Assembly (NCBI RefSeq): GCF_007997135.1
Contig: NZ_VORU01000008.1
Location: forward strand, 1-64,000
DNA: 64,000 nucleotides
DNA from: Aequorivita lipolytica
GTDB taxonomy: Bacteria > Bacteroidota > Bacteroidia > Flavobacteriales > Flavobacteriaceae
Direction: 5' to 3'
Of this stretch, positions 1 through 64,000 are shown piece after piece. The position numbers and the translations under genes are program-made. Every line of letters starts with the position of its first letter. Within the stretch, counting starts at the first letter, position 1. The notes below the pieces were generated by a model that worked only from the letters and a program-made list of their open reading frames with translations, did not search any database and was not told the DNA's origin.

Positions 1-101
1 ATGCGAACCGGATGATTCTCTGGAACAAGATCATCATAACTTGGAGGGAGAAGACTCAGTTGGTTCTGGCTATTGGTCTTCCAAACTACGTTGCTTTTCA
101 T
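1..101 (-). CDS. IS1182-type transposase, N-terminal fragment (runs off window)
   Basis: Reading the minus strand from an ATG at 101 gives 33 open codons that continue past base 1. The peptide contains the stretch NQLSLLPPSYDDLVPENHPV, which is the characteristic N-terminus of IS1182/IS5-like DDE transposases (NQ..LLPPS..DLIPENHPVR). It is too short for an ORF-length cutoff. Only the start is visible, so neither the catalytic domain nor intactness can be judged, and I could not define the terminal inverted repeat between 102 and 148. The identification rests on motif recall and not on an alignment. Confidence 0.68.
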   Translation of the reverse strand, partial: MKSNVVWKTNSQNQLSLLPPSYDDLVPENHPVR

Positions 102-148
102 AGCATGAAAGTACAAAATTTCACGCTTTTGTCAAAATTATAAAACAT

Positions 149-178
149 AAAAAAGGCTGCCCTTTTTAGACAGCCTCT
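149..178 (-). terminator. Rho-independent terminator after the DUF2383 gene
   Basis: The six-base arms 154-159 (AGGCTG) and 171-176 (CAGCCT) form a hairpin. Read on the minus strand it is followed by a run of T (complement of 149-153). It lies just beyond the stop of the minus-strand gene at 184, so it most likely ends that transcript. It also insulates the gene from the transposase fragment. Confidence 0.7.
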
Positions 179-183
179 TTTAT

Positions 184-717
184 TTACATCGCTTTTAAGT
201 TTATCACTTTACCCTTTTCATCCTCTTTACAGGGTTCCTCTTTTGCTTCAGGTGTTTTTTCTTGGATAAATGCACTTTTCTTCGGCTGCTGTGCGGCTTG
301 CTTAATATACCATTCCAATTGATACTTTTGTTTTTCCAAAAGCTCCAGAATGCCATCTGGCAATTCTTTTCGCTCTAGAAGTTCATCATACCTTTTAATA
401 TTATTTCGGTCGCGGCTTATACAGGAATTCACAATAGCTTCAGCATCAAAATACTCCAAGGCTTCTTTAATTTGTTGCCAAGTGCGGTCCAGATGTCCTT
501 TCTTGGAATCTTCCTTCAAAGGTTCAATATCCCGTGAGTGCAATTCGTTGGAAATGTCGTGGCTCATGCGGTTTCGCTCTACGGCCATATAATTCAAAAA
601 GCGCTTTAAATCTGTGGTTTGCGCATCTTGAGCAGCGTTGTAATAGAGCTTCTCTGCTTCAAAGCAGGCTACAAGCAGGCGGTTTAATTTTTCAAAGTCA
701 GCGTATTTCTTTTTCAT
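184..717 (-). CDS. DUF2383 / PA2169-family four-helix-bundle protein
   Basis: The product is 177 residues, soluble, and almost wholly helical. Residues about 1-145 have the ferritin-like pattern of the PA2169/DUF2383 family: an early FEKLNRLL segment, FEAEKLYYNAAQDA, and a repeated E-R-N-R-M / S-R-D-R-N-N pattern. The last 35 residues are a charged Lys/Glu tail. No signal peptide is visible. Family members are general-stress-like proteins of unknown biochemical role, and I cannot assign one here. The gene is transcribed away from the ECF sigma operon, with a 148-bp divergent spacer, and is followed by a good terminator. Confidence 0.75.
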   Translation of the reverse strand: MKKKYADFEKLNRLLVACFEAEKLYYNAAQDAQTTDLKRFLNYMAVERNRMSHDISNELHSRDIEPLKEDSKKGHLDRTWQQIKEALEYFDAEAIVNSCISRDRNNIKRYDELLERKELPDGILELLEKQKYQLEWYIKQAAQQPKKSAFIQEKTPEAKEEPCKEDEKGKVINLKAM

Positions 718-865
718 ATTCGTGCAATTTTACCAAAGTTAATATAAAAATGGAGCAATTAAAATTCTAATTCTCAAATTTTTCACAAAAAAATTTTATC
801 ATATTGCAACATCCTAATTTTTTTTTCGTCCTTTAAGGAGAACAGCAACCAAAAAACAATCAAGT

Positions 866-1411
866 TTGTCCGATTCACTACTTATCGAGCAATGCAAACA
901 AAGCAACCGCAAAGCGCAAATGGCGCTCTATGGAAAATATTGTGAAGGCATGTTTGTCATAGCCCAAAGGTATTTAAAGGACACCGCGGCCGCGGAAGAC
1001 GCAATGCAGGAAGCCTTTATAAAGGCATTTCAAAAACTGAGCCAATTTAAAGGAGACGTCACTTTTGGGGCTTGGCTTAAAAGGATTTTGATAAATACTT
1101 GTCTGGATGGCATAAAAGCCAAAAAGCTGGAATTGCAACCTTTGAATGAAGAAGTTTTTACAATTGTTGACGATGGTGAGGATTGGTCAATATCTGACGA
1201 ACCCACGGTTTTGGAAGTTTTGGCAGCGATTGAAGAACTACCAGAAAATTACAAACTGACGGTAAAGTTATTTTTACTGGAGGGTTATGATCACCAAGAA
1301 ATTTCAGAAATACTGCAGATTTCTGAAAATGCTTCGAGAACTTATCTTCATCGAGGAAAAACGAAATTGAAAGAAAAATTAAAACACTTGCGCTATGGGA
1401 CAGGATATTAA
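866..1411 (+). CDS. ECF-type RNA polymerase sigma-70 factor
   Basis: The 181-residue protein has sigma region 2 at about residues 20-80, including YLKDTAAAEDAMQEAFIKAF (residues 37-56), and region 4 at about 120-175 with the helix-turn-helix YDHQEISEILQISENASRTY (141-160). It should direct RNA polymerase core to a small regulon. The start used is TTG at 866, because the protein then begins SDSLLIEQCKQ as in other flavobacterial ECF factors and no in-frame ATG lies upstream. An AAGGAG at 835-840 is rather distant. The reading frame overlaps the following membrane protein gene by 17 bases, which points to a sigma/anti-sigma pair. Confidence 0.88.
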   Translation: MSDSLLIEQCKQSNRKAQMALYGKYCEGMFVIAQRYLKDTAAAEDAMQEAFIKAFQKLSQFKGDVTFGAWLKRILINTCLDGIKAKKLELQPLNEEVFTIVDDGEDWSISDEPTVLEVLAAIEELPENYKLTVKLFLLEGYDHQEISEILQISENASRTYLHRGKTKLKEKLKHLRYGTGY

Positions 1412-2015
1412 AAAAATGTTTGAGAATTATGAAGCTGAGAAACCCAAACTTCGCGATGGGCACCAAGCACGTTTTGAAGCCAAACTAGACAAAACATTTA
1501 CAGGAAGTCTTGTTGTGGAAAAAGACAGTTCAATCCCATGGTTGAAGATAGCAGCAGTGGCTGTAGTGTTATTTGCCGTAAGCTTTTTCGGATACCAACA
1601 ATTGTCTAACTCTAATTCAGTAATTACGGAACATTCAGAAAATGCCATAGTGGAAAACGCTACAGAAAATGTGCAAAGCAACAATGGCCCTAAACTTACA
1701 TTGGCCGATATTTCACCAGATCTTAAAAAAATAGAGGAGTACTATATGACTGGGATAAATGTGCAATTGGCTTCCTTAAAAATAACAGATAAAAATAGAG
1801 ATGTGGTAGATGGTTATATGCAGCGGCTTGCCGAACTAGACAAGGAGTACAACTCACTCAATGCCGAATTGGGCAATGTTGGTCCCGCCGAAGCCACTGT
1901 TACTGCCCTGATTGATAATTTGAAACTGCGTTTGGATTTGCTGTTCAAACTAAAAAACAAATTAAAAGAACTTAAAAATCAAAACAATGAAGAATTTAAA
2001 GCTATTCAAACTTAG
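1395..2015 (+). CDS. Putative membrane anti-sigma factor
   Basis: The 206-residue protein has a short charged cytosolic N-terminus (1-46), one membrane segment at about 48-66 (PWLKIAAVAVVLFAVSFF), and a periplasmic region ending in a heptad-like Leu/Lys coiled coil (about 150-200). Topology, position and the 17-base overlap with the ECF sigma gene suggest it holds that sigma factor at the membrane. This is inference from context, since the sequence has no recognisable zinc-binding anti-sigma motif. The start ATG at 1395 lies inside the sigma gene. The 3' end overlaps the next gene by 29 bases, so all three are probably translationally coupled. Confidence 0.6.
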   Translation: MGQDIKKMFENYEAEKPKLRDGHQARFEAKLDKTFTGSLVVEKDSSIPWLKIAAVAVVLFAVSFFGYQQLSNSNSVITEHSENAIVENATENVQSNNGPKLTLADISPDLKKIEEYYMTGINVQLASLKITDKNRDVVDGYMQRLAELDKEYNSLNAELGNVGPAEATVTALIDNLKLRLDLLFKLKNKLKELKNQNNEEFKAIQT

Positions 2016-3405
2016 TACTGCTATAGTGCTGCTTCTAGTTTCTGTAATTGGCTATTCACAAAAAAAATATGTGGAAAGCTTCAATGTGAACGACAATGTG
2101 GAAGTTTTTGTAAATACTTCTTTTACAAATATCATTTTTGAAACCTGGAACAAAAACAAAGTTGAGGTGGAAGCGTTTATAGATGGCGACAAGCTTTCTG
2201 AAAATGAAAAGCAGCAGCAAATGAAAAACTGGAAGTTGGAAGTTACTGGTAACAGTAAAAAAGTTGCTATAAGCTCAAACGTCTCAAACCAAGCATTCGC
2301 AATGAATGATATGCCCATAATGGATTTTATTGGTCCGTTGATGGAAGATATGGTTATGCCAATGATTCAAAACATAAAGGTGCCGCCTCTTCCCAAGGAT
2401 TTACTGGAGAATATTGGCAATATTCAATTTGACTATGAAGAATTCCAAAAAGATGAGGAGGGCTATATGAAGAAATTTGAGGCCAAAATGGATAAAAAAT
2501 TTGGAAAGGACTTTGAAAAGCGCATGGAACAATGGGGCAAAAGCTTTGAAGATTCGTGGGATGAAAAGAGGGCAGATAGTATAGGCGAAGCTTACGGAAA
2601 AAAAATGGAGACTTGGGGTGAAAACTTTGGTCAACGCATGGAAGCTTGGGGCGAGGAATATGGAAAAAAAATGGAGGCGTGGGCTAGCCAAATGGAGAAA
2701 GATATGGAAAAGGAAGGCGGCAACTATTCAAAAACCGTTACAAAGTCGCCCAAGGGCACAACCATTGTTGTCCAAGGAAACCGTAGTCTTAACTCAGGCG
2801 GTAGCAATGCAAAAAAAACAATAATTATTCGTTTGCCGAAAAATGCAAAAACGAATGTAAACATTCGCCATGGCGAGTTAAAAATGGCAGATGCCAATAA
2901 TGTAAAAGCTAATTTGGACTATACGCCATTCACGGCAAACAGCATCGATGGGGGACAAACCCTCATCAATGCTTCTTATGCACCCGTGATGGTTAATGTT
3001 TGGAAGCAAGGGGTTTTAAATGTGAAATTTGTGGACAATTGTAAAATTGAAAACGTTCAAAACATAAATCTGCAAGCTAATTCCAGTGATGTGCGTATAG
3101 GAACTATTTCCAACCAAGCCTTTCTTTCGGGTTCGTTCGGTGATTTGCGGATCGATAAAGTTTCTGAAGGTTTTGAAACTTTGGACATTCGTTTAGAAAA
3201 TACCGATGCGATAGTGAAAGTACCTGCTGGTGCGTTTTCTTTTTATTTCAATGGAAAGAAATCTACTTTAAAATACCCGAAATCGCTTCAACTGAAAGAA
3301 TCTAAGAGCGCTGATAGGGTTTTGGTGAAGGGGTTTAGCCAGAACAACGCTTCTAATAAAACGATTACTATTAACTCTAATTACAGCAACGTTTCGCTTC
3401 AATGA
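1987..3405 (+). CDS. Secreted repeat-rich protein, adhesin-like DUF4097-type beta region
   Basis: The 472-residue product has a clear signal peptide (about 1-24, cleavage near GYSQ). It has a flexible middle (about 150-245) built of Lys/Glu/Met-rich repeats of the form KKMEAWGE-x-Y/F-G, then a Thr/Asn-rich beta region (about 260-472) typical of the GIN/DUF4097-like beta-helix seen in flavobacterial sigma-operon proteins. It is the third gene of the sigma/anti-sigma unit, so it is probably either a target or a sensor of that envelope-stress-like system. Ligand and exact function are unknown. The repeats predict a long, highly charged helical segment exposed in the periplasm or at the cell surface. 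Confidence 0.55.
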   Translation: MKNLKLFKLSTAIVLLLVSVIGYSQKKYVESFNVNDNVEVFVNTSFTNIIFETWNKNKVEVEAFIDGDKLSENEKQQQMKNWKLEVTGNSKKVAISSNVSNQAFAMNDMPIMDFIGPLMEDMVMPMIQNIKVPPLPKDLLENIGNIQFDYEEFQKDEEGYMKKFEAKMDKKFGKDFEKRMEQWGKSFEDSWDEKRADSIGEAYGKKMETWGENFGQRMEAWGEEYGKKMEAWASQMEKDMEKEGGNYSKTVTKSPKGTTIVVQGNRSLNSGGSNAKKTIIIRLPKNAKTNVNIRHGELKMADANNVKANLDYTPFTANSIDGGQTLINASYAPVMVNVWKQGVLNVKFVDNCKIENVQNINLQANSSDVRIGTISNQAFLSGSFGDLRIDKVSEGFETLDIRLENTDAIVKVPAGAFSFYFNGKKSTLKYPKSLQLKESKSADRVLVKGFSQNNASNKTITINSNYSNVSLQ

Positions 3406-3542
3406 TTGCTTCGTTTCTTTTATAGACAAAAAAAACACCTTTCCAAAGAATGAAAAGGAGCATGCATATTTGAAATGTAGCATCCCATTTTTGTAAAGCA
3501 ATTACCATTGGAAAAATTTTGAATTTACAACAGCTATTTTTT

Positions 3543-4019
3543 TTATTTCTTCCGAACAAAAATGGCAACAATAGCCGCAGTTACAATTCCAAAACCGAGC
3601 GCCCCAAGAACAGACTGCCACAGATAACTGTTTATATTTAAATAGTCATTGGCTTTGTTACGCGTCATTAAATCGTTGGTAACGGAATATTCTGTTACGT
3701 TGTTGAAATATTCCGGAGTGATGTAGTTATGTGCAATGAATTGTCCCAATGGTGAAAGCAGTGCCACAAAAACACTGAGAATTACGCCCGAGATAAAACC
3801 TTGCAACCAAGTCATTTTACCTCCATAAACTCTTCTTCTTTTCTCTCGCATTTCAAGTAAATACATCAAAATTGCGAATGGGGCTAATAATAGGGTCACC
3901 CATTGGTGGGCTGCAATTTGTTCTTCGTGCCAGCTTAAGGTTTTTTCCAGCAGCATCCAGCAGAGTATTGTAATGGTGAATATAAACGCCCATTTAAATT
4001 CTATGTATATTTTTTTCAT
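3543..4019 (-). CDS. DUF4199 integral membrane protein
   Basis: The 158-residue protein has four hydrophobic segments (about 8-25, 38-57, 72-92 and 132-155) and a conserved-looking loop with TPEYFNNV before the last segment. This is the arrangement of the Bacteroidota DUF4199 family. Function is unknown. It has the same orientation as the DUF1579 lipoprotein gene upstream of it but is separated from that gene by a terminator at 4077-4106, so it is probably transcribed separately. Confidence 0.75.
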   Translation of the reverse strand: MKKIYIEFKWAFIFTITILCWMLLEKTLSWHEEQIAAHQWVTLLLAPFAILMYLLEMREKRRRVYGGKMTWLQGFISGVILSVFVALLSPLGQFIAHNYITPEYFNNVTEYSVTNDLMTRNKANDYLNINSYLWQSVLGALGFGIVTAAIVAIFVRKK

Positions 4020-4076
4020 TTTTTTGTTGGTAAAGAGGTTTAATCTAAACGGTTTTAAAGATAACTTTTTTAAATC

Positions 4077-4106
4077 AAAAAAAATCCCGAAGAATTTGCT
4101 TCGGGA
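4077..4106 (-). terminator. Rho-independent terminator of the DUF1579 lipoprotein gene
   Basis: The eight-base perfect arms 4085-4092 (TCCCGAAG) and 4099-4106 (CTTCGGGA) enclose a six-base loop. On the minus strand the hairpin is followed by eight T (complement of 4077-4084). It sits 31 bases beyond the stop codon of the minus-strand gene at 4138. Confidence 0.85.
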
Positions 4107-4137
4107 CTTAAATTTGTTTTAGAAAATATATTGCTTT

Positions 4138-4785
4138 TTAAGCACGCCTCATGATGATTTCCATAGTTTTATTTTCCTTTCCATCGGCACCAGTTTCAAA
4201 CATCTCCATCTTCCGGGTATTGTCGTCCACGATGGTATATATTTGACGCGTCTGTTTTTCCTTTCCCGTCATCGGGTCAATCATACTACCGTTCATGGTG
4301 GAAGATTTACTTTCCTCATTGTACTTGCCGCGCGCAACCGAAAGACCCGTACCCATATTGTCTATCCAAGTAGAAATGTATTCATCTGTTGCGTTATCAT
4401 AGGCCAGTGTAGAACGGCCCTCAAATGGCTGGCCCATCATTTCTCCACTAAAATTGCTTACTTGATAGCGACCGCCCATTATCATTTTAATTTCTTCGGT
4501 TCCGGTTGCTTTTTGTGGTGGAGTGTCGGGACCCATCCAAAAAGTCATCTCGTCAGTCCATTTTCCTTCCTCGGCGGCCATCCTATTGTGTGCCTCACCG
4601 GGGGTCATGTATGCTTCCCATGCTTTTTGCATTGCGACAGAGTCCATGGGTTCTTCCGCCATTTCAGATGCTGTGGCAGTGGTGTCTGCAACAATGGTGG
4701 TTTCTTCACTCATTTGTTTTTCTTTTTGTTTACAGGAAAAAAAACAGAGTGAGAATGCGGTAAGAGCAATAAAAATTGTTTTCAT
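4138..4785 (-). CDS. DUF1579 family lipoprotein
   Basis: The 215-residue product begins with a short hydrophobic leader ending FFSC, so Cys18 is the likely lipidated residue. A low-complexity Thr/Ala/Glu linker (about 20-50) is followed by the DUF1579 domain (about 55-215), recognisable from the opening G.W.....FW..PD.PP......E...I.GGRY pattern. The family forms a small beta-barrel-like fold of unknown activity. The gene is monocistronic in appearance, with a strong terminator behind it and a terminator of the preceding secA unit in front. Confidence 0.75.
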   Translation of the reverse strand: MKTIFIALTAFSLCFFSCKQKEKQMSEETTIVADTTATASEMAEEPMDSVAMQKAWEAYMTPGEAHNRMAAEEGKWTDEMTFWMGPDTPPQKATGTEEIKMIMGGRYQVSNFSGEMMGQPFEGRSTLAYDNATDEYISTWIDNMGTGLSVARGKYNEESKSSTMNGSMIDPMTGKEKQTRQIYTIVDDNTRKMEMFETGADGKENKTMEIIMRRA

Positions 4786-4859
4786 AATTAATTGGTTTTA
4801 AGGGTTGTTAATGCTAAAATTAGGGAAAAAACTGATACGTTTTACAAATTTTACCTAAA

Positions 4860-4897
4860 AGAAAAGCCTTGAATTTTCATCGAAAATTCAAGGCTTT
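4860..4897 (-). terminator. Rho-independent terminator of secA
   Basis: This is a 15-base perfect inverted repeat: arms 4864-4878 and 4882-4896 with a three-base loop, and A/T-rich flanks giving a T run on the minus strand. It lies 30 bases past the secA stop codon. It could also act weakly on the plus strand, but no plus-strand gene ends here. Confidence 0.85.
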
Positions 4898-4926
4898 TAA
4901 GATTTTTAAAATGATTCGTATTTCTA

Positions 4927-7900
4927 TTATTCATCCACAAGAACCCAATCTCCTTTGTCCAAAAGTGGAATGGCTTGTTTAAATTTCAGTTCCTTGTTTT
5001 CACCGCTCATCACATTTTTGATTTTCACTTTGTCGTTGCGGTTTATTTTTGGGCGATCGCGTACTATGGTTTCCGTAACCTGTTGGTGTTGCGATTGCGT
5101 ATTGCCAGCAGCGCGGGATTGTGCAGCTCGCTCGTCCATATTTGGTATTTCGTCTTTCTGCTCGCTAAGGTTTTCTTTTCTTTTAACCTCTCGTGCTTCT
5201 TGAATTTGCTGCTGGTTTTCCTGCGGAAGTTCTCCTTTGAAAAGGAAGGAAATAACATCCTTGTTCACTTTCTCTAGCATCGCCTTGAAAAGTTCAAACG
5301 CTTCAAACTTATAGATCAATAAAGGATCTTTCTGTTCGTGAACCGCAAGTTGCACAGATTGTTTCAACTCGTCCATTTTGCGAAGGTGTGTTTTCCAAGC
5401 ATCGTCTATAATGGCTAGAGTAATGTTCTTTTCAAAATCTTTTACCAGTTGCTTTCCTTCGGTTTCGTAAGCTTTTTCAAGATCGGTAGCAACGTTCAAG
5501 GTTTTTACGCCGTCGGTGAAAGGAACTAAAATCCGTTTGTATTTATCCTTTTGCGTTTCGTAAACGTTTTTGATAACTGGGAAAGCCATCTCTGCGTTAC
5601 GCTCCATTTTATTTTGATAGTGAATGTAAGCGGCCTTATAAACTTTTCCTGAAATTTCGCGAGCGTCCATTTTCTCAAATTCCTTTTCAGAAATAGGGGA
5701 GCTCAAGGAGAAGAAACGAATCAATTCAAATTCAAAATTCTTGTAATCTTGCGCCATTTTATTGAATTGGGCAATTACTTCGGCCGTATCAAAAATCATA
5801 TTCGCAATATCCACACGAAGCCTATCGCCAAACAAAGCGTGGTAACGGCGTTTGTAAACTACCTCACGCTGTGCATTCATTACATCATCATACTCAAGCA
5901 ATCTTTTACGAATCCCGAAGTTGTTCTCCTCTACTTTTTTCTGTGCGCGCTCAATAGATTTTGAAATCATAGAGTGCTGTATAACTTCGCCTTCCTTCAA
6001 GCCCATACGGTCCATCATCTTTGCAATACGATCACTTCCGAAGAGACGCATCAAGTTGTCTTCCAAAGAAACATAAAATTGCGAACTTCCCGGATCTCCT
6101 TGACGACCACTACGACCGCGCAACTGTCTGTCTACGCGACGTGAATCGTGGCGTTCGGTACCTACAATGGCAAGTCCGCCGGCACCTTTTACTTCATTGC
6201 TCAATTTAATATCCGTACCACGACCCGCCATGTTTGTGGCTATGGTTACGATTCCACTCTTTCCTGCTTCGGCAACAATGTCTGCCTCGCGTTTGTGGAG
6301 TTTTGCGTTCAATACGTTATGCGGAATGTTTCTGATACTCAACATACGGCTAAGTAATTCTGAAATTTCCACGGAAGTAGTACCGATCAAAACAGGTCTT
6401 CCTGCTTGTGAAAGCGCTACAACCTCTTCGCCAACGGCATTGTATTTTTCACGTTTGGTCTTGTAAATTTTATCTTCTCTATCAAAACGTGCAATTGGGC
6501 GGTTGGTTGGAATCTCAACTACATCCAGTTTATAGATTTCCCAAAGTTCTCCAGCTTCCGTAACTGCAGTACCCGTCATTCCCGAAAGTTTTTTATACAT
6601 ACGGAAGTAATTTTGAAGTGTAACTGTGGCAAAAGTTTGGGTCATGGCTTCAATTTTCACGTCCTCTTTTGCCTCAATGGCTTGGTGAAGTCCGTCACTG
6701 TAGCGGCGTCCGTCCATAATACGGCCGGTTTGCTCATCCACGATCATTACTCTGTTCTCCATCACCACATACTGGTCGTCCTTTTCAAAAAGCGTGTAAG
6801 CTTTCAAAAGTTGGTTCATTGTATGGATGCGTTCACTTTTCACAGAGAACTCACGGAAAAGCTCTTCTTTTTCAGCAACTTCCTCTTCTTTGGGAAGTCC
6901 TTTTTTCTCTATTTCAGCAATTTCAACACCAATCTCCGGCATTACGAAAAAGTCTGGATCACCAACGCCGGATAGGTAATCTACACCTTTATCGGTAAGT
7001 TCTATCTGGTTGTTTTTTTCGTCAATTACGAAATATAACTCTTCATCAATCTTTGGCATTTCGCGATTGTTATCGCTCATGTAATGGTTTTCTGTTTTTT
7101 GGAGAATTTGTTTTACTCCTTCTTCAGAAAGATATTTTATCAATGCTTTATTCTTCGGCAGACCGCGAAATACGCGAAGCAGTTGAAAACCGCCTTCTTT
7201 TACGTCGCCTTCTTTAATCAGTTTTTTTGCTTCAGCTAAAACCCCTGTCAGATATTTTTTCTGAACTTCTACTATATCGTTAATCTTTGGCTTCAGTTCG
7301 TTAAACTCGTGGCGATCGCCTTCGGGAACGGGACCAGAAATAATAAGCGGCGTACGGGCATCATCTATTAAAACCGAATCTACCTCATCTACTATAGCAT
7401 AGTGGTGCGGGCGCTGTACAAGGTCATCTGGAGAGTGCGCCATATTATCGCGCAGATAGTCAAAACCAAATTCGTTGTTTGTTCCATAAGTAATATCAGA
7501 CAGATACGCCTTTCTTCGCTCTGCAGAATTTGGACGGTGGTTGTCAATACAATCTACGGTCATTCCGTGAAACTCAAATAATGGTGCCATCCACGCGCTG
7601 TCACGTTTTGCAAGATAATCGTTCACGGTAACCAGATGCACTCCGTTTCCGGCCAGGGCGTTAAGGTACATTGGTAGTGTTGCCACCAAGGTTTTACCTT
7701 CACCTGTATGCATTTCGGCAACTTTCCCCTCGTGAAGTGCAACCCCGCCTATTAACTGAACGTCGTAATGAACCATATCCCAAGTAATGGGTTTTCCTGC
7801 GGCATCCCAGGAGTTCTGCCAAATAGCTTTCTCACCCTCAAGGGTAACGTAACCTTTGTTAGCTGAAATTTCACGGTCAAAAGGGTTGGCGGTAACGGTA

Positions 7901-8286
7901 AGGGTTTCATTGTTCTTAAATCGCTTTGCGGTTTCTTTCATCACGGCAAAAGCTTCGGGAAGTATTTTGGTAAGGGTCGCTTTTTCAACTTCGTAAAGGT
8001 CGTCCTTCAGTTTATCGATCTGGTTGTATGTATCCTCCTTTTTATTGATGTCTTCCTCGTTTTCAGACTCTTTTTCTAGGGCATCAATTTGATCCTGAAC
8101 CTCTTTTTGGGCATCTTTTATTTCTTTTCTGAAGTATTCAGACTTCGCTCGAAGTTCATCGTTGGAGAGTTTTTCAATCGCTTCTTCGTGCTTCTTTATT
8201 TCTTTTACTAGCGGCTGTATTGCGCTAATATCCTTTTTTGATTTATCGCCAACAAAAACTTTTATTACGTTATCTAATATTCCCAT
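4927..8286 (-). CDS. secA: Preprotein translocase ATPase SecA
   Basis: The 1119-residue motor pushes unfolded preproteins through SecYEG at the inner membrane. The Walker A motif HTGEGKT lies at about 193-199. The DEVDS Walker B box is followed by VLIDDARTPLIISG, and motif NMAGRGTDIKL and the helicase motif QLRGRSGRQGDPG follow. The protein is longer than the roughly 900-residue E. coli SecA because of insertions near the N-terminus (about 60-95, a coiled-coil insert) and in the nucleotide-binding region, as is usual in Bacteroidota. The C-terminus ends KGDWVLVDE and lacks the Cys-rich SEC-C zinc motif that binds SecB. The start ATG at 8286 gives the expected MGILDNVIKVFVGDKS opening. Confidence 0.98.
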   Translation of the reverse strand: MGILDNVIKVFVGDKSKKDISAIQPLVKEIKKHEEAIEKLSNDELRAKSEYFRKEIKDAQKEVQDQIDALEKESENEEDINKKEDTYNQIDKLKDDLYEVEKATLTKILPEAFAVMKETAKRFKNNETLTVTANPFDREISANKGYVTLEGEKAIWQNSWDAAGKPITWDMVHYDVQLIGGVALHEGKVAEMHTGEGKTLVATLPMYLNALAGNGVHLVTVNDYLAKRDSAWMAPLFEFHGMTVDCIDNHRPNSAERRKAYLSDITYGTNNEFGFDYLRDNMAHSPDDLVQRPHHYAIVDEVDSVLIDDARTPLIISGPVPEGDRHEFNELKPKINDIVEVQKKYLTGVLAEAKKLIKEGDVKEGGFQLLRVFRGLPKNKALIKYLSEEGVKQILQKTENHYMSDNNREMPKIDEELYFVIDEKNNQIELTDKGVDYLSGVGDPDFFVMPEIGVEIAEIEKKGLPKEEEVAEKEELFREFSVKSERIHTMNQLLKAYTLFEKDDQYVVMENRVMIVDEQTGRIMDGRRYSDGLHQAIEAKEDVKIEAMTQTFATVTLQNYFRMYKKLSGMTGTAVTEAGELWEIYKLDVVEIPTNRPIARFDREDKIYKTKREKYNAVGEEVVALSQAGRPVLIGTTSVEISELLSRMLSIRNIPHNVLNAKLHKREADIVAEAGKSGIVTIATNMAGRGTDIKLSNEVKGAGGLAIVGTERHDSRRVDRQLRGRSGRQGDPGSSQFYVSLEDNLMRLFGSDRIAKMMDRMGLKEGEVIQHSMISKSIERAQKKVEENNFGIRKRLLEYDDVMNAQREVVYKRRYHALFGDRLRVDIANMIFDTAEVIAQFNKMAQDYKNFEFELIRFFSLSSPISEKEFEKMDAREISGKVYKAAYIHYQNKMERNAEMAFPVIKNVYETQKDKYKRILVPFTDGVKTLNVATDLEKAYETEGKQLVKDFEKNITLAIIDDAWKTHLRKMDELKQSVQLAVHEQKDPLLIYKFEAFELFKAMLEKVNKDVISFLFKGELPQENQQQIQEAREVKRKENLSEQKDEIPNMDERAAQSRAAGNTQSQHQQVTETIVRDRPKINRNDKVKIKNVMSGENKELKFKQAIPLLDKGDWVLVDE

Positions 8287-8381
8287 GATGTTAATTTATT
8301 TTGAAGTGTTGCGGGGCAGCACTGTTTTGTCAATAGTGTTATTTTTCAGAATGTTGCAATTATTCCGGCAAAATATTTTTT

Positions 8382-8432
8382 TCACCACGAATACACGAAT
8401 ATTATATATACAATTCGTGTATTGTGGTTAAA
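8382..8432. repeat. Dispersed inverted repeat, ACCACGAATACACGAAT family
   Basis: The arms ACCACGAATACACGAAT (8383-8399) and its near-reverse-complement ATTCGTGTATTGTGGT (8413-8428) flank an AT-rich loop. The same half-sites recur near 59260, across 61410-62140 and across 62900-63165, so this is a genome-dispersed palindromic intergenic element. Confidence 0.8.
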
Positions 8433-8453
8433 ATTTTTCAATACTTTTTAAAT

Positions 8454-8478
8454 AAAAAAAAGCCTCGTAAAAGAGACT
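8454..8478 (-). terminator. Terminator of the DUF2795 gene
   Basis: The arms 8461-8466 and 8473-8478 (with one G-U pair when read on the minus strand as AGTCTC...GAGGCT) are followed by at least seven T on the minus strand. It lies 40 bases beyond the stop of the small minus-strand gene at 8518. Confidence 0.65.
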
Positions 8479-8517
8479 TTTTATATTATTTTTTAAATGT
8501 TTCCCAAAATCTTGGGA

Positions 8518-8739
8518 TTAATATTCATCCTCATTCCAAAGATAATCGTCGTCGGTAGGGTAGTCTGCCCAGATCTCTTCAATAGAGTCATAGGAGTCTC
8601 CTTCGTCTTCAATTGCCTGAAGGTTTTCCACTACTTCCAGTGGAGCACCGGTCCTGATCGCGTAGTCAATCAATTCGTCTTTGGTTGCGGGCCAGGGTGC
8701 ATCGCTTAAATAGGATGCTAATTCTAATGTCCAGTACAT
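8518..8739 (-). CDS. DUF2795 small acidic protein
   Basis: The 73-residue protein starts MYWTLELASYLSDAPWPATKDELIDYAIRTGAP-like, the pattern of the DUF2795 family. That family consists of short helix-rich proteins with a conserved W/P..K.ELI.YA core. The tail is strongly acidic (DDDYLWNEDEY). Function is unknown. It lies upstream of secA in the same direction but is separated from it by a terminator and the palindromic repeat at 8382. Confidence 0.75.
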   Translation of the reverse strand: MYWTLELASYLSDAPWPATKDELIDYAIRTGAPLEVVENLQAIEDEGDSYDSIEEIWADYPTDDDYLWNEDEY

Positions 8740-8925
8740 AGCACTTTAGGTTTTAATTTTCTGCAAAAGTAATTTTTTAGATCAAAAAGTCAAGTAAAAT
8801 CCGAATTATTTCTGCAATATTTTAAAGAACGTTTTTTTATTATTGATTATCAAGTAGTTATGAGGCTGATTGTTATTAAGTTTTTTGACAGAAATCTTTA
8901 TACATACAATAATTCTTGAATCTTT

Positions 8926-8999
8926 CTAAACTTCTAAACTTCTAAACTTCTAAACTTCTAAACTTCTAAACTTCTAAACTTCTAAACTTCTAAACTCCT
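8926..8999. repeat. 9-bp tandem repeat (CTTCTAAAC)
   Basis: About eight head-to-tail copies of a 9-bp unit abut the 3' end of the adenosyltransferase gene. Because the unit is a multiple of three and simple, it is open in several frames, but nothing suggests it is translated. Confidence 0.9.
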
Positions 9000-9001
9000 C
9001 A

Positions 9002-9574
9002 TTACAATTTCTTCGGAATCCACTGTGTCTCTTCTGCGTTGGTGTCTTTGGACAACTTTCGTGCCAGCACAAATAGGTAGTCAGATAGTCGGTTTAAATA
9101 CATCAGTACGCGTTCGTCAATAGGCTCATTTTCATTTAAAAGTGTTGCGCGGCGTTCTGCGCGACGGCATACTGTGCGTGCAATGTGACAATATGACACT
9201 GTAGAATTTCCACCTGGTAGAATGAAATGCGTCATTGGTGGCAGGGCATCGTTCATCATATCCATTTCTTTTTCCAAAAGCGTAATATCCTCTTCATCTA
9301 TTTTTGGAATGTTAAGGCGCTCCTTTCCACTTTTCAAGGTTGCCTTTGCGGGATCTGTCGCCAAAATAGCTCCCAGCGTAAAAAGCCTGTCCTGAATATG
9401 AATAAGTATTTCTTTGCTTCGTGGGTCTATATCTTGGGTGCGTATCAATCCGAGATGCGAGTTGAGCTCATCCACCGTTCCATAACTTTCAATGCGGATG
9501 TTGTGTTTTGGAACCCGGGTGCCGCCAAAAAGGGCAGTGGTGCCTGTATCGCCTGTTTTGGTATATATCTTCAT
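9002..9574 (-). CDS. Cob(I)yrinic acid a,c-diamide adenosyltransferase (PduO type)
   Basis: The 190-residue enzyme transfers the 5'-deoxyadenosyl group of ATP to cob(I)alamin, making adenosylcobalamin. The N-terminal ATP-binding segment TKTGDTGTTALFGGTR (about 4-19), the central SYCHIARTVCRRAERR helix and the C-terminal LNRLSDYLFVLAR helix are the hallmarks of PduO-type enzymes, and the length is normal. No other cobalamin gene is in the window, so the protein probably serves salvage of imported cobamide. A 58-residue membrane protein gene lies upstream on the same strand. Confidence 0.92.
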   Translation of the reverse strand: MKIYTKTGDTGTTALFGGTRVPKHNIRIESYGTVDELNSHLGLIRTQDIDPRSKEILIHIQDRLFTLGAILATDPAKATLKSGKERLNIPKIDEEDITLLEKEMDMMNDALPPMTHFILPGGNSTVSYCHIARTVCRRAERRATLLNENEPIDERVLMYLNRLSDYLFVLARKLSKDTNAEETQWIPKKL

Positions 9575-9642
9575 TATAGGTATGAGGTTTTAGGGATGAG
9601 GTATGAGGTTTTCTTCAAAATTACGAATAACTCCTGAAAAAT

Positions 9643-9680
9643 ATGGCTCGCAAAGTCGCGAAGTCGCAAAGATTTAAAAT
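9643..9680. repeat. GCAAAGTCGCGAAG dispersed repeat
   Basis: A CGCAAAGTCGCGAAGTCGCAAAG-like tract lies here. Related units, including an inverted pair, occur at 10983-11042 between other genes. This is a short dispersed intergenic repeat family without coding potential. Confidence 0.6.
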
Positions 9681-9694
9681 ATTCTTTTTTTTAT

Positions 9695-9738
<44 letters not shown>

Positions 9739-9747
<9 letters not shown>

Positions 9748-9915
9748 CCTTTCTTTCTCCCTTTCCTTTTTCCGTTCATAATAACTGCTTCGGAAATTTT
9801 TTGTTCTGCGCTGGCGCTGATTGGTAGCGTTGCGTTTGTTCCAGATATAAAGGATTGCCAAAAGAATTATGCCGCCAATTATTAAAACGATGGGGTTTGA
9901 AAAGTCAAGATTCAT
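9739..9915 (-). CDS. Small single-pass membrane protein, 58 residues
   Basis: Reading minus from ATG at 9915 gives 58 codons and a TAG at 9739-9741. The product opens MNLDFSNP, has one hydrophobic helix (about 9-24, IVLIIGGIILLAILYI), and then an extremely basic/charged tail (KRNATNQRQRRTKNFRSS followed by Arg/Lys/Glu). Such short N-out, positively-tailed proteins are common in Flavobacteriia without known function. Support for a real gene is the clean membrane-helix/positive-inside pattern and an ATG start. Against it, no family is recognised and the 3' end runs into a tandem repeat. Confidence 0.55.
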
Positions 9916-9972
9916 GGTTCAAATATAGAATATGAGTGAAGAAATACGAAATGGGAAGTGTGAAATTAATTT

Positions 9973-10013
9973 TAGGCATTAGGCATTAGGCATTAAGCAT
10001 TAGGCAATAGGCT
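9973..10013. repeat. 8-bp tandem repeat (AGGCATTA)
   Basis: About five imperfect copies of AGGCATTA lie between the ABC ATPase gene and the small membrane protein. A degenerate copy of the TCCCGATAGCTATCGGGA palindrome follows at about 10035-10052. Confidence 0.85.
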
Positions 10014-10066
10014 TTCTCTTCGGCAAACTCACAATCCCGATAGCGATCGGATACAGACTTACCAAT

Positions 10067-10765
10067 TCACGAATTAACCATTTCCTTCCTCGTGTCGCTC
10101 TCCACAATTCCATCACGAAGGCGGATGATGCGATGGGCACATTTTGCCACCTCTTCTTCGTGCGTTACTACAATTACGGTATTTCCCGCTTTGTGGATTT
10201 CGTTGAAGAGTCCCATTATTTCTTCCGAAGTTTTGGAATCTAAATTTCCAGTAGGCTCATCGGCCAATATGATGGAGGGTTTGTTTACCAAAGCTCTGCC
10301 AACTGCCACGCGTTGGCGTTGTCCACCGGAGAGTTGATTGGGTTTATGGTCCATGCGGTCTGCAAGGCCAACATCTGTCAATACTTGTTTGGCGCGTTCG
10401 GTGCGGTCGCTTTTTGAAGCGCCTGCGTAGATCATAGGCAGTGCTACATTCTCTAAAGCGGTGGTGCGTGGCAGTAGGTTAAACGTTTGAAAAACGAAGC
10501 CTATTTCTTTATTGCGAATCTCAGCCAATTCATCATCGGTCATATTGCTTACATCGCTTCCGTTTAGCTCGTAGCTGCCAGAAGTGGGCGTGTCCAAACA
10601 TCCCAAGAGGTTCATCAAAGTAGATTTCCCCGAACCGGAAGGCCCCATTAAAGCAACGTATTCGCCGCGCTCAATGTCTAAATCAATTCCTTTTAAAACT
10701 TTTACAATTTCATTCCCTAGCGGAAAATCTCTTGTGATATCTCTGATTTTTATTACTAAGCCCAT
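10067..10765 (-). CDS. ABC transporter ATPase, LolD/MacB type
   Basis: The 232-residue ATPase has Walker [10 protein letters not shown] (41-49), a Q-loop [18 protein letters not shown], the signature [15 protein letters not shown], Walker [14 protein letters not shown] and the switch His in [11 protein letters not shown]. Length and the '[15 protein letters not shown]' segment place it in the LolD/MacB/FtsE-like group, which drives periplasmic-acting MacB/LolCE-type permeases in lipoprotein release or efflux. No permease gene adjoins it, so the partner is encoded elsewhere. It is not possible to choose between lipoprotein sorting and efflux from the sequence. Confidence 0.9.
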
Positions 10766-11073
10766 AGTCCCCCTAAATCCCCCAAAGGGGGACTTTTTTT
10801 AAAATTAATATAATTGTTTATATGACGCAAAGGTACGCGGGTTGTTACAAAGAAATAATTTCCAAAGGATAAAAGCACAAATTCCAAATAAACAAATCTC
10901 AAATAAACTCCAAATAACAAATTTCAAAAAATCAAATAAAAAGCATATCCCAAATAAATCACATTTGATAAATAATGAAATTCTTAGCGACTTTGCGTCT
11001 TGGCGAGAAAAATTGCGCGCAAAGCCGCGAAGACGCAAAGTTTTTATTCCTTCTAAACTCTAAACTCATAGAC
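10766..11073. repeat. Gap of dispersed repeats: CCCCCTTTGGGGG palindrome, AACAAAT-like tract, GCAAAG pair
   Basis: This 308-base gap holds a GTCCCCC...GGGGGAC palindrome with a T run (10769-10799), an A-rich AAATAAAC/CAAATAA low-complexity tract (10865-10975), and an inverted pair of GACTTTGCGTCTTGGCG-type units (10988-11042). I see no gene. The first palindrome also recurs three times in 61630-62015. Confidence 0.7.
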
Positions 11074-11847
11074 TCAAATCCGTATCAGAAAATGCTGCTT
11101 AGGCTGTTCTTTTCTGAAAAAAACCATTCCCCATTGAAAGGTGTCTATGCTTAAGGTTACGGTTTCGTTTTCAATAATTTTATGCCACGCGGCCGTCATA
11201 TCCTTGCTCCAATAAATATCGTCAAAAATGATGAGGGAATCGTTGTGGATATTTTTTAAAAGTGAATTGAAATAACCTAATGTCCGTTCGCCATTGTGGT
11301 CGCCGTCAATAAAAATCAAGTCGTATTTCTCTGAGGTATTTTCTGAAAGGAACTCTTTAAACGTTTTTTGATGGATTTTAATATTGTGCAAATTGAGTCT
11401 TTCAAAATATTGCTGTGCTTTTTTTGAAGTGTTCAGGCAGCCTTCAACGGTATTTACTGCGGCAAATTCATTGGAAACTGAAAGTGCAACCGTTCCCAAG
11501 CCCAAGGAAGTGCCAAATTCTAGAATGTTTTCGCTTTCAAAATACTTCGCTAAACGGAAGAGTAGCCTTCGGCGTTTCTTTTTCATTCCTGCATTTTTCA
11601 CAACTGCGGAAACTTTTCGGGCGTTGCCTTTAAATACGCGCGAGCCTTGGCCAAAATCTTTCATTTCCACCATGGAAGCATCATTCTTTAAGGCTACACG
11701 ATGCTTTTTTAAAATTTCATATTCGGCGTATTTCGTTTTATCGTTGAAACACTTTGTAACCAAATTGTACACAAATGGCGAGTGAACGCCGTGCTTGTTT
11801 TTGGACAGACGAATGAATTTTATGTAGCTTTTTGACTGGTGAATCAT
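11074..11847 (-). CDS. Class I SAM-dependent methyltransferase
   Basis: The 257-residue protein contains the SAM-binding motif ILEFGTSLGLGTVAL (about 108-122), a post-I acidic residue in TVEG, and IDGDHNG (180-186) followed by DDIYWS, a pattern of the Methyltransf_24 O-methyltransferase-like family. The N-terminal 60 residues contain KNKHGVHSPFVYNLV, common in flavobacterial members. The substrate cannot be predicted. It stands alone between repeat-filled spacers. Confidence 0.8.
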   Translation of the reverse strand: MIHQSKSYIKFIRLSKNKHGVHSPFVYNLVTKCFNDKTKYAEYEILKKHRVALKNDASMVEMKDFGQGSRVFKGNARKVSAVVKNAGMKKKRRRLLFRLAKYFESENILEFGTSLGLGTVALSVSNEFAAVNTVEGCLNTSKKAQQYFERLNLHNIKIHQKTFKEFLSENTSEKYDLIFIDGDHNGERTLGYFNSLLKNIHNDSLIIFDDIYWSKDMTAAWHKIIENETVTLSIDTFQWGMVFFRKEQPKQHFLIRI

Positions 11848-11946
11848 CTTAAGGGCTATAGGCTTTAGGCTTTAAGCTTTAAGCTGTAGGCTAAAATACA
11901 TATTTCATAAATAATTTGCTTAAAGCTTAAAGCTTACGGCCTAAAG
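11848..11946. repeat. GGCTTTAAGCTTTAAGC low-complexity inverted repeats
   Basis: The unit TAGGCTTTAAGCTTTAAGC and its reverse complement around TTAAAGCTTAAAGCTTACGGCC face each other across a 40-base spacer between the methyltransferase start and the ABC-F stop. It may form a hairpin in RNA. Confidence 0.65.
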
Positions 11947-11950
11947 CATT

Positions 11951-13819
11951 TCAACCCATTTTCGATGACAGCTCAAACCAACGCTCGGTTTGTTTTTCAA
12001 TCTTATCAATAATTTCTTGAAGTTTTATGGATTGTTTGTCTATTTCTTCTCCGTTCCAGTTTTCGGTAGCGAATTTATTTTGAAGTTCCACGCGATTTTT
12101 TTCGAGATTCGCTATTTCCTTTTCTAGTTTGTTGTATTCCTTTTGCTCGTTGTAATTTAGTTTTGCTGGGGTTGAATCTTGCTTCCAGTCTTTTTTGGTC
12201 TTTGGCGCTGCTTCGCTGGCGTCGCGTTTTTCCTGAATATTACTGTCTTCATAAACTCTAAAATCGGAATAGTTTCCGGGGAAATCTTCTACTTCGGCGT
12301 TTCCTCTAAAAACAAATAGGTGATCTACAATTTTATCCATAAAGTAACGGTCGTGGGAAACTACCAAAAGACAGCCGGGAAAGTCTAAAAGGAAACTTTC
12401 CAAAACATTTAGGGTTACAATGTCAAGATCATTCGTAGGCTCATCGAGAATCAAAAAGTTAGGGTTTTTGATAAGTACGGTACATAAATAAAGTCGCTTG
12501 CGTTCGCCACCACTTAATTTTTCAACAAAATCGTATTGCTTTTTTGGGTCGAAAAGAAAACGTTCCAAAAGCTGGGAGGCTGAAATTTGCCTTCCTTTTT
12601 TAAGTGGAATATAATCGCCGTACTCGCGGATTACATCAATCACTTTCTGGCCATCTTTAATGTTGATTCCATCTTGGGTGTAATAACCAAATTGCACAGT
12701 TTCGCCAACAATCACCTTTCCTGAATCTGGTTTTAGTGTTCCGGTTAAGATATTCAAAAAGGTAGATTTTCCTGTTCCGTTTTTTCCAATTATCCCAACC
12801 CGTTCGCCGCGATTGAAGTTATATTCAAACTTGTCCAGCAGCACTTTGTCGCCAAAAGATTTTGAAATTTTATGCAGCTCCACCACTTTGGTGCCCATGC
12901 GTTCCATATTCAGTTCCAGTTGTACTTGGTGGTCGTTTCGGCGTTTGCTGGCACGATCCTTTATTTCGTGAAAATCGTCAATTCGGCTTTTGCTTTTGGT
13001 GGTTCGCGCCTTTGGCTGGCGGCGCATCCAGTCAAGTTCTTTTTTGAAAAGCTGTTTTGCTTTCCCGGTTTCGGTGGCTTCGGTTTCTATCCGCGCATCG
13101 CGTTTTTCTAGATAATAGCTATAGTTTCCTTTGTAACTGTAAAGAATTCCTTCATCCAATTCCACAATTTCATTACATACGCGTTCCAAAAAATAACGGT
13201 CGTGGGTAACCATAAATAGTGTGAAATTTTCCTTGGCGAAAAGATTTTCCAGCCACTCAATCATTTCGAGATCCAAGTGGTTGGTAGGCTCATCCATTAT
13301 CAGCAAATCTGGGGTAGTGAGCAAAGCGTTGGCCAAAGCCAAACGTTTTTTCTGTCCGCCACTAAGGGTAGAAACCTTTGCGTGCAGATCTTCCATTTTT
13401 AGTTTGAAAAGAATCTGCTTGTAGCGCGTTTCGAAATCCCAAGCGTGATGGGCGTCCATGGCGTCAAATGCTTTTTGGTAGGTTTCTGCATCGTCCGGAT
13501 TTTCTATGGCGTGCTCGTAGGCCTCAATTATTTTCAGGATTGGATTGTCTGAAGAAAAAATAGTCTGTTCCACCGTAAGTGCAGGATTCAAATCTGGTTC
13601 CTGCGGCAGATAGGCAATTTTTAGGCCCTTTCGGGAAACAACATTTCCGCTATCGGCTTTATCATTTCCGGCGATTATATTTAGAAGGGAAGTTTTGCCC
13701 GTCCCGTTTTTGGCGACGAAACCTATTTTTTGTCCTTCGTTTATTCCGAATGAAATGTTTTCAAACAAAGGCTTCATCCCAAAGGATTTGGATATATTTT
13801 CTACTGAAAGGTAGTTCAC
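11951..13819 (-). CDS. ABC-F family ATPase (Uup-like)
   Basis: The 622-residue protein has two tandem ATPase domains and no membrane segments. The first has Walker A KNGTGKTSLLN (about 38-47), signature LSGGQKKRLALANAL and Walker B LLIMDEPTNHLD. The second has Walker A GKNGTGKSTFLN, signature LSGGERKRLYLC and FLILDEPTNDLD. A linker of about 80 residues separates them, and a C-terminal coiled coil (about 545-620) is present. This is the Uup/EttA-type ABC-F layout, proteins that act on the ribosome (or on DNA in the case of Uup), not on transport. The C-terminal coiled coil favours Uup. Confidence 0.92.
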   Translation of the reverse strand: MNYLSVENISKSFGMKPLFENISFGINEGQKIGFVAKNGTGKTSLLNIIAGNDKADSGNVVSRKGLKIAYLPQEPDLNPALTVEQTIFSSDNPILKIIEAYEHAIENPDDAETYQKAFDAMDAHHAWDFETRYKQILFKLKMEDLHAKVSTLSGGQKKRLALANALLTTPDLLIMDEPTNHLDLEMIEWLENLFAKENFTLFMVTHDRYFLERVCNEIVELDEGILYSYKGNYSYYLEKRDARIETEATETGKAKQLFKKELDWMRRQPKARTTKSKSRIDDFHEIKDRASKRRNDHQVQLELNMERMGTKVVELHKISKSFGDKVLLDKFEYNFNRGERVGIIGKNGTGKSTFLNILTGTLKPDSGKVIVGETVQFGYYTQDGINIKDGQKVIDVIREYGDYIPLKKGRQISASQLLERFLFDPKKQYDFVEKLSGGERKRLYLCTVLIKNPNFLILDEPTNDLDIVTLNVLESFLLDFPGCLLVVSHDRYFMDKIVDHLFVFRGNAEVEDFPGNYSDFRVYEDSNIQEKRDASEAAPKTKKDWKQDSTPAKLNYNEQKEYNKLEKEIANLEKNRVELQNKFATENWNGEEIDKQSIKLQEIIDKIEKQTERWFELSSKMG

Positions 13820-14196
13820 GGTTTAGATTTTCCGCAAAAGTACTGTAAATGTTTAATGTTTAATTAATAATGAATGATGAATAATTGGTAATGAGTAATG
13901 AGTAATGAGTAATTAGTAATGAGTAATGAGTAATGAATAATGAGTAATTTGAATTCTATGGATTCTTTGTATGCTATGGTCACTATTAACGCTATTGTCA
14001 CCCTGAGTCCTTTGCCAGGCTCAGGATAAACTAAAGTCGAAGGGTTGAACGAGAAGCTAGAGGCTAGAGGCTAGAAGCTTGATGCCAGAAGCTTGATGTC
14101 AGAAGCTAGAGGCTAGAAGCTAGATGTCAGAAGCTAGAAGACTGAGGCTAGATGCCAGAAGCTAGATGTCAGAAGCTAGAGGCTAGATGTCTGAGG
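13820..14196. repeat. AT-rich 8-bp repeats, degenerate REP, GAAGCTAGAGGCTA repeats
   Basis: No gene was found between the divergent ABC-F and wza starts. The stretch contains GAGTAATG-type 8-bp tandem copies (13888-13950), a degenerate CACCCTGAG...GTCGAAGGG REP-like element (14000-14046), and tandem 10-11-bp GAAGCTAGAGGCTA/GATGCCAGAAGC units (14050-14195). Confidence 0.8.
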
Positions 14197-14400
14197 CCTG
14201 CAACCTGCAACCTGCAACCTGCAACCTGAAGCCTGCAACCTGAAACCTGCAACCTGCAACCTGCAACCTGCAACCTGAAACCTGCAACCTGTAACCTGCA
14301 ACCTGCAACCTGCAACCTGCAACCTGCAACCTGCAACCTGCAACCTGCAACCTGCAACCTGCAACCTGCAACCTGCAACCTGCAACCTGAAACCTGAAAC
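14197..14400. repeat. 9-bp minisatellite (CCTGCAACC), about 22 copies
   Basis: Twenty-odd copies of CAACCTGCA-type 9-bp units with occasional AAACCTG variants. The unit length is divisible by three, so long repetitive reading frames (LQVAGCR-type on the minus strand) appear in all three phases. These are almost certainly not proteins. The array ends about 75 bases before the candidate wza promoter. Confidence 0.95.
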
Positions 14401-14476
14401 CCGAAGCCAATATTTCTTCTATTTTCAATAAAACCTGCTTTCCCTAAAATAAGTTTCATTATTAAATACGTTACTT

Positions 14477-14484
14477 TATATTTG
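14477..14484 (+). promoter_or_regulatory. Candidate Bacteroidota promoter -7 box for wza
   Basis: TATATTTG matches the TAnnTTTG -7 consensus of Bacteroidota housekeeping promoters perfectly and lies 23 bases before the wza ATG. The -33 region at about 14454 (TTTC) is only a weak match. It would be the lead promoter of the polysaccharide cluster. Confidence 0.45.
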
Positions 14485-14506
14485 TCCATTAACAACCCTA
14501 TCTTTT

Positions 14507-15301
14507 ATGAAGCTCTCGTATGTATTGCTAATTTTGATTGTTGTGGTATGCGCTACTTCCTGCGTAACCACCAAACAGCTTACTTATTTGCAGGAGAACA
14601 CGAGTGGCAGCGATACTTTGGCGCTTTTGCGGAAAAGACAGGAACCTTACCGACTTCAGATAAATGATCTTTTGAGTATTAGGGTAAAAGCTTTGGATCA
14701 GGAAACTGTGGGGATTTTTAATCCTATTAGTGATGCCAATCCAAATGCAACCGGGGAGGAAAAACTTTACTATGACGGATTTGTGGTGGACGACCACGGC
14801 AACATCCGCATCCCGAGCTTGGGTGAAATGAACGTTTTGGGTTATACCGTGGATGAGGTTAGGGAGAGCCTAGAGGAACGTTTGTTAAGAGATTATTTTA
14901 AAGCTGAAGCAAATGTTTTTGTAACGGTGAAGTTGGCTGGAATCCGTTACACAATCAATGGCGAAATAGGCAGTCCGGGGTCTAACATAATTTACCGCGA
15001 CCAAGTAAGCATAATGGAAGCCATTGCCAATAGTGGCGATATTCAACTTACAGGAGATAGGAGCGATGTGATAATTATTCGTCAGTATCCTGCGGGACAG
15101 AAGGTGCACCACATAGACCTTACAAAGATTGAGGCGATGAATTCACCTTACTATTACGTAAAACCGAACGATCTTATTTTGATTAATCCCTTACCACAAA
15201 AATCATTGGGAACGGGAACCACGGGGCTTCAGTCTTTTACTACTATTGTAACTGTTGCCACGGCATTGGTGACCACTATTTTATTGTTCACCAGATTATA
15301 G
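14507..15301 (+). CDS. wza: Outer-membrane polysaccharide export lipoprotein (Wza/OPX family)
   Basis: The 264-residue protein has a lipoprotein signal with lipidated Cys19 (CATSC), a poly-export domain (about 48-140, opening PYRLQINDLLSIRV), and one SLBB-like domain (about 145-225, TINGEIGSPG..). Its C-terminal hydrophobic helix (about 240-262) fits an outer-membrane-spanning alpha-barrel of Wza type. The stop is seven bases before the wzc start, so the two are co-transcribed. It forms the exit channel for the cell-surface polysaccharide built by the downstream genes. Confidence 0.9.
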   Translation: MKLSYVLLILIVVVCATSCVTTKQLTYLQENTSGSDTLALLRKRQEPYRLQINDLLSIRVKALDQETVGIFNPISDANPNATGEEKLYYDGFVVDDHGNIRIPSLGEMNVLGYTVDEVRESLEERLLRDYFKAEANVFVTVKLAGIRYTINGEIGSPGSNIIYRDQVSIMEAIANSGDIQLTGDRSDVIIIRQYPAGQKVHHIDLTKIEAMNSPYYYVKPNDLILINPLPQKSLGTGTTGLQSFTTIVTVATALVTTILLFTRL

Positions 15302-15307
15302 AAAGCT

Positions 15308-17776
15308 ATGAGCGAGGAATTCGAAATAAACGAAACCAATACTACATTCGATTTTAAAGGTTTTCTTTTTAGGCTTTTGCACCATTGGCCGCTATTTCTG
15401 GTTTCCTTGGCAATTGCATTTTCCATAGCATACTATATCAACGTTCGCAAGTTGCCTATTTATCAAATGGATAATTTAGTTTCCATTAAAGACGATCAAA
15501 ATCCCTTTTTCACCAGCAATACCAGCCTTACCTTTAATTGGGGTGGAACTACCGATAAGGTAAATACAGCCGTTATTTCATTGCAGTCACGTTCTCATAA
15601 CGAAAAGGTTGTGGAGCGTCTGCAATATTATTTGGATTATCTAAGGGATGGAAAATATCAGCAGGTAAATGCTTATAAACAAACGCCCTTTTTTGTGGAA
15701 GCGGATACCGCCAAGCCACAGATGCTGAATAAGCAAATAAAGATTGTTTTTAAGGATTCGGTAAATTTCAATCTGAGCGTTGCTTTTGAGGAGGCAACAA
15801 ACATAAACCTACAAAATTACGCGACTAAGGAAACGAGCAGCATGTTTGTGGATGCGGGGGAGTTTTCGCAGGATTTCAAAATAGGGGAGCCAATTAAGCT
15901 GCCTTTTTTCAGCGGTACATTTATGCCCAACCCAGCCGTAATGTCGAAACCGGGAACGCCCTATTACCTCGTTTTTAGAAACTATGACGGCATCGTTAAA
16001 AGATATTTGGGTATGCGTGTAGATCCTGAAAGCAAAGGTTCTTCAGTCTTAAAGATGAGGCTTACGGGGAATAATAAAGCGCAGTTGGTAGATTATTTGA
16101 ATACTTCAGTAGAGGTGCTCAGCGAAGATATGCTGGAGCGCAAAAACCTCTTTGCTACCAAAACCATAAAATTTATTGACAGTAGCCTTGCCATAAAATC
16201 AGCAGAACTTTCTACGGTGGAAGATGAGCTGAATCAATTCAAAAATAAGAATGCCATTTTCGACCTTGAGAGTGAAGGTTCTGAAATAAATAACAAGCTC
16301 AATGAATTGGACCTTCGGAAGGAAGCTGCAGGCCGCGAACTTAACTATTACAATACACTGCAGGATTACCTAACAAAACGTTCGGATTATCGCGATGTTC
16401 CCGCTCCATCTGTAGCGGGTATTTCAGAAGCAAGTGTTGTGGCGGGGGTTGGAAAAATAGTTACCCTGGCAGAGGAACGCAACAAACTTCAGTATTCCTT
16501 TAAGGAAGGAGCGCCCATTTTTAATGATATTGATAGACAGATAGACGCCGTAAAAACGGTTCTGCTTGAAAATATCCGCTCTTCCAAAAGTTTAAAGAAT
16601 CAAGAGTTAAGCGCTATTAATCGTGATATAGGTCGTTCCGAAAGTGAAATCAGAAAACTTCCGAAGGAACAACAGGACTTGCTAAATATAGAACGTCGCT
16701 ACAACCTGAGCCAAGGAACCTACAATCTGTTTTTGGCGAAAAGGAGCGAGGCTGGCTTGGTAAAAGCTGCCAATGTAAGCGATGTGATGGTAATAGATTC
16801 TGCCAAAGATACCGGCGGCGGACAAATAGGACCCAATACACAGCTTAATTATATGATGGCTGGTCTTCTTGGACTTTTCCTTCCGTTAATATTTGTTTTT
16901 ATGCGTGTATTTTTTGACACTAAAATCAGCAATGTAAAAGACTTGGAACGCATTACTTCCATTCCGCTATTGGGGATAATAGGAAAGAATCCTTTAGATA
17001 CTAACCTCGTTGTACTTACCAAACCTAAATCTGCAATTGCAGAAGCGTTTAGGGCACTTCGCTCCAGCTTGCAGTTTATCTATAAAAAGCAGGGGCTGGA
17101 AGGTGCTAAAACTGTTTTGGTTACCAGCTCCGTAAGCGGGGAAGGAAAAACTTTCTGTTCCATAAATCTCGCTTCGGTATTCGCTTTAAGCGAAAAGAAA
17201 ACTATTCTAGTGGGGCTCGACCTTAGAAAGCCCAAAATATTTGGCGATTTCAATATCAATAATGATATAGGGGTGGTGAATTATTTAATTAACGAAGCAG
17301 ACGTAGATACCGTTATCCAAAAAACCGAAATAGCATATTTAGACGTAATTCCATCCGGCCCCATTCCGCCTAACCCTTCAGAGCTATTAATTAGTGAAAA
17401 GCTGGACGAACTTATAACCTCCTTAAAGGAGCGTTACGATTATATAATCCTCGATTCCCCGCCCTTGGGATTGGTTTCAGATTCTTTGGAATTAATTAAA
17501 CATGTGGATGCCACGCTGTATATGGCGCGCTTCAATTACACCCATAAAAATATGTTCACTTTCGTAAATGAGAAATACAGGACGGGAGAGGTGAAACACA
17601 TTAGTATTGTATTAAATGATTACGTTGAAAAAACGGGTAGAGGTTATGGCTACGGTTACGGCTATGGCTACGGTTATGGTTACGGTACGTATGGCAACTA
17701 TGGTAATGGCTACCACGAACACGTAAAGCCACCAACGGTTTTAGGGAGGGTTAGGAAGGTTTTTAGGAGGAAATGA
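15308..17776 (+). CDS. wzc: Polysaccharide co-polymerase with BY-kinase domain (Wzc type)
   Basis: The 822-residue inner-membrane protein has a Wzz-type periplasmic region between two membrane helices (about 27-46 and 517-536), then a cytosolic bacterial tyrosine kinase domain. That domain carries Walker A VSGEGKT (about 609-615), Walker A' VGLDLRKPK and Walker B IILDSPP. The C-terminus is a Tyr/Gly cluster (about 776-800) of at least seven GY pairs, the autophosphorylation tail. It controls chain length and export with Wza. The tail is encoded by an imperfect 12-base repeat (17642-17690), so it may vary in length. Confidence 0.93.
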   Translation: MSEEFEINETNTTFDFKGFLFRLLHHWPLFLVSLAIAFSIAYYINVRKLPIYQMDNLVSIKDDQNPFFTSNTSLTFNWGGTTDKVNTAVISLQSRSHNEKVVERLQYYLDYLRDGKYQQVNAYKQTPFFVEADTAKPQMLNKQIKIVFKDSVNFNLSVAFEEATNINLQNYATKETSSMFVDAGEFSQDFKIGEPIKLPFFSGTFMPNPAVMSKPGTPYYLVFRNYDGIVKRYLGMRVDPESKGSSVLKMRLTGNNKAQLVDYLNTSVEVLSEDMLERKNLFATKTIKFIDSSLAIKSAELSTVEDELNQFKNKNAIFDLESEGSEINNKLNELDLRKEAAGRELNYYNTLQDYLTKRSDYRDVPAPSVAGISEASVVAGVGKIVTLAEERNKLQYSFKEGAPIFNDIDRQIDAVKTVLLENIRSSKSLKNQELSAINRDIGRSESEIRKLPKEQQDLLNIERRYNLSQGTYNLFLAKRSEAGLVKAANVSDVMVIDSAKDTGGGQIGPNTQLNYMMAGLLGLFLPLIFVFMRVFFDTKISNVKDLERITSIPLLGIIGKNPLDTNLVVLTKPKSAIAEAFRALRSSLQFIYKKQGLEGAKTVLVTSSVSGEGKTFCSINLASVFALSEKKTILVGLDLRKPKIFGDFNINNDIGVVNYLINEADVDTVIQKTEIAYLDVIPSGPIPPNPSELLISEKLDELITSLKERYDYIILDSPPLGLVSDSLELIKHVDATLYMARFNYTHKNMFTFVNEKYRTGEVKHISIVLNDYVEKTGRGYGYGYGYGYGYGYGTYGNYGNGYHEHVKPPTVLGRVRKVFRRK

Positions 17777-18485
17777 ATGTTTTGGGGAGGAACTAAATAA
17801 CAAATAACAAAACTCAAATAACAAATAACAAATAACAAATAGCAAATAACAAATCCCGAATCCCGAATTAAAGAATTAATCGTCTTGTCCCCCGGCCCCA
17901 AAGGGGAGAAAATCGAAAATGTCAATAAATCCCGTCCTACGTCCTGCCGTCATACGTCCTGTTTCCTTTCAGTCCTGTTTCCAAATCCCAATCCCGATAG
18001 CTATCGGGACACAAATGAAGTGTGAGCGATGAGCGACGAACGACGAACGACGAGTGATTTCCGATTAAAATACCAAATAACCCCTATTAACCTATTAACT
18101 CAGGAAGTCAGGAACCCATCCCGTCTTAAGTGCTACTTCCTGTTTCCCTTAAGCCCTGTTTCCAAATCCCAATCCCGATAGCTATCGGGACACAAATTAT
18201 CAAATTGACACCCCCTTTTCGGAAGAAATTTTTCAAATTATGACAATTTATAAATGTTAAAGTTTTGAAAGTACTTCCCATGGAGTATTGCAACAAAGTG
18301 GTTTCCTACATAAAAAAACCAATTGTCGAAAATTAAAAACATTTTGACGGATATTTTGAACATTTCGCAACAAAATGCCTGCAACGCTAAGTATACCCTA
18401 CAGAATTTGGATTTTCTGCGCAGGTAGTCTATTATTGTTACGCCCCTTATCATAACAATATCGTTTTACTTTTAAACACTTTTTT
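17777..18485. repeat. Gap of AACAAAT tandem repeats and TCCCGATAGCTATCGGGA palindromes
   Basis: No gene was found in 709 bases. It contains AACAAATAACAAATA tandem units (17803-17855), a GCCCC...GGGGAG element (17888-17906), GCGACGAACGACGAACG units (18027-18055), and two perfect 18-base palindromes TCCCGATAGCTATCGGGA at 17992-18009 and 18173-18190 in near-identical 40-base contexts. The last 250 bases are plain AT-rich sequence. Confidence 0.8.
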
Positions 18486-20330
18486 ATGAAGAATAGTTAC
18501 TTTTCCCAAATAAAGGCTTTTGGTTTTCTTGCTTTTTTTAGTCTTTTTACTTTTAATGGATTTGCGCAGGTTGGGATTGGGACTACTGCTCCTAATGCCA
18601 ATGCTTTGCTTGACATAGATGCTACGATAACGCCGGGAGGATTTCTTTTACCTCGAGTGGCGTTAACTGGTACTGCAGATGTCGCGCCATTAAGTGCACA
18701 TGTTGAGGGTATGACTGTCTACAACACTGCAGCTGTAAGTGATGTTACCCCAGGTTATTATTACAATGATGGTGGCAATTGGGTTCGTATTGGAGGGAGA
18801 GGCGATTATTGGAGTACTCTAGGGAGTGCAGGAACTAATGCGGCTAATAACTTTATTGGCACAACAGATAATCAGCCTTTAGCATTTAGAGTAAACAATT
18901 CAGAACGAATGGGAATTTTAACTAATGGCAATGTTGGAATAGGAGGTTATTATGGTGATGTAAAATTGAATATTACCGGCGGGACTAACGCTTATGGCGT
19001 TTTTAGTACTGTAACTGAAAGTGGTGCGCAGGCAATTTATGCCAGTAGCAATCAGGCCAATGGCTTGGGTGTTATGGCTACAAATTCAAATACAAGTTCC
19101 AGTACTGCAATTGTAGGTATTGGAAATAACTCTGGAACATATGCGACAGGTCTTTCCGGAACAGGTATAGCTGGTACTGCTGCCGAAAATGGTTATGGTG
19201 TAATGGGCTCGCATTTTAATGGTACTAATGTTAATCGATTTGGTGTTTTAGGTACTCCTTTTTATGGAGTTGGTAGTAATTTTAGTGCAAATAATTATGG
19301 ATGGATGAATTCTGAAACAGAAGGATTATATACACAAAGGAATAATAATAATTATGCAATTTTAGCTAGTTATGATAATGTATGGGATGAAAATTTTGGA
19401 ATAATTGCTTCTGCGAATGGAGGCACTTATAATACGGGTTTACTTGTTGCTTCTGGTGAAACGGTGATATCTGCCCATTTAGGAGCCAACAGTAATACAG
19501 CCCAATTACCAAGAGGATATAATGGATCCCTATTTTTACAACGAGGTAATGCAACAGGTAGAATTTTTTTCACTGTAGGTAATCAAAATTATTTTGTAAA
19601 TTCATCTGGTACAGGCGATTATTCAGAATATTTTAAAACAAGTGACAGAACACTTGGGGTGGGTGAGATAGTAGCCATGGATCCAAATAATGCGAGTGGA
19701 GTAAGAAGAGCCCGGCCAAGTGATGTATCAAAAACCGTAGGTATTGTTTCCATAGGTGGAACAAGAAATAATGACAATATTGGAGGCACAAGAGGAGATG
19801 ACCCTAACTATGTCAATATAGGGCTTTTGGGGCAGGTGCCAGTTTTAGTTACTGTAGAAAACGGAAATATCAAACCTGGCGACCCACTAACTATTTCAAA
19901 AAAATATAGGGGCAGAGCAGTCAAAGCCACTGAATCCTGCCGCATTATAGGCTATGCGCTTACTCATTTTCCTTATGTTAGCGGAGAACAAAGTTATGAA
20001 ACTGATATTAATGGCACAGATAAGTTAAAGCTTAGGGATAACCACGTAATGTGCTATGTCAATCCGGTATGGTATGAACCTGCGGATGAAAACTTGGGTG
20101 ATGGAATCGAAATTATCCCATCCGAAAGCGCCTTTGATATGATCGCCAGAGTAAATTTAGAAGTGGATGCTGAAAATCCAAAAAAGGACTTAATACGCGA
20201 TAGACCAAAATTTGGTTCAAACAAGCAAGAGATGGTCCTTAAAAATGTCGAAAATTCAAGTGAAGTTAAATTAGAAAAACATCAAGAGGAATTGAATTCA
20301 AATGATGAAAATGTTAAAGATAATAACTAA
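18486..20330 (+). CDS. Secreted tail-fibre-like protein with 'VGIGTTAP' start
   Basis: The 614-residue protein has a signal peptide (about 1-27) followed by QVGIGTTAPNANALLDIDA, the standard opening of the flavobacterial 'GIGT.xP..LDV' surface/tail-fibre-like family. Residues about 130-360 are Gly/Asn/Ser/Thr-rich and beta-helix-like, with repeated AYGV/GYGVMG-type segments. About 385-560 is a compact domain containing GEIVAMDPNNASGVRRARPSD and LVTVENGNIKPGDPLTISKKYRGRAVKAT. Such proteins probably trimerise at the cell surface. It sits between wzc and wzm but is not a polysaccharide enzyme. It has its own terminator. Confidence 0.6.
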   Translation: MKNSYFSQIKAFGFLAFFSLFTFNGFAQVGIGTTAPNANALLDIDATITPGGFLLPRVALTGTADVAPLSAHVEGMTVYNTAAVSDVTPGYYYNDGGNWVRIGGRGDYWSTLGSAGTNAANNFIGTTDNQPLAFRVNNSERMGILTNGNVGIGGYYGDVKLNITGGTNAYGVFSTVTESGAQAIYASSNQANGLGVMATNSNTSSSTAIVGIGNNSGTYATGLSGTGIAGTAAENGYGVMGSHFNGTNVNRFGVLGTPFYGVGSNFSANNYGWMNSETEGLYTQRNNNNYAILASYDNVWDENFGIIASANGGTYNTGLLVASGETVISAHLGANSNTAQLPRGYNGSLFLQRGNATGRIFFTVGNQNYFVNSSGTGDYSEYFKTSDRTLGVGEIVAMDPNNASGVRRARPSDVSKTVGIVSIGGTRNNDNIGGTRGDDPNYVNIGLLGQVPVLVTVENGNIKPGDPLTISKKYRGRAVKATESCRIIGYALTHFPYVSGEQSYETDINGTDKLKLRDNHVMCYVNPVWYEPADENLGDGIEIIPSESAFDMIARVNLEVDAENPKKDLIRDRPKFGSNKQEMVLKNVENSSEVKLEKHQEELNSNDENVKDNN

Positions 20331-20440
20331 ACTATCTAGTTTATTGAAAACTTTACCAATTCACAACACCTTGGAAATAAAACCAAAATAAATAATAGTA
20401 ATTCCACACGGCTAATTTGTGCTGATAGTAAAACAATAAA

Positions 20441-20480
20441 AAACCGCTGCATTTCATTATGTAGCGGTTTTGTTCTTTTT
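20441..20480 (+). terminator. Terminator of the tail-fibre-like gene
   Basis: The 11-base arms AAACCGCTGCA (20441-20451) and TGTAGCGGTTT (20460-20470), with one G-U pair, are followed by TGTTCTTTTT. Confidence 0.85.
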
Positions 20481-20615
20481 AAGGGTTTCCTTCTCATTGA
20501 CAGTTTGAGTGTTTTTTCTCATAATAAAACTGAGAAATTACAATCTTAGCTGATTTAATGGACTTAAATCCAATGGCAACTAGATTTTGAGAATAGCTGA
20601 TTATAGAGGTGGTGA

Positions 20616-21032
20616 AGTGGCACCTTTAACTCAGCAACCTTAAATATTTCTGGTACCAATCCTACAAATTGGGAATTAATAGGAGAAAGCTCAATTACAT
20701 ATTTAAACAATACAGCTAATATTATAAAATCAACCTATTCCGCAGATCCAGCAGATTTAAATGGGGTTATTACTGCCATAACAAGAACTACAGGAACAGC
20801 TGGAGCATTTGGTACTTTTATTGCTACCCTTCCTGGTACAATTTTAAATTATGCCAGTGCATCGCCTAGCGGGACTGGTAATTTTTGGGTAAATACGTTT
20901 AACCAAGCCCGAGATATTGGGTTGGTTGATAACACAGTTTACTTCTACCAACTTTGGCGAAAAGGTAATATAGAAACACCTGTTGCTAACAATGAAACCT
21001 TTAGCTTGATTCCACTGCGCATCGATCAATAA
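20616..21032 (+). pseudogene. C-terminal remnant of a surface/tail-like beta protein
   Basis: An open stretch of 138 codons ends in TAA at 21030-21032 but has no ATG, GTG or TTG start near its 5' end and is preceded directly by an in-frame TGA. The peptide is compact and ordered (SGTFNSATLNISG..., GNFWVNTFNQARDIGLVDNTVYFYQLWRKG..., ending SLIPLRIDQ) and looks like the C-terminal domain of a secreted or tail-fibre-like protein. It lies 285 bases after the tail-fibre-like gene and may be the residue of a second copy or of a larger ancestral gene. No closer family was recognised. Confidence 0.55.
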
Positions 21033-21450
21033 AAGAATTTATTAAAGCGAACTTCAAAAGACAAATTGTATTCTTGCAGCTTTGTTTTTTGAATTGTTAT
21101 TATTCAAGCGAGCGTTACGAAGAATCTATTCAGTTTACTTCTGAGTAAAATTAGAAAGACTTCAATTAAGATATTTCAAACTAATAAAAAGACTGTTTAT
21201 TAGGAACAAGTCTCTGAAGACAATATTGTTTGCAGAGGTTTGTTCGTAATAATTAGCTACAATTTTATGCGTTACATATTTTGTAGGAAAAAAGGGCTGT
21301 TTTCTTACGTTTTAACGACTTATCTATGGCTTATCTATGGCTTATCTATGGAGTATCTATTTAGATGGTTGGATTTTTGGATTGTTGGATTGTTGGATTG
21401 TTGGATTTTTAGATGTGACCCATTGTTGTGACTTCGCTTAATGAGAATCC
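21033..21450. repeat. AT-rich gap with 12-bp and 10-bp tandem repeats
   Basis: No gene was found. A tandem CTTATCTATGG unit lies at 21317-21355 and a GGATTGTTGGATTG unit at 21366-21410. This is the start of the repeat hotspot. Confidence 0.75.
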
Positions 21451-21610
21451 TAGAATAAGTATACAGTTGCAGTTGGCGGTGGTAGTGGCAGTGAATTGTT
21501 AAGTTGAAGTTGAAATCGAAAATGAAATCGAAATCGAAGTTGAAGATGAAGATGAAGATGAAGATGAAGATGAAGATGAAGATGAAGATGAAAAATAAAA
21601 TGAAAATGAA
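21451..21610. repeat. Composite repeat copy 1: GTATACAGTTGCAGTTGG module plus GAAGAT/GAAATC hexamers
   Basis: A roughly 60-base module (21455-21508) is followed by purine-rich 6-bp tandem repeats (GAAATC, then about eight GAAGAT copies). The module occurs again at 21716-21770 and 23701-23760. Confidence 0.85.
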
Positions 21611-21618
21611 ACCGAGAA

Positions 21619-21815
21619 CCGACAACCGAAAACCCTTCGACTCCGCTCAGGGTACGACTTGAAAAAATTTTGAGTTTGTGTCCCGATAGCTATCGGGATT
21701 GTGAATTTGACTCGTCCTAAAATAAGTATACAGTTGCAGTTGGCGGTGGTAGTGAATTGTTAAGTTGAAGGTGAAATCGAAAATGAAATCGAAATCGAAA
21801 TCGAAGTTGAAGTTG
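21619..21815. repeat. Left direct repeat of about 200 bp flanking the YefM/YoeB region
   Basis: The block runs CCGACAACCGAAAAC, a CTTCGACTCCGCTCAGGG REP, GAAAAAATTTTGAGTTTGTG, the TCCCGATAGCTATCGGGA palindrome (21681-21698), the GTATACAGTTGCAG module, then GAAATC hexamers. The same succession, nearly base for base, is at 23603-23808. Between the copies lie the 38-bp repeats and the toxin-antitoxin genes. Confidence 0.85.
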
Positions 21816-21867
21816 AAAAAGAAATGGAAATCGAAATCGCCAAGTAACCCATCCCGTCCTGTTCCCA

Positions 21868-22250
21868 AAGCCCATCTCGTCTTCCGTAGCTTTAGCGTAG
21901 GGAGAAATCCCACCTCGTCTTCCGTAGCTTTAGCGTAGGGAGAAACTCACAAATAAAATACGAGCGACGAGCGACGAGCGATGAGCGATGAGCGATGAGC
22001 GATGAGCGAAGAGGGATTTTCAATCAAAATATCCAATAACTCAGTAACCCAATAACCCATCCCGTCCTAAATACTGATTCCCTTCAGTCTTGGTTCTTGG
22101 TTCTCGGTTCCCTTCAATCCTGTTTCCGAATCCCGAATCCCAAATCCCAATCCTGTCACACTGAGCGCAGCCGAAGTGCCAAATCTGTCACACTGAGCGC
22201 AGCCGAAGTGCCAAACTCACAAACTCACTCGACCTGACAGCAATACAAGT
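21868..22250. repeat. Two 38-bp units, GAGCGACGAGCGATGAG tandem, two REP copies
   Basis: Two copies of the CTCGTCTTCCGTAGCTTTAG unit lie at 21868-21947, GAGCGACGAGCGATG-type units at 21961-22012, CCAATAACCCAATAACCC at 22030-22052, and two tandem TGTCACACTGAGCGCAGCC REP-like units at 22154-22178 and 22186-22210. No gene was found. Confidence 0.85.
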
Positions 22251-22435
22251 GTCAGTTCCAATGTTATGAGAAATTCGTTTTGGTGCTTGCGGTAAAATAA
22301 TTGAAATCCAAATAAAAAAATTAGCTTACAGATCTATTTTTTTAATCCGTAAGCCTAGAATAATAGTGTCAAAAATTAATGAAGAAAAGTGTTGTTTTTT
22401 TACCTCAGTTCTTGGTTAGCATCAGTACTTTTTTT

Positions 22436-22693
22436 TCAGTCATAATGAAATCTGCATTTTGCAATTAAAATTTCTCCTTCGTTATATTGATAAATCAGTC
22501 TATGTTCGCTATCAATTCGCCTTGACCAAAATCCAGAGTATTTATGCTTTAAAGGTTCAGGTTTTCCAATTCCGTCGAAAGGGTTTCTTGCTATATCTTT
22601 CAGAAGTTCATTTATTTTTTTCAACTTTTTCCTGTCTGTTTTCTGCCAATACAGATAATCCTCCCAAGACTCGTCAACAAATACATATTTCAT
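22436..22693 (-). CDS. yoeB: YoeB-family mRNA interferase toxin
   Basis: The 85-residue RelE-superfamily toxin cleaves mRNA in the ribosomal A site. By alignment in memory with E. coli YoeB the catalytic residues are all in place: Glu46 (GKPEPLKH), Arg65 (EHRL) and His83 (CRFHY). FWSRRI and YLYWQKTD also match. It follows its antitoxin with a one-base gap on the minus strand, the usual antitoxin-first order, so the pair is co-transcribed and autoregulated in known systems. It appears intact. Confidence 0.93.
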   Translation of the reverse strand: MKYVFVDESWEDYLYWQKTDRKKLKKINELLKDIARNPFDGIGKPEPLKHKYSGFWSRRIDSEHRLIYQYNEGEILIAKCRFHYD

Positions 22694-22694
22694 A

Positions 22695-22949
22695 TTAGTT
22701 TTCGATCAAGTCTTTATTGAAAGTTACTCCGTTTTTCAATTTTTCAATTGCAGAATCTAATCTCAATTCATTCTTTCGAGAAGACAATTCGTGATTAGTC
22801 GCCATTAGAGAATTGTATTCCTGTAGAGACATAACAACGATTCCAGAATCTTTGCCACGATTTATAATCAGAGTTTCAAAGTTTTTTGTTACTCGATCCA
22901 AATAAGTTTTAATATCCTTTCTAAAGTCCGAAACAGTTGTAATTTGCAT
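22695..22949 (-). CDS. yefM: YefM-family (Phd/YefM) antitoxin
   Basis: The antitoxin has 84 residues when started at ATG 22949 (MQITTVSDFRKDIKTYLDRV), which is preferred over the upstream ATG at 22985 because family members begin M.....S.FR..l..YL. The N-terminal half (1-50) is the Phd/YefM DNA-binding fold with VVMSLQEYNSLMAT. The C-terminal tail is the toxin-binding segment. It neutralises YoeB and represses the operon. Confidence 0.9.
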   Translation of the reverse strand: MQITTVSDFRKDIKTYLDRVTKNFETLIINRGKDSGIVVMSLQEYNSLMATNHELSSRKNELRLDSAIEKLKNGVTFNKDLIEN

Positions 22950-23089
22950 GATATTGTATTTAATTAAGTACAAATATATGTACAAAATATGATTTACGCA
23001 ATTTATTTCGTATTGCTGCTAATATGAGTATATACAACAGGTAGATGTTCTATATTTCAAATATAGGGATTAGATTAAAATATTTTTTA

Positions 23090-23190
23090 AAATATAAAAA
23101 AACCCAATAACCCAATAACCCAATAACCTTTCCCGTCTTAAGCCCTACGTCTTACCGTCCTATGTTCCCGATGAAAAATCGGGGCAAGCT
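23090..23190. repeat. CCCAATAA tandem and CCCGTCCTA low-complexity spacer
   Basis: AACCCAATAACCCAATAACC tandem units (23101-23129) and a CGTCTTAAGCCCTACGTCTTACC tract. Similar CCCGTCCTA-type stretches recur at 17935-17975, 18118-18150, 21845-21870 and 22058-22090. No gene was found. Confidence 0.75.
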
Positions 23191-23202
23191 CTGTTTCCAA
23201 AT

Positions 23203-23468
23203 CCCACCTCGTCTTCCGTAGCTTTAGCGTAGGGAGAAATTCCACCTCGTCTTCCGTAGCTTTAGCGTAAGGAGAAATCCCACCTCGTCTTCCGTAGCTT
23301 TAGCGTAGGGAGAAATTCCACCTCGTCTTCCGTAGCTTTAGCGTAGGGAGAAATCCCACCTCGTCTTCCGTAGCTTTAGCGTAGGGAGAAATCCCACCTC
23401 GTCTTCCGTAGCTTTAGCGTAGGGAGAAATCCCACCTCGTCTTCCGTAGCTTTAGCGTAGGGAGAAAT
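23203..23468. repeat. Seven tandem copies of a 38-bp unit
   Basis: The starts of the conserved CACCTCG core fall at 23205, 23243, 23281, 23319, 23357, 23395 and 23433, an exact 38-base period. The copies differ by a base or two (AAATTCC versus AAATCCC, GTAAGG versus GTAGGG). Two further copies lie at 21868-21947. The core CTTCCGTAGCTTTAGCGTAG resembles Bacteroidota REP-type sequence, and a related element occurs at 56239-56266. There are no unique spacers, so this is not a CRISPR array. Confidence 0.93.
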
Positions 23469-23513
23469 CCCGAATTAACAAATTAAATGTCTTGACCCCC
23501 GCCCCTAAAGGGG

Positions 23514-23600
23514 AGAAAATCGAAATCGAAATCGAAATCGAAATCGAAATCGAAGTTGAAGTTGAAGATGAAGTTGAAAAAGTAAATGAAAACGAAATTG
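23514..23600. repeat. GAAATC hexamer repeats after a GCCCCTAAAGGGGAG element
   Basis: A GCCCCTAAAGGGGAGAAAATC element is followed by five or six GAAATC units and GAAGTT/GAAGAT variants. The purine-rich strand is the plus strand. Confidence 0.85.
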
Positions 23601-23602
23601 AA

Positions 23603-23808
23603 ACCGACAACCGAAAACACTTCGACTCCGCTCAGGGACGACTTGAAAAAATTTTGAGTTTGTGTCCCGATAGCTATCGGGATTGTGAATTTGACTCGTC
23701 CTAAAATAAGTATACAGTTGCAGTTGGCGGTGGTAGTGGCAGTGAATTGTTAAGTTGAAGGTGAAATCGAAAATGAAATCGAAATCGAAATCGAAATCGA
23801 AGTTGAAG
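23603..23808. repeat. Right direct repeat of about 205 bp flanking the YefM/YoeB region
   Basis: This copy has the same order as 21619-21815: CCGACAACCGAAAAC, REP (23619-23637), palindrome TCCCGATAGCTATCGGGA at 23665-23682, the GTATACAGTTGCAG module (23701-23760) and GAAATC hexamers. It has GGCAGTG once more than the left copy. Confidence 0.85.
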
Positions 23809-24150
<342 letters not shown>

Positions 24151-24248
24151 GAGAACCGACAACAGAGAACTGATAACCGAGAACAGACATCAGTTAAACC
24201 AAAATACTTATATTAGCCACTAAGAAAAACAAGCCTCCCCGCATCTAC

Positions 24249-25094
24249 ATGGAATTGGAAACCAAAGTCTATCAAAAGGAAAACAACCTGCGCCTTGGCA
24301 AGTTACTGAAAGAGAGTCTGGCAGACATTGGTCGGTCTCGGTTTTTGTCTTTTCAATTGGCTAAACGGGATATACAGGCGCAGTATCGTCAAAGTTATTT
24401 AGGGATTATTTGGGCGTTTGTTACGCCGCTTGCCACCGCTTTTATTTGGATATTTCTAAACAATTCAGGAACGGTTCGTATTACCGATACTGGCATTCCG
24501 TATCCGGTATATGCTTTTTCCGGCACTTTGTTATGGTCTATTATTACCGAATCTATCAATTCGCCTATGGCGAGTACCAATGGTGCGAAGTCTATTTTGT
24601 CTAAAATCAACTTTCCAAAGGAGGCATTGGTTATTTCTGGAGTTTACAAGCTATTGTTTAACAGTTCCATAAAAGTAGTGTTACTGTTGGTGTTTATTTT
24701 CTTTTATGGCGTGGGTTTTCATTGGAGTCTGTTGCTGTTTCCTATTGCAATTTTAGGAGGTATATTATTTGGCACCACATTGGGGTTGTTTATTACTCCT
24801 TTGGGAATGCTGTATAAAGATATAGGTAGATTAATAAGTTTTGGACTGGGTTTTTTGATGTATGTAACGCCCGTTGTTTACGCAATACCGAAAAGCGGAA
24901 TAATGAAAACCGTTATGGAGCTTAACCCTTTTACACCAATTATATTAACAGCCCGCGATTTGGCCGTGGGTATGCCGCCCGTGCACTTGACTTATTTTTT
25001 AATAGTAATCACTTGCTGTGTACCTTTGTTTTTTATTGCTTTGTTGTTTTATAGAATTTCGATTCCTATTTTAGTTGAGCGGATGAGCGCGTAA
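24249..25094 (+). CDS. wzm: Polysaccharide ABC exporter permease (Wzm type)
   Basis: The 281-residue ABC-2 permease has about six membrane segments (approximately 50-72, 88-105, 130-155, 165-190, 195-215 and 247-268) and a long cytosolic N-terminus with LSFQLAKRDIQAQYRQSYLGIIWAFVTP, the conserved entry segment of Wzm/TagG proteins. It moves undecaprenyl-linked glycan across the inner membrane with its ATPase partner, encoded 0.5 kb downstream. A four-helix-bundle gene with its repeat borders separates the two, an unusual interruption of a wzm-wzt pair. Confidence 0.88.
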   Translation: MELETKVYQKENNLRLGKLLKESLADIGRSRFLSFQLAKRDIQAQYRQSYLGIIWAFVTPLATAFIWIFLNNSGTVRITDTGIPYPVYAFSGTLLWSIITESINSPMASTNGAKSILSKINFPKEALVISGVYKLLFNSSIKVVLLLVFIFFYGVGFHWSLLLFPIAILGGILFGTTLGLFITPLGMLYKDIGRLISFGLGFLMYVTPVVYAIPKSGIMKTVMELNPFTPIILTARDLAVGMPPVHLTYFLIVITCCVPLFFIALLFYRISIPILVERMSA

Positions 25095-25095
25095 T

Positions 25096-25130
25096 CAGTT
25101 GTCGGTTCTCAGTTGTCAGTTATCGGTTAA
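25096..25130. repeat. GTTGTCGGTTCTCAGTTGTC border before the IVP gene
   Basis: CAGTTGTCGGTTCTCAGTTG-type units (plus strand G/T-rich) start directly after the wzm stop. They are complementary in sense to the ACAACAGACAACCGACAAC array at 25535-25640 on the other side of the IVP gene. Confidence 0.7.
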
Positions 25131-25173
25131 ATACGTAAGTTTATAAAGGAGGGGTAAATGAAATAATATTAGC

Positions 25174-25536
25174 ATGAAATCTTATAAAGATTTAGATATT
25201 TATAATTTGGCTTTTCAATTCTCCATCGAAGTACACCACGTTTCGTTGAAGATGCCAAAATTTGAACTGTATGAACAAGGAAGTCAAGTTAGAAGATCCG
25301 CAAAGAGTGTAAAGGATAATATTATTGAAGGGTATGGAAGAAGAAATTACAAACAAGACTTTATAAAATTCCTGACCTATTCCCAAGCTTCCTTATTGGA
25401 ATGCAAGGGACAGTTGGAAACAATTCAAGAATTATATGATATCCCAGAAGTGCCTGAAGTAATTACAAAATATGATGGTTTAGGCGCAAAGATTTTTACA
25501 TTTACTCAATATGTAGAAAAAAATTGGAAAACTTAA
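25174..25536 (+). CDS. Four-helix-bundle protein of the 23S-rRNA IVP/S23 family
   Basis: The 120-residue protein opens [31 protein letters not shown] and contains [21 protein letters not shown] and FLTYSQASLLECKGQLETIQEL, the signatures of the IVP/S23 family. Homologues occur in 23S rRNA intervening sequences, and a related fold (Avd) serves diversity-generating retroelements. Here it is free-standing, between wzm and wzt. The role is unknown. No reverse transcriptase or rRNA is nearby. A decayed paralogue is at 55871-56150. Confidence 0.85.
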   Translation: MKSYKDLDIYNLAFQFSIEVHHVSLKMPKFELYEQGSQVRRSAKSVKDNIIEGYGRRNYKQDFIKFLTYSQASLLECKGQLETIQELYDIPEVPEVITKYDGLGAKIFTFTQYVEKNWKT

Positions 25537-25640
25537 CAGACAACAGACAACAGACAACAGACAACAGACAACAGACAACAGACAACAGACAACAGACAAC
25601 AGACAACAGACAACAGACAACCGACAACCGACAACCGAAC
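25535..25640. repeat. 7-bp tandem array (ACAACAG) abutting the wzt start
   Basis: About fifteen 7-base units (the last three ACAACCG) run from the IVP stop codon to the base before the wzt ATG. Since 7 is not a multiple of 3, gain or loss of one unit shifts any reading frame that crosses the array. Confidence 0.95.
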
Positions 25641-26846
25641 ATGCCCAACAATGAAGTTTTAGTTCAAGTACAACATCTCTCCAAAAAGTTCTGTAAAGAC
25701 CTTAAGACCAGCCTTTGGTATGGGGTGAAGGATTTGGCTAGTGGGTTAAGCGGTAACCAAAATGAGCGGGAACTGCGGCCACAAGAGTTTTGGGCGGTGA
25801 AGGATATTAGTTTTGAGCTACGCCGTGGCGAATGTTTGGGGCTTATTGGCCATAATGGGGCTGGAAAATCTACACTATTGAAAATACTGAACGGCCTCAT
25901 AAACCCCGATGCGGGCAAAGTGACCATCAAAGGACGGGTAGGAGCATTGATAGAACTGGGTGCAGGTTTTAACCCTATTTTGAGTGGGAGGGAAAACATT
26001 TATAACAACGGTGCGATCCTTGGGTTTACCAAAAAAGAGATAGAAGAGAAAGTGGAAGAAATTATAGACTTTGCCGAAATACGCGAGTTTATAGATATGC
26101 CAGTACAAAATTACAGTAGCGGGATGAAGGTGCGCCTGGGCTTTGCCGTGGCGGCACAAATGGAACCCGATGTTTTGATTATTGATGAGGTTTTGGCGGT
26201 GGGCGATCTGGGCTTTGTATTAAAATGTTTTAAACAGATAGACACCCTCCTCCCTAATACGGCTATAGTTTTTGTATCGCACTCTATGCCGATGGTTTCG
26301 CGTATTTGTAACCAGATTATTTTGATGGAAAAAGGAAAGGCAGTTTTTCAAGGGGAAGATGTAGGGAAGGCGATTGATAAGTATTATACCCGTTTTGTAG
26401 ATAACGATAGCAATGTGGTATTTGATGATGGGAGTATTGCGTATGAAAGCGTGGAAATCTTGGAAGCAAAAGCTTACGAGAAGAATATTCCTCAGATAGA
26501 ATGGGGGAATACTTTTAAATTGAAATTTAAGTTTAGAAAGAATACATTGAATGAACCCCCAGCATTTTACATTTCCATTTTTGACAAAGAACAACGTCCA
26601 GTGGCTATTTTAGAACCTAATATAGAAGAGTTGGATTCTAAAAATGATTCTAACCTGATTGAATTTATTGTTGAACACAAAAATTTACAACTTTCAAAAG
26701 GTATTTACTCCTTAAATATTGTTGTTTCAAAAAAGACCAATAATGAACCGCTTCTTCGTATGAATGGAATATTATCCTTTCAAGTGCTCCATCAAACTGA
26801 TACATGGCCTCCATTTTTATTAAAATCTTCCTTCCAATCAATATAG
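25641..26846 (+). CDS. wzt: Polysaccharide ABC exporter ATPase (Wzt type) with C-terminal domain
   Basis: The 401-residue protein starts at the ATG at 25641 (MPNNEVLVQVQHLSKKF). A TTG 117 bases upstream would add a NRQQTTD-repeat leader and is rejected. The ATPase domain (about 1-250) has Walker A GHNGAGKSTLL (70-80), signature NYSSGMKVRLGF and Walker B VLIIDEVLAVGD. The remainder (about 280-400) is the beta-sandwich region that in Wzt binds the terminal modification of the glycan, so substrate recognition may reside there. Confidence 0.9.
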   Translation: MPNNEVLVQVQHLSKKFCKDLKTSLWYGVKDLASGLSGNQNERELRPQEFWAVKDISFELRRGECLGLIGHNGAGKSTLLKILNGLINPDAGKVTIKGRVGALIELGAGFNPILSGRENIYNNGAILGFTKKEIEEKVEEIIDFAEIREFIDMPVQNYSSGMKVRLGFAVAAQMEPDVLIIDEVLAVGDLGFVLKCFKQIDTLLPNTAIVFVSHSMPMVSRICNQIILMEKGKAVFQGEDVGKAIDKYYTRFVDNDSNVVFDDGSIAYESVEILEAKAYEKNIPQIEWGNTFKLKFKFRKNTLNEPPAFYISIFDKEQRPVAILEPNIEELDSKNDSNLIEFIVEHKNLQLSKGIYSLNIVVSKKTNNEPLLRMNGILSFQVLHQTDTWPPFLLKSSFQSI

Positions 26847-26850
26847 TTTT

Positions 26851-27507
26851 ATGTTGTTTAAAAATAAAAAATCTAAGATATTTTGCATCGGCCTAAATAA
26901 AACAGGCACTACAACTCTTGAAAAGGTCTTAAAAGATTTTAATTTCAAATTGGGAGATCAAACAAGTGGAGAATTGTTGTTTAAAGATTGGTATAAAAGG
27001 GATTTTAGTTCAATTATTAAACTTTCCAAAACTGCTAAAGCCTTTCAGGATGCACCTTTTTCATTTCCTTTTACATTTATTGCTTTGGATCAATATTTTA
27101 CTAATGCCAAGTTTATTCTAACGCTGCGTGATTCTCCCGAACAATGGTACAATTCCTTATTAAAGTTTCACTCTAAACTTTGGGCAGATGGAATAAACCC
27201 GCCTACAACAGAGGACTTAAAAAATGCCAAGTATCGTTACAAAGGATTTGCCTATGAGTCCAGTAAAGCAGTCTTTAATACTCCTGATGATGACCCTTAT
27301 AATAAAGAAATATTATTAGATTATTATAACAATCACAATTACCAAGTAATAGAATATTTTAGAAGTAGACCAGAAAAACTGCTTGTTATTAATGTTTCTG
27401 ATGATAATGACTATATTCGGCTTTGCGATTTTCTGAATAAAAAACCTTTCCATAAAACATTTCCTTGGGAAAACAAAACGAGCGAGAAAAAGAAAAAAAA
27501 TGATTAA
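26851..27507 (+). CDS. Sulfotransferase-family protein
   Basis: The 218-residue protein has the P-loop-like PAPS-binding motif CIGLNKTGTTTLEKVL (about 12-27). A second PAPS 3'-phosphate segment, FILTLRDSPEQWYNSLLKFH (about 88-107), has the usual R-D-P-like arrangement. This is the carbohydrate-sulfotransferase-like fold, so the polysaccharide may carry sulfate. No PAPS-making genes are in the window, so the cofactor must come from central sulfate assimilation. The ATG at 26851 lies four bases past the wzt stop and the stop overlaps the next gene by eight bases, indicating one operon. Confidence 0.72.
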   Translation: MLFKNKKSKIFCIGLNKTGTTTLEKVLKDFNFKLGDQTSGELLFKDWYKRDFSSIIKLSKTAKAFQDAPFSFPFTFIALDQYFTNAKFILTLRDSPEQWYNSLLKFHSKLWADGINPPTTEDLKNAKYRYKGFAYESSKAVFNTPDDDPYNKEILLDYYNNHNYQVIEYFRSRPEKLLVINVSDDNDYIRLCDFLNKKPFHKTFPWENKTSEKKKKND

Positions 27508-28567
27508 CGTAACCAAAACTTTTTTACCTCCTCAAGAAGAATACAACGCCGTCTTAAAACGCGCGTGGGACGCTGGTTGGATAACTAATCGAGGGGCTTT
27601 GGTTTTGGAGCTAGAGGAAAAGCTAAAAGCATATTTAAAAGTGCCGAATATAATAGCAATGACCAATGGTACTTTGCCTTTGCAGATAGCAATAAAGGCC
27701 TTGGGCTTAACAGGCGAAATTATAACCACACCTTTCAGTTATGTAGCAACAACAAGCAGCATTGTTTGGGAGGGTTGTACCCCAGTGTTTGTGGATATCC
27801 ATCCCGAATATCTAACCATAGACGAAACTAAAATTGAGGCTGCCATTACCCCAAAGACAACCGGTATATTGGCAACCCATGTATTTGGCAATCCCTGTGA
27901 TGTAGAAACTATTGAAAAGATTGCCCATAAACACAACCTAAAAGTTATTTATGATGCTGCTCATTGCTTTGGGGTTACTTACAAAGGCAAAAGCATTTTT
28001 GAATATGGCGATGTGAGTACCTGTAGCTTTCATGCCACCAAATTGTTCCATACTGGAGAAGGTGGTGCTTTATTTACAAAAGACAGGGAATTTCAAAAAA
28101 AATTATTTTATCATCACAACTTTGGTCATAAAGGAAATGAGGATTTTCAGGGCCTGGGTGTCAATGCCAAAATGAGCGAACTTCAGGCGGCAATGGGATT
28201 GGCTGTATTACCATATATTGAAACTATTCTCGAAGCAAGAAAAAGAGTTGCCGAATTATACAAAAATAATTTGGGAGGTGTTTCCGCCTTGAAGTTGAGG
28301 GAAGATACGCAATGGAATTACTCATATTATCCTGTGTTGTTTGAGAATGAAACACAATTACTTGCCATACAGCAATTACTAAACAAAGAAAATATCTTTC
28401 CACGACGTTATTTTTACCCAAGTTTAAACTTATTGCCATATGCTGATAAAAAACCTTGCCCAATTTCGGAAAACATCGCTTCTCGTGTCCTTTGCCTTCC
28501 TTTATACCATGACCTTTCTGATGGTGTAGTTTTAAAAATATGTAATATCATAAATGAGGAATTATGA
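27500..28567 (+). CDS. DegT/DnrJ/EryC1/StrS sugar aminotransferase (VioA-like)
   Basis: The 355-residue PLP enzyme has the Schiff-base Lys in SFHATKLFHTGEGGALF (about 176-192), the Asp of VIYDAAHCFGV that holds the pyridine nitrogen, and GTLPLQIAIKALGL. Its VTKTFLPPQEEY N-terminus and EIITTPFSYVATTSSIVWEGC region match VioA-type dTDP-4-keto-6-deoxyglucose 4-aminotransferases as I remember them, but FdtB/QdtB-type enzymes share the HATKLFHT motif. It should make a 4- or 3-amino-6-deoxysugar nucleotide. The keto-sugar precursor genes (rmlA/rmlB) are not in the window. The following WbqC and acyltransferase genes fit an N-acylated product. Confidence 0.82.
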   Translation: MINVTKTFLPPQEEYNAVLKRAWDAGWITNRGALVLELEEKLKAYLKVPNIIAMTNGTLPLQIAIKALGLTGEIITTPFSYVATTSSIVWEGCTPVFVDIHPEYLTIDETKIEAAITPKTTGILATHVFGNPCDVETIEKIAHKHNLKVIYDAAHCFGVTYKGKSIFEYGDVSTCSFHATKLFHTGEGGALFTKDREFQKKLFYHHNFGHKGNEDFQGLGVNAKMSELQAAMGLAVLPYIETILEARKRVAELYKNNLGGVSALKLREDTQWNYSYYPVLFENETQLLAIQQLLNKENIFPRRYFYPSLNLLPYADKKPCPISENIASRVLCLPLYHDLSDGVVLKICNIINEEL

Positions 28568-28673
28568 AATGCCTATTAACAATTTGCAAATTCACTAAAG
28601 GTTTATATTTGGGCATTCCATTTCTGTGCAGAGCTCAGTCGAAGCATTCCTATTTCTCAAATATTTTATACAG

Positions 28674-29375
28674 ATGAAAATTGCGATTATGCAGCCTTAT
28701 CTTTTCCCCTATATTGGGTATTTCCAGCTCATAAATACTGTTGATACCTTTATTTTTTATGACGATGTAAATTTTATAAAACGTGGGTGGATTAATCGCA
28801 ATCAAATTCTTGTTGACAATTATGCAGCGATGTTTACTCTGCCATTAAAAAAAGCTTCGCAGAACAAATTGATCAATGAAATTGAAACTGCTATTGATAA
28901 AAAGTGGCTGTCACAATTTTTTAAAACCATTGAACAGAATTATAAAAACGCGCCCTATTTTGACCAAACTTTCCAGATACTGAATAGTGTGTTAAAAAAG
29001 GATGTTAGTAAAATTTCGACCCTGGCAATGGAGAGTGTTATGGAGATCTCACAGTATTTGCAATTAGATACCCAATTTGAGATTAGCTCTATAGATTATC
29101 CAACTACTATATGCTTTTCACAAGCTGAAAGACTTATCGCTATTTGTAAGGAAAATGGTAGTGACCATTATATAAATCCTTCGGGTGGAAAGGAGTTGTA
29201 TAAAAAAGATACTTTTAATACAGAAGGCATTACACTTTCCTTTATTGAAAATGAGTTAGTACCTTACACCCAATTTGGAAATTCATTTATAAAAGGTCTT
29301 TCTATAATTGATGTTTTGATGTTCAATTCTGTTCAGAAAATAAACTTGCTTTTATCAAATTATAAACTTACTTAA
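28674..29375 (+). CDS. WbqC-like family protein
   Basis: The 233-residue protein begins MKIAIMQPYLFPYIGYFQLI and contains DTFIFYDDVNFIKRGWINRN, the defining pattern of the WbqC family (PF08889). The ATG at 28674 is chosen over an in-frame start 16 codons upstream because family members begin at this MKIAI..PYLFPY segment. The family is found in O-antigen and glycan loci next to sugar aminotransferases, and its biochemical role is unsettled. Its place between the aminotransferase and an acyltransferase suggests a part in N-acyl-aminosugar formation. Confidence 0.85.
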   Translation: MKIAIMQPYLFPYIGYFQLINTVDTFIFYDDVNFIKRGWINRNQILVDNYAAMFTLPLKKASQNKLINEIETAIDKKWLSQFFKTIEQNYKNAPYFDQTFQILNSVLKKDVSKISTLAMESVMEISQYLQLDTQFEISSIDYPTTICFSQAERLIAICKENGSDHYINPSGGKELYKKDTFNTEGITLSFIENELVPYTQFGNSFIKGLSIIDVLMFNSVQKINLLLSNYKLT

Positions 29376-29377
29376 GT

Positions 29378-30037
29378 ATGGCAAAAGTTGTAATATTTGG
29401 TCTTTTAGACACTGCTGAGCTAGCACACTACTACCTTGAACATGATTCTGATCACGAAGTGGTTGCTTTTACAGTAAATAAGGAGTATTTGAGTATAACG
29501 GAGTTTAGGGGCTTGCCAGTTATAGCCTTTGAAGAGATTGAAACACTTTACCCGCCTAAAGAATATCATTTGTTTGCACCGATGACTGCTAAAAATATGA
29601 ACAAACTGCGCGAGCAAGTTTACAACGATGGAAAAGCAAAAGGATATAAATTCATAACATACATAAGTAGTAAGGCCACAATATTTGATAATGAAATAGG
29701 AGAAAACTGTTTTATTTTGGAAGACAACACCATTCAACCATTTACTAAAATTGGTAATAATGTTGTGTTATGGAGTGGAAACCATATTGGCCATCACGGT
29801 ATAATCAAAGACCATGTGTTTTTTACCTCTCATGTAGTTCTTTCAGGGCATTGCATTGTAGAATCCCATTGTTTTTTTGGGGTAAATGCTACTATACGAG
29901 ATTACACACATTTGGCCAAAGGAACTTTGATAGCTATGGGCGCAGGCTTAACAAAACAGGAAACGGAAGAGTGGGGTATTTATGTGGGCAACCCAGCAAA
30001 GAAAATTGAAAATAAAATTAGTTACGAAGTATATTAA
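29378..30037 (+). CDS. Left-handed beta-helix acyltransferase (NeuD/PglD/VioB-like)
   Basis: The 219-residue protein has an N-terminal Rossmann-like half (MAKVVIFGLLDTAELAHYYLEHDSDHEVVAF) and a C-terminal hexapeptide-repeat left-handed beta helix (about 105-210; IGENCFILEDNTIQPFTKIGNNVVLWSGNHIGHHGIIKDHVFF). The His in GHHG is the likely general base. This two-part layout is that of PglD/NeuD/PerB aminosugar N-acetyl/acyltransferases. It follows WbqC with a two-base gap and probably acylates the aminosugar made by the aminotransferase. Confidence 0.82.
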   Translation: MAKVVIFGLLDTAELAHYYLEHDSDHEVVAFTVNKEYLSITEFRGLPVIAFEEIETLYPPKEYHLFAPMTAKNMNKLREQVYNDGKAKGYKFITYISSKATIFDNEIGENCFILEDNTIQPFTKIGNNVVLWSGNHIGHHGIIKDHVFFTSHVVLSGHCIVESHCFFGVNATIRDYTHLAKGTLIAMGAGLTKQETEEWGIYVGNPAKKIENKISYEVY

Positions 30038-30039
30038 TT

Positions 30040-30975
30040 ATGAATTGGGAAAAGAAAGGATTGATATTTAAACCAACTGGCGATTTGCCTTGGAGCCGCT
30101 CCCATGCACAGGTTCCATTTGCGATGCTTATGGATAATGGTTTGGTTCGAATTTTTTATGCCACACGTGATGAAAACAGCGCTTCGTCCACTTCTTTTAT
30201 TGATGTTAAAGCTGATAACCCAACAAATATTGTATATCAACACGATAAACCTATTTTATCTAAAGGGTCTAGAGGAAGTTTTGATGATTCTGGCACCATG
30301 CCCGCTTGGTTTGTAAATCATGATGGGAAGTTATATTTATATTATACCGCATGGAATAAAAGTGTGGAAGCATCCTATAGGCTTTCAATAGGGATAGCCG
30401 TTAGTGAAGATAATGGATTATCCTTTGCTAAGATGTTCAGTGGACCAATAATGGATAGGTCTATTTTTGACCCCATCTGGGTGGGGCAACCTTGCGTCTT
30501 AGTAGAAAATGGTTTATGGCGTATGTGGTATTTAAGCTGTGAAAAAATTGAAATGATCAATGACCACCCAGAACCTTTTTACAATATTAAATATGCCGAA
30601 TCAACAGACGGGATCAATTGGAAGCGAAACAACCAAATTTGTATAGATTTTGAATTTGGTACTATAGACGCCATTGGCCGTCCCTGTGTCTATAAGGAAG
30701 ATGGTATCTATAAAATGTTCCATTCAAATAGAAAGGCCAATGGATATAGAGAAGATAAAAAAGCAAGTTATTCAATAGGTTATTCAGAATCAAAAGATGG
30801 TATCATTTGGGAAAGAATGGACAACAAAGCAGGAATAGTTAAAAGCGAAACAGGTTGGGATTCCATTATGAATGAATACTGTACAACTTATGTTTATAAC
30901 GGAAAGCGATATCTAATTTATAACGGAAACGGCTTTGGTGCTTCGGGGTTTGGTTATGCTGAACTTGTAATTTAA
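30040..30975 (+). CDS. Beta-propeller glycosidase-like protein (GH43/GH32/GH130-like fold)
   Basis: The 311-residue protein is predicted to fold as a five-bladed beta propeller. It contains repeated W/Y-x-G/D-x-Y/F-x-L/M-x-Y-Y/W strand patterns (LYLYYTAWN, LWRMWYLSCE, GIYKMFHSNRK) and, at the centre of the blades, DDSGTMPAWF, DPIWVGQPCV and DAIGRPCV, as in GH43/GH32/GH130-type enzymes. No signal peptide is visible, so it would be cytoplasmic, unlike degradative glycosidases. The fold inference is moderate; the reaction is unknown. It is fourth in the aminotransferase-WbqC-acyltransferase cassette. Confidence 0.55.
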   Translation: MNWEKKGLIFKPTGDLPWSRSHAQVPFAMLMDNGLVRIFYATRDENSASSTSFIDVKADNPTNIVYQHDKPILSKGSRGSFDDSGTMPAWFVNHDGKLYLYYTAWNKSVEASYRLSIGIAVSEDNGLSFAKMFSGPIMDRSIFDPIWVGQPCVLVENGLWRMWYLSCEKIEMINDHPEPFYNIKYAESTDGINWKRNNQICIDFEFGTIDAIGRPCVYKEDGIYKMFHSNRKANGYREDKKASYSIGYSESKDGIIWERMDNKAGIVKSETGWDSIMNEYCTTYVYNGKRYLIYNGNGFGASGFGYAELVI

Positions 30976-30987
30976 ATTGAAGTATTT

Positions 30988-31923
30988 GTGGTAAAAGTAA
31001 GTGTTATAGTTCCAACATATAATCAAGAAGAATATATTGCTGAATGCATTCAAGGTATATGCAAACAACAGATAGATTTCCCAATTGAGGTTATAATAGG
31101 TGATGATTGTTCTATTGACAATAATCAAGCGATTATATTAAAAGAAATTGAAAAAAATAAAAATCCACTAATTGGGTTTAGCTTGAATTTTCATAAAAGT
31201 AACCTTAGCGCCCCTCCCAATATACCCGGAAAATTAAATTTTTTGTCCTGTCTTAAAATGGCACAAGGCAAATACATAGCTCTTTGCGAAGGCGATGACT
31301 ACTGGACAGACCCCTTAAAACTGCAAAAGCAGGTGGATTTTATGGAAAAAAATCCAGATTATAGTGGAATTGGCTCTAATTCTGAAACTACATATCCTAA
31401 TAAAGCACATAATCATTTGTTTGGAGAGAGTAAGGAGAGTATTTTAAATTTAAACGACTTATTACAAGCAAGAAAGTTTCATACTGCTACATTCTTGTTT
31501 AGAGCTACAGCCTTCAAAATAGATTTTCCGCTCGACATATTATCAGGCGATAGAGTATTATTTATGTTAATTGCTTGTTCTGGAAAAATCAAATTATTAA
31601 AAGATGTAACGGCAGTTTATAGAAAAAATGAGGGAGGAATATCAAGAACAGTTACAGCAGACCAACTAAAAAAAGATTTTAAGATAGCTAAGTATATTTC
31701 TAAATACAACAGTAATTTTGATTATTACAAACTACAGTCTTTTGTAGCATATACTGTATTTCAGTATGCTAAAAAAATATCTTTATTGGATTATGTAGTG
31801 AATAGTTATTTTTTGCTGTATTATAGGTTAATGAATAGAGGAAAAAAATCAAGAAAAGCTATAATAACGGACTCGATAAAATTAATTATGAATTTTTCAA
31901 ATAAACTAGTTTTATTTAATTAA
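30988..31923 (+). CDS. GT2 glycosyltransferase
   Basis: The 311-residue enzyme with an inverting GT-A fold opens VKVSVIVPTYNQEEYI, with metal/nucleotide motifs GDDCSIDN (about 38-45) and EGDDYWTDP (about 103-111; the DxD region). It starts at GTG 30988 because no better in-frame ATG precedes the PTYNQ motif. It transfers a sugar to the growing lipid-linked glycan at the inner leaflet. Donor and acceptor are unknown. It follows the propeller gene at 12 bases. Confidence 0.85.
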   Translation: MVKVSVIVPTYNQEEYIAECIQGICKQQIDFPIEVIIGDDCSIDNNQAIILKEIEKNKNPLIGFSLNFHKSNLSAPPNIPGKLNFLSCLKMAQGKYIALCEGDDYWTDPLKLQKQVDFMEKNPDYSGIGSNSETTYPNKAHNHLFGESKESILNLNDLLQARKFHTATFLFRATAFKIDFPLDILSGDRVLFMLIACSGKIKLLKDVTAVYRKNEGGISRTVTADQLKKDFKIAKYISKYNSNFDYYKLQSFVAYTVFQYAKKISLLDYVVNSYFLLYYRLMNRGKKSRKAIITDSIKLIMNFSNKLVLFN

Positions 31924-31933
31924 ATTGATTGAA

Positions 31934-32851
31934 ATGACTTGTTTTATAATAATTATTACTTATAATGCCATGCCTTGGATTCAAAAATGTTTGGATAGCA
32001 CCAAAGGATATCAAGTTATAATTGTGGATAATAATTCCACAGATGGAACAGTAGCTTATATTAAAGAAAATTATCAAGAGGTGCACTTGTCGAGGCAAAA
32101 TAAAAATCTAGGATTTGGACAAGCGAATAATATAGGGATCCGCTACGCTATTGAACAAGAAGCGGAATATGTTTTTTTATTAAATCAAGATGCATATTTG
32201 AAGAATGGTTGCATTGAAAAGTTACTTGAAACACAGCAGAAAAATCAAGATTATGATGTTTTGAGTCCAATACATCTTAATGGTCAGGGCACTCACTTAG
32301 ATAAAGGATTTTTAATATACCTAAATCGATATAAATTAAGCAGTACGCTACTATTTGATCTTCTTAGTAAAAATCTATCTTCGGTTTATTCAATTGAATT
32401 TGTGAATGCCGCCGGATGGCTTATTACTCGGAATTGTCTGCAAAAGGTGGGCGGTTTTGATCCATTGTTTTTTCATTATGGAGAAGATAGAAATTATTGC
32501 CAGCGTGTTCGCTATCATAAACTTAATATAGGAATTGTGCCAGATGCCACAATCTATCATGATAGGGAAAATAGGGGTGAATATAATATCGAAAAATATT
32601 CCGAAGCTTATTATAAAGAATTTGAGCGCTATTTGAAAGTGGACTGGGCGGATATAAATGTTACTAATTTTGAGGAAAAATATAGCGCCCGTGCTCGCTA
32701 TCTTTTAAGTAAACAAAGAAGATTTGTTTTAAAATTGCAATTTCAAAAAGCTGAGGATTGTCAGATAAAACGAAAATTGATGTTTCAGCTGAGAGCTGAT
32801 ATTGCCAAAAGTAGACAATCAAATACGGAAGGTCAAATGCCATATATTTAA
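31934..32851 (+). CDS. GT2 glycosyltransferase (WbbL/rhamnosyl-like subgroup)
   Basis: The 305-residue enzyme starts at ATG 31934 (MTCFIIIITYNAMPWIQKCLDS); a TTG nine bases earlier is also possible. Motifs are VDNNSTDGT (about 34-42), LGFGQANNIGIRYA and FLLNQDAYL (the NQD replaces DxD, as in WbbL-like rhamnosyltransferases), then FFHYGEDRNYCQRV and a CxxR-like tail. It is closely similar in motif order to the gene at 35931. The 3' end overlaps the out-of-frame 5' extension of the next ORF but not its chosen start. Confidence 0.85.
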   Translation: MTCFIIIITYNAMPWIQKCLDSTKGYQVIIVDNNSTDGTVAYIKENYQEVHLSRQNKNLGFGQANNIGIRYAIEQEAEYVFLLNQDAYLKNGCIEKLLETQQKNQDYDVLSPIHLNGQGTHLDKGFLIYLNRYKLSSTLLFDLLSKNLSSVYSIEFVNAAGWLITRNCLQKVGGFDPLFFHYGEDRNYCQRVRYHKLNIGIVPDATIYHDRENRGEYNIEKYSEAYYKEFERYLKVDWADINVTNFEEKYSARARYLLSKQRRFVLKLQFQKAEDCQIKRKLMFQLRADIAKSRQSNTEGQMPYI

Positions 32852-32855
32852 TCCA

Positions 32856-33806
32856 ATGGAAGTTTCAGTAATCATCCCTGCCTATAATGCCGCTTCTTTT
32901 GTTGAACGAGCCGTAAAAAGTGCGCTTCGACACACAGAGGTTAAAGAAATATTATTAATTGAGGACGGATCTAAAGATAATACATTACAAATTTGTAAGG
33001 AATTGCGTCAGCAACACAATATTGTTAAACTCTTTCAGCATAATCAGGGGGAGAATCAAGGCGCCGGAGCAACTAGAAATCTGGGTATTAGAAATGCAAC
33101 CCAAAACTTCATCGCTTTTTTAGATGCTGATGACTATTATACGGAAATACGCTTTCAAAAGGAAAAGGAGATTTTTAAAAAACACCCTGATGCAGATGGA
33201 GTATATGGGGCAATTGGAGTGGAGTATTTGGATGCTGTAGGAGCAAAGGCTTGGGAGGCCAAAGGATTTGATCATAATACTCTTACTACAGTAAACAAGC
33301 CGGTAGATCCAGATCATCTCTTCGCGTTTTTGACTGATTTCGATAATCCGAAAGATTATGATGGATATTTTAGTATTGATGCATTTACCATAAAGCGCGA
33401 ACAACTTTTAACTTCGGAAATAAAATTCGACGCATCTTTACGTTTGCACCAAGACACTATTTTTTTATGGCAAGCTGCTTATGCTCTAAATTTATATACT
33501 GGTGAATTTGAAAAACCCCTTGCGATGCGTTGTGTGCATTCAGATAATCGCTTTATTCACACAAAGAAATTAAATGCGAGTAGAAGCAAAATGTATAAGG
33601 TTATGCGAGATTGGACTATATTACAGAAGTTACAAAATAACTTTATAGAGTTTTTTAATCAAAAATATTTTGAGCATTATATTTCCTCCAAAGAAAAAAC
33701 AGTAAAGCATTTTTCTTATTTAAAATTGCTTCTTGTGGATAGGAGAATTAGAAATAATTTTAGTAAAAAGCAACTTAAATTTGTTTTGAGGCAAATATTT
33801 TCTTGA
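32856..33806 (+). CDS. GT2 glycosyltransferase
   Basis: The 316-residue enzyme starts at ATG 32856 (MEVSVIIPAYNAASFVERAV), four bases after the previous stop, and the 18-codon upstream extension is disregarded. It has EDGSKDNT (about 35-42), AGATRNLG and LDADDYY (about 87-93). It is a typical GT-A inverting transferase of the cluster, with unknown sugar. The gene is followed by a 295-base non-coding stretch, so a transcript may end here. Confidence 0.85.
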   Translation: MEVSVIIPAYNAASFVERAVKSALRHTEVKEILLIEDGSKDNTLQICKELRQQHNIVKLFQHNQGENQGAGATRNLGIRNATQNFIAFLDADDYYTEIRFQKEKEIFKKHPDADGVYGAIGVEYLDAVGAKAWEAKGFDHNTLTTVNKPVDPDHLFAFLTDFDNPKDYDGYFSIDAFTIKREQLLTSEIKFDASLRLHQDTIFLWQAAYALNLYTGEFEKPLAMRCVHSDNRFIHTKKLNASRSKMYKVMRDWTILQKLQNNFIEFFNQKYFEHYISSKEKTVKHFSYLKLLLVDRRIRNNFSKKQLKFVLRQIFS

Positions 33807-34101
33807 AAGATGTAGGTTCCTTTTTCAGCACAGATTATTTAGTAGTTGGGTATAGCCTTTTTGCTCAGCATCTTTTTTGAAATGAGAATGGTGCTAGGAA
33901 TGGGGTAAGCCTTTAGTATTAAATATTAAATGTTTAAAAATAGGTTGACGATATAAGCGTAAATCTGGAACCTCAATAATTCAGATTATACCTTCTTAAG
34001 TGCGGTTGAATCTGTTGATTCGACTTTTGTGGAATTTGGTATTTAGAATTTGGAATTTACCGTGTTGTTTTCCTTATTTTTGAAGCCAAAGAACCATTCT
34101 C

Positions 34102-35079
34102 GTGCTAACTGAACACCCATTAGTTTCCATCATTATCCCGACCTACAACCGAGCTAGTTTAATTGGGGAGACACTGGATTCTGTTTTAGCACAAACCTAC
34201 CAAAATTGGGAATGTATCGTAGTGGACGACGGGAGTACGGATAATACCGATGAGATCCTAGCACAATATACATCGAAGGATTCAAGATTTCAATTCTATC
34301 ATAGGCCCGAAAACAGATTGCCTGGTGGAAACGCGGCTAGGAATTATGGATTTGAGGTTAGCAACGGAATTTATGTAAACTGGTTCGATAGTGATGATTT
34401 GATGCACGTTAATAAAATTGAGTTACAAATAAAACAGTTCTACTCCTCCATTTATGATTTCGTAATTTGTCAGACTATGATGGTTGATTATGATAATAAA
34501 GAGATTATTGGACTTAAGGCTCCTAAATTAATATCTCAGAATATATTTGAAGACTATATAATGTTTAAAATATTTTGGTTGACGGGGGCTCCATTATGGA
34601 AAAAATCTTTCTTGTTAAGTAATAAATTATTTTTTGATGAACAACTATACCAAGGGCAAGATTACGATTTTCACATGCGGGTATTATCCGTTTCAGAAAA
34701 CTATTATGCATGTGAAGAGCCATTAGTCACATTTAATTATCACCTTGATAATATGTCAAGATCGAGTGTTGATAGCCAGGAAAAGATTTTTTCGAATATT
34801 CTTATAATTCAGAGAATTTTAAAGAATTTTCACAAAAAATTAAGCGATAAAACTCTTCTCAAAAAATATAATGAGTTATTAAAATTATATAAATTCACTT
34901 TAAAAAAACGAAATTATAAATTAGCATTTTATTGTTACAAGTTTTTAATAAAAAATTTAAAGTTTATGCCTGGAAGTATATATAAGAAACTGCTTTTTGC
35001 AATGAGTATTACCACTTCACTGGGTTCTTATTATTTTCTGAATAAAGGCGAAAGATTTTTAAAAATTAAACTAAAATGA
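34102..35079 (+). CDS. GT2 glycosyltransferase
   Basis: The 325-residue enzyme has HPLVSIIIPTYNRASLI, DDGSTDNTDEIL, GNAARNYG and WFDSDDLM (DxD). GTG at 34102 is the start. Codon use and base composition look more A/T-rich than the wza/wzc part, as in the following genes up to 39 kb. The stop overlaps the next start by four bases (ATGA). Confidence 0.85.
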   Translation: MLTEHPLVSIIIPTYNRASLIGETLDSVLAQTYQNWECIVVDDGSTDNTDEILAQYTSKDSRFQFYHRPENRLPGGNAARNYGFEVSNGIYVNWFDSDDLMHVNKIELQIKQFYSSIYDFVICQTMMVDYDNKEIIGLKAPKLISQNIFEDYIMFKIFWLTGAPLWKKSFLLSNKLFFDEQLYQGQDYDFHMRVLSVSENYYACEEPLVTFNYHLDNMSRSSVDSQEKIFSNILIIQRILKNFHKKLSDKTLLKKYNELLKLYKFTLKKRNYKLAFYCYKFLIKNLKFMPGSIYKKLLFAMSITTSLGSYYFLNKGERFLKIKLK

Positions 35080-35912
35080 CGGGTGTTTTGATTTCTATAA
35101 TTTTACCTTGTTATAATCAAGCTGAGTATTTACCGGAAGCTTTAGAATCGGTTTTAAAGCAATCCCATTCGCGCTGGGAATGTATCATAGTTGATGACGG
35201 GTCTCCGGACGAAACTAAAAGGATAGCTGATGAATGGCTGATAAAAGACTCAAGATTTAGTTACATTAAGATAAAAAATAGAGGATTGAGTAATGCCAGA
35301 AACGTTGGAATTAATAAAGCAAAAGGAGAGATTATACTTCCACTGGACGCCGATGACAAGATCGCAGATAATTATATCGAATTGTCTTTGGAAGAGTTTA
35401 GAAAGGACGAAACTGTTAAACTTGTTTATTGTAAAGCTCAGAAATTTGGGATAGAACAAGGTATATGGGTTTTGCCAAATTTCTCTTTAAATAAACTAGC
35501 ACAAATAAATATGATTTTCTGTGCTTCATTTTTTTATAAAAAGGATTGGTTAGATATTGGAGGTTATGATATTAATATGGTTTATGGTCTTGAGGACTGG
35601 GAATTTTGGATATCATTATTGAAGAATGGTGGCACTGTAAAAAAAATTGACAGTATAGGTTTTTATTATAGGGTCAAGAAAGTATCAATGATAACAAATC
35701 TTCAGAAGGAACAAAAAGAAGAAATGCTTCAATACATGAGTGTTAAACACGCTGATTTTTTTGTTAAACAACTGGGGTCATTTTATGCTCTGAATAAAGA
35801 GTTAAGAACTCTAAAGAGGGCTTATATGAAAAAGGTTAACAATAAAAAATATGTTTTAAATTTATTTCTGAAAACCTTTTTCGGTATTTCCATATTTAAT
35901 ATAAGAAAATAA
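35076..35912 (+). CDS. GT2 glycosyltransferase
   Basis: The 278-residue enzyme has LISIILPCYNQAEYLPEAL, DDGSPDETKRIA, LSNARNVG and LDADDKI (DxD), plus GLEDWEFW, where the ED-Y/W pair provides the catalytic base region in GT2 enzymes. It is translationally coupled by ATGA overlap to the upstream GT2. Donor and acceptor are unknown. Confidence 0.85.
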   Translation: MTGVLISIILPCYNQAEYLPEALESVLKQSHSRWECIIVDDGSPDETKRIADEWLIKDSRFSYIKIKNRGLSNARNVGINKAKGEIILPLDADDKIADNYIELSLEEFRKDETVKLVYCKAQKFGIEQGIWVLPNFSLNKLAQINMIFCASFFYKKDWLDIGGYDINMVYGLEDWEFWISLLKNGGTVKKIDSIGFYYRVKKVSMITNLQKEQKEEMLQYMSVKHADFFVKQLGSFYALNKELRTLKRAYMKKVNNKKYVLNLFLKTFFGISIFNIRK

Positions 35913-35930
35913 ATATTTAATAAACAGCTG

Positions 35931-36863
35931 ATGTTTAGTTTTTATACGGTAATTGTTACATATAACGGAAGGCGATGGATTGATAAATGTATCGATAGCT
36001 TATACGAAAGCTCTTTTCAAAATAACATAATTATTGTAGATAATAATAGCGTAGATAATACTGTGAGTTATATTAAAAGGAAATACACAGATATCTATGT
36101 GTTAGCACAAGAACAAAATTTAGGTTTTGGTAAGGCAAATAACTTAGGCATTTCATACGCTTTGCAAAAAGGAGCTGACTTCATTTTTCTTTTAAATCAA
36201 GATGCGATGATTAAAAAAAATACTTTGGAAAAACTTATAAAGGTATCAAACGACTATCCAGAATATGGGGTATTGAGCCCGTTTCACCTTGATTGGGATG
36301 GAAGTAAGCTTGAATACTATTTTTCCAAATTCACTCTTAAAAACATTGAGCTTTATTCAGATTATGTTTTACAGAAAGAATTAAAATTACTTTATGAAGT
36401 ACCATTTATTAATGCGGCGGCTTGGCTAGTTCCAAGAAAGACATTTGAAGCAGTAGGAGGCTTTGATCCTATATTTCACCATTATGGGGAGGATAATAAC
36501 TATTGTCAAAGATTAAATTTCCATAAAATAAAAATAGGCGTTGTAACTGGTAGTTTTATATTCCATGACAGTAAAAAAAGGCGCGAACCACCTAATTATT
36601 TGTTCTCTGAGGCTTATTACTTGGATGAAGTTAAAAAGCTTCAGATTAAATATGCTAATATAAACGACCATTACTCTGAAAGAGCTTTAAATAATGAATT
36701 AAAGCATATTAATAAGTTGATCTTGATAAATGCGTTTAAACTAAATAACCGTGCAATATGTGGCTATCTTAAAAAATACAGAATATTTAAAAAAAATATT
36801 GAAATAATAGCCCAAAGCCGTAAGCAAAATATTGTTAAAAAACCAAACTATTTAAACCTGTAG
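35931..36863 (+). CDS. GT2 glycosyltransferase (WbbL-like, paralogue of the gene at 31934)
   Basis: The 310-residue enzyme has VDNNSVDNTVSYIK, LGFGKANNLGISYA, FLLNQDAMI and FHHYGEDNNYCQRL. These match the same positions in the 31934 gene product, so the two are probably a duplicated pair that later diverged in acceptor or donor use. It starts at ATG 35931. Confidence 0.85.
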   Translation: MFSFYTVIVTYNGRRWIDKCIDSLYESSFQNNIIIVDNNSVDNTVSYIKRKYTDIYVLAQEQNLGFGKANNLGISYALQKGADFIFLLNQDAMIKKNTLEKLIKVSNDYPEYGVLSPFHLDWDGSKLEYYFSKFTLKNIELYSDYVLQKELKLLYEVPFINAAAWLVPRKTFEAVGGFDPIFHHYGEDNNYCQRLNFHKIKIGVVTGSFIFHDSKKRREPPNYLFSEAYYLDEVKKLQIKYANINDHYSERALNNELKHINKLILINAFKLNNRAICGYLKKYRIFKKNIEIIAQSRKQNIVKKPNYLNL

Positions 36864-36872
36864 ATTTGTCTA

Positions 36873-37751
36873 ATGTTTATAAGTGTAATAATTCCTACCA
36901 GAAATCGATATGAGTATATTACTTTATTAGTTGATGATCTTCAAAACCAAACAGTTTCAAATTTTGAAATTATAGTTATTGATCAATCTGATAATAAACA
37001 ATTCATTGCTGATTGTAAACATATTTTTACGAATACACGAGGTCCGTGTATATCCAGAAACGTTGGAGTAAAAAAATCTAAAGGTGATATATTAGTTTTT
37101 TTAGATGACGATGCACGGGTTTATAATGATTTTATTGAAGAAGTCACAAGTCCGATAATAAAGGATAGGTTTGATGCTGTAGCAGGTGCAATTTGTGACC
37201 CCGAAGGAAATTATTTAATGACAGATGATGACTTTCTAAAAAAAAATAATTCTAATTTTATTAAAACAATTACTAGCAATCCAAACTCGGAAAAATCTAG
37301 AATTACACTTTCATTTCCAGCGGGTTGTTCAGCAATTAAAACCTCAGTATTTCATAAAATAGGCGGATTTGATCAAAGTTTTGATCCAACCGGTGCAGGA
37401 GAAGATCGAGAAATAGCAATTAACTTATTCAAAAATGGATATGCGACCTGGTATAATTCGAAAGCGAAATTGTTACACATTGCGGCAAGTGAAGGAGGTT
37501 CAAGAGATTTAGGTAGTCGAAGTCTTATGCTAGATGTTCACTCTTATAAAATATGTAAAAAGCATTTCTCTTTAGAACTAGCTTCTTCTCTAAAAAAATC
37601 TATCCTTTTAAAGTATCAAAGGAATTTCATCGAAACTTTTTATACAGGAAAACTTATTAGAACAAAATATCTATTATATATAAAGGTTAAACGTCTATTG
37701 TCTGACCTAGAAGATTTTAAAAATCAAGATAATAAGGTAGATACTCATTAA
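36873..37751 (+). CDS. GT2 glycosyltransferase (IDQSD subgroup)
   Basis: The 292-residue enzyme has VIIPTRNRYEYITLLVDDL, an IDQSDN box instead of the usual DDGS, and FLDDDARV (DxD). It contains GAGEDREIAINLFKNGY late in the protein. The C-terminal GT domain of the 48649 gene product has the same VIPT.NRY.YL..VL.D, IDQS and DDV pattern, so both belong to the same subfamily. Confidence 0.82.
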   Translation: MFISVIIPTRNRYEYITLLVDDLQNQTVSNFEIIVIDQSDNKQFIADCKHIFTNTRGPCISRNVGVKKSKGDILVFLDDDARVYNDFIEEVTSPIIKDRFDAVAGAICDPEGNYLMTDDDFLKKNNSNFIKTITSNPNSEKSRITLSFPAGCSAIKTSVFHKIGGFDQSFDPTGAGEDREIAINLFKNGYATWYNSKAKLLHIAASEGGSRDLGSRSLMLDVHSYKICKKHFSLELASSLKKSILLKYQRNFIETFYTGKLIRTKYLLYIKVKRLLSDLEDFKNQDNKVDTH

Positions 37752-37912
37752 AAAATGAATGTCTAGATAACTCACTTTATTCGATGAATTTTTATAAGAA
37801 AAAATTAAGTCTTATAATAAAGCTTAATTCTTGCACTGAACTATTGTTTAAATAATTTTTCTAAAATTTCTTGTGAATAGTTTTCCGTTAATAAAAATTA
37901 TTAATTCATATT

Positions 37913-39103
37913 ATGAAAAAAGTAGCGATTTATACAGGGACTTATCCCGACACCACCTTTCTGACCTTATTAGCACGAGGGTTAGCTGATAGTGGTGTTG
38001 AAGTTCATATATATGGTAAACTAAAACGAAAAACTAAAGAGGATTATAATATAAAATTTTTCACATATTCCGATAAAAATAAAGGTTATAATTTTTATTT
38101 TATATTGAAATATGTTTTTTTGAATCTCTTTTTTAATTATAAAAAGGCAATTTGGTATTATAGACACATAAAAAGTGAGGAGGCATATAGTATCTATAAA
38201 AAAAGTTTAATTATACTCCCAATGATATATCACCAACCAGACATTATTCATTTGCAGTGGATTCAATCTTTCAAAATATTTAGAGAACTTGATGAGATTC
38301 TTAATGCTAAAATTGTTGTCAGCATTAGAGGGAGTCAACTTTCTATTTCTAGTTTTTTATATCCCGATGCTTGGCAGACAACTGTGGATGCGACGAACAA
38401 GGCCGTAAAGATTCACTCCATATCCGATGATTTATCCCTACAGTTATTGAAAATTAATCCATTGGTAAGGGATAAAATTATTAAGATTAATCCAGCCATA
38501 GATTTAAATTTATTTTATACGGCAGAAGCTTCCTTTAATCGAGCAAGGAGTAATCCACTAAGAATAATTACTGTTTGCAGATTATCTTGGAAAAAAGGTT
38601 TGGCGTATGGCTTAGAGGCACTGAAGAAAATTCATGATAAGGGTTTAAACTTTGAGTATATCATAATAGGAGAAGGAAAACAAAGAGAAGAACTCACATT
38701 CTTGATTCGTGATCTGGGATTGACGAACAAGGTTAAATTGAAGGGGAGATTGTCACAAACTGAAATTCGAAAGGCTTTGTTAAATTCTGATGTATTTTTA
38801 CTACCTAGCGTTCAAGAAGGTTTTTCTAATGCTGTAGTAGAAGCACAGGCTATAGGGCTGCCTTGTTTAGTTTCTGATGCCGAAGGATTAGAAGAAAATA
38901 TTGAGCACGAGAAAACAGGTTTTATTTTTAAGAATAGAAATGTCCCTGAACTGGCTGCATTATTGGAGCAGTTTACAAAAATTTCTAACAAAGACTATAT
39001 TATTTTGAAAAGAAATGGAGTCGAAAGAAGTAAAGCCAGATACGACATTAAAGATCAAATTATTGCCCTCAAAAATCTGTATGAAAATATAGACATAATA
39101 TAG
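37913..39103 (+). CDS. GT4 glycosyltransferase
   Basis: The 396-residue enzyme with two Rossmann-like halves (GT-B) opens KKVAIYTGTYPDTTFLT. The C-terminal half contains VCRLSWKKGLAYGLEAL, IGEGKQREELTFLI and the retaining-GT EX7E region PSVQEGFSNAVVEAQAIGLP. It is strongly similar in this region to the 45529 gene product. A gap of 160 bases precedes it, and the gene ends before the dispersed-palindrome gap. Confidence 0.87.
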   Translation: MKKVAIYTGTYPDTTFLTLLARGLADSGVEVHIYGKLKRKTKEDYNIKFFTYSDKNKGYNFYFILKYVFLNLFFNYKKAIWYYRHIKSEEAYSIYKKSLIILPMIYHQPDIIHLQWIQSFKIFRELDEILNAKIVVSIRGSQLSISSFLYPDAWQTTVDATNKAVKIHSISDDLSLQLLKINPLVRDKIIKINPAIDLNLFYTAEASFNRARSNPLRIITVCRLSWKKGLAYGLEALKKIHDKGLNFEYIIIGEGKQREELTFLIRDLGLTNKVKLKGRLSQTEIRKALLNSDVFLLPSVQEGFSNAVVEAQAIGLPCLVSDAEGLEENIEHEKTGFIFKNRNVPELAALLEQFTKISNKDYIILKRNGVERSKARYDIKDQIIALKNLYENIDII

Positions 39104-39428
39104 TGTGATTATCTGTATCCAAATTTTTTTAGCTCCATTTTTAATCCTTTATTTTCATCTCAATAAGGTTGATTTTTGGGAATGAAATGAATAAACTCTT
39201 TGCCGGCAAGCGGACATCTCTACTTCGGCTCCGCAGCATAGGCTCATTTGGGAAAGGAGGAACCTTTTTTGCTAAAATCAAGATTTTAACGGAATTACAT
39301 TAGTGGTACTTAACAAAGGCTCCCCTCTTTTTTTTCAAAGAGGGGTGTCCCGCTTTGGCGGGACGGGGAGTTTTTTGCCCCCCCAACCAAAATATTTAAT
39401 TACTTTTACCAATCGTATAAAAACAGCA
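39104..39428. repeat. Gap with GAGGGG/CCCCTC and GTCCCGCTTTGGCGGGAC palindromes
   Basis: No gene was found in 325 bases. At 39319-39373 a CTCCCC...GGGGAG outer arm encloses CCCCTCTTTTTTTTCAAAGAGGGG and the perfect GTCCCGCTTTGGCGGGAC hairpin, followed by a T run. It is a REP-like element that could also act as a terminator for the upstream GT4 gene. Confidence 0.75.
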
Positions 39429-40823
39429 ATGCCAACAATAAAAACCCCCATAATTCCAATCCATCAAACATTCGCCAAGGCCAACGCCCCGCACGAACTG
39501 GACAAAAAAGCAATATGCATATTTGCAGCTACTGGTTTTTTTTTGGATACGGATACTTATTGGAAAGATAAAAAAGTACTTCCCGCTGCATCTGAAAATA
39601 TTCTTGACGATAACGGGTTTTTAATTGAAAGCAAACCTTGGTTTCAATGGCATTACAGTCCTAGGGATATTAGCTTTGAAACTGCTTTGGAGGAATTTAC
39701 TTCGCTTTTTGAGCAAATCATTTCCGAACAGCTTGAAGATTCAAAAGTTATTCTTCCCCTTTCTGGGGGATTGGATAGCCGTACCCAAGCCGTGGCATTG
39801 AGTAAGATGAAAAACCCCGTAACTTCATATAGCTATTCCTTTAAAGGCGGCTTTTCAGAAAGTGGGATCGGAAAGAAAATTGCGAAAGTGTGCGGTTTTG
39901 ATTTTAAGGAATTTACTATAGAATCAGGATACCTCTGGCCAAAACTGGAAGAATTGGCTTCCATAAACCAGTGTTATTCAGATTTTACCCATCCGCGCCA
40001 AATGGCGGTTTTAGACGAATTCAAAAAGTTGGAGGGTACTTTTTCCCTCGGTCATTGGGGCGATGTACTTTTTGATCGCGGAGCTCCTGAAGGAACAACT
40101 GAAAGTGAACTGCTAGAAACCATTTTAAAAAAAGTAGTCAAAAAAGGCGGGATGGAGCTTGCAACGGCACTATGGCAGGAGTGGGAGTTGGAAGGTGATT
40201 TTGAAAGTTATTTGCGTGAAAGAATTGTGGATTTGCACGCTACAATAAAAATAGAAAATACAAGCGCTAAACTACGCGCCTTTAAAAGCTTGTATTGGGC
40301 ACCGCGTTGGACCTCAGTGAACCTTTCGGTATTTGACGTGGCACACCCTATAAGTTTACCTTATTATGATGATAGGATGTGTGAATTTATCTGTACTATT
40401 CCCGAAGAATATCTTGCCGCTAGAAAATTACAGTTAGAATATATAAAGCAGCAAAGCCCTGAATTGGCTAAAATAACATGGCAAGACCATAGGCCATTCA
40501 ATCTTTATAACTTTCAAAATAACAAGTATCCGAATAATCTGCCATACCGAATTGGCAATAAACTTAAAAGAACTGTAAAGGAAAAGATGGGCAAACCCTA
40601 CATACAGCGTAATTGGGAGCTTCAGTTTTTGGGAATGGAAAATGACGAAAAGCTACAGCAACGGCTTTTTTCCGAAAACCTGCATCCTTTTATTTCAAAA
40701 CCTTTGCTCGCCCGGTTCTACAATAACTTTAAAACTGTGGATGCCGTAAAATATTCGCATCCTTTGAGTATGTTGCTAACACTTTCCGTATGGTACTGTT
40801 GCACAAAAGTGTATGACGAATGA
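39429..40823 (+). CDS. Asparagine-synthetase-like amidotransferase without glutaminase domain
   Basis: The 464-residue protein starts at ATG 39429 (MPTIKTPIIPIHQTF); a longer frame to 39303 crosses the palindromic element and is rejected. The PP-loop ATP-pyrophosphatase motif PLSGGLDSRTQAVAL is at about 109-123. The usual N-terminal Cys2 glutaminase domain of AsnB is absent: the first 100 residues have no CG or SDSE pattern. Family members in O-antigen loci (WbpG/WbpS-like) amidate uronic acids. Without the domain it would use free ammonia or a partner glutaminase. A full-length AsnB lies 1.8 kb downstream. Confidence 0.75.
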   Translation: MPTIKTPIIPIHQTFAKANAPHELDKKAICIFAATGFFLDTDTYWKDKKVLPAASENILDDNGFLIESKPWFQWHYSPRDISFETALEEFTSLFEQIISEQLEDSKVILPLSGGLDSRTQAVALSKMKNPVTSYSYSFKGGFSESGIGKKIAKVCGFDFKEFTIESGYLWPKLEELASINQCYSDFTHPRQMAVLDEFKKLEGTFSLGHWGDVLFDRGAPEGTTESELLETILKKVVKKGGMELATALWQEWELEGDFESYLRERIVDLHATIKIENTSAKLRAFKSLYWAPRWTSVNLSVFDVAHPISLPYYDDRMCEFICTIPEEYLAARKLQLEYIKQQSPELAKITWQDHRPFNLYNFQNNKYPNNLPYRIGNKLKRTVKEKMGKPYIQRNWELQFLGMENDEKLQQRLFSENLHPFISKPLLARFYNNFKTVDAVKYSHPLSMLLTLSVWYCCTKVYDE

Positions 40824-41803
40824 AATTATCTATAGTCATACCCGTATTTAATGGTGAAAAGTTTGTTGAAAATGCCTATCGATATGTGTTGAGGCAAGAA
40901 ATTTCTGATTTTGAGCTCATTTTTATAGACAATAACTCTATTGACAATTCCTTAGAGCTGCTTAGGAAAATCAAGAAGCAGGACAAAAGGGTAATGCTCC
41001 TTAAGGAAACAACCCAAGGTGCTGCTGCAGCTAGAAACAAAGGTCTAGGTTATGCAAAGGGGGATTATATTTATTTTTTTGATGTTGATGATGAATTATT
41101 TCCGAATGCCTTGAAGGCTTTGATGGAGGTTCTGGAGAATGACGAAATGTTGGACAGTGTTTTTGGTAATATAATTAAAACTCATAAACACATTGAAGAT
41201 ATTGTCCTGCCGCACGAATCCTTGGAAATAATAATAAATCACAACCAATATTGGGGAATTCGCTGGCTTGATTATGGTACGCTGCCTGGGACACCCAGTT
41301 TTTTGCACAGAAAAAGAGTTTTTGAGAAAACAGGGAATTTCAATACCACCCTTCTTTTAGGAGAAGATGCTGCTTTTTTGGTCAAATTGGGTATGGAATG
41401 TAATATTGCCCATATTGACAAGTATGTAATGTTGTATCATAGACATCAGGATTCTACAGTTTCCAGACAAAACAAAGTTCAAGCCCATAAGGTTTTTACC
41501 TACTGGGAGCCTTTGGTACAGGAACATATTCCATATTACATTACAACCCAGACTCCTTTGGAGTTTAGGAAAAAAATATTGTTCAAAACTTATGGATCAG
41601 TTGCAAAAATGATTGCGCTAACCGAAGGCTATAAAGCGAGGTGCGAACTAAAAGAAAAACTTCTCACCCAGATAAGGCCTCTTAAAATTCCTTTTCTGCA
41701 CAGACCTTTTATTTCAATGATTACAATATCGGGAAGCATAAATCTTTATAAGATATATTTGTTTTACGTGGTAAGGTCCTACTTAAAATATTGCTTAAAA
41801 TGA
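40820..41803 (+). CDS. GT2 glycosyltransferase
   Basis: The 327-residue enzyme has KLSIVIPVFNGEKFV, IDNNSIDNSLELL, GAAAARNKG and FDVDDELFP (DxD). The late conserved segment LLLGEDAAFLVKLG holds the catalytic base region. It overlaps the upstream gene by four bases (ATGA) and the downstream gene start by four bases, so it is within one translational chain. Confidence 0.86.
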   Translation: MKLSIVIPVFNGEKFVENAYRYVLRQEISDFELIFIDNNSIDNSLELLRKIKKQDKRVMLLKETTQGAAAARNKGLGYAKGDYIYFFDVDDELFPNALKALMEVLENDEMLDSVFGNIIKTHKHIEDIVLPHESLEIIINHNQYWGIRWLDYGTLPGTPSFLHRKRVFEKTGNFNTTLLLGEDAAFLVKLGMECNIAHIDKYVMLYHRHQDSTVSRQNKVQAHKVFTYWEPLVQEHIPYYITTQTPLEFRKKILFKTYGSVAKMIALTEGYKARCELKEKLLTQIRPLKIPFLHRPFISMITISGSINLYKIYLFYVVRSYLKYCLK

Positions 41804-42573
41804 GCGTAAAATATATATTTTGTATCAGTACAGGCCGTTGTGGTACCGATTATCTATGTGGTCTTTTCAAACAGTTGGACAAATGCAGAGCCTACCATGA
41901 GCATAAACCTTTACTGCATAATGAATTAATGCGTGCAAATCTGGACGGTAACAGAAAGCCGTTAAGAGACCAACTACATTTTAAAGTAGATAAGATTTTT
42001 GAGGATCCTACGAAACTATATGTGGACACCAGTCATCTCTTCGTTAAGGGTTTCGGATGGGAATTGCCAAATCATATCCCCCAGAATGAAATTGGGGTGA
42101 TTGTGTTAAAACGTACTAAGAATGAAGTTGTTAAAAGCACCCAACGTGTGCAGTCAGGGCCTTTTTCTTTTTTAGGAAGGAAACGGATAATTGTGCCTTA
42201 TCACAATTATTTGATTCCACCCCCAATCAATAGGTTTTGGTACAACGTTTATCGCTATTTGTTAAAGTTTTATTGGTTGTTAAAAGGAGAATGGAATAGC
42301 ACCATTAAAACCTATCCTAAATTTTTTGAAAAGAAATCGGAAATGCTTCTAAAGTGGTATTATGACGAGACCTACGCATTGGGCGAAAAATATAAAGAGA
42401 CATTTCCTAAGATTACTTATATAAATGTCTCTTTGGAAGAATTAAATACGGAGGAGGGTTTTAAAAAGATTGTTGAAAGATTTAATTTGCAGGAAATTTG
42501 CGATTTTGAAAAAATTAAACCTATTATTGGAAAAGCAAAGAATTTAAAAAAGAAATTTAACGAAAAGGAATAA
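41800..42573 (+). CDS. Sulfotransferase-like P-loop protein
   Basis: The 257-residue protein starts at ATG 41800 (MSVKYIFCISTGRCGTDYLCGLF); a TTG nine bases upstream is less likely. STGRCGTDYL (about 10-19) is a PAPS-binding P-loop-like motif, and GVIVLKRTKNEVVKSTQR (about 100-117) is the second segment with R-T-K and Ser. It is a different subfamily from the sulfotransferase-like protein at 26851, so the glycan may be sulfated at two positions. The fold assignment is stronger than the substrate. Confidence 0.65.
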   Translation: MSVKYIFCISTGRCGTDYLCGLFKQLDKCRAYHEHKPLLHNELMRANLDGNRKPLRDQLHFKVDKIFEDPTKLYVDTSHLFVKGFGWELPNHIPQNEIGVIVLKRTKNEVVKSTQRVQSGPFSFLGRKRIIVPYHNYLIPPPINRFWYNVYRYLLKFYWLLKGEWNSTIKTYPKFFEKKSEMLLKWYYDETYALGEKYKETFPKITYINVSLEELNTEEGFKKIVERFNLQEICDFEKIKPIIGKAKNLKKKFNEKE

Positions 42574-42578
42574 TTGGA

Positions 42579-44414
42579 ATGTGCGGATTTTTGGTTGAAT
42601 ATGACCTTGGAGGTCAACCGATTTTATCTAAATCTGATTTTCTTGGCCTACTCAGCAAATCAAGACTTCGCGGCCCTGATTCGCAAGGATGGTTTTCCAA
42701 CGGTATCAATCTTCAGTTAGGTTTTAATCGGCTTGCAATCTTAGATCTCACTGTGGCTGGGGAGCAGCCCATGCACAGCCATAGTGGAAGATACACAATC
42801 GTATTCAATGGAGAAATCTATAACCATTTGCAATTACGGAAAAGATTGGATTTTTCCCGATTTACGGGTTATAGTGATTCCGAAACCATAACTGCCTGTT
42901 TGGTGGAGTGGGGCGTTTTTAAAACCGTTACAGAATTAAACGGAATGTTCTCATTAGCGGTGTATGATAAGGAGCTGGCTGAGATACACTTAATTCGCGA
43001 TTTTGCAGGTATTAAACCTTTATTCTATGGCTGGGATGAACGTACATTAGTTGCCTCTAGTCAATATGACCAAATATTCTCCCATCCAAAATATAATACA
43101 AAGTCAATAGATCCCCAAGTGTTAAAACTATATTTGGAACAGCATTTTATGCCTGCTCCGTTCGGGTTGTATAAGGATACTTATCAAGTGGACCCGGGAG
43201 AAATTGTTACTTTCAAAAACGATGGGAAGATTACCAAGACCCGTTATTGGGAAATGCCCAAAGCATCTGCACATACTATTTCAGATAGAGAGGAGGCTTT
43301 ACTTTATATTTCGGAAAAACTTTCCCAATCGGTACAGAGTCAGTTACTCTCAGACGTTCCTCTAGGTGCTTTTTTATCGGGGGGTGTGGATTCTAGTCTC
43401 ATCACTTCTTTTATGAAGAATCACAGCACTCGGCCACAAGTATTTACAGTAGGTTCTGATAGTCAGATTCACGACGAATCAGAACGAGCAAAACAATTTG
43501 CTGAGGCCATGGATGTGCAACAGGAAATTTGGAATTTATCTGCAATCGAAGTCTTAGGATATTGGGAAGAAGCAATGGCTTCTTTGCATGAACCTCTAGC
43601 AGATTTTAGTATTTTGCCAACCTATTTGGTTTCGAAATTGGCAAAGAAAAAAGTAACTGTTTCTTTAAGTGGAGATGGGGGGGATGAGCTTTTTTTTGGC
43701 TATGAACGCTTTTGGAGTATTGGAAAAAATATAAACTATCAGCATTATCCAAGTCTCTTGCGAAAGGCCATTTATGGATTTGACAAATACACTACGGGCA
43801 ATAAGCGGGTAAATAGGGTTCTATTGTCCTCAAGCCAAAGAGCTGCTCAACAGGGGCTTCACTCACGGTTTCGAAAGAACTGGCTTTACGAAATCGCACC
43901 GAGTTTGCAGTCCATAGATTTGCCTGATACATATAAGGTTTATGATTATTCCAATACCAAAGATATCAGGCAATTACTTAGCCATATGCGCTATTCAGAA
44001 TTCTATGGAATGATGCAAAAAACCTTGCGAAAAGTAGATTTGGCTAGTATGCAGAATAGCCTTGAAGTTCGCGTACCCTTCTTGGACAAAAATGTGATTG
44101 AAGCTGCTTTGCAGATAGATCCGTTATTAAGTTATGGTAAGGGGAAACAGAAGCAATTGTTAAAAGCTTTACTATCCAAACGCATTCCCTCTATGCCAGA
44201 GGAAAAAGTGAAAAAGGGATTTTCAATACCCCTATCCACATGGCTGCGACAAGATTTGAAAAAAGTGGTCAGGGAGCAGATATTAGACTCGGATATTTCT
44301 AGTTTTGGATTTGAAAGAAAAAATATTGAAAAGATGCTCAGTCACCATTTTGAAAAAAGGGAGGATTTGAAATGGCCTATCTTTACGCTTTACGCGCTAA
44401 CCAAATTTAGATGA
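42579..44414 (+). CDS. asnB: Asparagine synthase, glutamine-hydrolysing (AsnB type)
   Basis: The 611-residue enzyme opens MCGFLVEYD: Cys2 is the glutaminase nucleophile, and the N-terminal domain contains the expected FNGEIYNHLQLR and DSETITACL motifs. The synthetase domain has the ATP PP-loop LGAFLSGGVDSS (about 264-275) and SLSGDGGDELFFGYERFW. Embedded in a glycan locus, it more likely amidates a sugar carboxyl (as WbpS does) than makes free asparagine, but this is inference. The stop codon overlaps the next GT4 start by four bases (ATGA). Confidence 0.9.
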   Translation: MCGFLVEYDLGGQPILSKSDFLGLLSKSRLRGPDSQGWFSNGINLQLGFNRLAILDLTVAGEQPMHSHSGRYTIVFNGEIYNHLQLRKRLDFSRFTGYSDSETITACLVEWGVFKTVTELNGMFSLAVYDKELAEIHLIRDFAGIKPLFYGWDERTLVASSQYDQIFSHPKYNTKSIDPQVLKLYLEQHFMPAPFGLYKDTYQVDPGEIVTFKNDGKITKTRYWEMPKASAHTISDREEALLYISEKLSQSVQSQLLSDVPLGAFLSGGVDSSLITSFMKNHSTRPQVFTVGSDSQIHDESERAKQFAEAMDVQQEIWNLSAIEVLGYWEEAMASLHEPLADFSILPTYLVSKLAKKKVTVSLSGDGGDELFFGYERFWSIGKNINYQHYPSLLRKAIYGFDKYTTGNKRVNRVLLSSSQRAAQQGLHSRFRKNWLYEIAPSLQSIDLPDTYKVYDYSNTKDIRQLLSHMRYSEFYGMMQKTLRKVDLASMQNSLEVRVPFLDKNVIEAALQIDPLLSYGKGKQKQLLKALLSKRIPSMPEEKVKKGFSIPLSTWLRQDLKKVVREQILDSDISSFGFERKNIEKMLSHHFEKREDLKWPIFTLYALTKFR

Positions 44415-45532
44415 AAAGAATAAAGGTGCTTTTTACAATTCCCAATTTTGACACTGCGGGCAGTGGAAAGGCTTTGTTGAATATAGCCAAAGGTTTAGAT
44501 ACTGATAAATTTGAGGCCCACATTATGTGTTTGCATGATAAAGGGCCTTTTTTTAAAGTTGTGGAAAGTTCGGGACTGCCAGTACACCGGTATAATTATA
44601 TTCCCGATGCACGCCCTGTATTTAGAATGTTCAAGGAATGTTGGCAGGTATCTAGGTACTTCAAGAAAATTAATCCAGACATAATACACAGCTATAATTA
44701 CAGTGCAAATTATACTGAAGCTTTAGCGGCACGGATGGCAGGAATTCCATGGGTTTTTACCAAAAAAAATATGAATTGGGGCGGTAAGTCCAAAAATGGA
44801 TGGAAGCTCCGATCGCTTCTTGCTAAAAAAATTGCTGTTCAGAATAAGGATATGATGGCTGTGTTTTATAATAACAGAAGTAAAGCTATCTTAATTCCCA
44901 GAGGCGTTGATGTTACATACTTTCAGCCCACATACCCATTAGGGACTGAAGCGATTTTGCCGGGTTTTCCCTCCAGCCAGCGACTTTTAATATGCGTGGC
45001 TAACTTTGTTCCAGTAAAGGGAATAGAAATACTTATCCAAGCTTTTTATAAGCTAAATGAGAAGCATATAAACTGGAGCCTCCTGCTAGTTGGTGATGAC
45101 AGTAATGATTATGGTAAACAATTGCAAAACGAAGTATCCAAGTTAAAAATGACCTACAGGATAAAATTTTCTGGAAAGCTTTTAGATGTAAGACCGCAAT
45201 TGAACCGTGCTGAAATATTTATTCTGCCTACGAGAGGTGAAGGAGAGGGTTCTCCTGTGGCGCTTTTGGAAGCGATGGCATCAGAAAAGGTTGTACTCGG
45301 CTCTAATGTTCCTGGAATCCGAGATCAATTGGAAAATTTTCCCGATTATTTATTCGAGCCGTCAAATATTGAAGATTTAGCTAATAAGCTTGATAATTTT
45401 ATGTTGGAACCGAAAGAGTATTTAAAGGAAATAGGTCTTTCATTCAGCTCTCATGTAACTGCAAATTATCCTATCGCAAAGGAAATTGAAAAACATGAAC
45501 TTCTTTATGAAACAATAATTATCAGAAGATGA
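44411..45532 (+). CDS. GT4 glycosyltransferase
   Basis: The 373-residue GT-B enzyme opens KRIKVLFTIPNFDTAGSGKALL, with C-terminal motifs CVANFVPVKGIEILIQAF and LPTRGEGEGSPVALLEAMASE, whose Glu pair corresponds to the EX7E nucleotide-sugar site. Coupling to asnB upstream (ATGA overlap) and to the next GT4 (four-base overlap) shows a single transcript. Confidence 0.87.
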   Translation: MKRIKVLFTIPNFDTAGSGKALLNIAKGLDTDKFEAHIMCLHDKGPFFKVVESSGLPVHRYNYIPDARPVFRMFKECWQVSRYFKKINPDIIHSYNYSANYTEALAARMAGIPWVFTKKNMNWGGKSKNGWKLRSLLAKKIAVQNKDMMAVFYNNRSKAILIPRGVDVTYFQPTYPLGTEAILPGFPSSQRLLICVANFVPVKGIEILIQAFYKLNEKHINWSLLLVGDDSNDYGKQLQNEVSKLKMTYRIKFSGKLLDVRPQLNRAEIFILPTRGEGEGSPVALLEAMASEKVVLGSNVPGIRDQLENFPDYLFEPSNIEDLANKLDNFMLEPKEYLKEIGLSFSSHVTANYPIAKEIEKHELLYETIIIRR

Positions 45533-46707
45533 AAATAGGCATTGTCCTTTCAAATACTCCTGGTTACTCCGAGACCTTTTTCAATTCCAAGATTAAAGGT
45601 TTACAGGAGAATGGAATGGAAGTGCGTTTATATTGCCAAACCAAAAAAGATGACTTTACCCTTTGCCCAATAATTGAAAGTCCGAAGGTTAGCCGTAATG
45701 CTTTTTTGCAGACATGGTATTTTATAAAAGAATTTCTATTGCTAATGCCATATCTCTTAACGGTTTTTCGATACATCAAATTGGAGCGAAATGAGGGCAC
45801 TGGAATTATTCAAATTTTCAAAAAGATTTATCTAAACGCCCATTTATTGAAAGCCAAATTAGACTGGTTGCATTTTGGTTTTGCAACTATGGCTTTGGGC
45901 AGTGAAACCGTGGCAAAGGCAATAGAAGCAAAAATGGCGGTAAGTTTTCGTGGTTTTGATATTGCAGTATTTCCTGTAAAAAATCCAGGCTGTTATAAAA
46001 CTTTATGGAAATATGTAGATAAAGTGCATACTATTTCCAATGATCTTTTGGTTTTGGCCAAAAGACAAGGGCTGCCAGAAACCATCCCCGTTGAAAAAAT
46101 AACGCCTGCTATTGACGTCAATTTATTTCAATCTACTAACCAGAATATTGACACGAGTGAAAAGATAGTTTTTATGACCACCGGCCGCCTGCACTGGAAA
46201 AAGGGATTTGTAGCAACTATAGAAGCTTTGGCTCTTTTAAAATCGAAGGGATTGGACTTCACTTATAAAATCATAGGGGAAGGGCCTGAATATGAACGAA
46301 TCGCTTTTGCAGCATACCAACTTGGGTTAAAGGACAATGTTCAGTTTCTAGGAAAATTACCACATTCCGAAGTAAAGAGACAATTGGAAAGCGCAACCAT
46401 GTATCTCCAATACAGTATTCAGGAAGGTTTCTGCAATGCCGTTTTGGAGGCACAGGCCATGGGCAAACTGTGTATTGTGAGCAACGCCGAAGGCCTGCCC
46501 GAGAATGTTATTCACAACCAAACAGGCTGGGTGGTTCCCAAGTATAACCCCCAAGCTTTGGTAGAAACAATACAAAAAGTAATAGCCTTGAACCCAGAGG
46601 AAAAAATAGCAATTTCCGAAACCGCCCAAAAAAGAGTAAAGGAAGAATTCAACATAGTAAAACAGCAAAGGGAGTTTTTAAATTTTTATAGCTCCTTAGA
46701 TAATTAA
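45529..46707 (+). CDS. GT4 glycosyltransferase (paralogue of the gene at 37913)
   Basis: The 392-residue enzyme has KIGIVLSNTPGYSETFFNSKI, AIDVNLF, TGRLHWKKGFVATIEAL, IGEGPEYERIAF and the EX7E region YSIQEGFCNAVLEAQAMGK. Spacing and wording of this segment match the 37913 product, so these two look like duplicated genes. It overlaps the upstream GT4 by four bases. Confidence 0.87.
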   Translation: MKIGIVLSNTPGYSETFFNSKIKGLQENGMEVRLYCQTKKDDFTLCPIIESPKVSRNAFLQTWYFIKEFLLLMPYLLTVFRYIKLERNEGTGIIQIFKKIYLNAHLLKAKLDWLHFGFATMALGSETVAKAIEAKMAVSFRGFDIAVFPVKNPGCYKTLWKYVDKVHTISNDLLVLAKRQGLPETIPVEKITPAIDVNLFQSTNQNIDTSEKIVFMTTGRLHWKKGFVATIEALALLKSKGLDFTYKIIGEGPEYERIAFAAYQLGLKDNVQFLGKLPHSEVKRQLESATMYLQYSIQEGFCNAVLEAQAMGKLCIVSNAEGLPENVIHNQTGWVVPKYNPQALVETIQKVIALNPEEKIAISETAQKRVKEEFNIVKQQREFLNFYSSLDN

Positions 46708-46761
46708 TAATGAATAATTAGTAATGAATAAATAATAAAGGACATCCTAGATTAACCAAAT

Positions 46762-47817
46762 TTGAAACTCTACTTCCCAAAATCACATTACAACAAAGAC
46801 CATCGCGGTCTGCTCTTTCCGTTGTTAAAGCCATTTATCAAAGCCGAGGGTTTTACAGATGCGCAGCGCATTGCTTCCTATGGAGTTTCCGAAAAGGATT
46901 TTGAGTTTACTGAGCTTTTGGAAGAAGCGGACTTGGTAGTGTTGACCATGGCTTGGAATTATTATGTGCAGACCAATCAAATTAAAAAAGCAACTGATTT
47001 TGTTGAACACTGTAAAACTTTAAACAAGAAAGTAATCACATTCAATGCAGGCGATTTTGGGGTGAAGATTCCCTATTTTAATAATCTGATAATCCTTCGC
47101 CTTAGTGGATACAAATCAAAGTTTACGGAAAATGAGTATGCTTTGCCAGCTTTTATTTCAGATCCATTAAAAAAATATTACCAGACGGATAGCGTATTTG
47201 AACGTCCTTATCTTTCAAAACCCGTAATTGGTTTTTGCGGACAGGCAAATGCTTCGCATTTTAATGCCGCAAAAGAGGTTATCAATACATTTCTTCGAAA
47301 TATAAAGAACCTTATAATGCGCTCCAAAGAAGAACCCCAACAATTGCTTTCCACTTCTTTTTTAAGGGCTTCGGTACTTAAAACATTACAAGAGTCATAT
47401 GATGTTGAAACCAATTTTATAATCCGTAAAAAATATAGGGCTGGTGTCACCACTAATAAAGATTCACATAAGACAACCTTGGAATTTTATGATAATTTAC
47501 GTGATTCTGATTATGTGGTCTGTGTTCGTGGAGCAGGCAATTTTTCTGTCCGTTTCTATGAAACTATGGCAATGGGAAGGATACCAATTTTCATAAATAC
47601 GGATAGTTCACTTCCTTTTGATAATCTAATTGAATGGAAAAAGAAGGTGGTGTGGGTGGAGCACAAAGAACGCGATCAAGTGGCGAAAAAAGTAAAGGAA
47701 TTTAATGACGCACTATCTAAGGAGGATTTTATAGATTTACAACTTGCCAACAGAAAGTTATGGGAAGAGCGTTTAACACTATCGGGATTTTTTAAAACAT
47801 TGTTCAATGATCAATAA
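46762..47817 (+). CDS. Exostosin-family glycosyltransferase-like protein
   Basis: The 351-residue protein starts with TTG at 46762, immediately giving KLYFPKSHYNKDHRGLLFPLL. It has the exostosin-like arrangement with VIGFCGQA and SDYVVCVRGAGNFSVRFYETMAMGRIPIFIN, the latter matching the conserved C-terminal nucleotide-sugar-binding region of bacterial exostosin/GT47-like proteins. No signal peptide or membrane segment is visible, so it is cytosolic. The donor is unknown. The 54-base upstream gap has AATAATTAGTAATGAATAA repeats. Confidence 0.68.
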   Translation: MKLYFPKSHYNKDHRGLLFPLLKPFIKAEGFTDAQRIASYGVSEKDFEFTELLEEADLVVLTMAWNYYVQTNQIKKATDFVEHCKTLNKKVITFNAGDFGVKIPYFNNLIILRLSGYKSKFTENEYALPAFISDPLKKYYQTDSVFERPYLSKPVIGFCGQANASHFNAAKEVINTFLRNIKNLIMRSKEEPQQLLSTSFLRASVLKTLQESYDVETNFIIRKKYRAGVTTNKDSHKTTLEFYDNLRDSDYVVCVRGAGNFSVRFYETMAMGRIPIFINTDSSLPFDNLIEWKKKVVWVEHKERDQVAKKVKEFNDALSKEDFIDLQLANRKLWEERLTLSGFFKTLFNDQ

Positions 47818-48649
47818 AATCATTTTGGGATTATATAGGATATTGCCGCCAAAAATGCGTAATGGAATTGGTCAGTCCCGAGTATTGAAGCCCGTAAGGG
47901 ATATATTCCTCCGCTCACACGGTAGTTATAGAGAAACCAGGGTATTTGTTAAAAGAGATTATTTGGGATATATGGTAAATTTCTACTTTCACGCATCTAT
48001 GAAGGTAGCTTCAAAGGCAGAAAAAAGCGGAATTGAAAATACAATTTTACGAAACTCTATAGATCTTGTAAAAAGATTAAAGACCAAGGAAAATAACGCC
48101 GTAGTGTTAGATGTTGGAGCCAATTTCGGGTATTTAAGTTTAGTTTGGGCCAAATCAATCGCTCAAAACGGTAAGGTTTTATCTTTTGAACCAAATTTAA
48201 ATGTATATAACAGTTTTAGAAACTCCATTCGAGCCAATAGTCTGGAATCTAGCATTGAATTGAATAATCTTGCAGTTGGAAAAAAGGATGGCACCATTGA
48301 ACTATTTTTAAGCTCCACCACGTCAAACACTTTACAGACCAATACGCAGGACAACGGCAGCACTCAAATTGAAATGGTTTCTCTCGATTCCTTCTTAAAA
48401 AGAAATGGAATCGACCGCTGTGATCTTGTGAAAATTGATGTTGACGGAATAGAGTTGGATATTTTGATGGGTGCGACCCATCTGATGGAAAGATGTAACC
48501 CGATTTTTATTGTAGAGACCAATGATGATGAAAGGATTATCGAATTTTTTGATAAACGTAACTACCAAGTTCTCGATATGAAATTAAACCCATTCCAGTC
48601 AGGAGACCAACTTCCCCCAAATATCTTTTGTATCCCAAAAATTAAGTAA
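47807..48649 (+). CDS. FkbM-family SAM-dependent methyltransferase
   Basis: The 280-residue protein has the SAM motif I VLDVGANFGYLSLVW (about 100-114), post-I FEPNLNVYNSFRNSI and the motif SLDSFLKRNGIDRCDLVKIDVDGIELDIL typical of FkbM. It probably methylates a sugar hydroxyl of the glycan, as in other polysaccharide loci. The overlap with the exostosin stop by 11 bases and the stop sharing bases with the next start place it in the same operon. Confidence 0.85.
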   Translation: MINKIILGLYRILPPKMRNGIGQSRVLKPVRDIFLRSHGSYRETRVFVKRDYLGYMVNFYFHASMKVASKAEKSGIENTILRNSIDLVKRLKTKENNAVVLDVGANFGYLSLVWAKSIAQNGKVLSFEPNLNVYNSFRNSIRANSLESSIELNNLAVGKKDGTIELFLSSTTSNTLQTNTQDNGSTQIEMVSLDSFLKRNGIDRCDLVKIDVDGIELDILMGATHLMERCNPIFIVETNDDERIIEFFDKRNYQVLDMKLNPFQSGDQLPPNIFCIPKIK

Positions 48650-49974
48650 TGCTCTTTCTTTTCCTAAAATATCTACAGCCCACACATTATTTTCAGTTAT
48701 ATAGGAAAGATGGAACTTCTATTTTTCCAATAATTGAAAATCTTCCGAATGAAATTGTTGAACAACTTGTACCGGAGGCCAAGTTTAAAAGTGAAAAAGC
48801 TCGGAAATACGATCTGTCTTGGCAAGCCGTCAATAAGGGTTATATTGGAAACACGGAAGTTTATACTTCATTTGAAAAACTTCCAGTGATTGACGAATAC
48901 CGTTTTCTGCGGAAATACTTTCACTCAATTTGGGTTTTTTATGTTTTGATGTTACGGTTACTTTCTTTTAAAAATCCGTTCCGTGAGTTCTCGGCTTGGA
49001 AAAAAAGTAGGGACACGGTGCGAAGTAATTATCTTAATAAGCCAATAAAACACCCTGATTGCAATAAGCAGCAGTCCTCCCTAGTTGAAGATAAACCTTT
49101 GGTGAGCGTGGTAATTCCCACCTTGAATAGATATAAATATTTAAAGGATGTACTTGCTGATTTTGAAAAGCAGACTTATAAGAACTTTGAGATATTGATA
49201 ATAGATCAGTCACAACCTTTTCAAAAAGTTTTCTGCAAAGATTTTAATCTAAAAATCCATCATATACAACAAAACGAACCAGCCTTATGGCTTGCCAGAA
49301 ATACCGCTATTGAAAAATCTGAAGGAAGTATAATCGCCCTTTCAGAGGATGATGTTCGGATAGGTCCAGACTGGATTGAAAATCATTTGCGCTGTTTGGA
49401 CTTTTTTAAAGCAGACATTTCTGCAGGAGTGTTTTACCCTGAAGGTAGTTCCATTCCAAAAGAACGCTCCTTTTTCTGTGTGGCTTCACAATTTGCTACT
49501 GGTAACGCAATGCTGTATAAAGATGTTTTTAAAAAAATAGGCTTGTTCGACAGACAGTTTGAAAAACAACGCATGGGCGATGGAGAATTTGGTCTGCGGG
49601 CATATTTGAACGGTCTAAAAAGTATTTCAAACCCGTATGCTTCTTGCATAGATGTAAAGGCAGGAACGGGAGGTTTAAGACAAATGGGCAGTTGGGATGC
49701 TTTTCGCCCCAAAAAGCTATTCGCTCCACGACCCATTCCAAGTGTACTATATCTGTATAGAAAATATTACGGTCGGAAAAGAAGCCTACTTGCCATTCTA
49801 AAAACTGTTCCCCAATCCATAATCCCTTACCGTTACAAGAAAAACAAAAAAATGATGGTCTTGGGTCTTTTTATCTCGCTATTTTTGTTTCCGTTTGTGG
49901 TTTTGCAGGTGGTTATTTCATGGCGATTGGCGACTAAGAAGTTGAGGGAGGGGGCGATGATAAAACGGTTGTAG
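48649..49974 (+). CDS. GT2 glycosyltransferase with N-terminal extension and C-terminal membrane segment
   Basis: The 441-residue protein has a unique N-terminal region (about 1-150) preceding the GT-A domain (VVIPTLNRYKYLKDVLADFEK at about 152-172, IDQSQP, ALSEDDVRIGP). About residues 398-430 form a hydrophobic helix (MVLGLFISLFLFPFVVLQVV), so it may be anchored at the inner membrane. The IDQS box links it to the 36873 gene product. The extension might form a second, unrecognised domain. Confidence 0.8.
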   Translation: MLFLFLKYLQPTHYFQLYRKDGTSIFPIIENLPNEIVEQLVPEAKFKSEKARKYDLSWQAVNKGYIGNTEVYTSFEKLPVIDEYRFLRKYFHSIWVFYVLMLRLLSFKNPFREFSAWKKSRDTVRSNYLNKPIKHPDCNKQQSSLVEDKPLVSVVIPTLNRYKYLKDVLADFEKQTYKNFEILIIDQSQPFQKVFCKDFNLKIHHIQQNEPALWLARNTAIEKSEGSIIALSEDDVRIGPDWIENHLRCLDFFKADISAGVFYPEGSSIPKERSFFCVASQFATGNAMLYKDVFKKIGLFDRQFEKQRMGDGEFGLRAYLNGLKSISNPYASCIDVKAGTGGLRQMGSWDAFRPKKLFAPRPIPSVLYLYRKYYGRKRSLLAILKTVPQSIIPYRYKKNKKMMVLGLFISLFLFPFVVLQVVISWRLATKKLREGAMIKRL

Positions 49975-50543
49975 GTTTCAGGTTGTGCCCTGAGCGGAGC
50001 CGAAGGGTTCTCGGTTCTCAGTTGTCTGTTCTCGGTTGCAGGTTACAGGTTGCAGGTTGCAGGTTTCAGGTTGTGCCCTGAGCGGAGTTGAAGGGTTCTT
50101 GGTTCTCAGTTGTCTGTTCTCGGTTGCAGGTTACAGGTTGCAGGTTGCAGGTTTCAGGTTTCAGGTTGTGCCCTGAGCGGAGTTGAAGGGTTCTTGGTTC
50201 TCAGTTGTCTGTTCTCAGTTGCAGGTTACAGGTTGCAGGTTTCAGGTTGTGCCCTGAGCGGAGCCGAAGGATTCTCGGTTGTCTGTTTCAAGTTGGTAGT
50301 TTACAGTCTTTAGACGGTATTCTGTAGTAATTAGATATTAATCTGACACGTACTCGATTTTTTATTTTTGACACTGGACAACCACTAAGAACACAAAGGA
50401 GTCACAAAGCACACAGAGAAAGCTTCGTGGTAGTTTTCAATTAAGTGTGTCATCGGTTAAAACACACCGATTTCCACAAATACTGAATCCAACAACTAAC
50501 AACTATCAACCAACAACTATCAACCAACAACCATCAACCAATA
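49975..50543. repeat. Roughly four copies of a CCTGAGCGGAGCCGAAGGG/GTTGCAGGTT composite unit
   Basis: No gene was found in 569 bases. A composite unit of about 85-95 bases starts near 49980, 50071, 50164 and 50247 and consists of TGCCCTGAGCGGAGCCGAAG (REP), TTCTCGGTTCTCAGTTGTCTG and GTTGCAGGTTACAGGTTGCA. It is followed by a CACTAAGAACACAAAGGAG element (50390-50419) and a 13-bp CAACCAACAACTAT tandem (50487-50541) that ends two bases before the ATG of the next gene. Confidence 0.9.
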
Positions 50544-51659
50544 ATGACCAAAACCCTCATATTAACCTCCGAATTCCCACCCCAACCCGGAGGCATAGGC
50601 AATCATGCTTATAACTTGGCAAAGGGATTGCAGGCTAATGGTTTTGAGGTTCAGTTGGTGTGCGATACCCGTTCAGAGATGGGGGAAGAGGAAAGGGAGT
50701 TTGATAGGGATCTTACTTTTGAAGTAGTGCGTATCCCGAGGAAGCATATTATTTTCTTTAGTTATATAAAGCGTATCACTACCGCTTTTTCTTTGGTTTC
50801 TAAAAACGAAATGGTGATCTGTACGGGTAAATTTTCTCTTTGGTTGGGAGCTTTTTTGTCTTTTTTCTTTCGAAGAAAATTTATTGCAATAATCCATGGG
50901 AGCGAAGTTAGGCTTCCCAATATAATTTTACGGAAGCTAACTGATTATGCTTTAAAACGCTTCGATAGCGTTATAGCTGTAAGTAATTATACCAAGACCA
51001 TGGTGCAGCATCTTAAGCTGAAAAATATAGAAGTGGTGCCCAATGGTTTCGATATGAAGCTTACTCCGGATTCTCGAGATAATAACGAACCCGTGCCGGT
51101 TTTAATAACCGTAGGCAACATGACCCAAAGGAAGGGTCAGCATAATGTAATCAATGCCTTGCCGCTGCTTTTGAAGAAATATCCAGACTTGAAGTATCAT
51201 ATTGTTGGGATACCTACTGAAAAAGAGAAGTTGGAAAAATTAAGTTTAGATTTAGGGATTGAAAATGCTGTAGTGTTTTACGGAAAGGTTTCCGAAGAAG
51301 AGAAGATTGAACTCCTGCAACAAACTGATGTTTTTGTGATGTTGAGTGAAACTACCAAAACTGGGGATGTTGAAGGTTTTGGGATTGCTATTTTGGAAGC
51401 CAATGCTCTCGGAATTCCGGCAATTGGAGCTCTGGACTGCGGGATAGAAGATGCAATTAAGGATGGAACTTCTGGGAAATTAATAGGCAGCAAAGACCCA
51501 GAACAGTTGGCTGAAGCTCTGGAAGATATCTTGAAGAATTATGATACCTATGCCCAAGAAGCAAAAACATGGTCGCAGGATTTTACTTGGGAGAAAGTGA
51601 TTAAGTTATATTTGGATGTTTTGAGGGGGGAAGTAATTGGGGAGGGTGATGAAAGTTAA
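50544..51659 (+). CDS. GT4 glycosyltransferase
   Basis: The 371-residue GT-B enzyme has LILTSEFPPQPGGIGNHAYNLAKGL, ITVGNMTQRKGQHNVI and the EX7E region GDVEGFGIAILEANALGIPAI. The ATG at 50544 follows directly on an AC-rich tandem repeat. Its stop codon TAA (51657-51659) is the first base triplet of the left arm of the inverted repeat around the nuclease gene. Confidence 0.88.
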   Translation: MTKTLILTSEFPPQPGGIGNHAYNLAKGLQANGFEVQLVCDTRSEMGEEEREFDRDLTFEVVRIPRKHIIFFSYIKRITTAFSLVSKNEMVICTGKFSLWLGAFLSFFFRRKFIAIIHGSEVRLPNIILRKLTDYALKRFDSVIAVSNYTKTMVQHLKLKNIEVVPNGFDMKLTPDSRDNNEPVPVLITVGNMTQRKGQHNVINALPLLLKKYPDLKYHIVGIPTEKEKLEKLSLDLGIENAVVFYGKVSEEEKIELLQQTDVFVMLSETTKTGDVEGFGIAILEANALGIPAIGALDCGIEDAIKDGTSGKLIGSKDPEQLAEALEDILKNYDTYAQEAKTWSQDFTWEKVIKLYLDVLRGEVIGEGDES

Positions 51660-51685
51660 CCACAGAGGCACAGAGGACACAGAGA
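51657..51685. repeat. Left arm of a 29-bp inverted repeat around the GxxExxY gene
   Basis: TAACCACAGAGGCACAGAGG followed by ACACAGAGA is the reverse complement of 52081-52109 except for two bases. It begins with the stop codon of the upstream GT4. Confidence 0.9.
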
Positions 51686-51698
51686 AAATATTACTTTT

Positions 51699-52079
51699 AT
51701 GACAGAAAATGAATTATCTTCAAAGATTATAGGAGCGTGTATTGAGGTCCACAAGCAGTTAGGTCCTGGGCTTTTGGAAAGTACCTATGAAGTCTGTTTG
51801 GCTCATGAATTAAGAACATTGGGTTTAGAATTTAAACAGCAAGTGCCTTTACCAGTAATTTATAAGGGGATAAAACTGAATGCAGGTTATAGAATTGATA
51901 TGATAGTAGAAGAGAGGATAATAATCGAAATAAAATCTATTGAGGTTTTAGCTCCCATTCATACCGCACAGATATTAACTTATTTAAAACTTAAAGAACT
52001 TAAGCTTGGACTTTTAATAAACTTCAATAGTGTAAAAGTTGTTGACGGAATAAAAAGAATAATAAATGGCTACACCTAA
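51699..52079 (+). CDS. GxxExxY protein, PD-(D/E)XK nuclease-like
   Basis: The 126-residue protein shows the name-giving GLLESTYE motif (about 24-31), the preceding CIEVHKQLGPG, and the nuclease core: a putative Asp in YRIDMIVEE (about 66-74) and the EIK motif in IIIEIKSIEVLAP (about 75-87). The PF13366/PDDEXK_3 family has a PD-(D/E)XK fold, but its function in these stand-alone copies is not established. It is the only gene between two arms of a 29-base inverted repeat and interrupts a GT4/GT4 gene pair. It appears intact. Confidence 0.9.
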   Translation: MTENELSSKIIGACIEVHKQLGPGLLESTYEVCLAHELRTLGLEFKQQVPLPVIYKGIKLNAGYRIDMIVEERIIIEIKSIEVLAPIHTAQILTYLKLKELKLGLLINFNSVKVVDGIKRIINGYT

Positions 52080-52080
52080 A

Positions 52081-52109
52081 CCTCTGTGCCCTCTGTGCCT
52101 CTGTGGTTA
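52081..52109. repeat. Right arm of the 29-bp inverted repeat around the GxxExxY gene
   Basis: CCTCTGTGCCCTCTGTGCCT continuing to GGTTA is complementary to the left arm. It begins one base after the GxxExxY stop and runs 18 bases up to the likely TTG start of the next GT4, overlapping an alternative GTG start. Confidence 0.9.
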
Positions 52110-52126
52110 AAATTAATTCAGCATAT

Positions 52127-53245
52127 TTGAAACTTGCAATAATCTCCCATACTGAACACTACAAGCAATCCGATGGAACAATCGTTGGTTGGGGCCCTAC
52201 CATTAGCGAGATCAATCATTTGGCAAAGGATTTTGAGGAGATATATCACGTAGCTTTCTTACATTCTGGTACACCTCCCCTAAGTTCATTGCCCTATACA
52301 TCTTCCAAAATTAAATTTGTTCCTTTAAAACCTGTTGGCGGAAAAGGAGTGGGGCAGAAACTAGAAATTATTCTGAACATTCCCACGATATTGAATACTG
52401 TTCAAAAAACAATAAATAAAGTTGATGTCTTCCAACTGCGGACCCCCACTGGTATTGGGGTGTTTTTGATTCCTTATCTTACACTTTTTACTACTAAGAA
52501 AGGCTGGTTCAAATACGCGGGAAATTGGAACCAAGACAATCCGCCCTTAGGTTATGCCTTACAACGCTGGATGTTGAAAAACCAAAAACGTAAAGTTACT
52601 ATCAACGGGAGTTGGCCGAAACAACCTAAACACTGCCTAACTTTTGAAAATCCATGCCTTACGATAGCCGAACGGGAAGAAGGCTTGCGGATTACCCAAG
52701 AGAAATCATTTGAGCCGCCTTATACGTTTTGCTTTGTAGGCAGATTGGAAGATGCTAAAGGGGTACAGCGCATTGTTGAAGCTTTTGGTGCTTTAGCAAG
52801 TTTAAAGAAAGTGCAAACCATTCATTTTATTGGAAATGGAGAAAAGATGAATCACTATCAAAAGCAGTGTGACGATTTGGGATTGCCTGCAGTGTTTCAC
52901 GGTTTTTTGGAAAGGCAGGAGGTTTTTGAAATTTATAAAACATCGCATTTCATTTTGTTGCCAAGTACGGCTTCGGAAGGATTTCCAAAAGTAATTGCTG
53001 AGGGTATGAACTTTGGCTGTGTGCCGATTGTTTCCGATGTGTCGAGCATTGGACAATATATAAATCCGAATAATGGGTTTATAGTGAATCCCTGCACCGC
53101 AGAAGAATTAAAGCAGCTTTTGGATCAATTGATTTTAATGGATATAGCTAGTTTAAAAATTAAGGCGAATGAGTCATACCAAGTGGCTAAAGATTTTACC
53201 TTTGAAAAATATCGATATAGAATTAAATCAGAGATATTAGAATAA
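52127..53245 (+). CDS. GT4 glycosyltransferase
   Basis: The 372-residue enzyme starts at TTG 52127, which gives MKLAIISHTEHYKQSDG, the natural start; a GTG at 52103 lies within the inverted repeat and would add eight residues. It has the WGPTISEINHLAKDF acceptor region, FVGRLEDAKGVQRIVEAF, IGNGEKMNHY and the EX7E region STASEGFPKVIAEGMNFG. Its 5' end was probably affected by arrival of the cassette. Confidence 0.85.
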   Translation: MKLAIISHTEHYKQSDGTIVGWGPTISEINHLAKDFEEIYHVAFLHSGTPPLSSLPYTSSKIKFVPLKPVGGKGVGQKLEIILNIPTILNTVQKTINKVDVFQLRTPTGIGVFLIPYLTLFTTKKGWFKYAGNWNQDNPPLGYALQRWMLKNQKRKVTINGSWPKQPKHCLTFENPCLTIAEREEGLRITQEKSFEPPYTFCFVGRLEDAKGVQRIVEAFGALASLKKVQTIHFIGNGEKMNHYQKQCDDLGLPAVFHGFLERQEVFEIYKTSHFILLPSTASEGFPKVIAEGMNFGCVPIVSDVSSIGQYINPNNGFIVNPCTAEELKQLLDQLILMDIASLKIKANESYQVAKDFTFEKYRYRIKSEILE

Positions 53246-53302
53246 ATTCCATTTCAAAATAATACTACCATAAAACCACAACTATTTAGAAATATAAAAC
53301 CG

Positions 53303-54628
53303 TTGAATGCCATCCTTTTCCACGTAGGAATTGGGTTCTTGGCGTCATTTAGCCGTTCTTTTATTTTTCTTTACATGATTGTAGTATTTGCTTATTTCTG
53401 CTGGCAAATTATTTCAAGAAAAGACAAAGAATTACACGTTTTATTGGCCTGTGCCTACTTTACAGGAGCTGAGGTTTTTTTCAGAATGACCAAAGCCTTC
53501 ATTTTTTATGAGACCGGAAAATATGCAATAATGTGGTTTTCCATAATGGGAATCTTTTTTTTGGGATTCAAAAAGAATGCCTTTCCCTATGTGCTATATC
53601 TTTTGCTCTTGTTGCCCGGTGTGTTGGTATCTTATGATTTAATTGCCTATGACGCTAATTTTAGAACGGCGGTACTTTTTAATCTCAGTGGTCCCATATG
53701 TTTAAGTTTGGCGTCTGTTTTTATTTTTGGCAGGACCATTACTTTAAACAAGCTTTTAAAAATATTAGATTATATAGTTTATCCACTTATAAGTATGACC
53801 ATTTACGTGGTTCTGTATTCTCCAGATATTCGGGACGTTATTACCAGTACCGCCTCTAATTCTGCTGTTTCGGGAGGATATGGACCCAACCAAGTGGCCA
53901 CTGTTTTAGGGCTTGGGGTATTTATATTATTGACACGGTTAATAATTCCGTATAAAAATATTTTGGTGCAATGGACAATGATGTTCTTTTTAGCACTAAT
54001 GGGTTATCGTGCACTATTAACGTTCTCAAGAGGAGGAGTTTTAGTAGCTGTTGTAATGTCTGTGACTTTTATTGTTTTATTTTATTTTGTAACTAACTTA
54101 AAAAATAAAGCAAAACTCAGTTTAAAAATGATAGGTCTATTTGCTGTAACATTGACTATATGGTCTTTTACAATTCTTCAGACAGGTGGGTTAATTGGAA
54201 ATCGTTATGCGAATGAGGATGCTTTGGGAAGAGAAAAAGATGATGTAACTACCGGACGTGTCGATTTATTGGTGACTGAAATTGATGCCTTTAAGGAAAG
54301 TCCTATACTTGGGGTGGGAGTGGGGCGGGTAACAACATATTTTGAAACTGAATTGGGTATTGAACTTCCAAGCCACAACGAAATATCCCGAATGCTTTCA
54401 GAACACGGATTATTCGGAATATTTGCCTTGCTAGTTCTTATATTCTCTCCATTGATTACCAAAATGAAAGGTAGAAAAAATATATATTTTTATCCCTTTC
54501 TCATTTTTTGGGGTTTAACCATTGCCCATTCCTCCATGCGGATTGCCGCCCCAGCTTTTATATATGCCTTATGTTTGTTGAATATAGATTATGCGCCAAA
54601 GAAAAAGACTGCTATACATAGGAAATAA
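53303..54628 (+). CDS. O-antigen ligase / Wzy-type polymerase family protein
   Basis: The 441-residue polytopic membrane protein has about ten to twelve hydrophobic segments and the Wzy_C-like periplasmic loop (about 330-375) containing GVGVGRVTTYFETELG and LPSHNEISRMLSEHG. The His and Glu/Gly pattern is the ligase/polymerase signature. Start is TTG 53303. With Wzm/Wzt present and no Wzx gene in the window, ligase function is favoured over polymerase, but the family cannot distinguish them by sequence alone. Its 3' end overlaps the following GT4 gene by 38 bases. Confidence 0.8.
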   Translation: MNAILFHVGIGFLASFSRSFIFLYMIVVFAYFCWQIISRKDKELHVLLACAYFTGAEVFFRMTKAFIFYETGKYAIMWFSIMGIFFLGFKKNAFPYVLYLLLLLPGVLVSYDLIAYDANFRTAVLFNLSGPICLSLASVFIFGRTITLNKLLKILDYIVYPLISMTIYVVLYSPDIRDVITSTASNSAVSGGYGPNQVATVLGLGVFILLTRLIIPYKNILVQWTMMFFLALMGYRALLTFSRGGVLVAVVMSVTFIVLFYFVTNLKNKAKLSLKMIGLFAVTLTIWSFTILQTGGLIGNRYANEDALGREKDDVTTGRVDLLVTEIDAFKESPILGVGVGRVTTYFETELGIELPSHNEISRMLSEHGLFGIFALLVLIFSPLITKMKGRKNIYFYPFLIFWGLTIAHSSMRIAAPAFIYALCLLNIDYAPKKKTAIHRK

Positions 54629-55613
54629 ACTCGCCGTTCACGGAAAACCTCCAGCAGGCATAGATTCCTTGTCTGTTAAACTGGAAGCGGAAGGATATAC
54701 TGTTATAACTGCATCTTCAAAACGAAATAAAATCTTCCGGATGCTGGATATGGTTTTCAGTACTATTCGCTATAGAAATCGTGTTGAACTTGTTTTGATT
54801 GATACTTATAGCACCCAAAATTTTTATTATGCGGTGATTGTTGCAATGTTGTGCAGGCTTTTTAAATTGCCTTACATTCCAATATTGCATGGCGGTAATC
54901 TGCCTAATCGATTGAAAAACAGTAAAGGGTTGAGTAATAAACTTTTCGGGAAGGCACTTTCAAATGTGGCTCCTTCAAAATATATGATGCATCAATTTAA
55001 GGATGCTGGTTTTCACAACATAATCTATATTCCGAATGCTATTGAAATTAAAAATTATCCATTTCATCTTAGGCAGTCAATAACCCCAAAACTTTTATGG
55101 GTGCGTTCCTTTTCTGAAATATACAATCCGTTGTTGGCATTGGAAGTATTAGAAATGCTTAAGATAAAAGGAATTGATGCCTCTCTTTGTATGGTAGGTC
55201 CCGACAAGGATGGTACTTTAACGCGGTGTAAAAAAATAGCCTCAGAATTAAAGTTGCCAATACGCTTTACGGGAATGCTACAAAAAAAGGAATGGATAGT
55301 GTTTTCAAAGGATTTTGATATTTTTATAAATACTACCAATTTTGATAATATGCCGGTCAGCGTAATGGAAGCTATGGCGCTTGGTTTACCGGTTATTTCA
55401 ACAAACGTTGGTGGTATGCCTTTTTTGATAGAAGATGAAGTTGACGGTATATTGGTCGCTCCAAACAATACAGAAGTTTTTGTGAAAGCTACTGAAGATT
55501 TATGTGATAATCCATTAAAAGCGCAGGAGTTGGCAAAAAACGCCCGAACCAAAATGGAAGGGTTTGATTGGGGGGAGGTGAAACATAATTGGATAAAGCT
55601 TTTGGACACTTGA
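54591..55613 (+). CDS. GT4 glycosyltransferase
   Basis: The 340-residue GT-B enzyme has GNKLAVHGKPPAGIDSLSVKL, PYIPILHGGNLPNRL, LWVRSFSEIYNPLLALEVLEML and the EX7E region NTTNFDNMPVSVMEAMALGLP. It starts inside the upstream ligase/polymerase gene, so the two are translationally coupled. It is the last glycosyltransferase before a repeat gap and the glycosylphosphotransferase. Confidence 0.87.
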   Translation: MRQRKRLLYIGNKLAVHGKPPAGIDSLSVKLEAEGYTVITASSKRNKIFRMLDMVFSTIRYRNRVELVLIDTYSTQNFYYAVIVAMLCRLFKLPYIPILHGGNLPNRLKNSKGLSNKLFGKALSNVAPSKYMMHQFKDAGFHNIIYIPNAIEIKNYPFHLRQSITPKLLWVRSFSEIYNPLLALEVLEMLKIKGIDASLCMVGPDKDGTLTRCKKIASELKLPIRFTGMLQKKEWIVFSKDFDIFINTTNFDNMPVSVMEAMALGLPVISTNVGGMPFLIEDEVDGILVAPNNTEVFVKATEDLCDNPLKAQELAKNARTKMEGFDWGEVKHNWIKLLDT

Positions 55614-55870
55614 AATTTCAGTAAATTTGGGGAAATCTGTTGTCAGTTCTGAGTTATCTGTTCTCAGTTCTCGGTTCTGGGTTGTCAGTTCGCGGTTTTG
55701 AGTTATCTGTTCTCGGTTCTCAGTTCTCGGTTCTCAGTTCTCGGTTCTGGGTTGTCAGTTGTGGGTTCTCAGTTGTCGGTTTTCAGTTCTCAGTTGTCGG
55801 TTCTCAGTTCTCAGTTTTGAGTATTATTAACAATGAATTATTTTAACCAATAACCGTCAACTGCAAGATT
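55614..55870. repeat. GTTCTCAGTTCTCGG low-complexity tract before the dead IVP copy
   Basis: GTTCTCGGTTCTCAG / GTTGTCAGTT tandem units run 55635-55820. The G/T-rich strand is plus, the same orientation as the border at 25096-25130 next to the intact IVP gene. Confidence 0.9.
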
Positions 55871-56150
55871 ATGAAAAGCTATAAAGATCTTGATATTTAT
55901 AATTTAGCATTTGAATGTGCTATTGAAGTGCACCATGTATCTTTAAAATTGCCAAAATTTGAACTTTATGAGCAAGGAAGCCAGGTTAGAAGATCTTCGA
56001 AAAGTGTTAAGGACAATATTATTGAAGGATATGGGAGGAGAAAATATAAATAAGATTTTATTAAATTTATGACTTATTCACATGCTTCTATATTAGAATG
56101 TAAAGGACAGTTGGAAACAATTTAAGTGCTATATCATATTCCAGAAGTAT
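55871..56150 (+). pseudogene. Decayed four-helix-bundle IVP/S23-family gene
   Basis: The reading frame matches the intact 25174 gene closely, from [15 protein letters not shown] to EGYGRRKYK. Then a TAA replaces the Gln codon (CAA) of the intact copy, and after DFIKFMTYSHASILECKGQLETI the next Gln (CAA) is again a TAA. Two C-to-T nonsense changes at Gln codons thus disable it. The downstream frame resumes similarity until about 56150. A copy of the GTTCTCAGTTGTC tract precedes it, as for the intact gene. Confidence 0.85.
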
Positions 56151-56281
56151 CGAAGTATGAAATACGAAATGTAAAATGTAAAATGTAAAATGTAAAAGTT
56201 AAAAGTTAAAAGTAATTTATTTCAACCCCCATTGTCCACCGAAGCTTTTTCAGCGTAGGTGGAAACAACCAACAACCAAAA

Positions 56282-57673
56282 ATGTCCAAAAACAGCATCC
56301 ATTTTGACATATCCGAAAGAAAGATACTGCTTCGTATCTTGGATATTGTTTGTGTTTTGGCTTTGCTTTATTTGGTAGGGATTGTTTTTAATTTTGACTA
56401 TTTCAAGATCAATTCACAACACTGGGTGTGGTCTATTGTGCTGGCGGTTTATCTCACCGTATTTGGGACCATTTTTGAACTTTACAATTTGCAACAGGCT
56501 AGTAAGTTTGATGTGGTGGTAAAAAACGTAATCATCACTTCTTCGGTAACGGTGCTATTTTATCTGCTTACTCCATTTTACACGCCTATGCTGCCTTCAA
56601 ATAGGCTGCAGATAGTCTATTTCTTTTTGGCTATAAATATTGCAATGTTGGCTTGGCGGTATGCGTATATTATACTTATTTCCGCACCGCGTTTTTATAA
56701 AAGGGTAATCTTGATTGCCCATGCGCAAGATGTGGATGTAATTGTGGCATCTCTCGAAAAGTCTGATCCCAATTACAGGGTTATAGGCTATTTTAATACG
56801 GCTCCCTACGACGCGACAATCGTCAATAATCTTGAAATAGATTCCATTGCAATCGAGGATATTGCTATGTTGACCGATGAAATGACCATTTCCGAAATAG
56901 TAATCGGTACGCCGCTTTCTGAAGGGATGACTATTGAGCTCAATAAAAAGTTGATCAAATTGCTTGAAAACGGAATTCCTATACGCGAATACACCCAAGT
57001 ATATGAAGAGCTGACCCATCGTATTCCGGTGCAGCATGTGGAAAAGGATTTTTACCGCTATTTCCCGTTTAGCAGGAGCAACCAGAACAAGCTCTATTTA
57101 TTCTTTAATAGAATTTTAGATCTGTTTTTTTCTGTGTTAGGTCTGTCATTTGGATTGATTTTATTGCCAATTTTATTAATAGGAAATTTAATAGCAAATC
57201 GCGGCCCTTTGTTCTACAGCCAAACTAGAGTTGGGAAGAATGGAAAGCATTTTAAACTATACAAGTTGCGAAGTATGGTGAAAAACGCCGAAAGGGATGG
57301 TGCCCAGTTTGCAACGGCTAAAGATACGCGTGTTACAAAATTTGGTCGGTTTTTAAGAAAATCACGTTTTGATGAAATTCCACAATTTATAAATGTGATA
57401 AAAGGAGAAATGAGCGTTATTGGCCCAAGGCCCGAACGTCCGGAATTTGTAGAAGGGCTTATAGAAAAAATACCTTTTTATGAAGTGCGCCACTTAGTAA
57501 AACCTGGTGTAACAGGGTGGGCGCAAGTAAATGCCAAATACGGTTCTACCCAAGAGGATTCCCTTGAAAAACTTCAGTACGATTTGTATTATATAAAGCA
57601 CCGGAGCCTTTTTCTGGATGTGACTATTATTATTAAGACGCTTAGTACTATTTTGTTTTTTAGGGGGCAGTAA
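56282..57673 (+). CDS. Undecaprenyl-phosphate glycosyl-1-phosphate transferase (WbaP/WcaJ type)
   Basis: The 463-residue protein has four or five N-terminal membrane helices (about 15-125), a CoA-binding-like or cytosolic middle (about 130-260) and the C-terminal bacterial sugar transferase domain (about 270-463). Motifs are LYKLRSMVKNAE, DEIPQFINVIKGEMSVIGPRPERPEF and VKPGVTGWAQV. It starts the repeat unit by transferring sugar-1-phosphate to undecaprenyl phosphate. Its ATG follows an AACCAACAACCAAAA tract. It is the last gene of the polysaccharide locus. Confidence 0.93.
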   Translation: MSKNSIHFDISERKILLRILDIVCVLALLYLVGIVFNFDYFKINSQHWVWSIVLAVYLTVFGTIFELYNLQQASKFDVVVKNVIITSSVTVLFYLLTPFYTPMLPSNRLQIVYFFLAINIAMLAWRYAYIILISAPRFYKRVILIAHAQDVDVIVASLEKSDPNYRVIGYFNTAPYDATIVNNLEIDSIAIEDIAMLTDEMTISEIVIGTPLSEGMTIELNKKLIKLLENGIPIREYTQVYEELTHRIPVQHVEKDFYRYFPFSRSNQNKLYLFFNRILDLFFSVLGLSFGLILLPILLIGNLIANRGPLFYSQTRVGKNGKHFKLYKLRSMVKNAERDGAQFATAKDTRVTKFGRFLRKSRFDEIPQFINVIKGEMSVIGPRPERPEFVEGLIEKIPFYEVRHLVKPGVTGWAQVNAKYGSTQEDSLEKLQYDLYYIKHRSLFLDVTIIIKTLSTILFFRGQ

Positions 57674-58077
57674 TTAGTATTGAGTAGTTAGTATTGAGTA
57701 GTTAGTTTTAGAAAGGTGAATTTGTGAATTTGTGAGTTTTTGAGTTTTTGAGTTTTTCTCTTTCAGCTTAAATTTAAAAATAATCTTATACTATATTTTC
57801 TGCACTATTATGAAGATTAACTAATTCAAATTTCTTTGTTCGGTGAAGATGGCTAACTTGGTGCTATGTAGATTGTCGGTTAGCGGTTTCTGGCTTCTAG
57901 CATCTGGCTTCTAGCTTCTAGCATCTAGCGTCTAGCTTCTAGCTTCTGGCTTCTAGCTTCTAGCTTCTAGCATCTAGCTTCTAGCTTCTAGCTTCTAGCT
58001 TCTGGTCCAGCCCTTCGACTGCGCTCAGGGTGACAGTAGCATCCAAAGAATCCAAAGATTCAGCAGTACCAAGTCTC
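57674..58077. repeat. Gap of CTTCTAGCATCTAGC tandem and CTTCGACTGCGCTCAGGG REP
   Basis: No gene was found in 404 bases. AGTTAGTATTGAGTAG units lie at 57674-57710, GTGAGTTTTTGAG at 57726-57758, a long array of TTCTAGCTTCTAGC/ATCTAGC units at 57893-58005, and the REP CCCTTCGACTGCGCTCAGGG with TGACA at 58011-58035. The convergent end of the glycosylphosphotransferase and the Lnb-like gene face each other across it. Confidence 0.9.
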
Positions 58078-59259
58078 TTACCGTCTGCCAATAAAATACA
58101 CTACATAAACATAGCGCACTGCCAACGCGATTAAAAGCGGCAACAAGGCAATGGCGAAAACCTGTACTCCAGTGATCCAATGGATGGTTAACAGGACTAA
58201 TAGAAGTAGAAGAAACGAAATATACCTTTTAAGCTTTGGGGATACGTTTACTTTGGAGATTGCAAAAATCACTACTATGGAAATAGGGAAGGCCCAAAGT
58301 AGGTTGTAGTTGTATGCCGTAGCCGTATGGTCTGTGGCAAACCAAAGCAATAATAGAAATATGCCAATAAGCCCAGTAAAGACAAAAATTGAAGTGTCTA
58401 AATAACGGCTTCGGGTATTATTTTTATAGTCGCGATAGGTTACAAAAACAATCAACAAGCCCAATAAACCCAGTATAAAAAACGGACTCAATAAGAAATT
58501 GTTCTCAGTGGGAGTAGGGGTATTTTCAAAAAGAACGGTTGTTTGTTTCACCAAATTTTCAGAAGTGCCATTTCTTTTTATAACGGCATTTGCGGCACCT
58601 TCATACACATAGTCGGGCAGAAATTGGTATTCAATAGGTTTTGCCTTTCTGTCGATTACTGCACCGAGGGCGATATCAATACCCATACTTCCCCAAGTAT
58701 TCCACTCTAGGTTTTGCTGGATAAGTTGGCGAAACGTACGTTCTTCTTTTATATGATCTTCCTTAAACTCCAGCTTGTTGCCCAATACTTCTTGAACTAC
58801 ATCGCGAATTTTGGTAGCGCAATTGTCGAAAAAGAAATCGTATTTGTATTTTTTATTCTCTGGCCGTGCATTGTTCCAAAGAAAATCTGAGACAGCTTGT
58901 TTTTCAGTGTAGTTGAGGTTCAAGGTTTGTTCTTTAACCCAGCGATTTTGGGCTACATAGCTTTCAAAAAACGGTTGATAATAACTTACACCTAACTGAT
59001 AAAGTAGCTTTCCTTGCGCAAATTTGGTGTAGAAATTTGGTGTATTAAAATCATAGACTCCATAATTGAAAACCACATCAACCCCATTCAAACTATCTTG
59101 AATTCGAAACGCGCTGTGCCCAAACTTGTCGTAAAGCTCCGCTCCTGGACCAATAGTAATAATGCTTATTTCAGAAGTTTCGGATAACGGGATGAACTGT
59201 GCTTTTGCAGAAACACTTAGTAGTAATAGAAGAAGTAGAAATATATAATTTTTTACCAC
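58078..59259 (-). CDS. DUF4105 / Lnb-type N-terminal periplasmic domain membrane protein
   Basis: The 393-residue protein has a signal peptide (about 1-21), a periplasmic DUF4105 domain (about 25-240) with the putative catalytic pair GHSAFRI (His) and FFFDNCATKIRD (Cys), and five or six C-terminal membrane helices (about 255-390). The Bacteroides lipoprotein N-acyltransferase Lnb belongs to this family, so a role in lipoprotein N-acylation is plausible but inferred. Dispersed ACCACGAATACACGAAT repeat half-sites flank the start (59258-59275). Confidence 0.75.
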   Translation of the reverse strand: MVKNYIFLLLLLLLSVSAKAQFIPLSETSEISIITIGPGAELYDKFGHSAFRIQDSLNGVDVVFNYGVYDFNTPNFYTKFAQGKLLYQLGVSYYQPFFESYVAQNRWVKEQTLNLNYTEKQAVSDFLWNNARPENKKYKYDFFFDNCATKIRDVVQEVLGNKLEFKEDHIKEERTFRQLIQQNLEWNTWGSMGIDIALGAVIDRKAKPIEYQFLPDYVYEGAANAVIKRNGTSENLVKQTTVLFENTPTPTENNFLLSPFFILGLLGLLIVFVTYRDYKNNTRSRYLDTSIFVFTGLIGIFLLLLWFATDHTATAYNYNLLWAFPISIVVIFAISKVNVSPKLKRYISFLLLLLVLLTIHWITGVQVFAIALLPLLIALAVRYVYVVYFIGRR

Positions 59260-59275
59260 GAATACACGAATATTA

Positions 59276-59415
59276 TTTTATTATCTATTTGGGCTCTATT
59301 TTTTAAGTCCAACTTCCAACTTCCAGCTTCCAGCATCAAGCTTCTTGTTTCAAGTTTCATATTTTTTCTTATAAACTTATAAACTTATAAACACATAAAC
59401 TCAACTAATCAACTT
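59276..59415. repeat. CTTCCAACTTCCAGC / ATAAACTTATAAAC low-complexity spacer
   Basis: AACTTCCAACTTCCAGCTTC (59310-59340) and tandem ATAAACTTATAAACTT units (59373-59400) fill the gap between the two minus-strand genes. Confidence 0.75.
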
Positions 59416-60510
59416 CTATCGAAAAATCTCCCAATCTAACTTCAACGAAAAAACATTAGAATAGAGCGCAGCGCTTTGGTCGCCAATATCAGTTAATGCA
59501 TAATCTACTTGAATGCCTTTATAGCGGAAACCAACGCCAATGTTGGGTTGGAAGCCTACGGAATCACTGCCGTCCAATTGTTGGATATTCTGAAAATTAC
59601 CAACGCCGCCACGTACATAAACCATATCTATATATGCAAATTCAAGTCCCATAGATGGTGTGATGCTTGCAAAAGAGGTAGAAATAACATCATTGGTTTC
59701 AGCAAATCTAAAATTGAGATCTACTTCTGCCATCAGCGAGAAATCGTATTGGTACACAAACTTCCGGGCTATACCCAATTGAAGTTTTGGGATTGTAATT
59801 TCGGTAGTCTCTGGCAATTCCTGATTTTGACCATCAACCGCACCTTGAATTTCGGCAAATTTTTCTTCGTCAATACTCCATGCGTTGAAGGTGGTTGTTA
59901 TATCACGAGCCATAACTCCAAACATCCACTGGTCTGTTCTAAACTGAATAGCAGCGTCCAGTCCGAAACCCCAAGAGGAAGCAAAGTCACCAATAATACG
60001 GCGGATTACTTTGGCATTTACCCCATAGTTTAATCCGTCAAGCGGCAATTTACGTGCGTATGAAAAAGTAAATCCGTAATCTGCAGTTGAAAAAAGACTG
60101 ATACGGTTATAATCTATGTTGCCTTCACTATCAATAAGCTGCGTAGTATTCAAAATATCATCAACGCCAAAGCGTATTATCGAAAGTCCCACAGCGCTTT
60201 TATCGTCTAGGGGCATTGCAAATGCAGCATAATCGTAACTTGCAATATTGGCGAAATAGGACGCGTGCATCAACGAAATTTGTTTGTCTTCCAGATTTGC
60301 CAAACCCGCGGGATTCCAATAGCCAGAATTTACATCTCCCGAGGAAGCTACAACGGCGTTGCTCATACCAAAGGCAGCTGCATCTACGCCAATGTTCATA
60401 AATTCGTTTGAGTATTTACGCACAGTCTGTGCCGCCAGAGTGGCTGAGGTAAGTAATAATAGGAGTAAAATTTTCTCTTTCAATCTTAAAAATTTGGACA
60501 AATATGACAC
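59416..60510 (-). CDS. PorV/PorQ-family outer-membrane beta-barrel protein
   Basis: The 364-residue protein has a signal peptide (about 1-27), then the PorV/PorQ-type opening with GVDAAAFGMSNAVVASSGDVNSGYWNPAGLA (about 41-71). A series of amphipathic strands ends with SLKLDWEIFR, a terminal strand closing in an aromatic-basic residue as in barrel proteins. Members take part in or associate with the type IX secretion system, but some PorV-like paralogues have undefined roles. The start at ATG 60510 fits the signal peptide. Confidence 0.78.
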   Translation of the reverse strand: MSYLSKFLRLKEKILLLLLLTSATLAAQTVRKYSNEFMNIGVDAAAFGMSNAVVASSGDVNSGYWNPAGLANLEDKQISLMHASYFANIASYDYAAFAMPLDDKSAVGLSIIRFGVDDILNTTQLIDSEGNIDYNRISLFSTADYGFTFSYARKLPLDGLNYGVNAKVIRRIIGDFASSWGFGLDAAIQFRTDQWMFGVMARDITTTFNAWSIDEEKFAEIQGAVDGQNQELPETTEITIPKLQLGIARKFVYQYDFSLMAEVDLNFRFAETNDVISTSFASITPSMGLEFAYIDMVYVRGGVGNFQNIQQLDGSDSVGFQPNIGVGFRYKGIQVDYALTDIGDQSAALYSNVFSLKLDWEIFR

Positions 60511-60660
60511 TATTTTACAGAATATTAAACTTTAAATTTATGCACATATTGTGTTTTGATAGCATTGGACGAAAATACTTTGTTATTTTTACAAAAAGAT
60601 TTCTAATTAATTTTAAATAGACAAGATTTCTTGTCTGGTGGAGACCTTATCTTTTATGAT

Positions 60661-61431
60661 ATGCTAAAACAAATACCAAACATAATTACCTCCCTGAATA
60701 TTCTTTGTGGCTGTGTTGCCATACTTTTTGCGACTTCGGGAGATTTAATAAACGCTTCCTTTTTTGTTTTTCTAGGGATTTTCTTCGACTTTTTTGACGG
60801 GCTTGCGGCTCGTTTGTTGAAAGCGCAGAGTGAAGTGGGCCTTCAGCTGGATTCGCTGGCAGATGTTATTACCAGCGGCGTAGCGCCTGGTATAATAATG
60901 TATCAAATGCTGAACTTGTCTTATTTCTACGAAATGCATACGCTGACCGAAACATTTTCTTTGGATGGTTGGAACGTTAGCTTTAAAAATTATTTGCCAC
61001 TTATAGGTTTATTGATTGTGATAGCAGCGGCTTATCGTTTGGCAAAATTCAATGTAGATACGCGGCAAACTTCAGGTTTTATCGGTTTGCCAACACCTGC
61101 TAATGCGCTTCTAATATTGAGTTTACCGCTAATATTACAATTTCAATATTCAGAATTAATAGAAACTATAATTTTGAATAGATGGTTTTTAATAGGAATG
61201 ACGTTTTTAAGCTGCATCCTGATGAATGCCGAAATCCCACTTTTCGCCCTAAAATTCAAAACCTGGGATTTTAAGAGCAACGCCGTTCGCTATGTATTTT
61301 TAATACTTTGCGTTGTGCTTTTGGTGCTGATTAAGTTTTTAGCGATACCGTTTATAATTCTGCTTTATATATTGCTTTCAGTTTTTTGGAAAGTGCCGAA
61401 GGTAAAAAGTTTACCACGAATGCACGAATAA
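60661..61431 (+). CDS. pssA: CDP-diacylglycerol-serine O-phosphatidyltransferase
   Basis: The 256-residue membrane enzyme starts at ATG 60661 (MLKQIPNIITSLNILCGCVA), which is preferred to a TTG ten codons upstream. It has the CDP-alcohol phosphotransferase motif D-G-x2-A-R-x8-G-x3-D-x3-D in FFDGLAARLLKAQSEVGLQL and the following DSLADV (about 54-78), and about seven membrane segments. It makes phosphatidylserine, the precursor of phosphatidylethanolamine. It is divergent to the PorV-like gene. The C-terminal region is extended and hydrophobic. Confidence 0.9.
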   Translation: MLKQIPNIITSLNILCGCVAILFATSGDLINASFFVFLGIFFDFFDGLAARLLKAQSEVGLQLDSLADVITSGVAPGIIMYQMLNLSYFYEMHTLTETFSLDGWNVSFKNYLPLIGLLIVIAAAYRLAKFNVDTRQTSGFIGLPTPANALLILSLPLILQFQYSELIETIILNRWFLIGMTFLSCILMNAEIPLFALKFKTWDFKSNAVRYVFLILCVVLLVLIKFLAIPFIILLYILLSVFWKVPKVKSLPRMHE

Positions 61432-62147
61432 TTTTTTATGAGTATTTGTGGATCTGTGACGAAAACTATGTTCTAAAATTGTAGTTTCTTCTAATGAAGA
61501 TTAAAAGTTTACCACGAATAAACGAATATTTTTTTACGTACTCGGCTTTAAAAATATTTAGAAGAAATTTCAAAAACCCCAAACATAATTATTCGTGAAT
61601 TCGTGGCAAAAAAACACGCTGCTGTCGATTATTCCCCCTTTGGGGGCCAGGGGGACTAGCTCTAACTTCTTCTGCTGAAGTAAAAAAGTTTACTACGAAT
61701 ACACGAATATTTTTCTATTTACTCGGCTTTAAAAATATTTAGAAGAAATTTCAAAAACCCCAAACATAATTATTTGTGAATTCGTGGCAAAAAAACACGC
61801 TGCTGCTTCCCCCTTTGGGGGCTAGGGGGACTAGCTCTAACTTCTTCCTAAGGGAAAAAATCTACCACGAATACACGAACAATTTTTTATATACTCGGTT
61901 TTGTTTGAAGGTATAACGAAGAAATTTTCACCAACCCAAACATAATAATTCGTGAATTCGTGGCAAAAAAACACGCTGCTGTCGATTATTCCCCCTTTGG
62001 GGGCTAGGGGGACTAGCTCTAACTTCTTCTGATGAAGTAGAAAATTTTACCACGAATGCACGAATATTTTTTTATTTACTCGGCTTAGAATTTCGAAGAA
62101 ATTCACAGACCAAAAACATAGTTATTCGTGTATCGTGGTCAAAAAAT
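61432..62147. repeat. About four tandem 170-190-bp units with paired ACCACGAAT palindromes
   Basis: Units begin near 61509, 61690, 61862 and 62048. Most carry ACCACGAATACACGAAT, an AT-rich loop ending AATTCGTGAATTCGTGGC, a CACGCTGCTG box and a CCCCCTTTGGGGGCTAGGGG palindrome with GACTAGCTCTAACTTCTTC. The last unit is partial. No gene was found. The repeat sits between the convergent ends of pssA and lptB. Confidence 0.93.
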
Positions 62148-62888
62148 CTAAAACTCTAATTTCTTCTTCCGAAGTTCAAAATTCTGCCCAAGATATACTT
62201 TCCGAACCATTTCGTCTGCGGCAAGTTCTTCGGGAATACCGTGTTTTAGGATACTTCCTTCAAACATTAAGTAAGTTCTATCAGTAATTGCCAGCGTTTC
62301 CTGTACGTTGTGATCGGTAATAAGGATACCGATATTTTTATTTTTAAGTTGCGCCACAATACGCTGAATATCTTCCACGGCCACGGGATCAACTCCCGCA
62401 AAAGGCTCATCAAGAAGGATGAAGTGTGGATCGGTTGCCAAAGCACGTGCAATTTCGGTTCTACGTCTTTCGCCTCCGCTTAATAGATCGCCACGACTTT
62501 TACGGATATGGCCTAAACCAAATTCTTCGATAAGCAATTCCATTTTATCTCGCTGTTCTTTTTTGGAAAGCTTTGTAAGCTGTAAAACACTTAGAATATT
62601 ATCTTCAACGCTCAACTTCCTAAATACCGACGCTTCCTGTGCCAAATAGCCAATACCGTTCTGTGCGCGTTTGTACATAGGGTATTTGGTGATTTCGGTG
62701 CCTTCCAGAAAGATTTTACCGCCATTGGGTTTTATCAACCCAACAATCATATAAAAGGAAGTAGTTTTTCCGGCACCATTTGGGCCAAGCAAACCTACGA
62801 TTTCCCCTTGGTTTACTTCCAGAGTAATTCCCTTTACAACCTTTCGGCCTTTGTAGGATTTTATAAGATTTTCGGCTTTTAACTTCAT
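62148..62888 (-). CDS. lptB: LPS export ABC transporter ATPase LptB
   Basis: The 246-residue ATPase has Walker [10 protein letters not shown] (35-43), Q-loop [19 protein letters not shown], signature [16 protein letters not shown], Walker [14 protein letters not shown] and switch [10 protein letters not shown]. The [11 protein letters not shown] segment and C-terminal [10 protein letters not shown] are those of LptB, which powers lipopolysaccharide extraction by LptFG. The partner genes are outside the window. It is separated from CMD/tatC by a repeat gap. Confidence 0.95.
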
Positions 62889-63209
62889 TTAGTAGAATTA
62901 AAATTTACCACGAATGTACTTCGGTCTCTGTGGTAGTATGGGTTATGTTTACCACGAATACACGAATGTATTTTGGAGTGTATTATTTACCACGAATACA
63001 CGAATATTTATTTTTTCTAATTTATACGCTGTTAGTCGCTAAGCTCCTTTTCTTTCTCAGGCGCTCGTCGCTCGTCGCTCTTTCCTCGTAGCTCTTCGCT
63101 TCTTTCCTCTTCGCTCTTTTTCAGTTAAACGAATATATCAATAATTCGTGAATTCGTGGTAATAAATGATTTCAGCGTTAGGGTTAATTAATATTATTTA
63201 TATTGAAAT
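62889..63209. repeat. Three ACCACGAAT half-palindromes and GCTCGTCGCTCGTCGCTC units
   Basis: No gene was found in 321 bases. ACCACGAATACACGAAT half-sites lie at 62907-62920, 62951-62970 and 62990-63006, their reverse complement at 63141-63163, and GCTCGTCGCTCGTCGCTC-type units at 63062-63115, which are the reverse complement of the GAGCGACGAGCGATG units seen at 21961. Confidence 0.85.
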
Positions 63210-63563
63210 CTAGACCTGCTGCGCCTCCAAGGCTTCCCAATATTCGAAAGCTCTTCGCAAATGTGGAATAACAATAGTTCCCCCAATAAGCAATGAAATA
63301 CTCATTCCTTCCACAACTTCTTCTTTTGTTAAACCCAGTTTGTGACATTCTTCTAAATGATAGCGTACGCAATCATCGCAACGAAGCACCAACGAATTTC
63401 CCAAACCCAAAAGTTCTTTTGTTTTCTTCGGAAGCACTCCTTCCATATAGGCGTTAGTATCTAAATTGAAAATGCGCTTGATAATCTTGTTATTATCCTC
63501 AAGCATTTGCCCGTTCATCTTTTCACGGTAGGCGTTAAATTCTTCGACTATATTATTTTTCAT
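63210..63563 (-). CDS. Carboxymuconolactone decarboxylase family protein (AhpD-like)
   Basis: The 117-residue protein has the CxxC-x3-H motif CDDCVRYH (Cys62, Cys65, His69) of the AhpD/CMD superfamily, with the usual helical core E.L.G....SL.LRC..C...H...C...G....E..E. The motif is that of the peroxidase-linked disulfide reductase group. Substrates are not determined here. It lies between tatC and lptB, a common flavobacterial arrangement. Confidence 0.85.
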   Translation of the reverse strand: MKNNIVEEFNAYREKMNGQMLEDNNKIIKRIFNLDTNAYMEGVLPKKTKELLGLGNSLVLRCDDCVRYHLEECHKLGLTKEEVVEGMSISLLIGGTIVIPHLRRAFEYWEALEAQQV

Positions 63564-63597
63564 TTTAAAATATTGAATATAAATTTTTTATTATTCT

Positions 63598-63661
63598 TTT
63601 GAACATTGAACATTGAACATTGAACATTGAACATTGAACATTGAACATTGAACATCGAACA
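63598..63661. repeat. 9-bp tandem repeat (GAACATTGA)
   Basis: Seven copies of a 9-base unit fill the gap between CMD and the tatC stop. Confidence 0.92.
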
Positions 63662-63665
63662 TTTC

Positions 63666-64000
63666 CTACTGTCTTTGTTCTTTTTTCTTTCTTCTTTCCT
63701 CTCTCGCCTGATTTCTAATAACAACCTTTGAAATATAAATACTCACCTCATAAAGAATAAGTATGGGGATGGCAACAATAATCTGGCTTACAATGTCTGG
63801 GGGGGTGATTAACGCGGAAAGGATCAAGACTATTATTAATGCAAACTTTCGGTATTTTCGAAGAATTTCAGGAGTTATAAGTCCGATTTTGGTAAGTATG
63901 TACATAATAATTGGCAACTCAAAAACAATTCCGCAGGCCAGAACGGAAGTGCGCACCAAGGAAATATAACTATCCAAATCAAACTGGTTAATAACCTCCT
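63666..64000 (-). CDS. tatC: Twin-arginine translocase subunit TatC, C-terminal part (runs off window)
   Basis: The visible C-terminal 111 codons contain VINQFDLDSYISLVRTS, LACGIVFELPIIMYILTKIG (the VFELP motif of TatC), FALIIVLILSALITPPD and the last two membrane helices. The protein ends with a basic tail RREE-like QAREERRKKKEQRQ. The frame is open to the window edge at 64000, so the N-terminal helices are outside. TatC recognises twin-arginine signal peptides in Tat export. Confidence 0.9.
   Translation of the reverse strand, partial: EVINQFDLDSYISLVRTSVLACGIVFELPIIMYILTKIGLITPEILRKYRKFALIIVLILSALITPPDIVSQIIVAIPILILYEVSIYISKVVIRNQAREERRKKKEQRQ

Follow-up and report, generated by a model that had tools for sequence, protein, structure and literature searches.

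A GxxExxY nuclease gene between inverted repeat arms in Aequorivita, and the resemblance of its layout to RAYT/REP systems

Introduction

What is a gene for a small GxxExxY protein, held between two inverted repeat arms, doing in the gap between two glycosyltransferase genes of Aequorivita, and does the unit that it forms with its arms move? GxxExxY proteins are found in many phyla, and to our knowledge they have no established function. The locus lies in a stretch of 64,000 nucleotides, called the window here, which comprises positions 1-64000 of a 159-kb contig; the Aequorivita genome is 3.3 Mb in size and its nearest named relatives are Aequorivita. Here we describe the cassette, compare it with its relatives inside and outside the genus, and weigh the explanations that could account for it.

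Results and Discussion

A discrete cassette with a single gene

The features of the cassette are as follows.

51656..51684, + strand: left arm, with three CACAGAG units, TTA ACCACAGAG G CACAGAG GA CACAGAG
51699..52079, + strand: GxxExxY protein gene, 126 aa, PD-(D/E)XK; D67, E77 and K79 invariant in 40 aligned sequences
52082..52110, - strand: right arm, an inverted copy of the left arm with 1 mismatch in 29
51646..52150, no strand assigned: block of high identity to genome G004 (taken as A. antarctica), approximate, with edges placed by eye

The first-pass annotation of this DNA had described inverted arms at 51657-51685 and 52081-52109 with 2 mismatches in 29, and this geometry is correct; a one-base shift gives the best frame (51656-51684 and 52082-52110, 1 mismatch in 29), from which the pairing can be extended to 36 nt at 89%. 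The window holds 10 exact 16-nt inverted seeds lying 30-500 nt apart (overlapping seeds counted, and all repeats of the window included), and among 20 dinucleotide shuffles 19 had 0 and one had 1. Each arm is itself a short tandem array of about 2.8 copies of CACAGAGGA, a property absent from the earlier description.

As had been proposed, the nuclease gene is the sole cargo, being the only listed open reading frame (ORF) of at least 80 aa between the arms, and the unit is a discrete cassette that lacks a transposase, PF13366 and TIGR04256 being the only models that match at E 0.001. Both neighbours match glycosyltransferase models, PF00534 best, in agreement with the place given for the cassette between two glycosyltransferase genes. 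The positions given for the arms relative to these genes also hold: the upstream gene has its stop codon (TAA, 51657-51659) within the left arm, and the right arm ends 16 nt before the TTG start of the downstream gene (52127), which is backed by homologues. An in-frame GTG at 52103, inside the right arm, is a possible alternative start for the downstream gene; more generally, the arm sequence (GTGGT) offers a possible in-frame GTG start to a neighbouring gene at window positions 52103 and 59259.

The GxxExxY protein

The family assignment made from the letters alone was borne out by full-length matches above cut-off to TIGR04256 (GxxExxY; 154.9 bits, cut-off 35) and PF13366 (PDDEXK_3; 150.1 bits, cut-off 22), and the window gene is thus a full-length member of that family. 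The residues G22, G24, E27, Y30, Y55, D67, E77, K79, N108 and G117 are invariant in 40 aligned GxxExxY sequences, and we take D67, E77 and K79 to be the PD-(D/E)XK centre; the PD-(D/E)XK fold of the protein is a prediction, assigned by profile. The closest protein copy fetched, 98% identical, comes from A. antarctica (L046). The genome has a second GxxExxY gene outside the window (C45:73229-73570), flanked by other arms (ACCACGAATACACGAAT, type C). GxxExxY frames are often broken, with a stop before residue 105 in 8 of 80 loci (L070, L087, L095, L097, L103, L121, L123 and L125), as expected of a decaying selfish element.

A role in defence or in phages was considered and set aside, the matches being weak: among the PADLOC defence models the best match to the window protein was only Cas4b, at E 0.015, too weak for the protein to be classed as Cas4 by profile, and the best match in the PHROGs profile search had E 0.018. 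Relatives of the protein were found by tblastn in 0 of 50,697 phage records and in 5 of 72,556 plasmid records, and a pattern scan found 1 viral contig. Two of the five plasmid copies were inspected (Bacteroides and Bernardetia), and by eye these and the single viral-contig copy have arms of this kind. Among solved structures no relative was found by sequence, other matches being at E 0.08 or worse. A known RNA element was also rejected, since no Rfam family reached its gathering score in the window.

Inverted arms often accompany GxxExxY genes in many phyla

We fetched 80 loci by similarity to the window protein and scored the 75 that had full 200-nt flanks, counting a locus as positive when the inverted-repeat score across the gene was at least 25. 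This score was reached at 49 of 75 GxxExxY loci. The controls reached it in 5 of 163 cases for distant ORFs, in 9 of 129 for near ones and in 2 of 375 for shuffled pairs, and with proteins clustered at 65% arms were present in 15 of 24 clusters versus 1 of 54 controls (Fisher p = 4e-9). Further PF13366 copies from 20 genomes outside the genus had arms in 36 of 47 cases, a set obtained from 70 loci by dropping 20 repeats of earlier loci and 3 with short flanks, and containing only 3 control ORFs. Scores below 25 were found at about a third of the loci (26/75), in 9 of 24 clusters and in 11 of the 47 further copies. Matching of the two arms within a locus exceeds matching across loci (p = 6e-14); because cross pairs, with left and right flanks taken from different loci, also scored at least 25 in 116 of 445 cases, the left-right match within a locus partly reflects a shared unit type. 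These comparisons show that GxxExxY genes are associated with inverted unit arms in many phyla.

The arms have a common layout, with about three 7-nt CRCNRAK-like units 8-10 nt apart. At least two CRCNRAK units run toward the gene in 42 of 50 arm pairs of one set and in 45 of 55 of the other, the opposite orientation being seen in 5 and 6 pairs, and the unit spacing is 8-10 nt in 223 of 241 cases; since the motif was derived from the data counted here and the two sets share members, the figures are a description rather than a test. Of 20 more distant GxxExxY genomes outside the genus, 14 carry 13 or more generic motifs and reach 3 times the control; the other 6 were not above three times control. 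In 51 non-genus relatives the generic unit pattern was near zero with or without a GxxExxY gene, giving no association, and a single generic pattern was therefore discarded as a marker of the system outside the genus; we think that the units there differ too much from one another. At one locus (L068) the inverted repeat that flanks the GxxExxY gene is about 200 nt long and made of CGCAGATTT-like units.

Arm type follows nuclease subfamily within the genus

Within the genus, the cassettes split into subfamilies, each with its own units. Protein similarity and arm similarity are correlated (Mantel r = 0.53), a value reached by 0 of 5000 permutations and likewise when permutation was confined within genomes. 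The set comprised 46 cassettes from 22 genomes, drawn from 74 matches, the rest of which were short, weak-armed or repeats. Orthologous-site cassettes were kept in it, so that the pairing is partly due to common descent of a single unit; with that reservation, gene and repeat appear to coevolve.

The number of dispersed repeats was compared with the presence of the cognate gene, broken copies included. For type C the repeat number is higher in genomes with a type C gene than in those without one (medians 20.5 versus 4, p = 0.003; p = 0.009 with the two own arms subtracted), and presence of a type A gene makes no difference to it (p = 0.75 to 0.83). The arms of the window cassette are of type A. 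Exact matches to the type A pattern are present in 20 of the 28 genomes of the genus and in 2 of the 51 other genomes, and the reversed pattern has none. Type A repeat number is more weakly tied to its gene, with p = 0.06 if G008 is counted as type A, 0.02 if it is moved, and 0.10 if it is moved and the two own arms are subtracted; over the longer piece, the G008 protein is nearer to type B than to type A (0.59 versus 0.49). The type D pattern was found in all 4 genomes that have the gene and in 1 of the 24 that lack it, and 12 of its 13 matches lie at the gene itself, which shows pairing and no dispersal; type D was accordingly dropped as support for a repeat number that follows the gene. Among themselves, the four type D proteins share 95-98% identity. 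All 8 inverted type A arm pairs lying 362-431 nt apart, among the matches listed, hold a GxxExxY gene or remnant, and none of these 8 holds other cargo. One relative (G001, a single contig) has no GxxExxY match and carries 23 type A and 37 type C copies, an exception to the pattern.

Dispersed copies of the arms in the same genome

The first-pass annotation had proposed a genome search for further copies of the arms and had named arms confined to this locus as a refuting outcome. That search found the type A arm motif at 8 other places, so that the arms are not confined to one locus; they are members of a dispersed repeat family that is found with the nuclease family. Judged by eye, 6 of the 8 places are gene-less palindromes of two arms with their ACCAC ends facing each other, one (L005) has type A arms in cassette orientation without a gene, and one (L004) is a single arm. 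Several of the places lie between a stop codon and the next start, and the 4 of 8 places that were folded form long hairpins (z -4.6 to -7.8).

The type C repeat has 51 copies in this genome (G000). With own arms excluded, 9 of 49 copies are no more than 15 kb away from the type C gene versus 0.4 expected, and by clusters the figures are 3 of 34 versus 0.3 expected (p = 0.004), for one genome, chosen as the cassette's own. Copies and related arrays in the window are the following.

8384..8400, + strand: solo type C repeat (ACCACGAATACACGAAT), of the type that forms the arms of the second GxxExxY gene
50381..50418, + strand: related units in a degenerate array, ACCACTAAG-AACACAAAG-GAGTCACAAAG-CACACAGAG, located upstream of the first glycosyltransferase
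59255..59271, + strand: type C copy at the GTG start of the minus-strand ORF 58078-59259
61413..62139, no strand assigned: type C copies, most of them in a tandem array of gene-less units with inverted arms
62951..63159, no strand assigned: three more type C arms, two in + and one in - orientation

The type C tandem array has a 181-nt period and 3.6 copies (61503-62146). The window also contains many 7-nt tandem arrays whose unit differs by site, for example at 14197-14401 (CCTGCAA, 29 copies), 25535-25635 (AACAGAC, 14 copies), 55639-55816 (GTTCTCA, 25 copies) and 57888-58003 (TTCTAGC, 17 copies). A 38-nt tandem repeat has an almost identical unit at two sites (23199-23471, 7.2 copies; 21867-21945, 2.1 copies), and upstream of the first glycosyltransferase, at 49967-50248, there is an 88-95-nt tandem repeat of about 3 copies built of 7-nt units.

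Alleles with and without the cassette

Against G004, the cassette is 96.6% identical over 51657-52125, compared with a median of 81.3% for 500 overlapping 468-nt windows in 31.6 kb of alignment; this is the highest value among them, the best value away from the cassette being 91.9%. At fourfold sites, 28 of 32 are identical in the gene; for three genes nearby the figures are 52 of 94, 33 of 92 and 47 of 122. The block of high identity passes the arms, by about 10 nt on the left and some tens of nt on the right. A second group (G005, G007 and G019) has cassettes at the same site that are 98-100% identical in glycosyltransferase genes that are 72-88% identical. These alignments show that the cassette has recently passed from species to species, arriving at the same site.

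At the glycosyltransferase junction, which was extracted from 17 of the 28 genomes searched, 7 have the gene, 3 arms only and 7 neither, as read by eye. The empty-site check suggested by the first-pass annotation thus gave 10 of 16 extracted relatives without the gene at this junction, and with the arm copies elsewhere in the genome neither of the two outcomes named there as refuting was observed. Among the 7 gene-bearing junctions one gene is frameshifted and one junction has tandem units, one of them internally deleted; at L165 (G005:C12:44247-48207) the GxxExxY units are in tandem, one with a large internal deletion and the other whole.

Gene-free alleles were found at three sites: this junction, CCA-Sua5 and asnS-rpoN. 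At CCA-Sua5 a GxxExxY gene or remnant is present in 14 of 27 loci, with a clean junction of 26-28 nt in 5. The site is occupied by two cassette lineages that share 65-73% identity, in genomes with 73-91% identity in the flanks. Recent transfer was not seen there, 0 of 55 pairs having a gene that exceeded both flanks by more than 5 points. In Flavobacterium, 9 of 30 asnS-rpoN loci, taken from 121 genomes, have the gene and 21 of 30 have other inverted unit arrays, judged by eye. The Flavobacterium cassette is about as diverged as its flanks and therefore looks inherited. Its gene-free alleles differ in their whole intergenic content, and because they carry other inverted arrays, a general process may also make such arrays. 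The units of these gene-free alleles are GTTCTAAG, GTTTCAA, GTTATGA and GGTTAATC (L236-L249, L251-L255, L257 and L258), and their flanking genes are 83-95% identical to those of L089.

A target-site duplication was seen in none of the three allele panels, all of which are without a near-identical empty allele; cut-and-paste with target-site duplication was set aside as a candidate on this basis, the panels being too diverged to exclude it. The mobility proposed in the first-pass annotation thus stands in part. The cassette as a unit, the gene-free alleles and the movement of the unit are upheld, whereas simple insertion into an empty site is not, with no target-site duplication visible and with gene-free alleles that differ in their intergenic DNA.

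Explanations for the arms and for the exchange

Our preferred reading, to which we give a probability of about 0.57, is that the cassette belongs to a widespread family of small chromosomal elements, each a GxxExxY gene with inverted arms, that would work like RAYT/REP with an unrelated nuclease. A different possibility is that a host process such as slippage, template switching or selection of hairpins between genes makes and keeps the arrays, the GxxExxY gene being a passenger that tolerates residence in the loop. We regard this as unlikely, and several observations keep it alive: the many repeats of G001 in a genome without the gene, the lack of association for the generic pattern, the other inverted arrays of the gene-free Flavobacterium loci, and the 26 of 75 loci without a strong repeat. 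It would also fit the abundance of 6-8-nt tandem arrays in the window, the good folding of gene-less palindromes and the weak tie between type A repeat number and the gene. A tolerated passenger does not, however, account for arms at 49 of 75 GxxExxY loci against 5 of 163 control genes, for an arm type that tracks nuclease subfamily even when permuted within genomes, for a type C number that follows the type C gene only, or for the 8 of 8 type A arm pairs that enclose a GxxExxY gene or remnant among the matches listed.

The exchange between species might be explained by a free-standing homing endonuclease that cuts the cassette-free allele at one site, the cassette being copied in by repair and the arms serving as incidental recombination handles. 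PD-(D/E)XK homing endonucleases exist, I-Ssp6803I being an example, and the likeness extends to a small nuclease of this class and to a same-site cassette whose identity far exceeds that of its flanks. The presence and absence of the cassette at the same site gives an allele pattern compatible with homing, as are the two separate groups with near-identical cassettes at one site and the two diverged lineages that replace each other at CCA-Sua5. We nevertheless consider homing of this simple kind improbable: GxxExxY cassettes have no intron and occupy several unrelated sites, no target sequence common to the cassette-free alleles was seen, and the dispersed cognate repeats of matching type would be left unexplained. 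Still less probable, in our estimation, is that the block of about 97% identity arose when a short tract recombined by ordinary homology following horizontal transfer, with the nuclease serving an unrelated role in repair or defence. Polysaccharide loci often recombine, and the block does extend past both arms; yet the cassette scores highest of all 500 windows with edges close to both arms, the second group repeats the pattern, and no defence model improves on the weak Cas4b match. A conventional transposon with terminal inverted repeats, a transposase supplied from elsewhere and target-site duplications would give inverted ends and gene-less short derivatives, but it has next to no chance of being correct given that there is no transposase between the arms, that the allele comparisons show no visible target-site duplication, and that one gene family lies between the arms in many phyla.

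Comparison with RAYT/REP and other repeats

In RAYT/REP systems, a small transposase gene related to IS200/IS605 is flanked by inverted copies of a dispersed palindromic repeat, with REP-rayt-REP layouts and BIMEs described (PMC2817692). The GxxExxY cassettes share with these one small nuclease-type gene between inverted copies of a genome-dispersed palindromic repeat, the apparent coevolution of gene and repeat, and, for type C, a repeat number that follows the cognate gene and copies that cluster near it. The arms in the window are half-palindromes, and complete palindromes flank the gene on both sides in G018:C6 and G002. The likeness extends to BIME-like tandem arrays: in G002, L264 (G002:C1:2348400-2349600) has a 242-nt unit in 4.5 copies with one palindrome per unit, each of which by eye also holds an apparent captured end of an AraC-like gene. 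The repeats are dispersed for types A and C and for the generic units, but not for type D.

The differences are equally clear. The protein is of the PD-(D/E)XK kind in place of an HUH/Y1 tyrosine transposase, for which no model matched at E 0.001 (only PF13366 and TIGR04256 did); the GxxExxY arms are arrays of about three short units whose long pairing comes from two separate arms; and GxxExxY cassettes occur in many phyla, one relative (G001) keeping repeats without the gene. The layout is that of RAYT/REP and the enzyme is different.

GTAG/CGTC-tagged REPs are likewise short intergenic palindromes found in several phyla (PMC3733652), as are the GxxExxY repeats. GxxExxY is not mentioned in the main text of that paper, and no GTAG or CGTC tag was recognised by eye in the arms that were read. 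The passages that name GxxExxY in the searched literature say nothing on arms or repeats. In that literature, which mostly excludes subscription journals, neither six 15-mers of the repeat nor the name PDDEXK_3 occurs, and for shorter repeat words (9-16-mers) the top matches listed were unrelated.

Conclusions

We propose that the element is a GxxExxY gene bounded by inverted arms of about three CRCNRAK-like units. The nuclease would recognise its own unit in the arms, perhaps as a palindrome hairpin or cruciform, and cut at the units, perhaps in the extruded hairpin, after which repair or strand transfer would copy the element onto another copy or onto an allele lacking the element. Spread would then proceed by conversion- or homing-like replacement rather than by classical cut-and-paste, and the gene-less palindromes would be non-autonomous derivatives of the element. 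Action of the nuclease on the arms is the step that we infer. Only tentatively, and with some doubt, do we extend this proposal to the idea that GxxExxY proteins are a new class of repeat-spreading enzyme, convergent with RAYT, with units specific to each subfamily, gene-less palindromes copied through the genome and a cassette of about 450 nt moved between species.

The cassette and its repeats may represent an overlooked kind of mobile DNA. If this wider proposal is true, it would account for a large part of the short inverted unit arrays of Bacteroidota, Planctomycetota, Acidobacteriota and other phyla. Because nuclease and unit are paired, the idea lends itself to direct tests in vitro. 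If the nuclease does act on the arms, the family would gain a function and a class of short dispersed bacterial repeats an origin, and a second enzyme fold, besides HUH, would be able to run a REP-like system.
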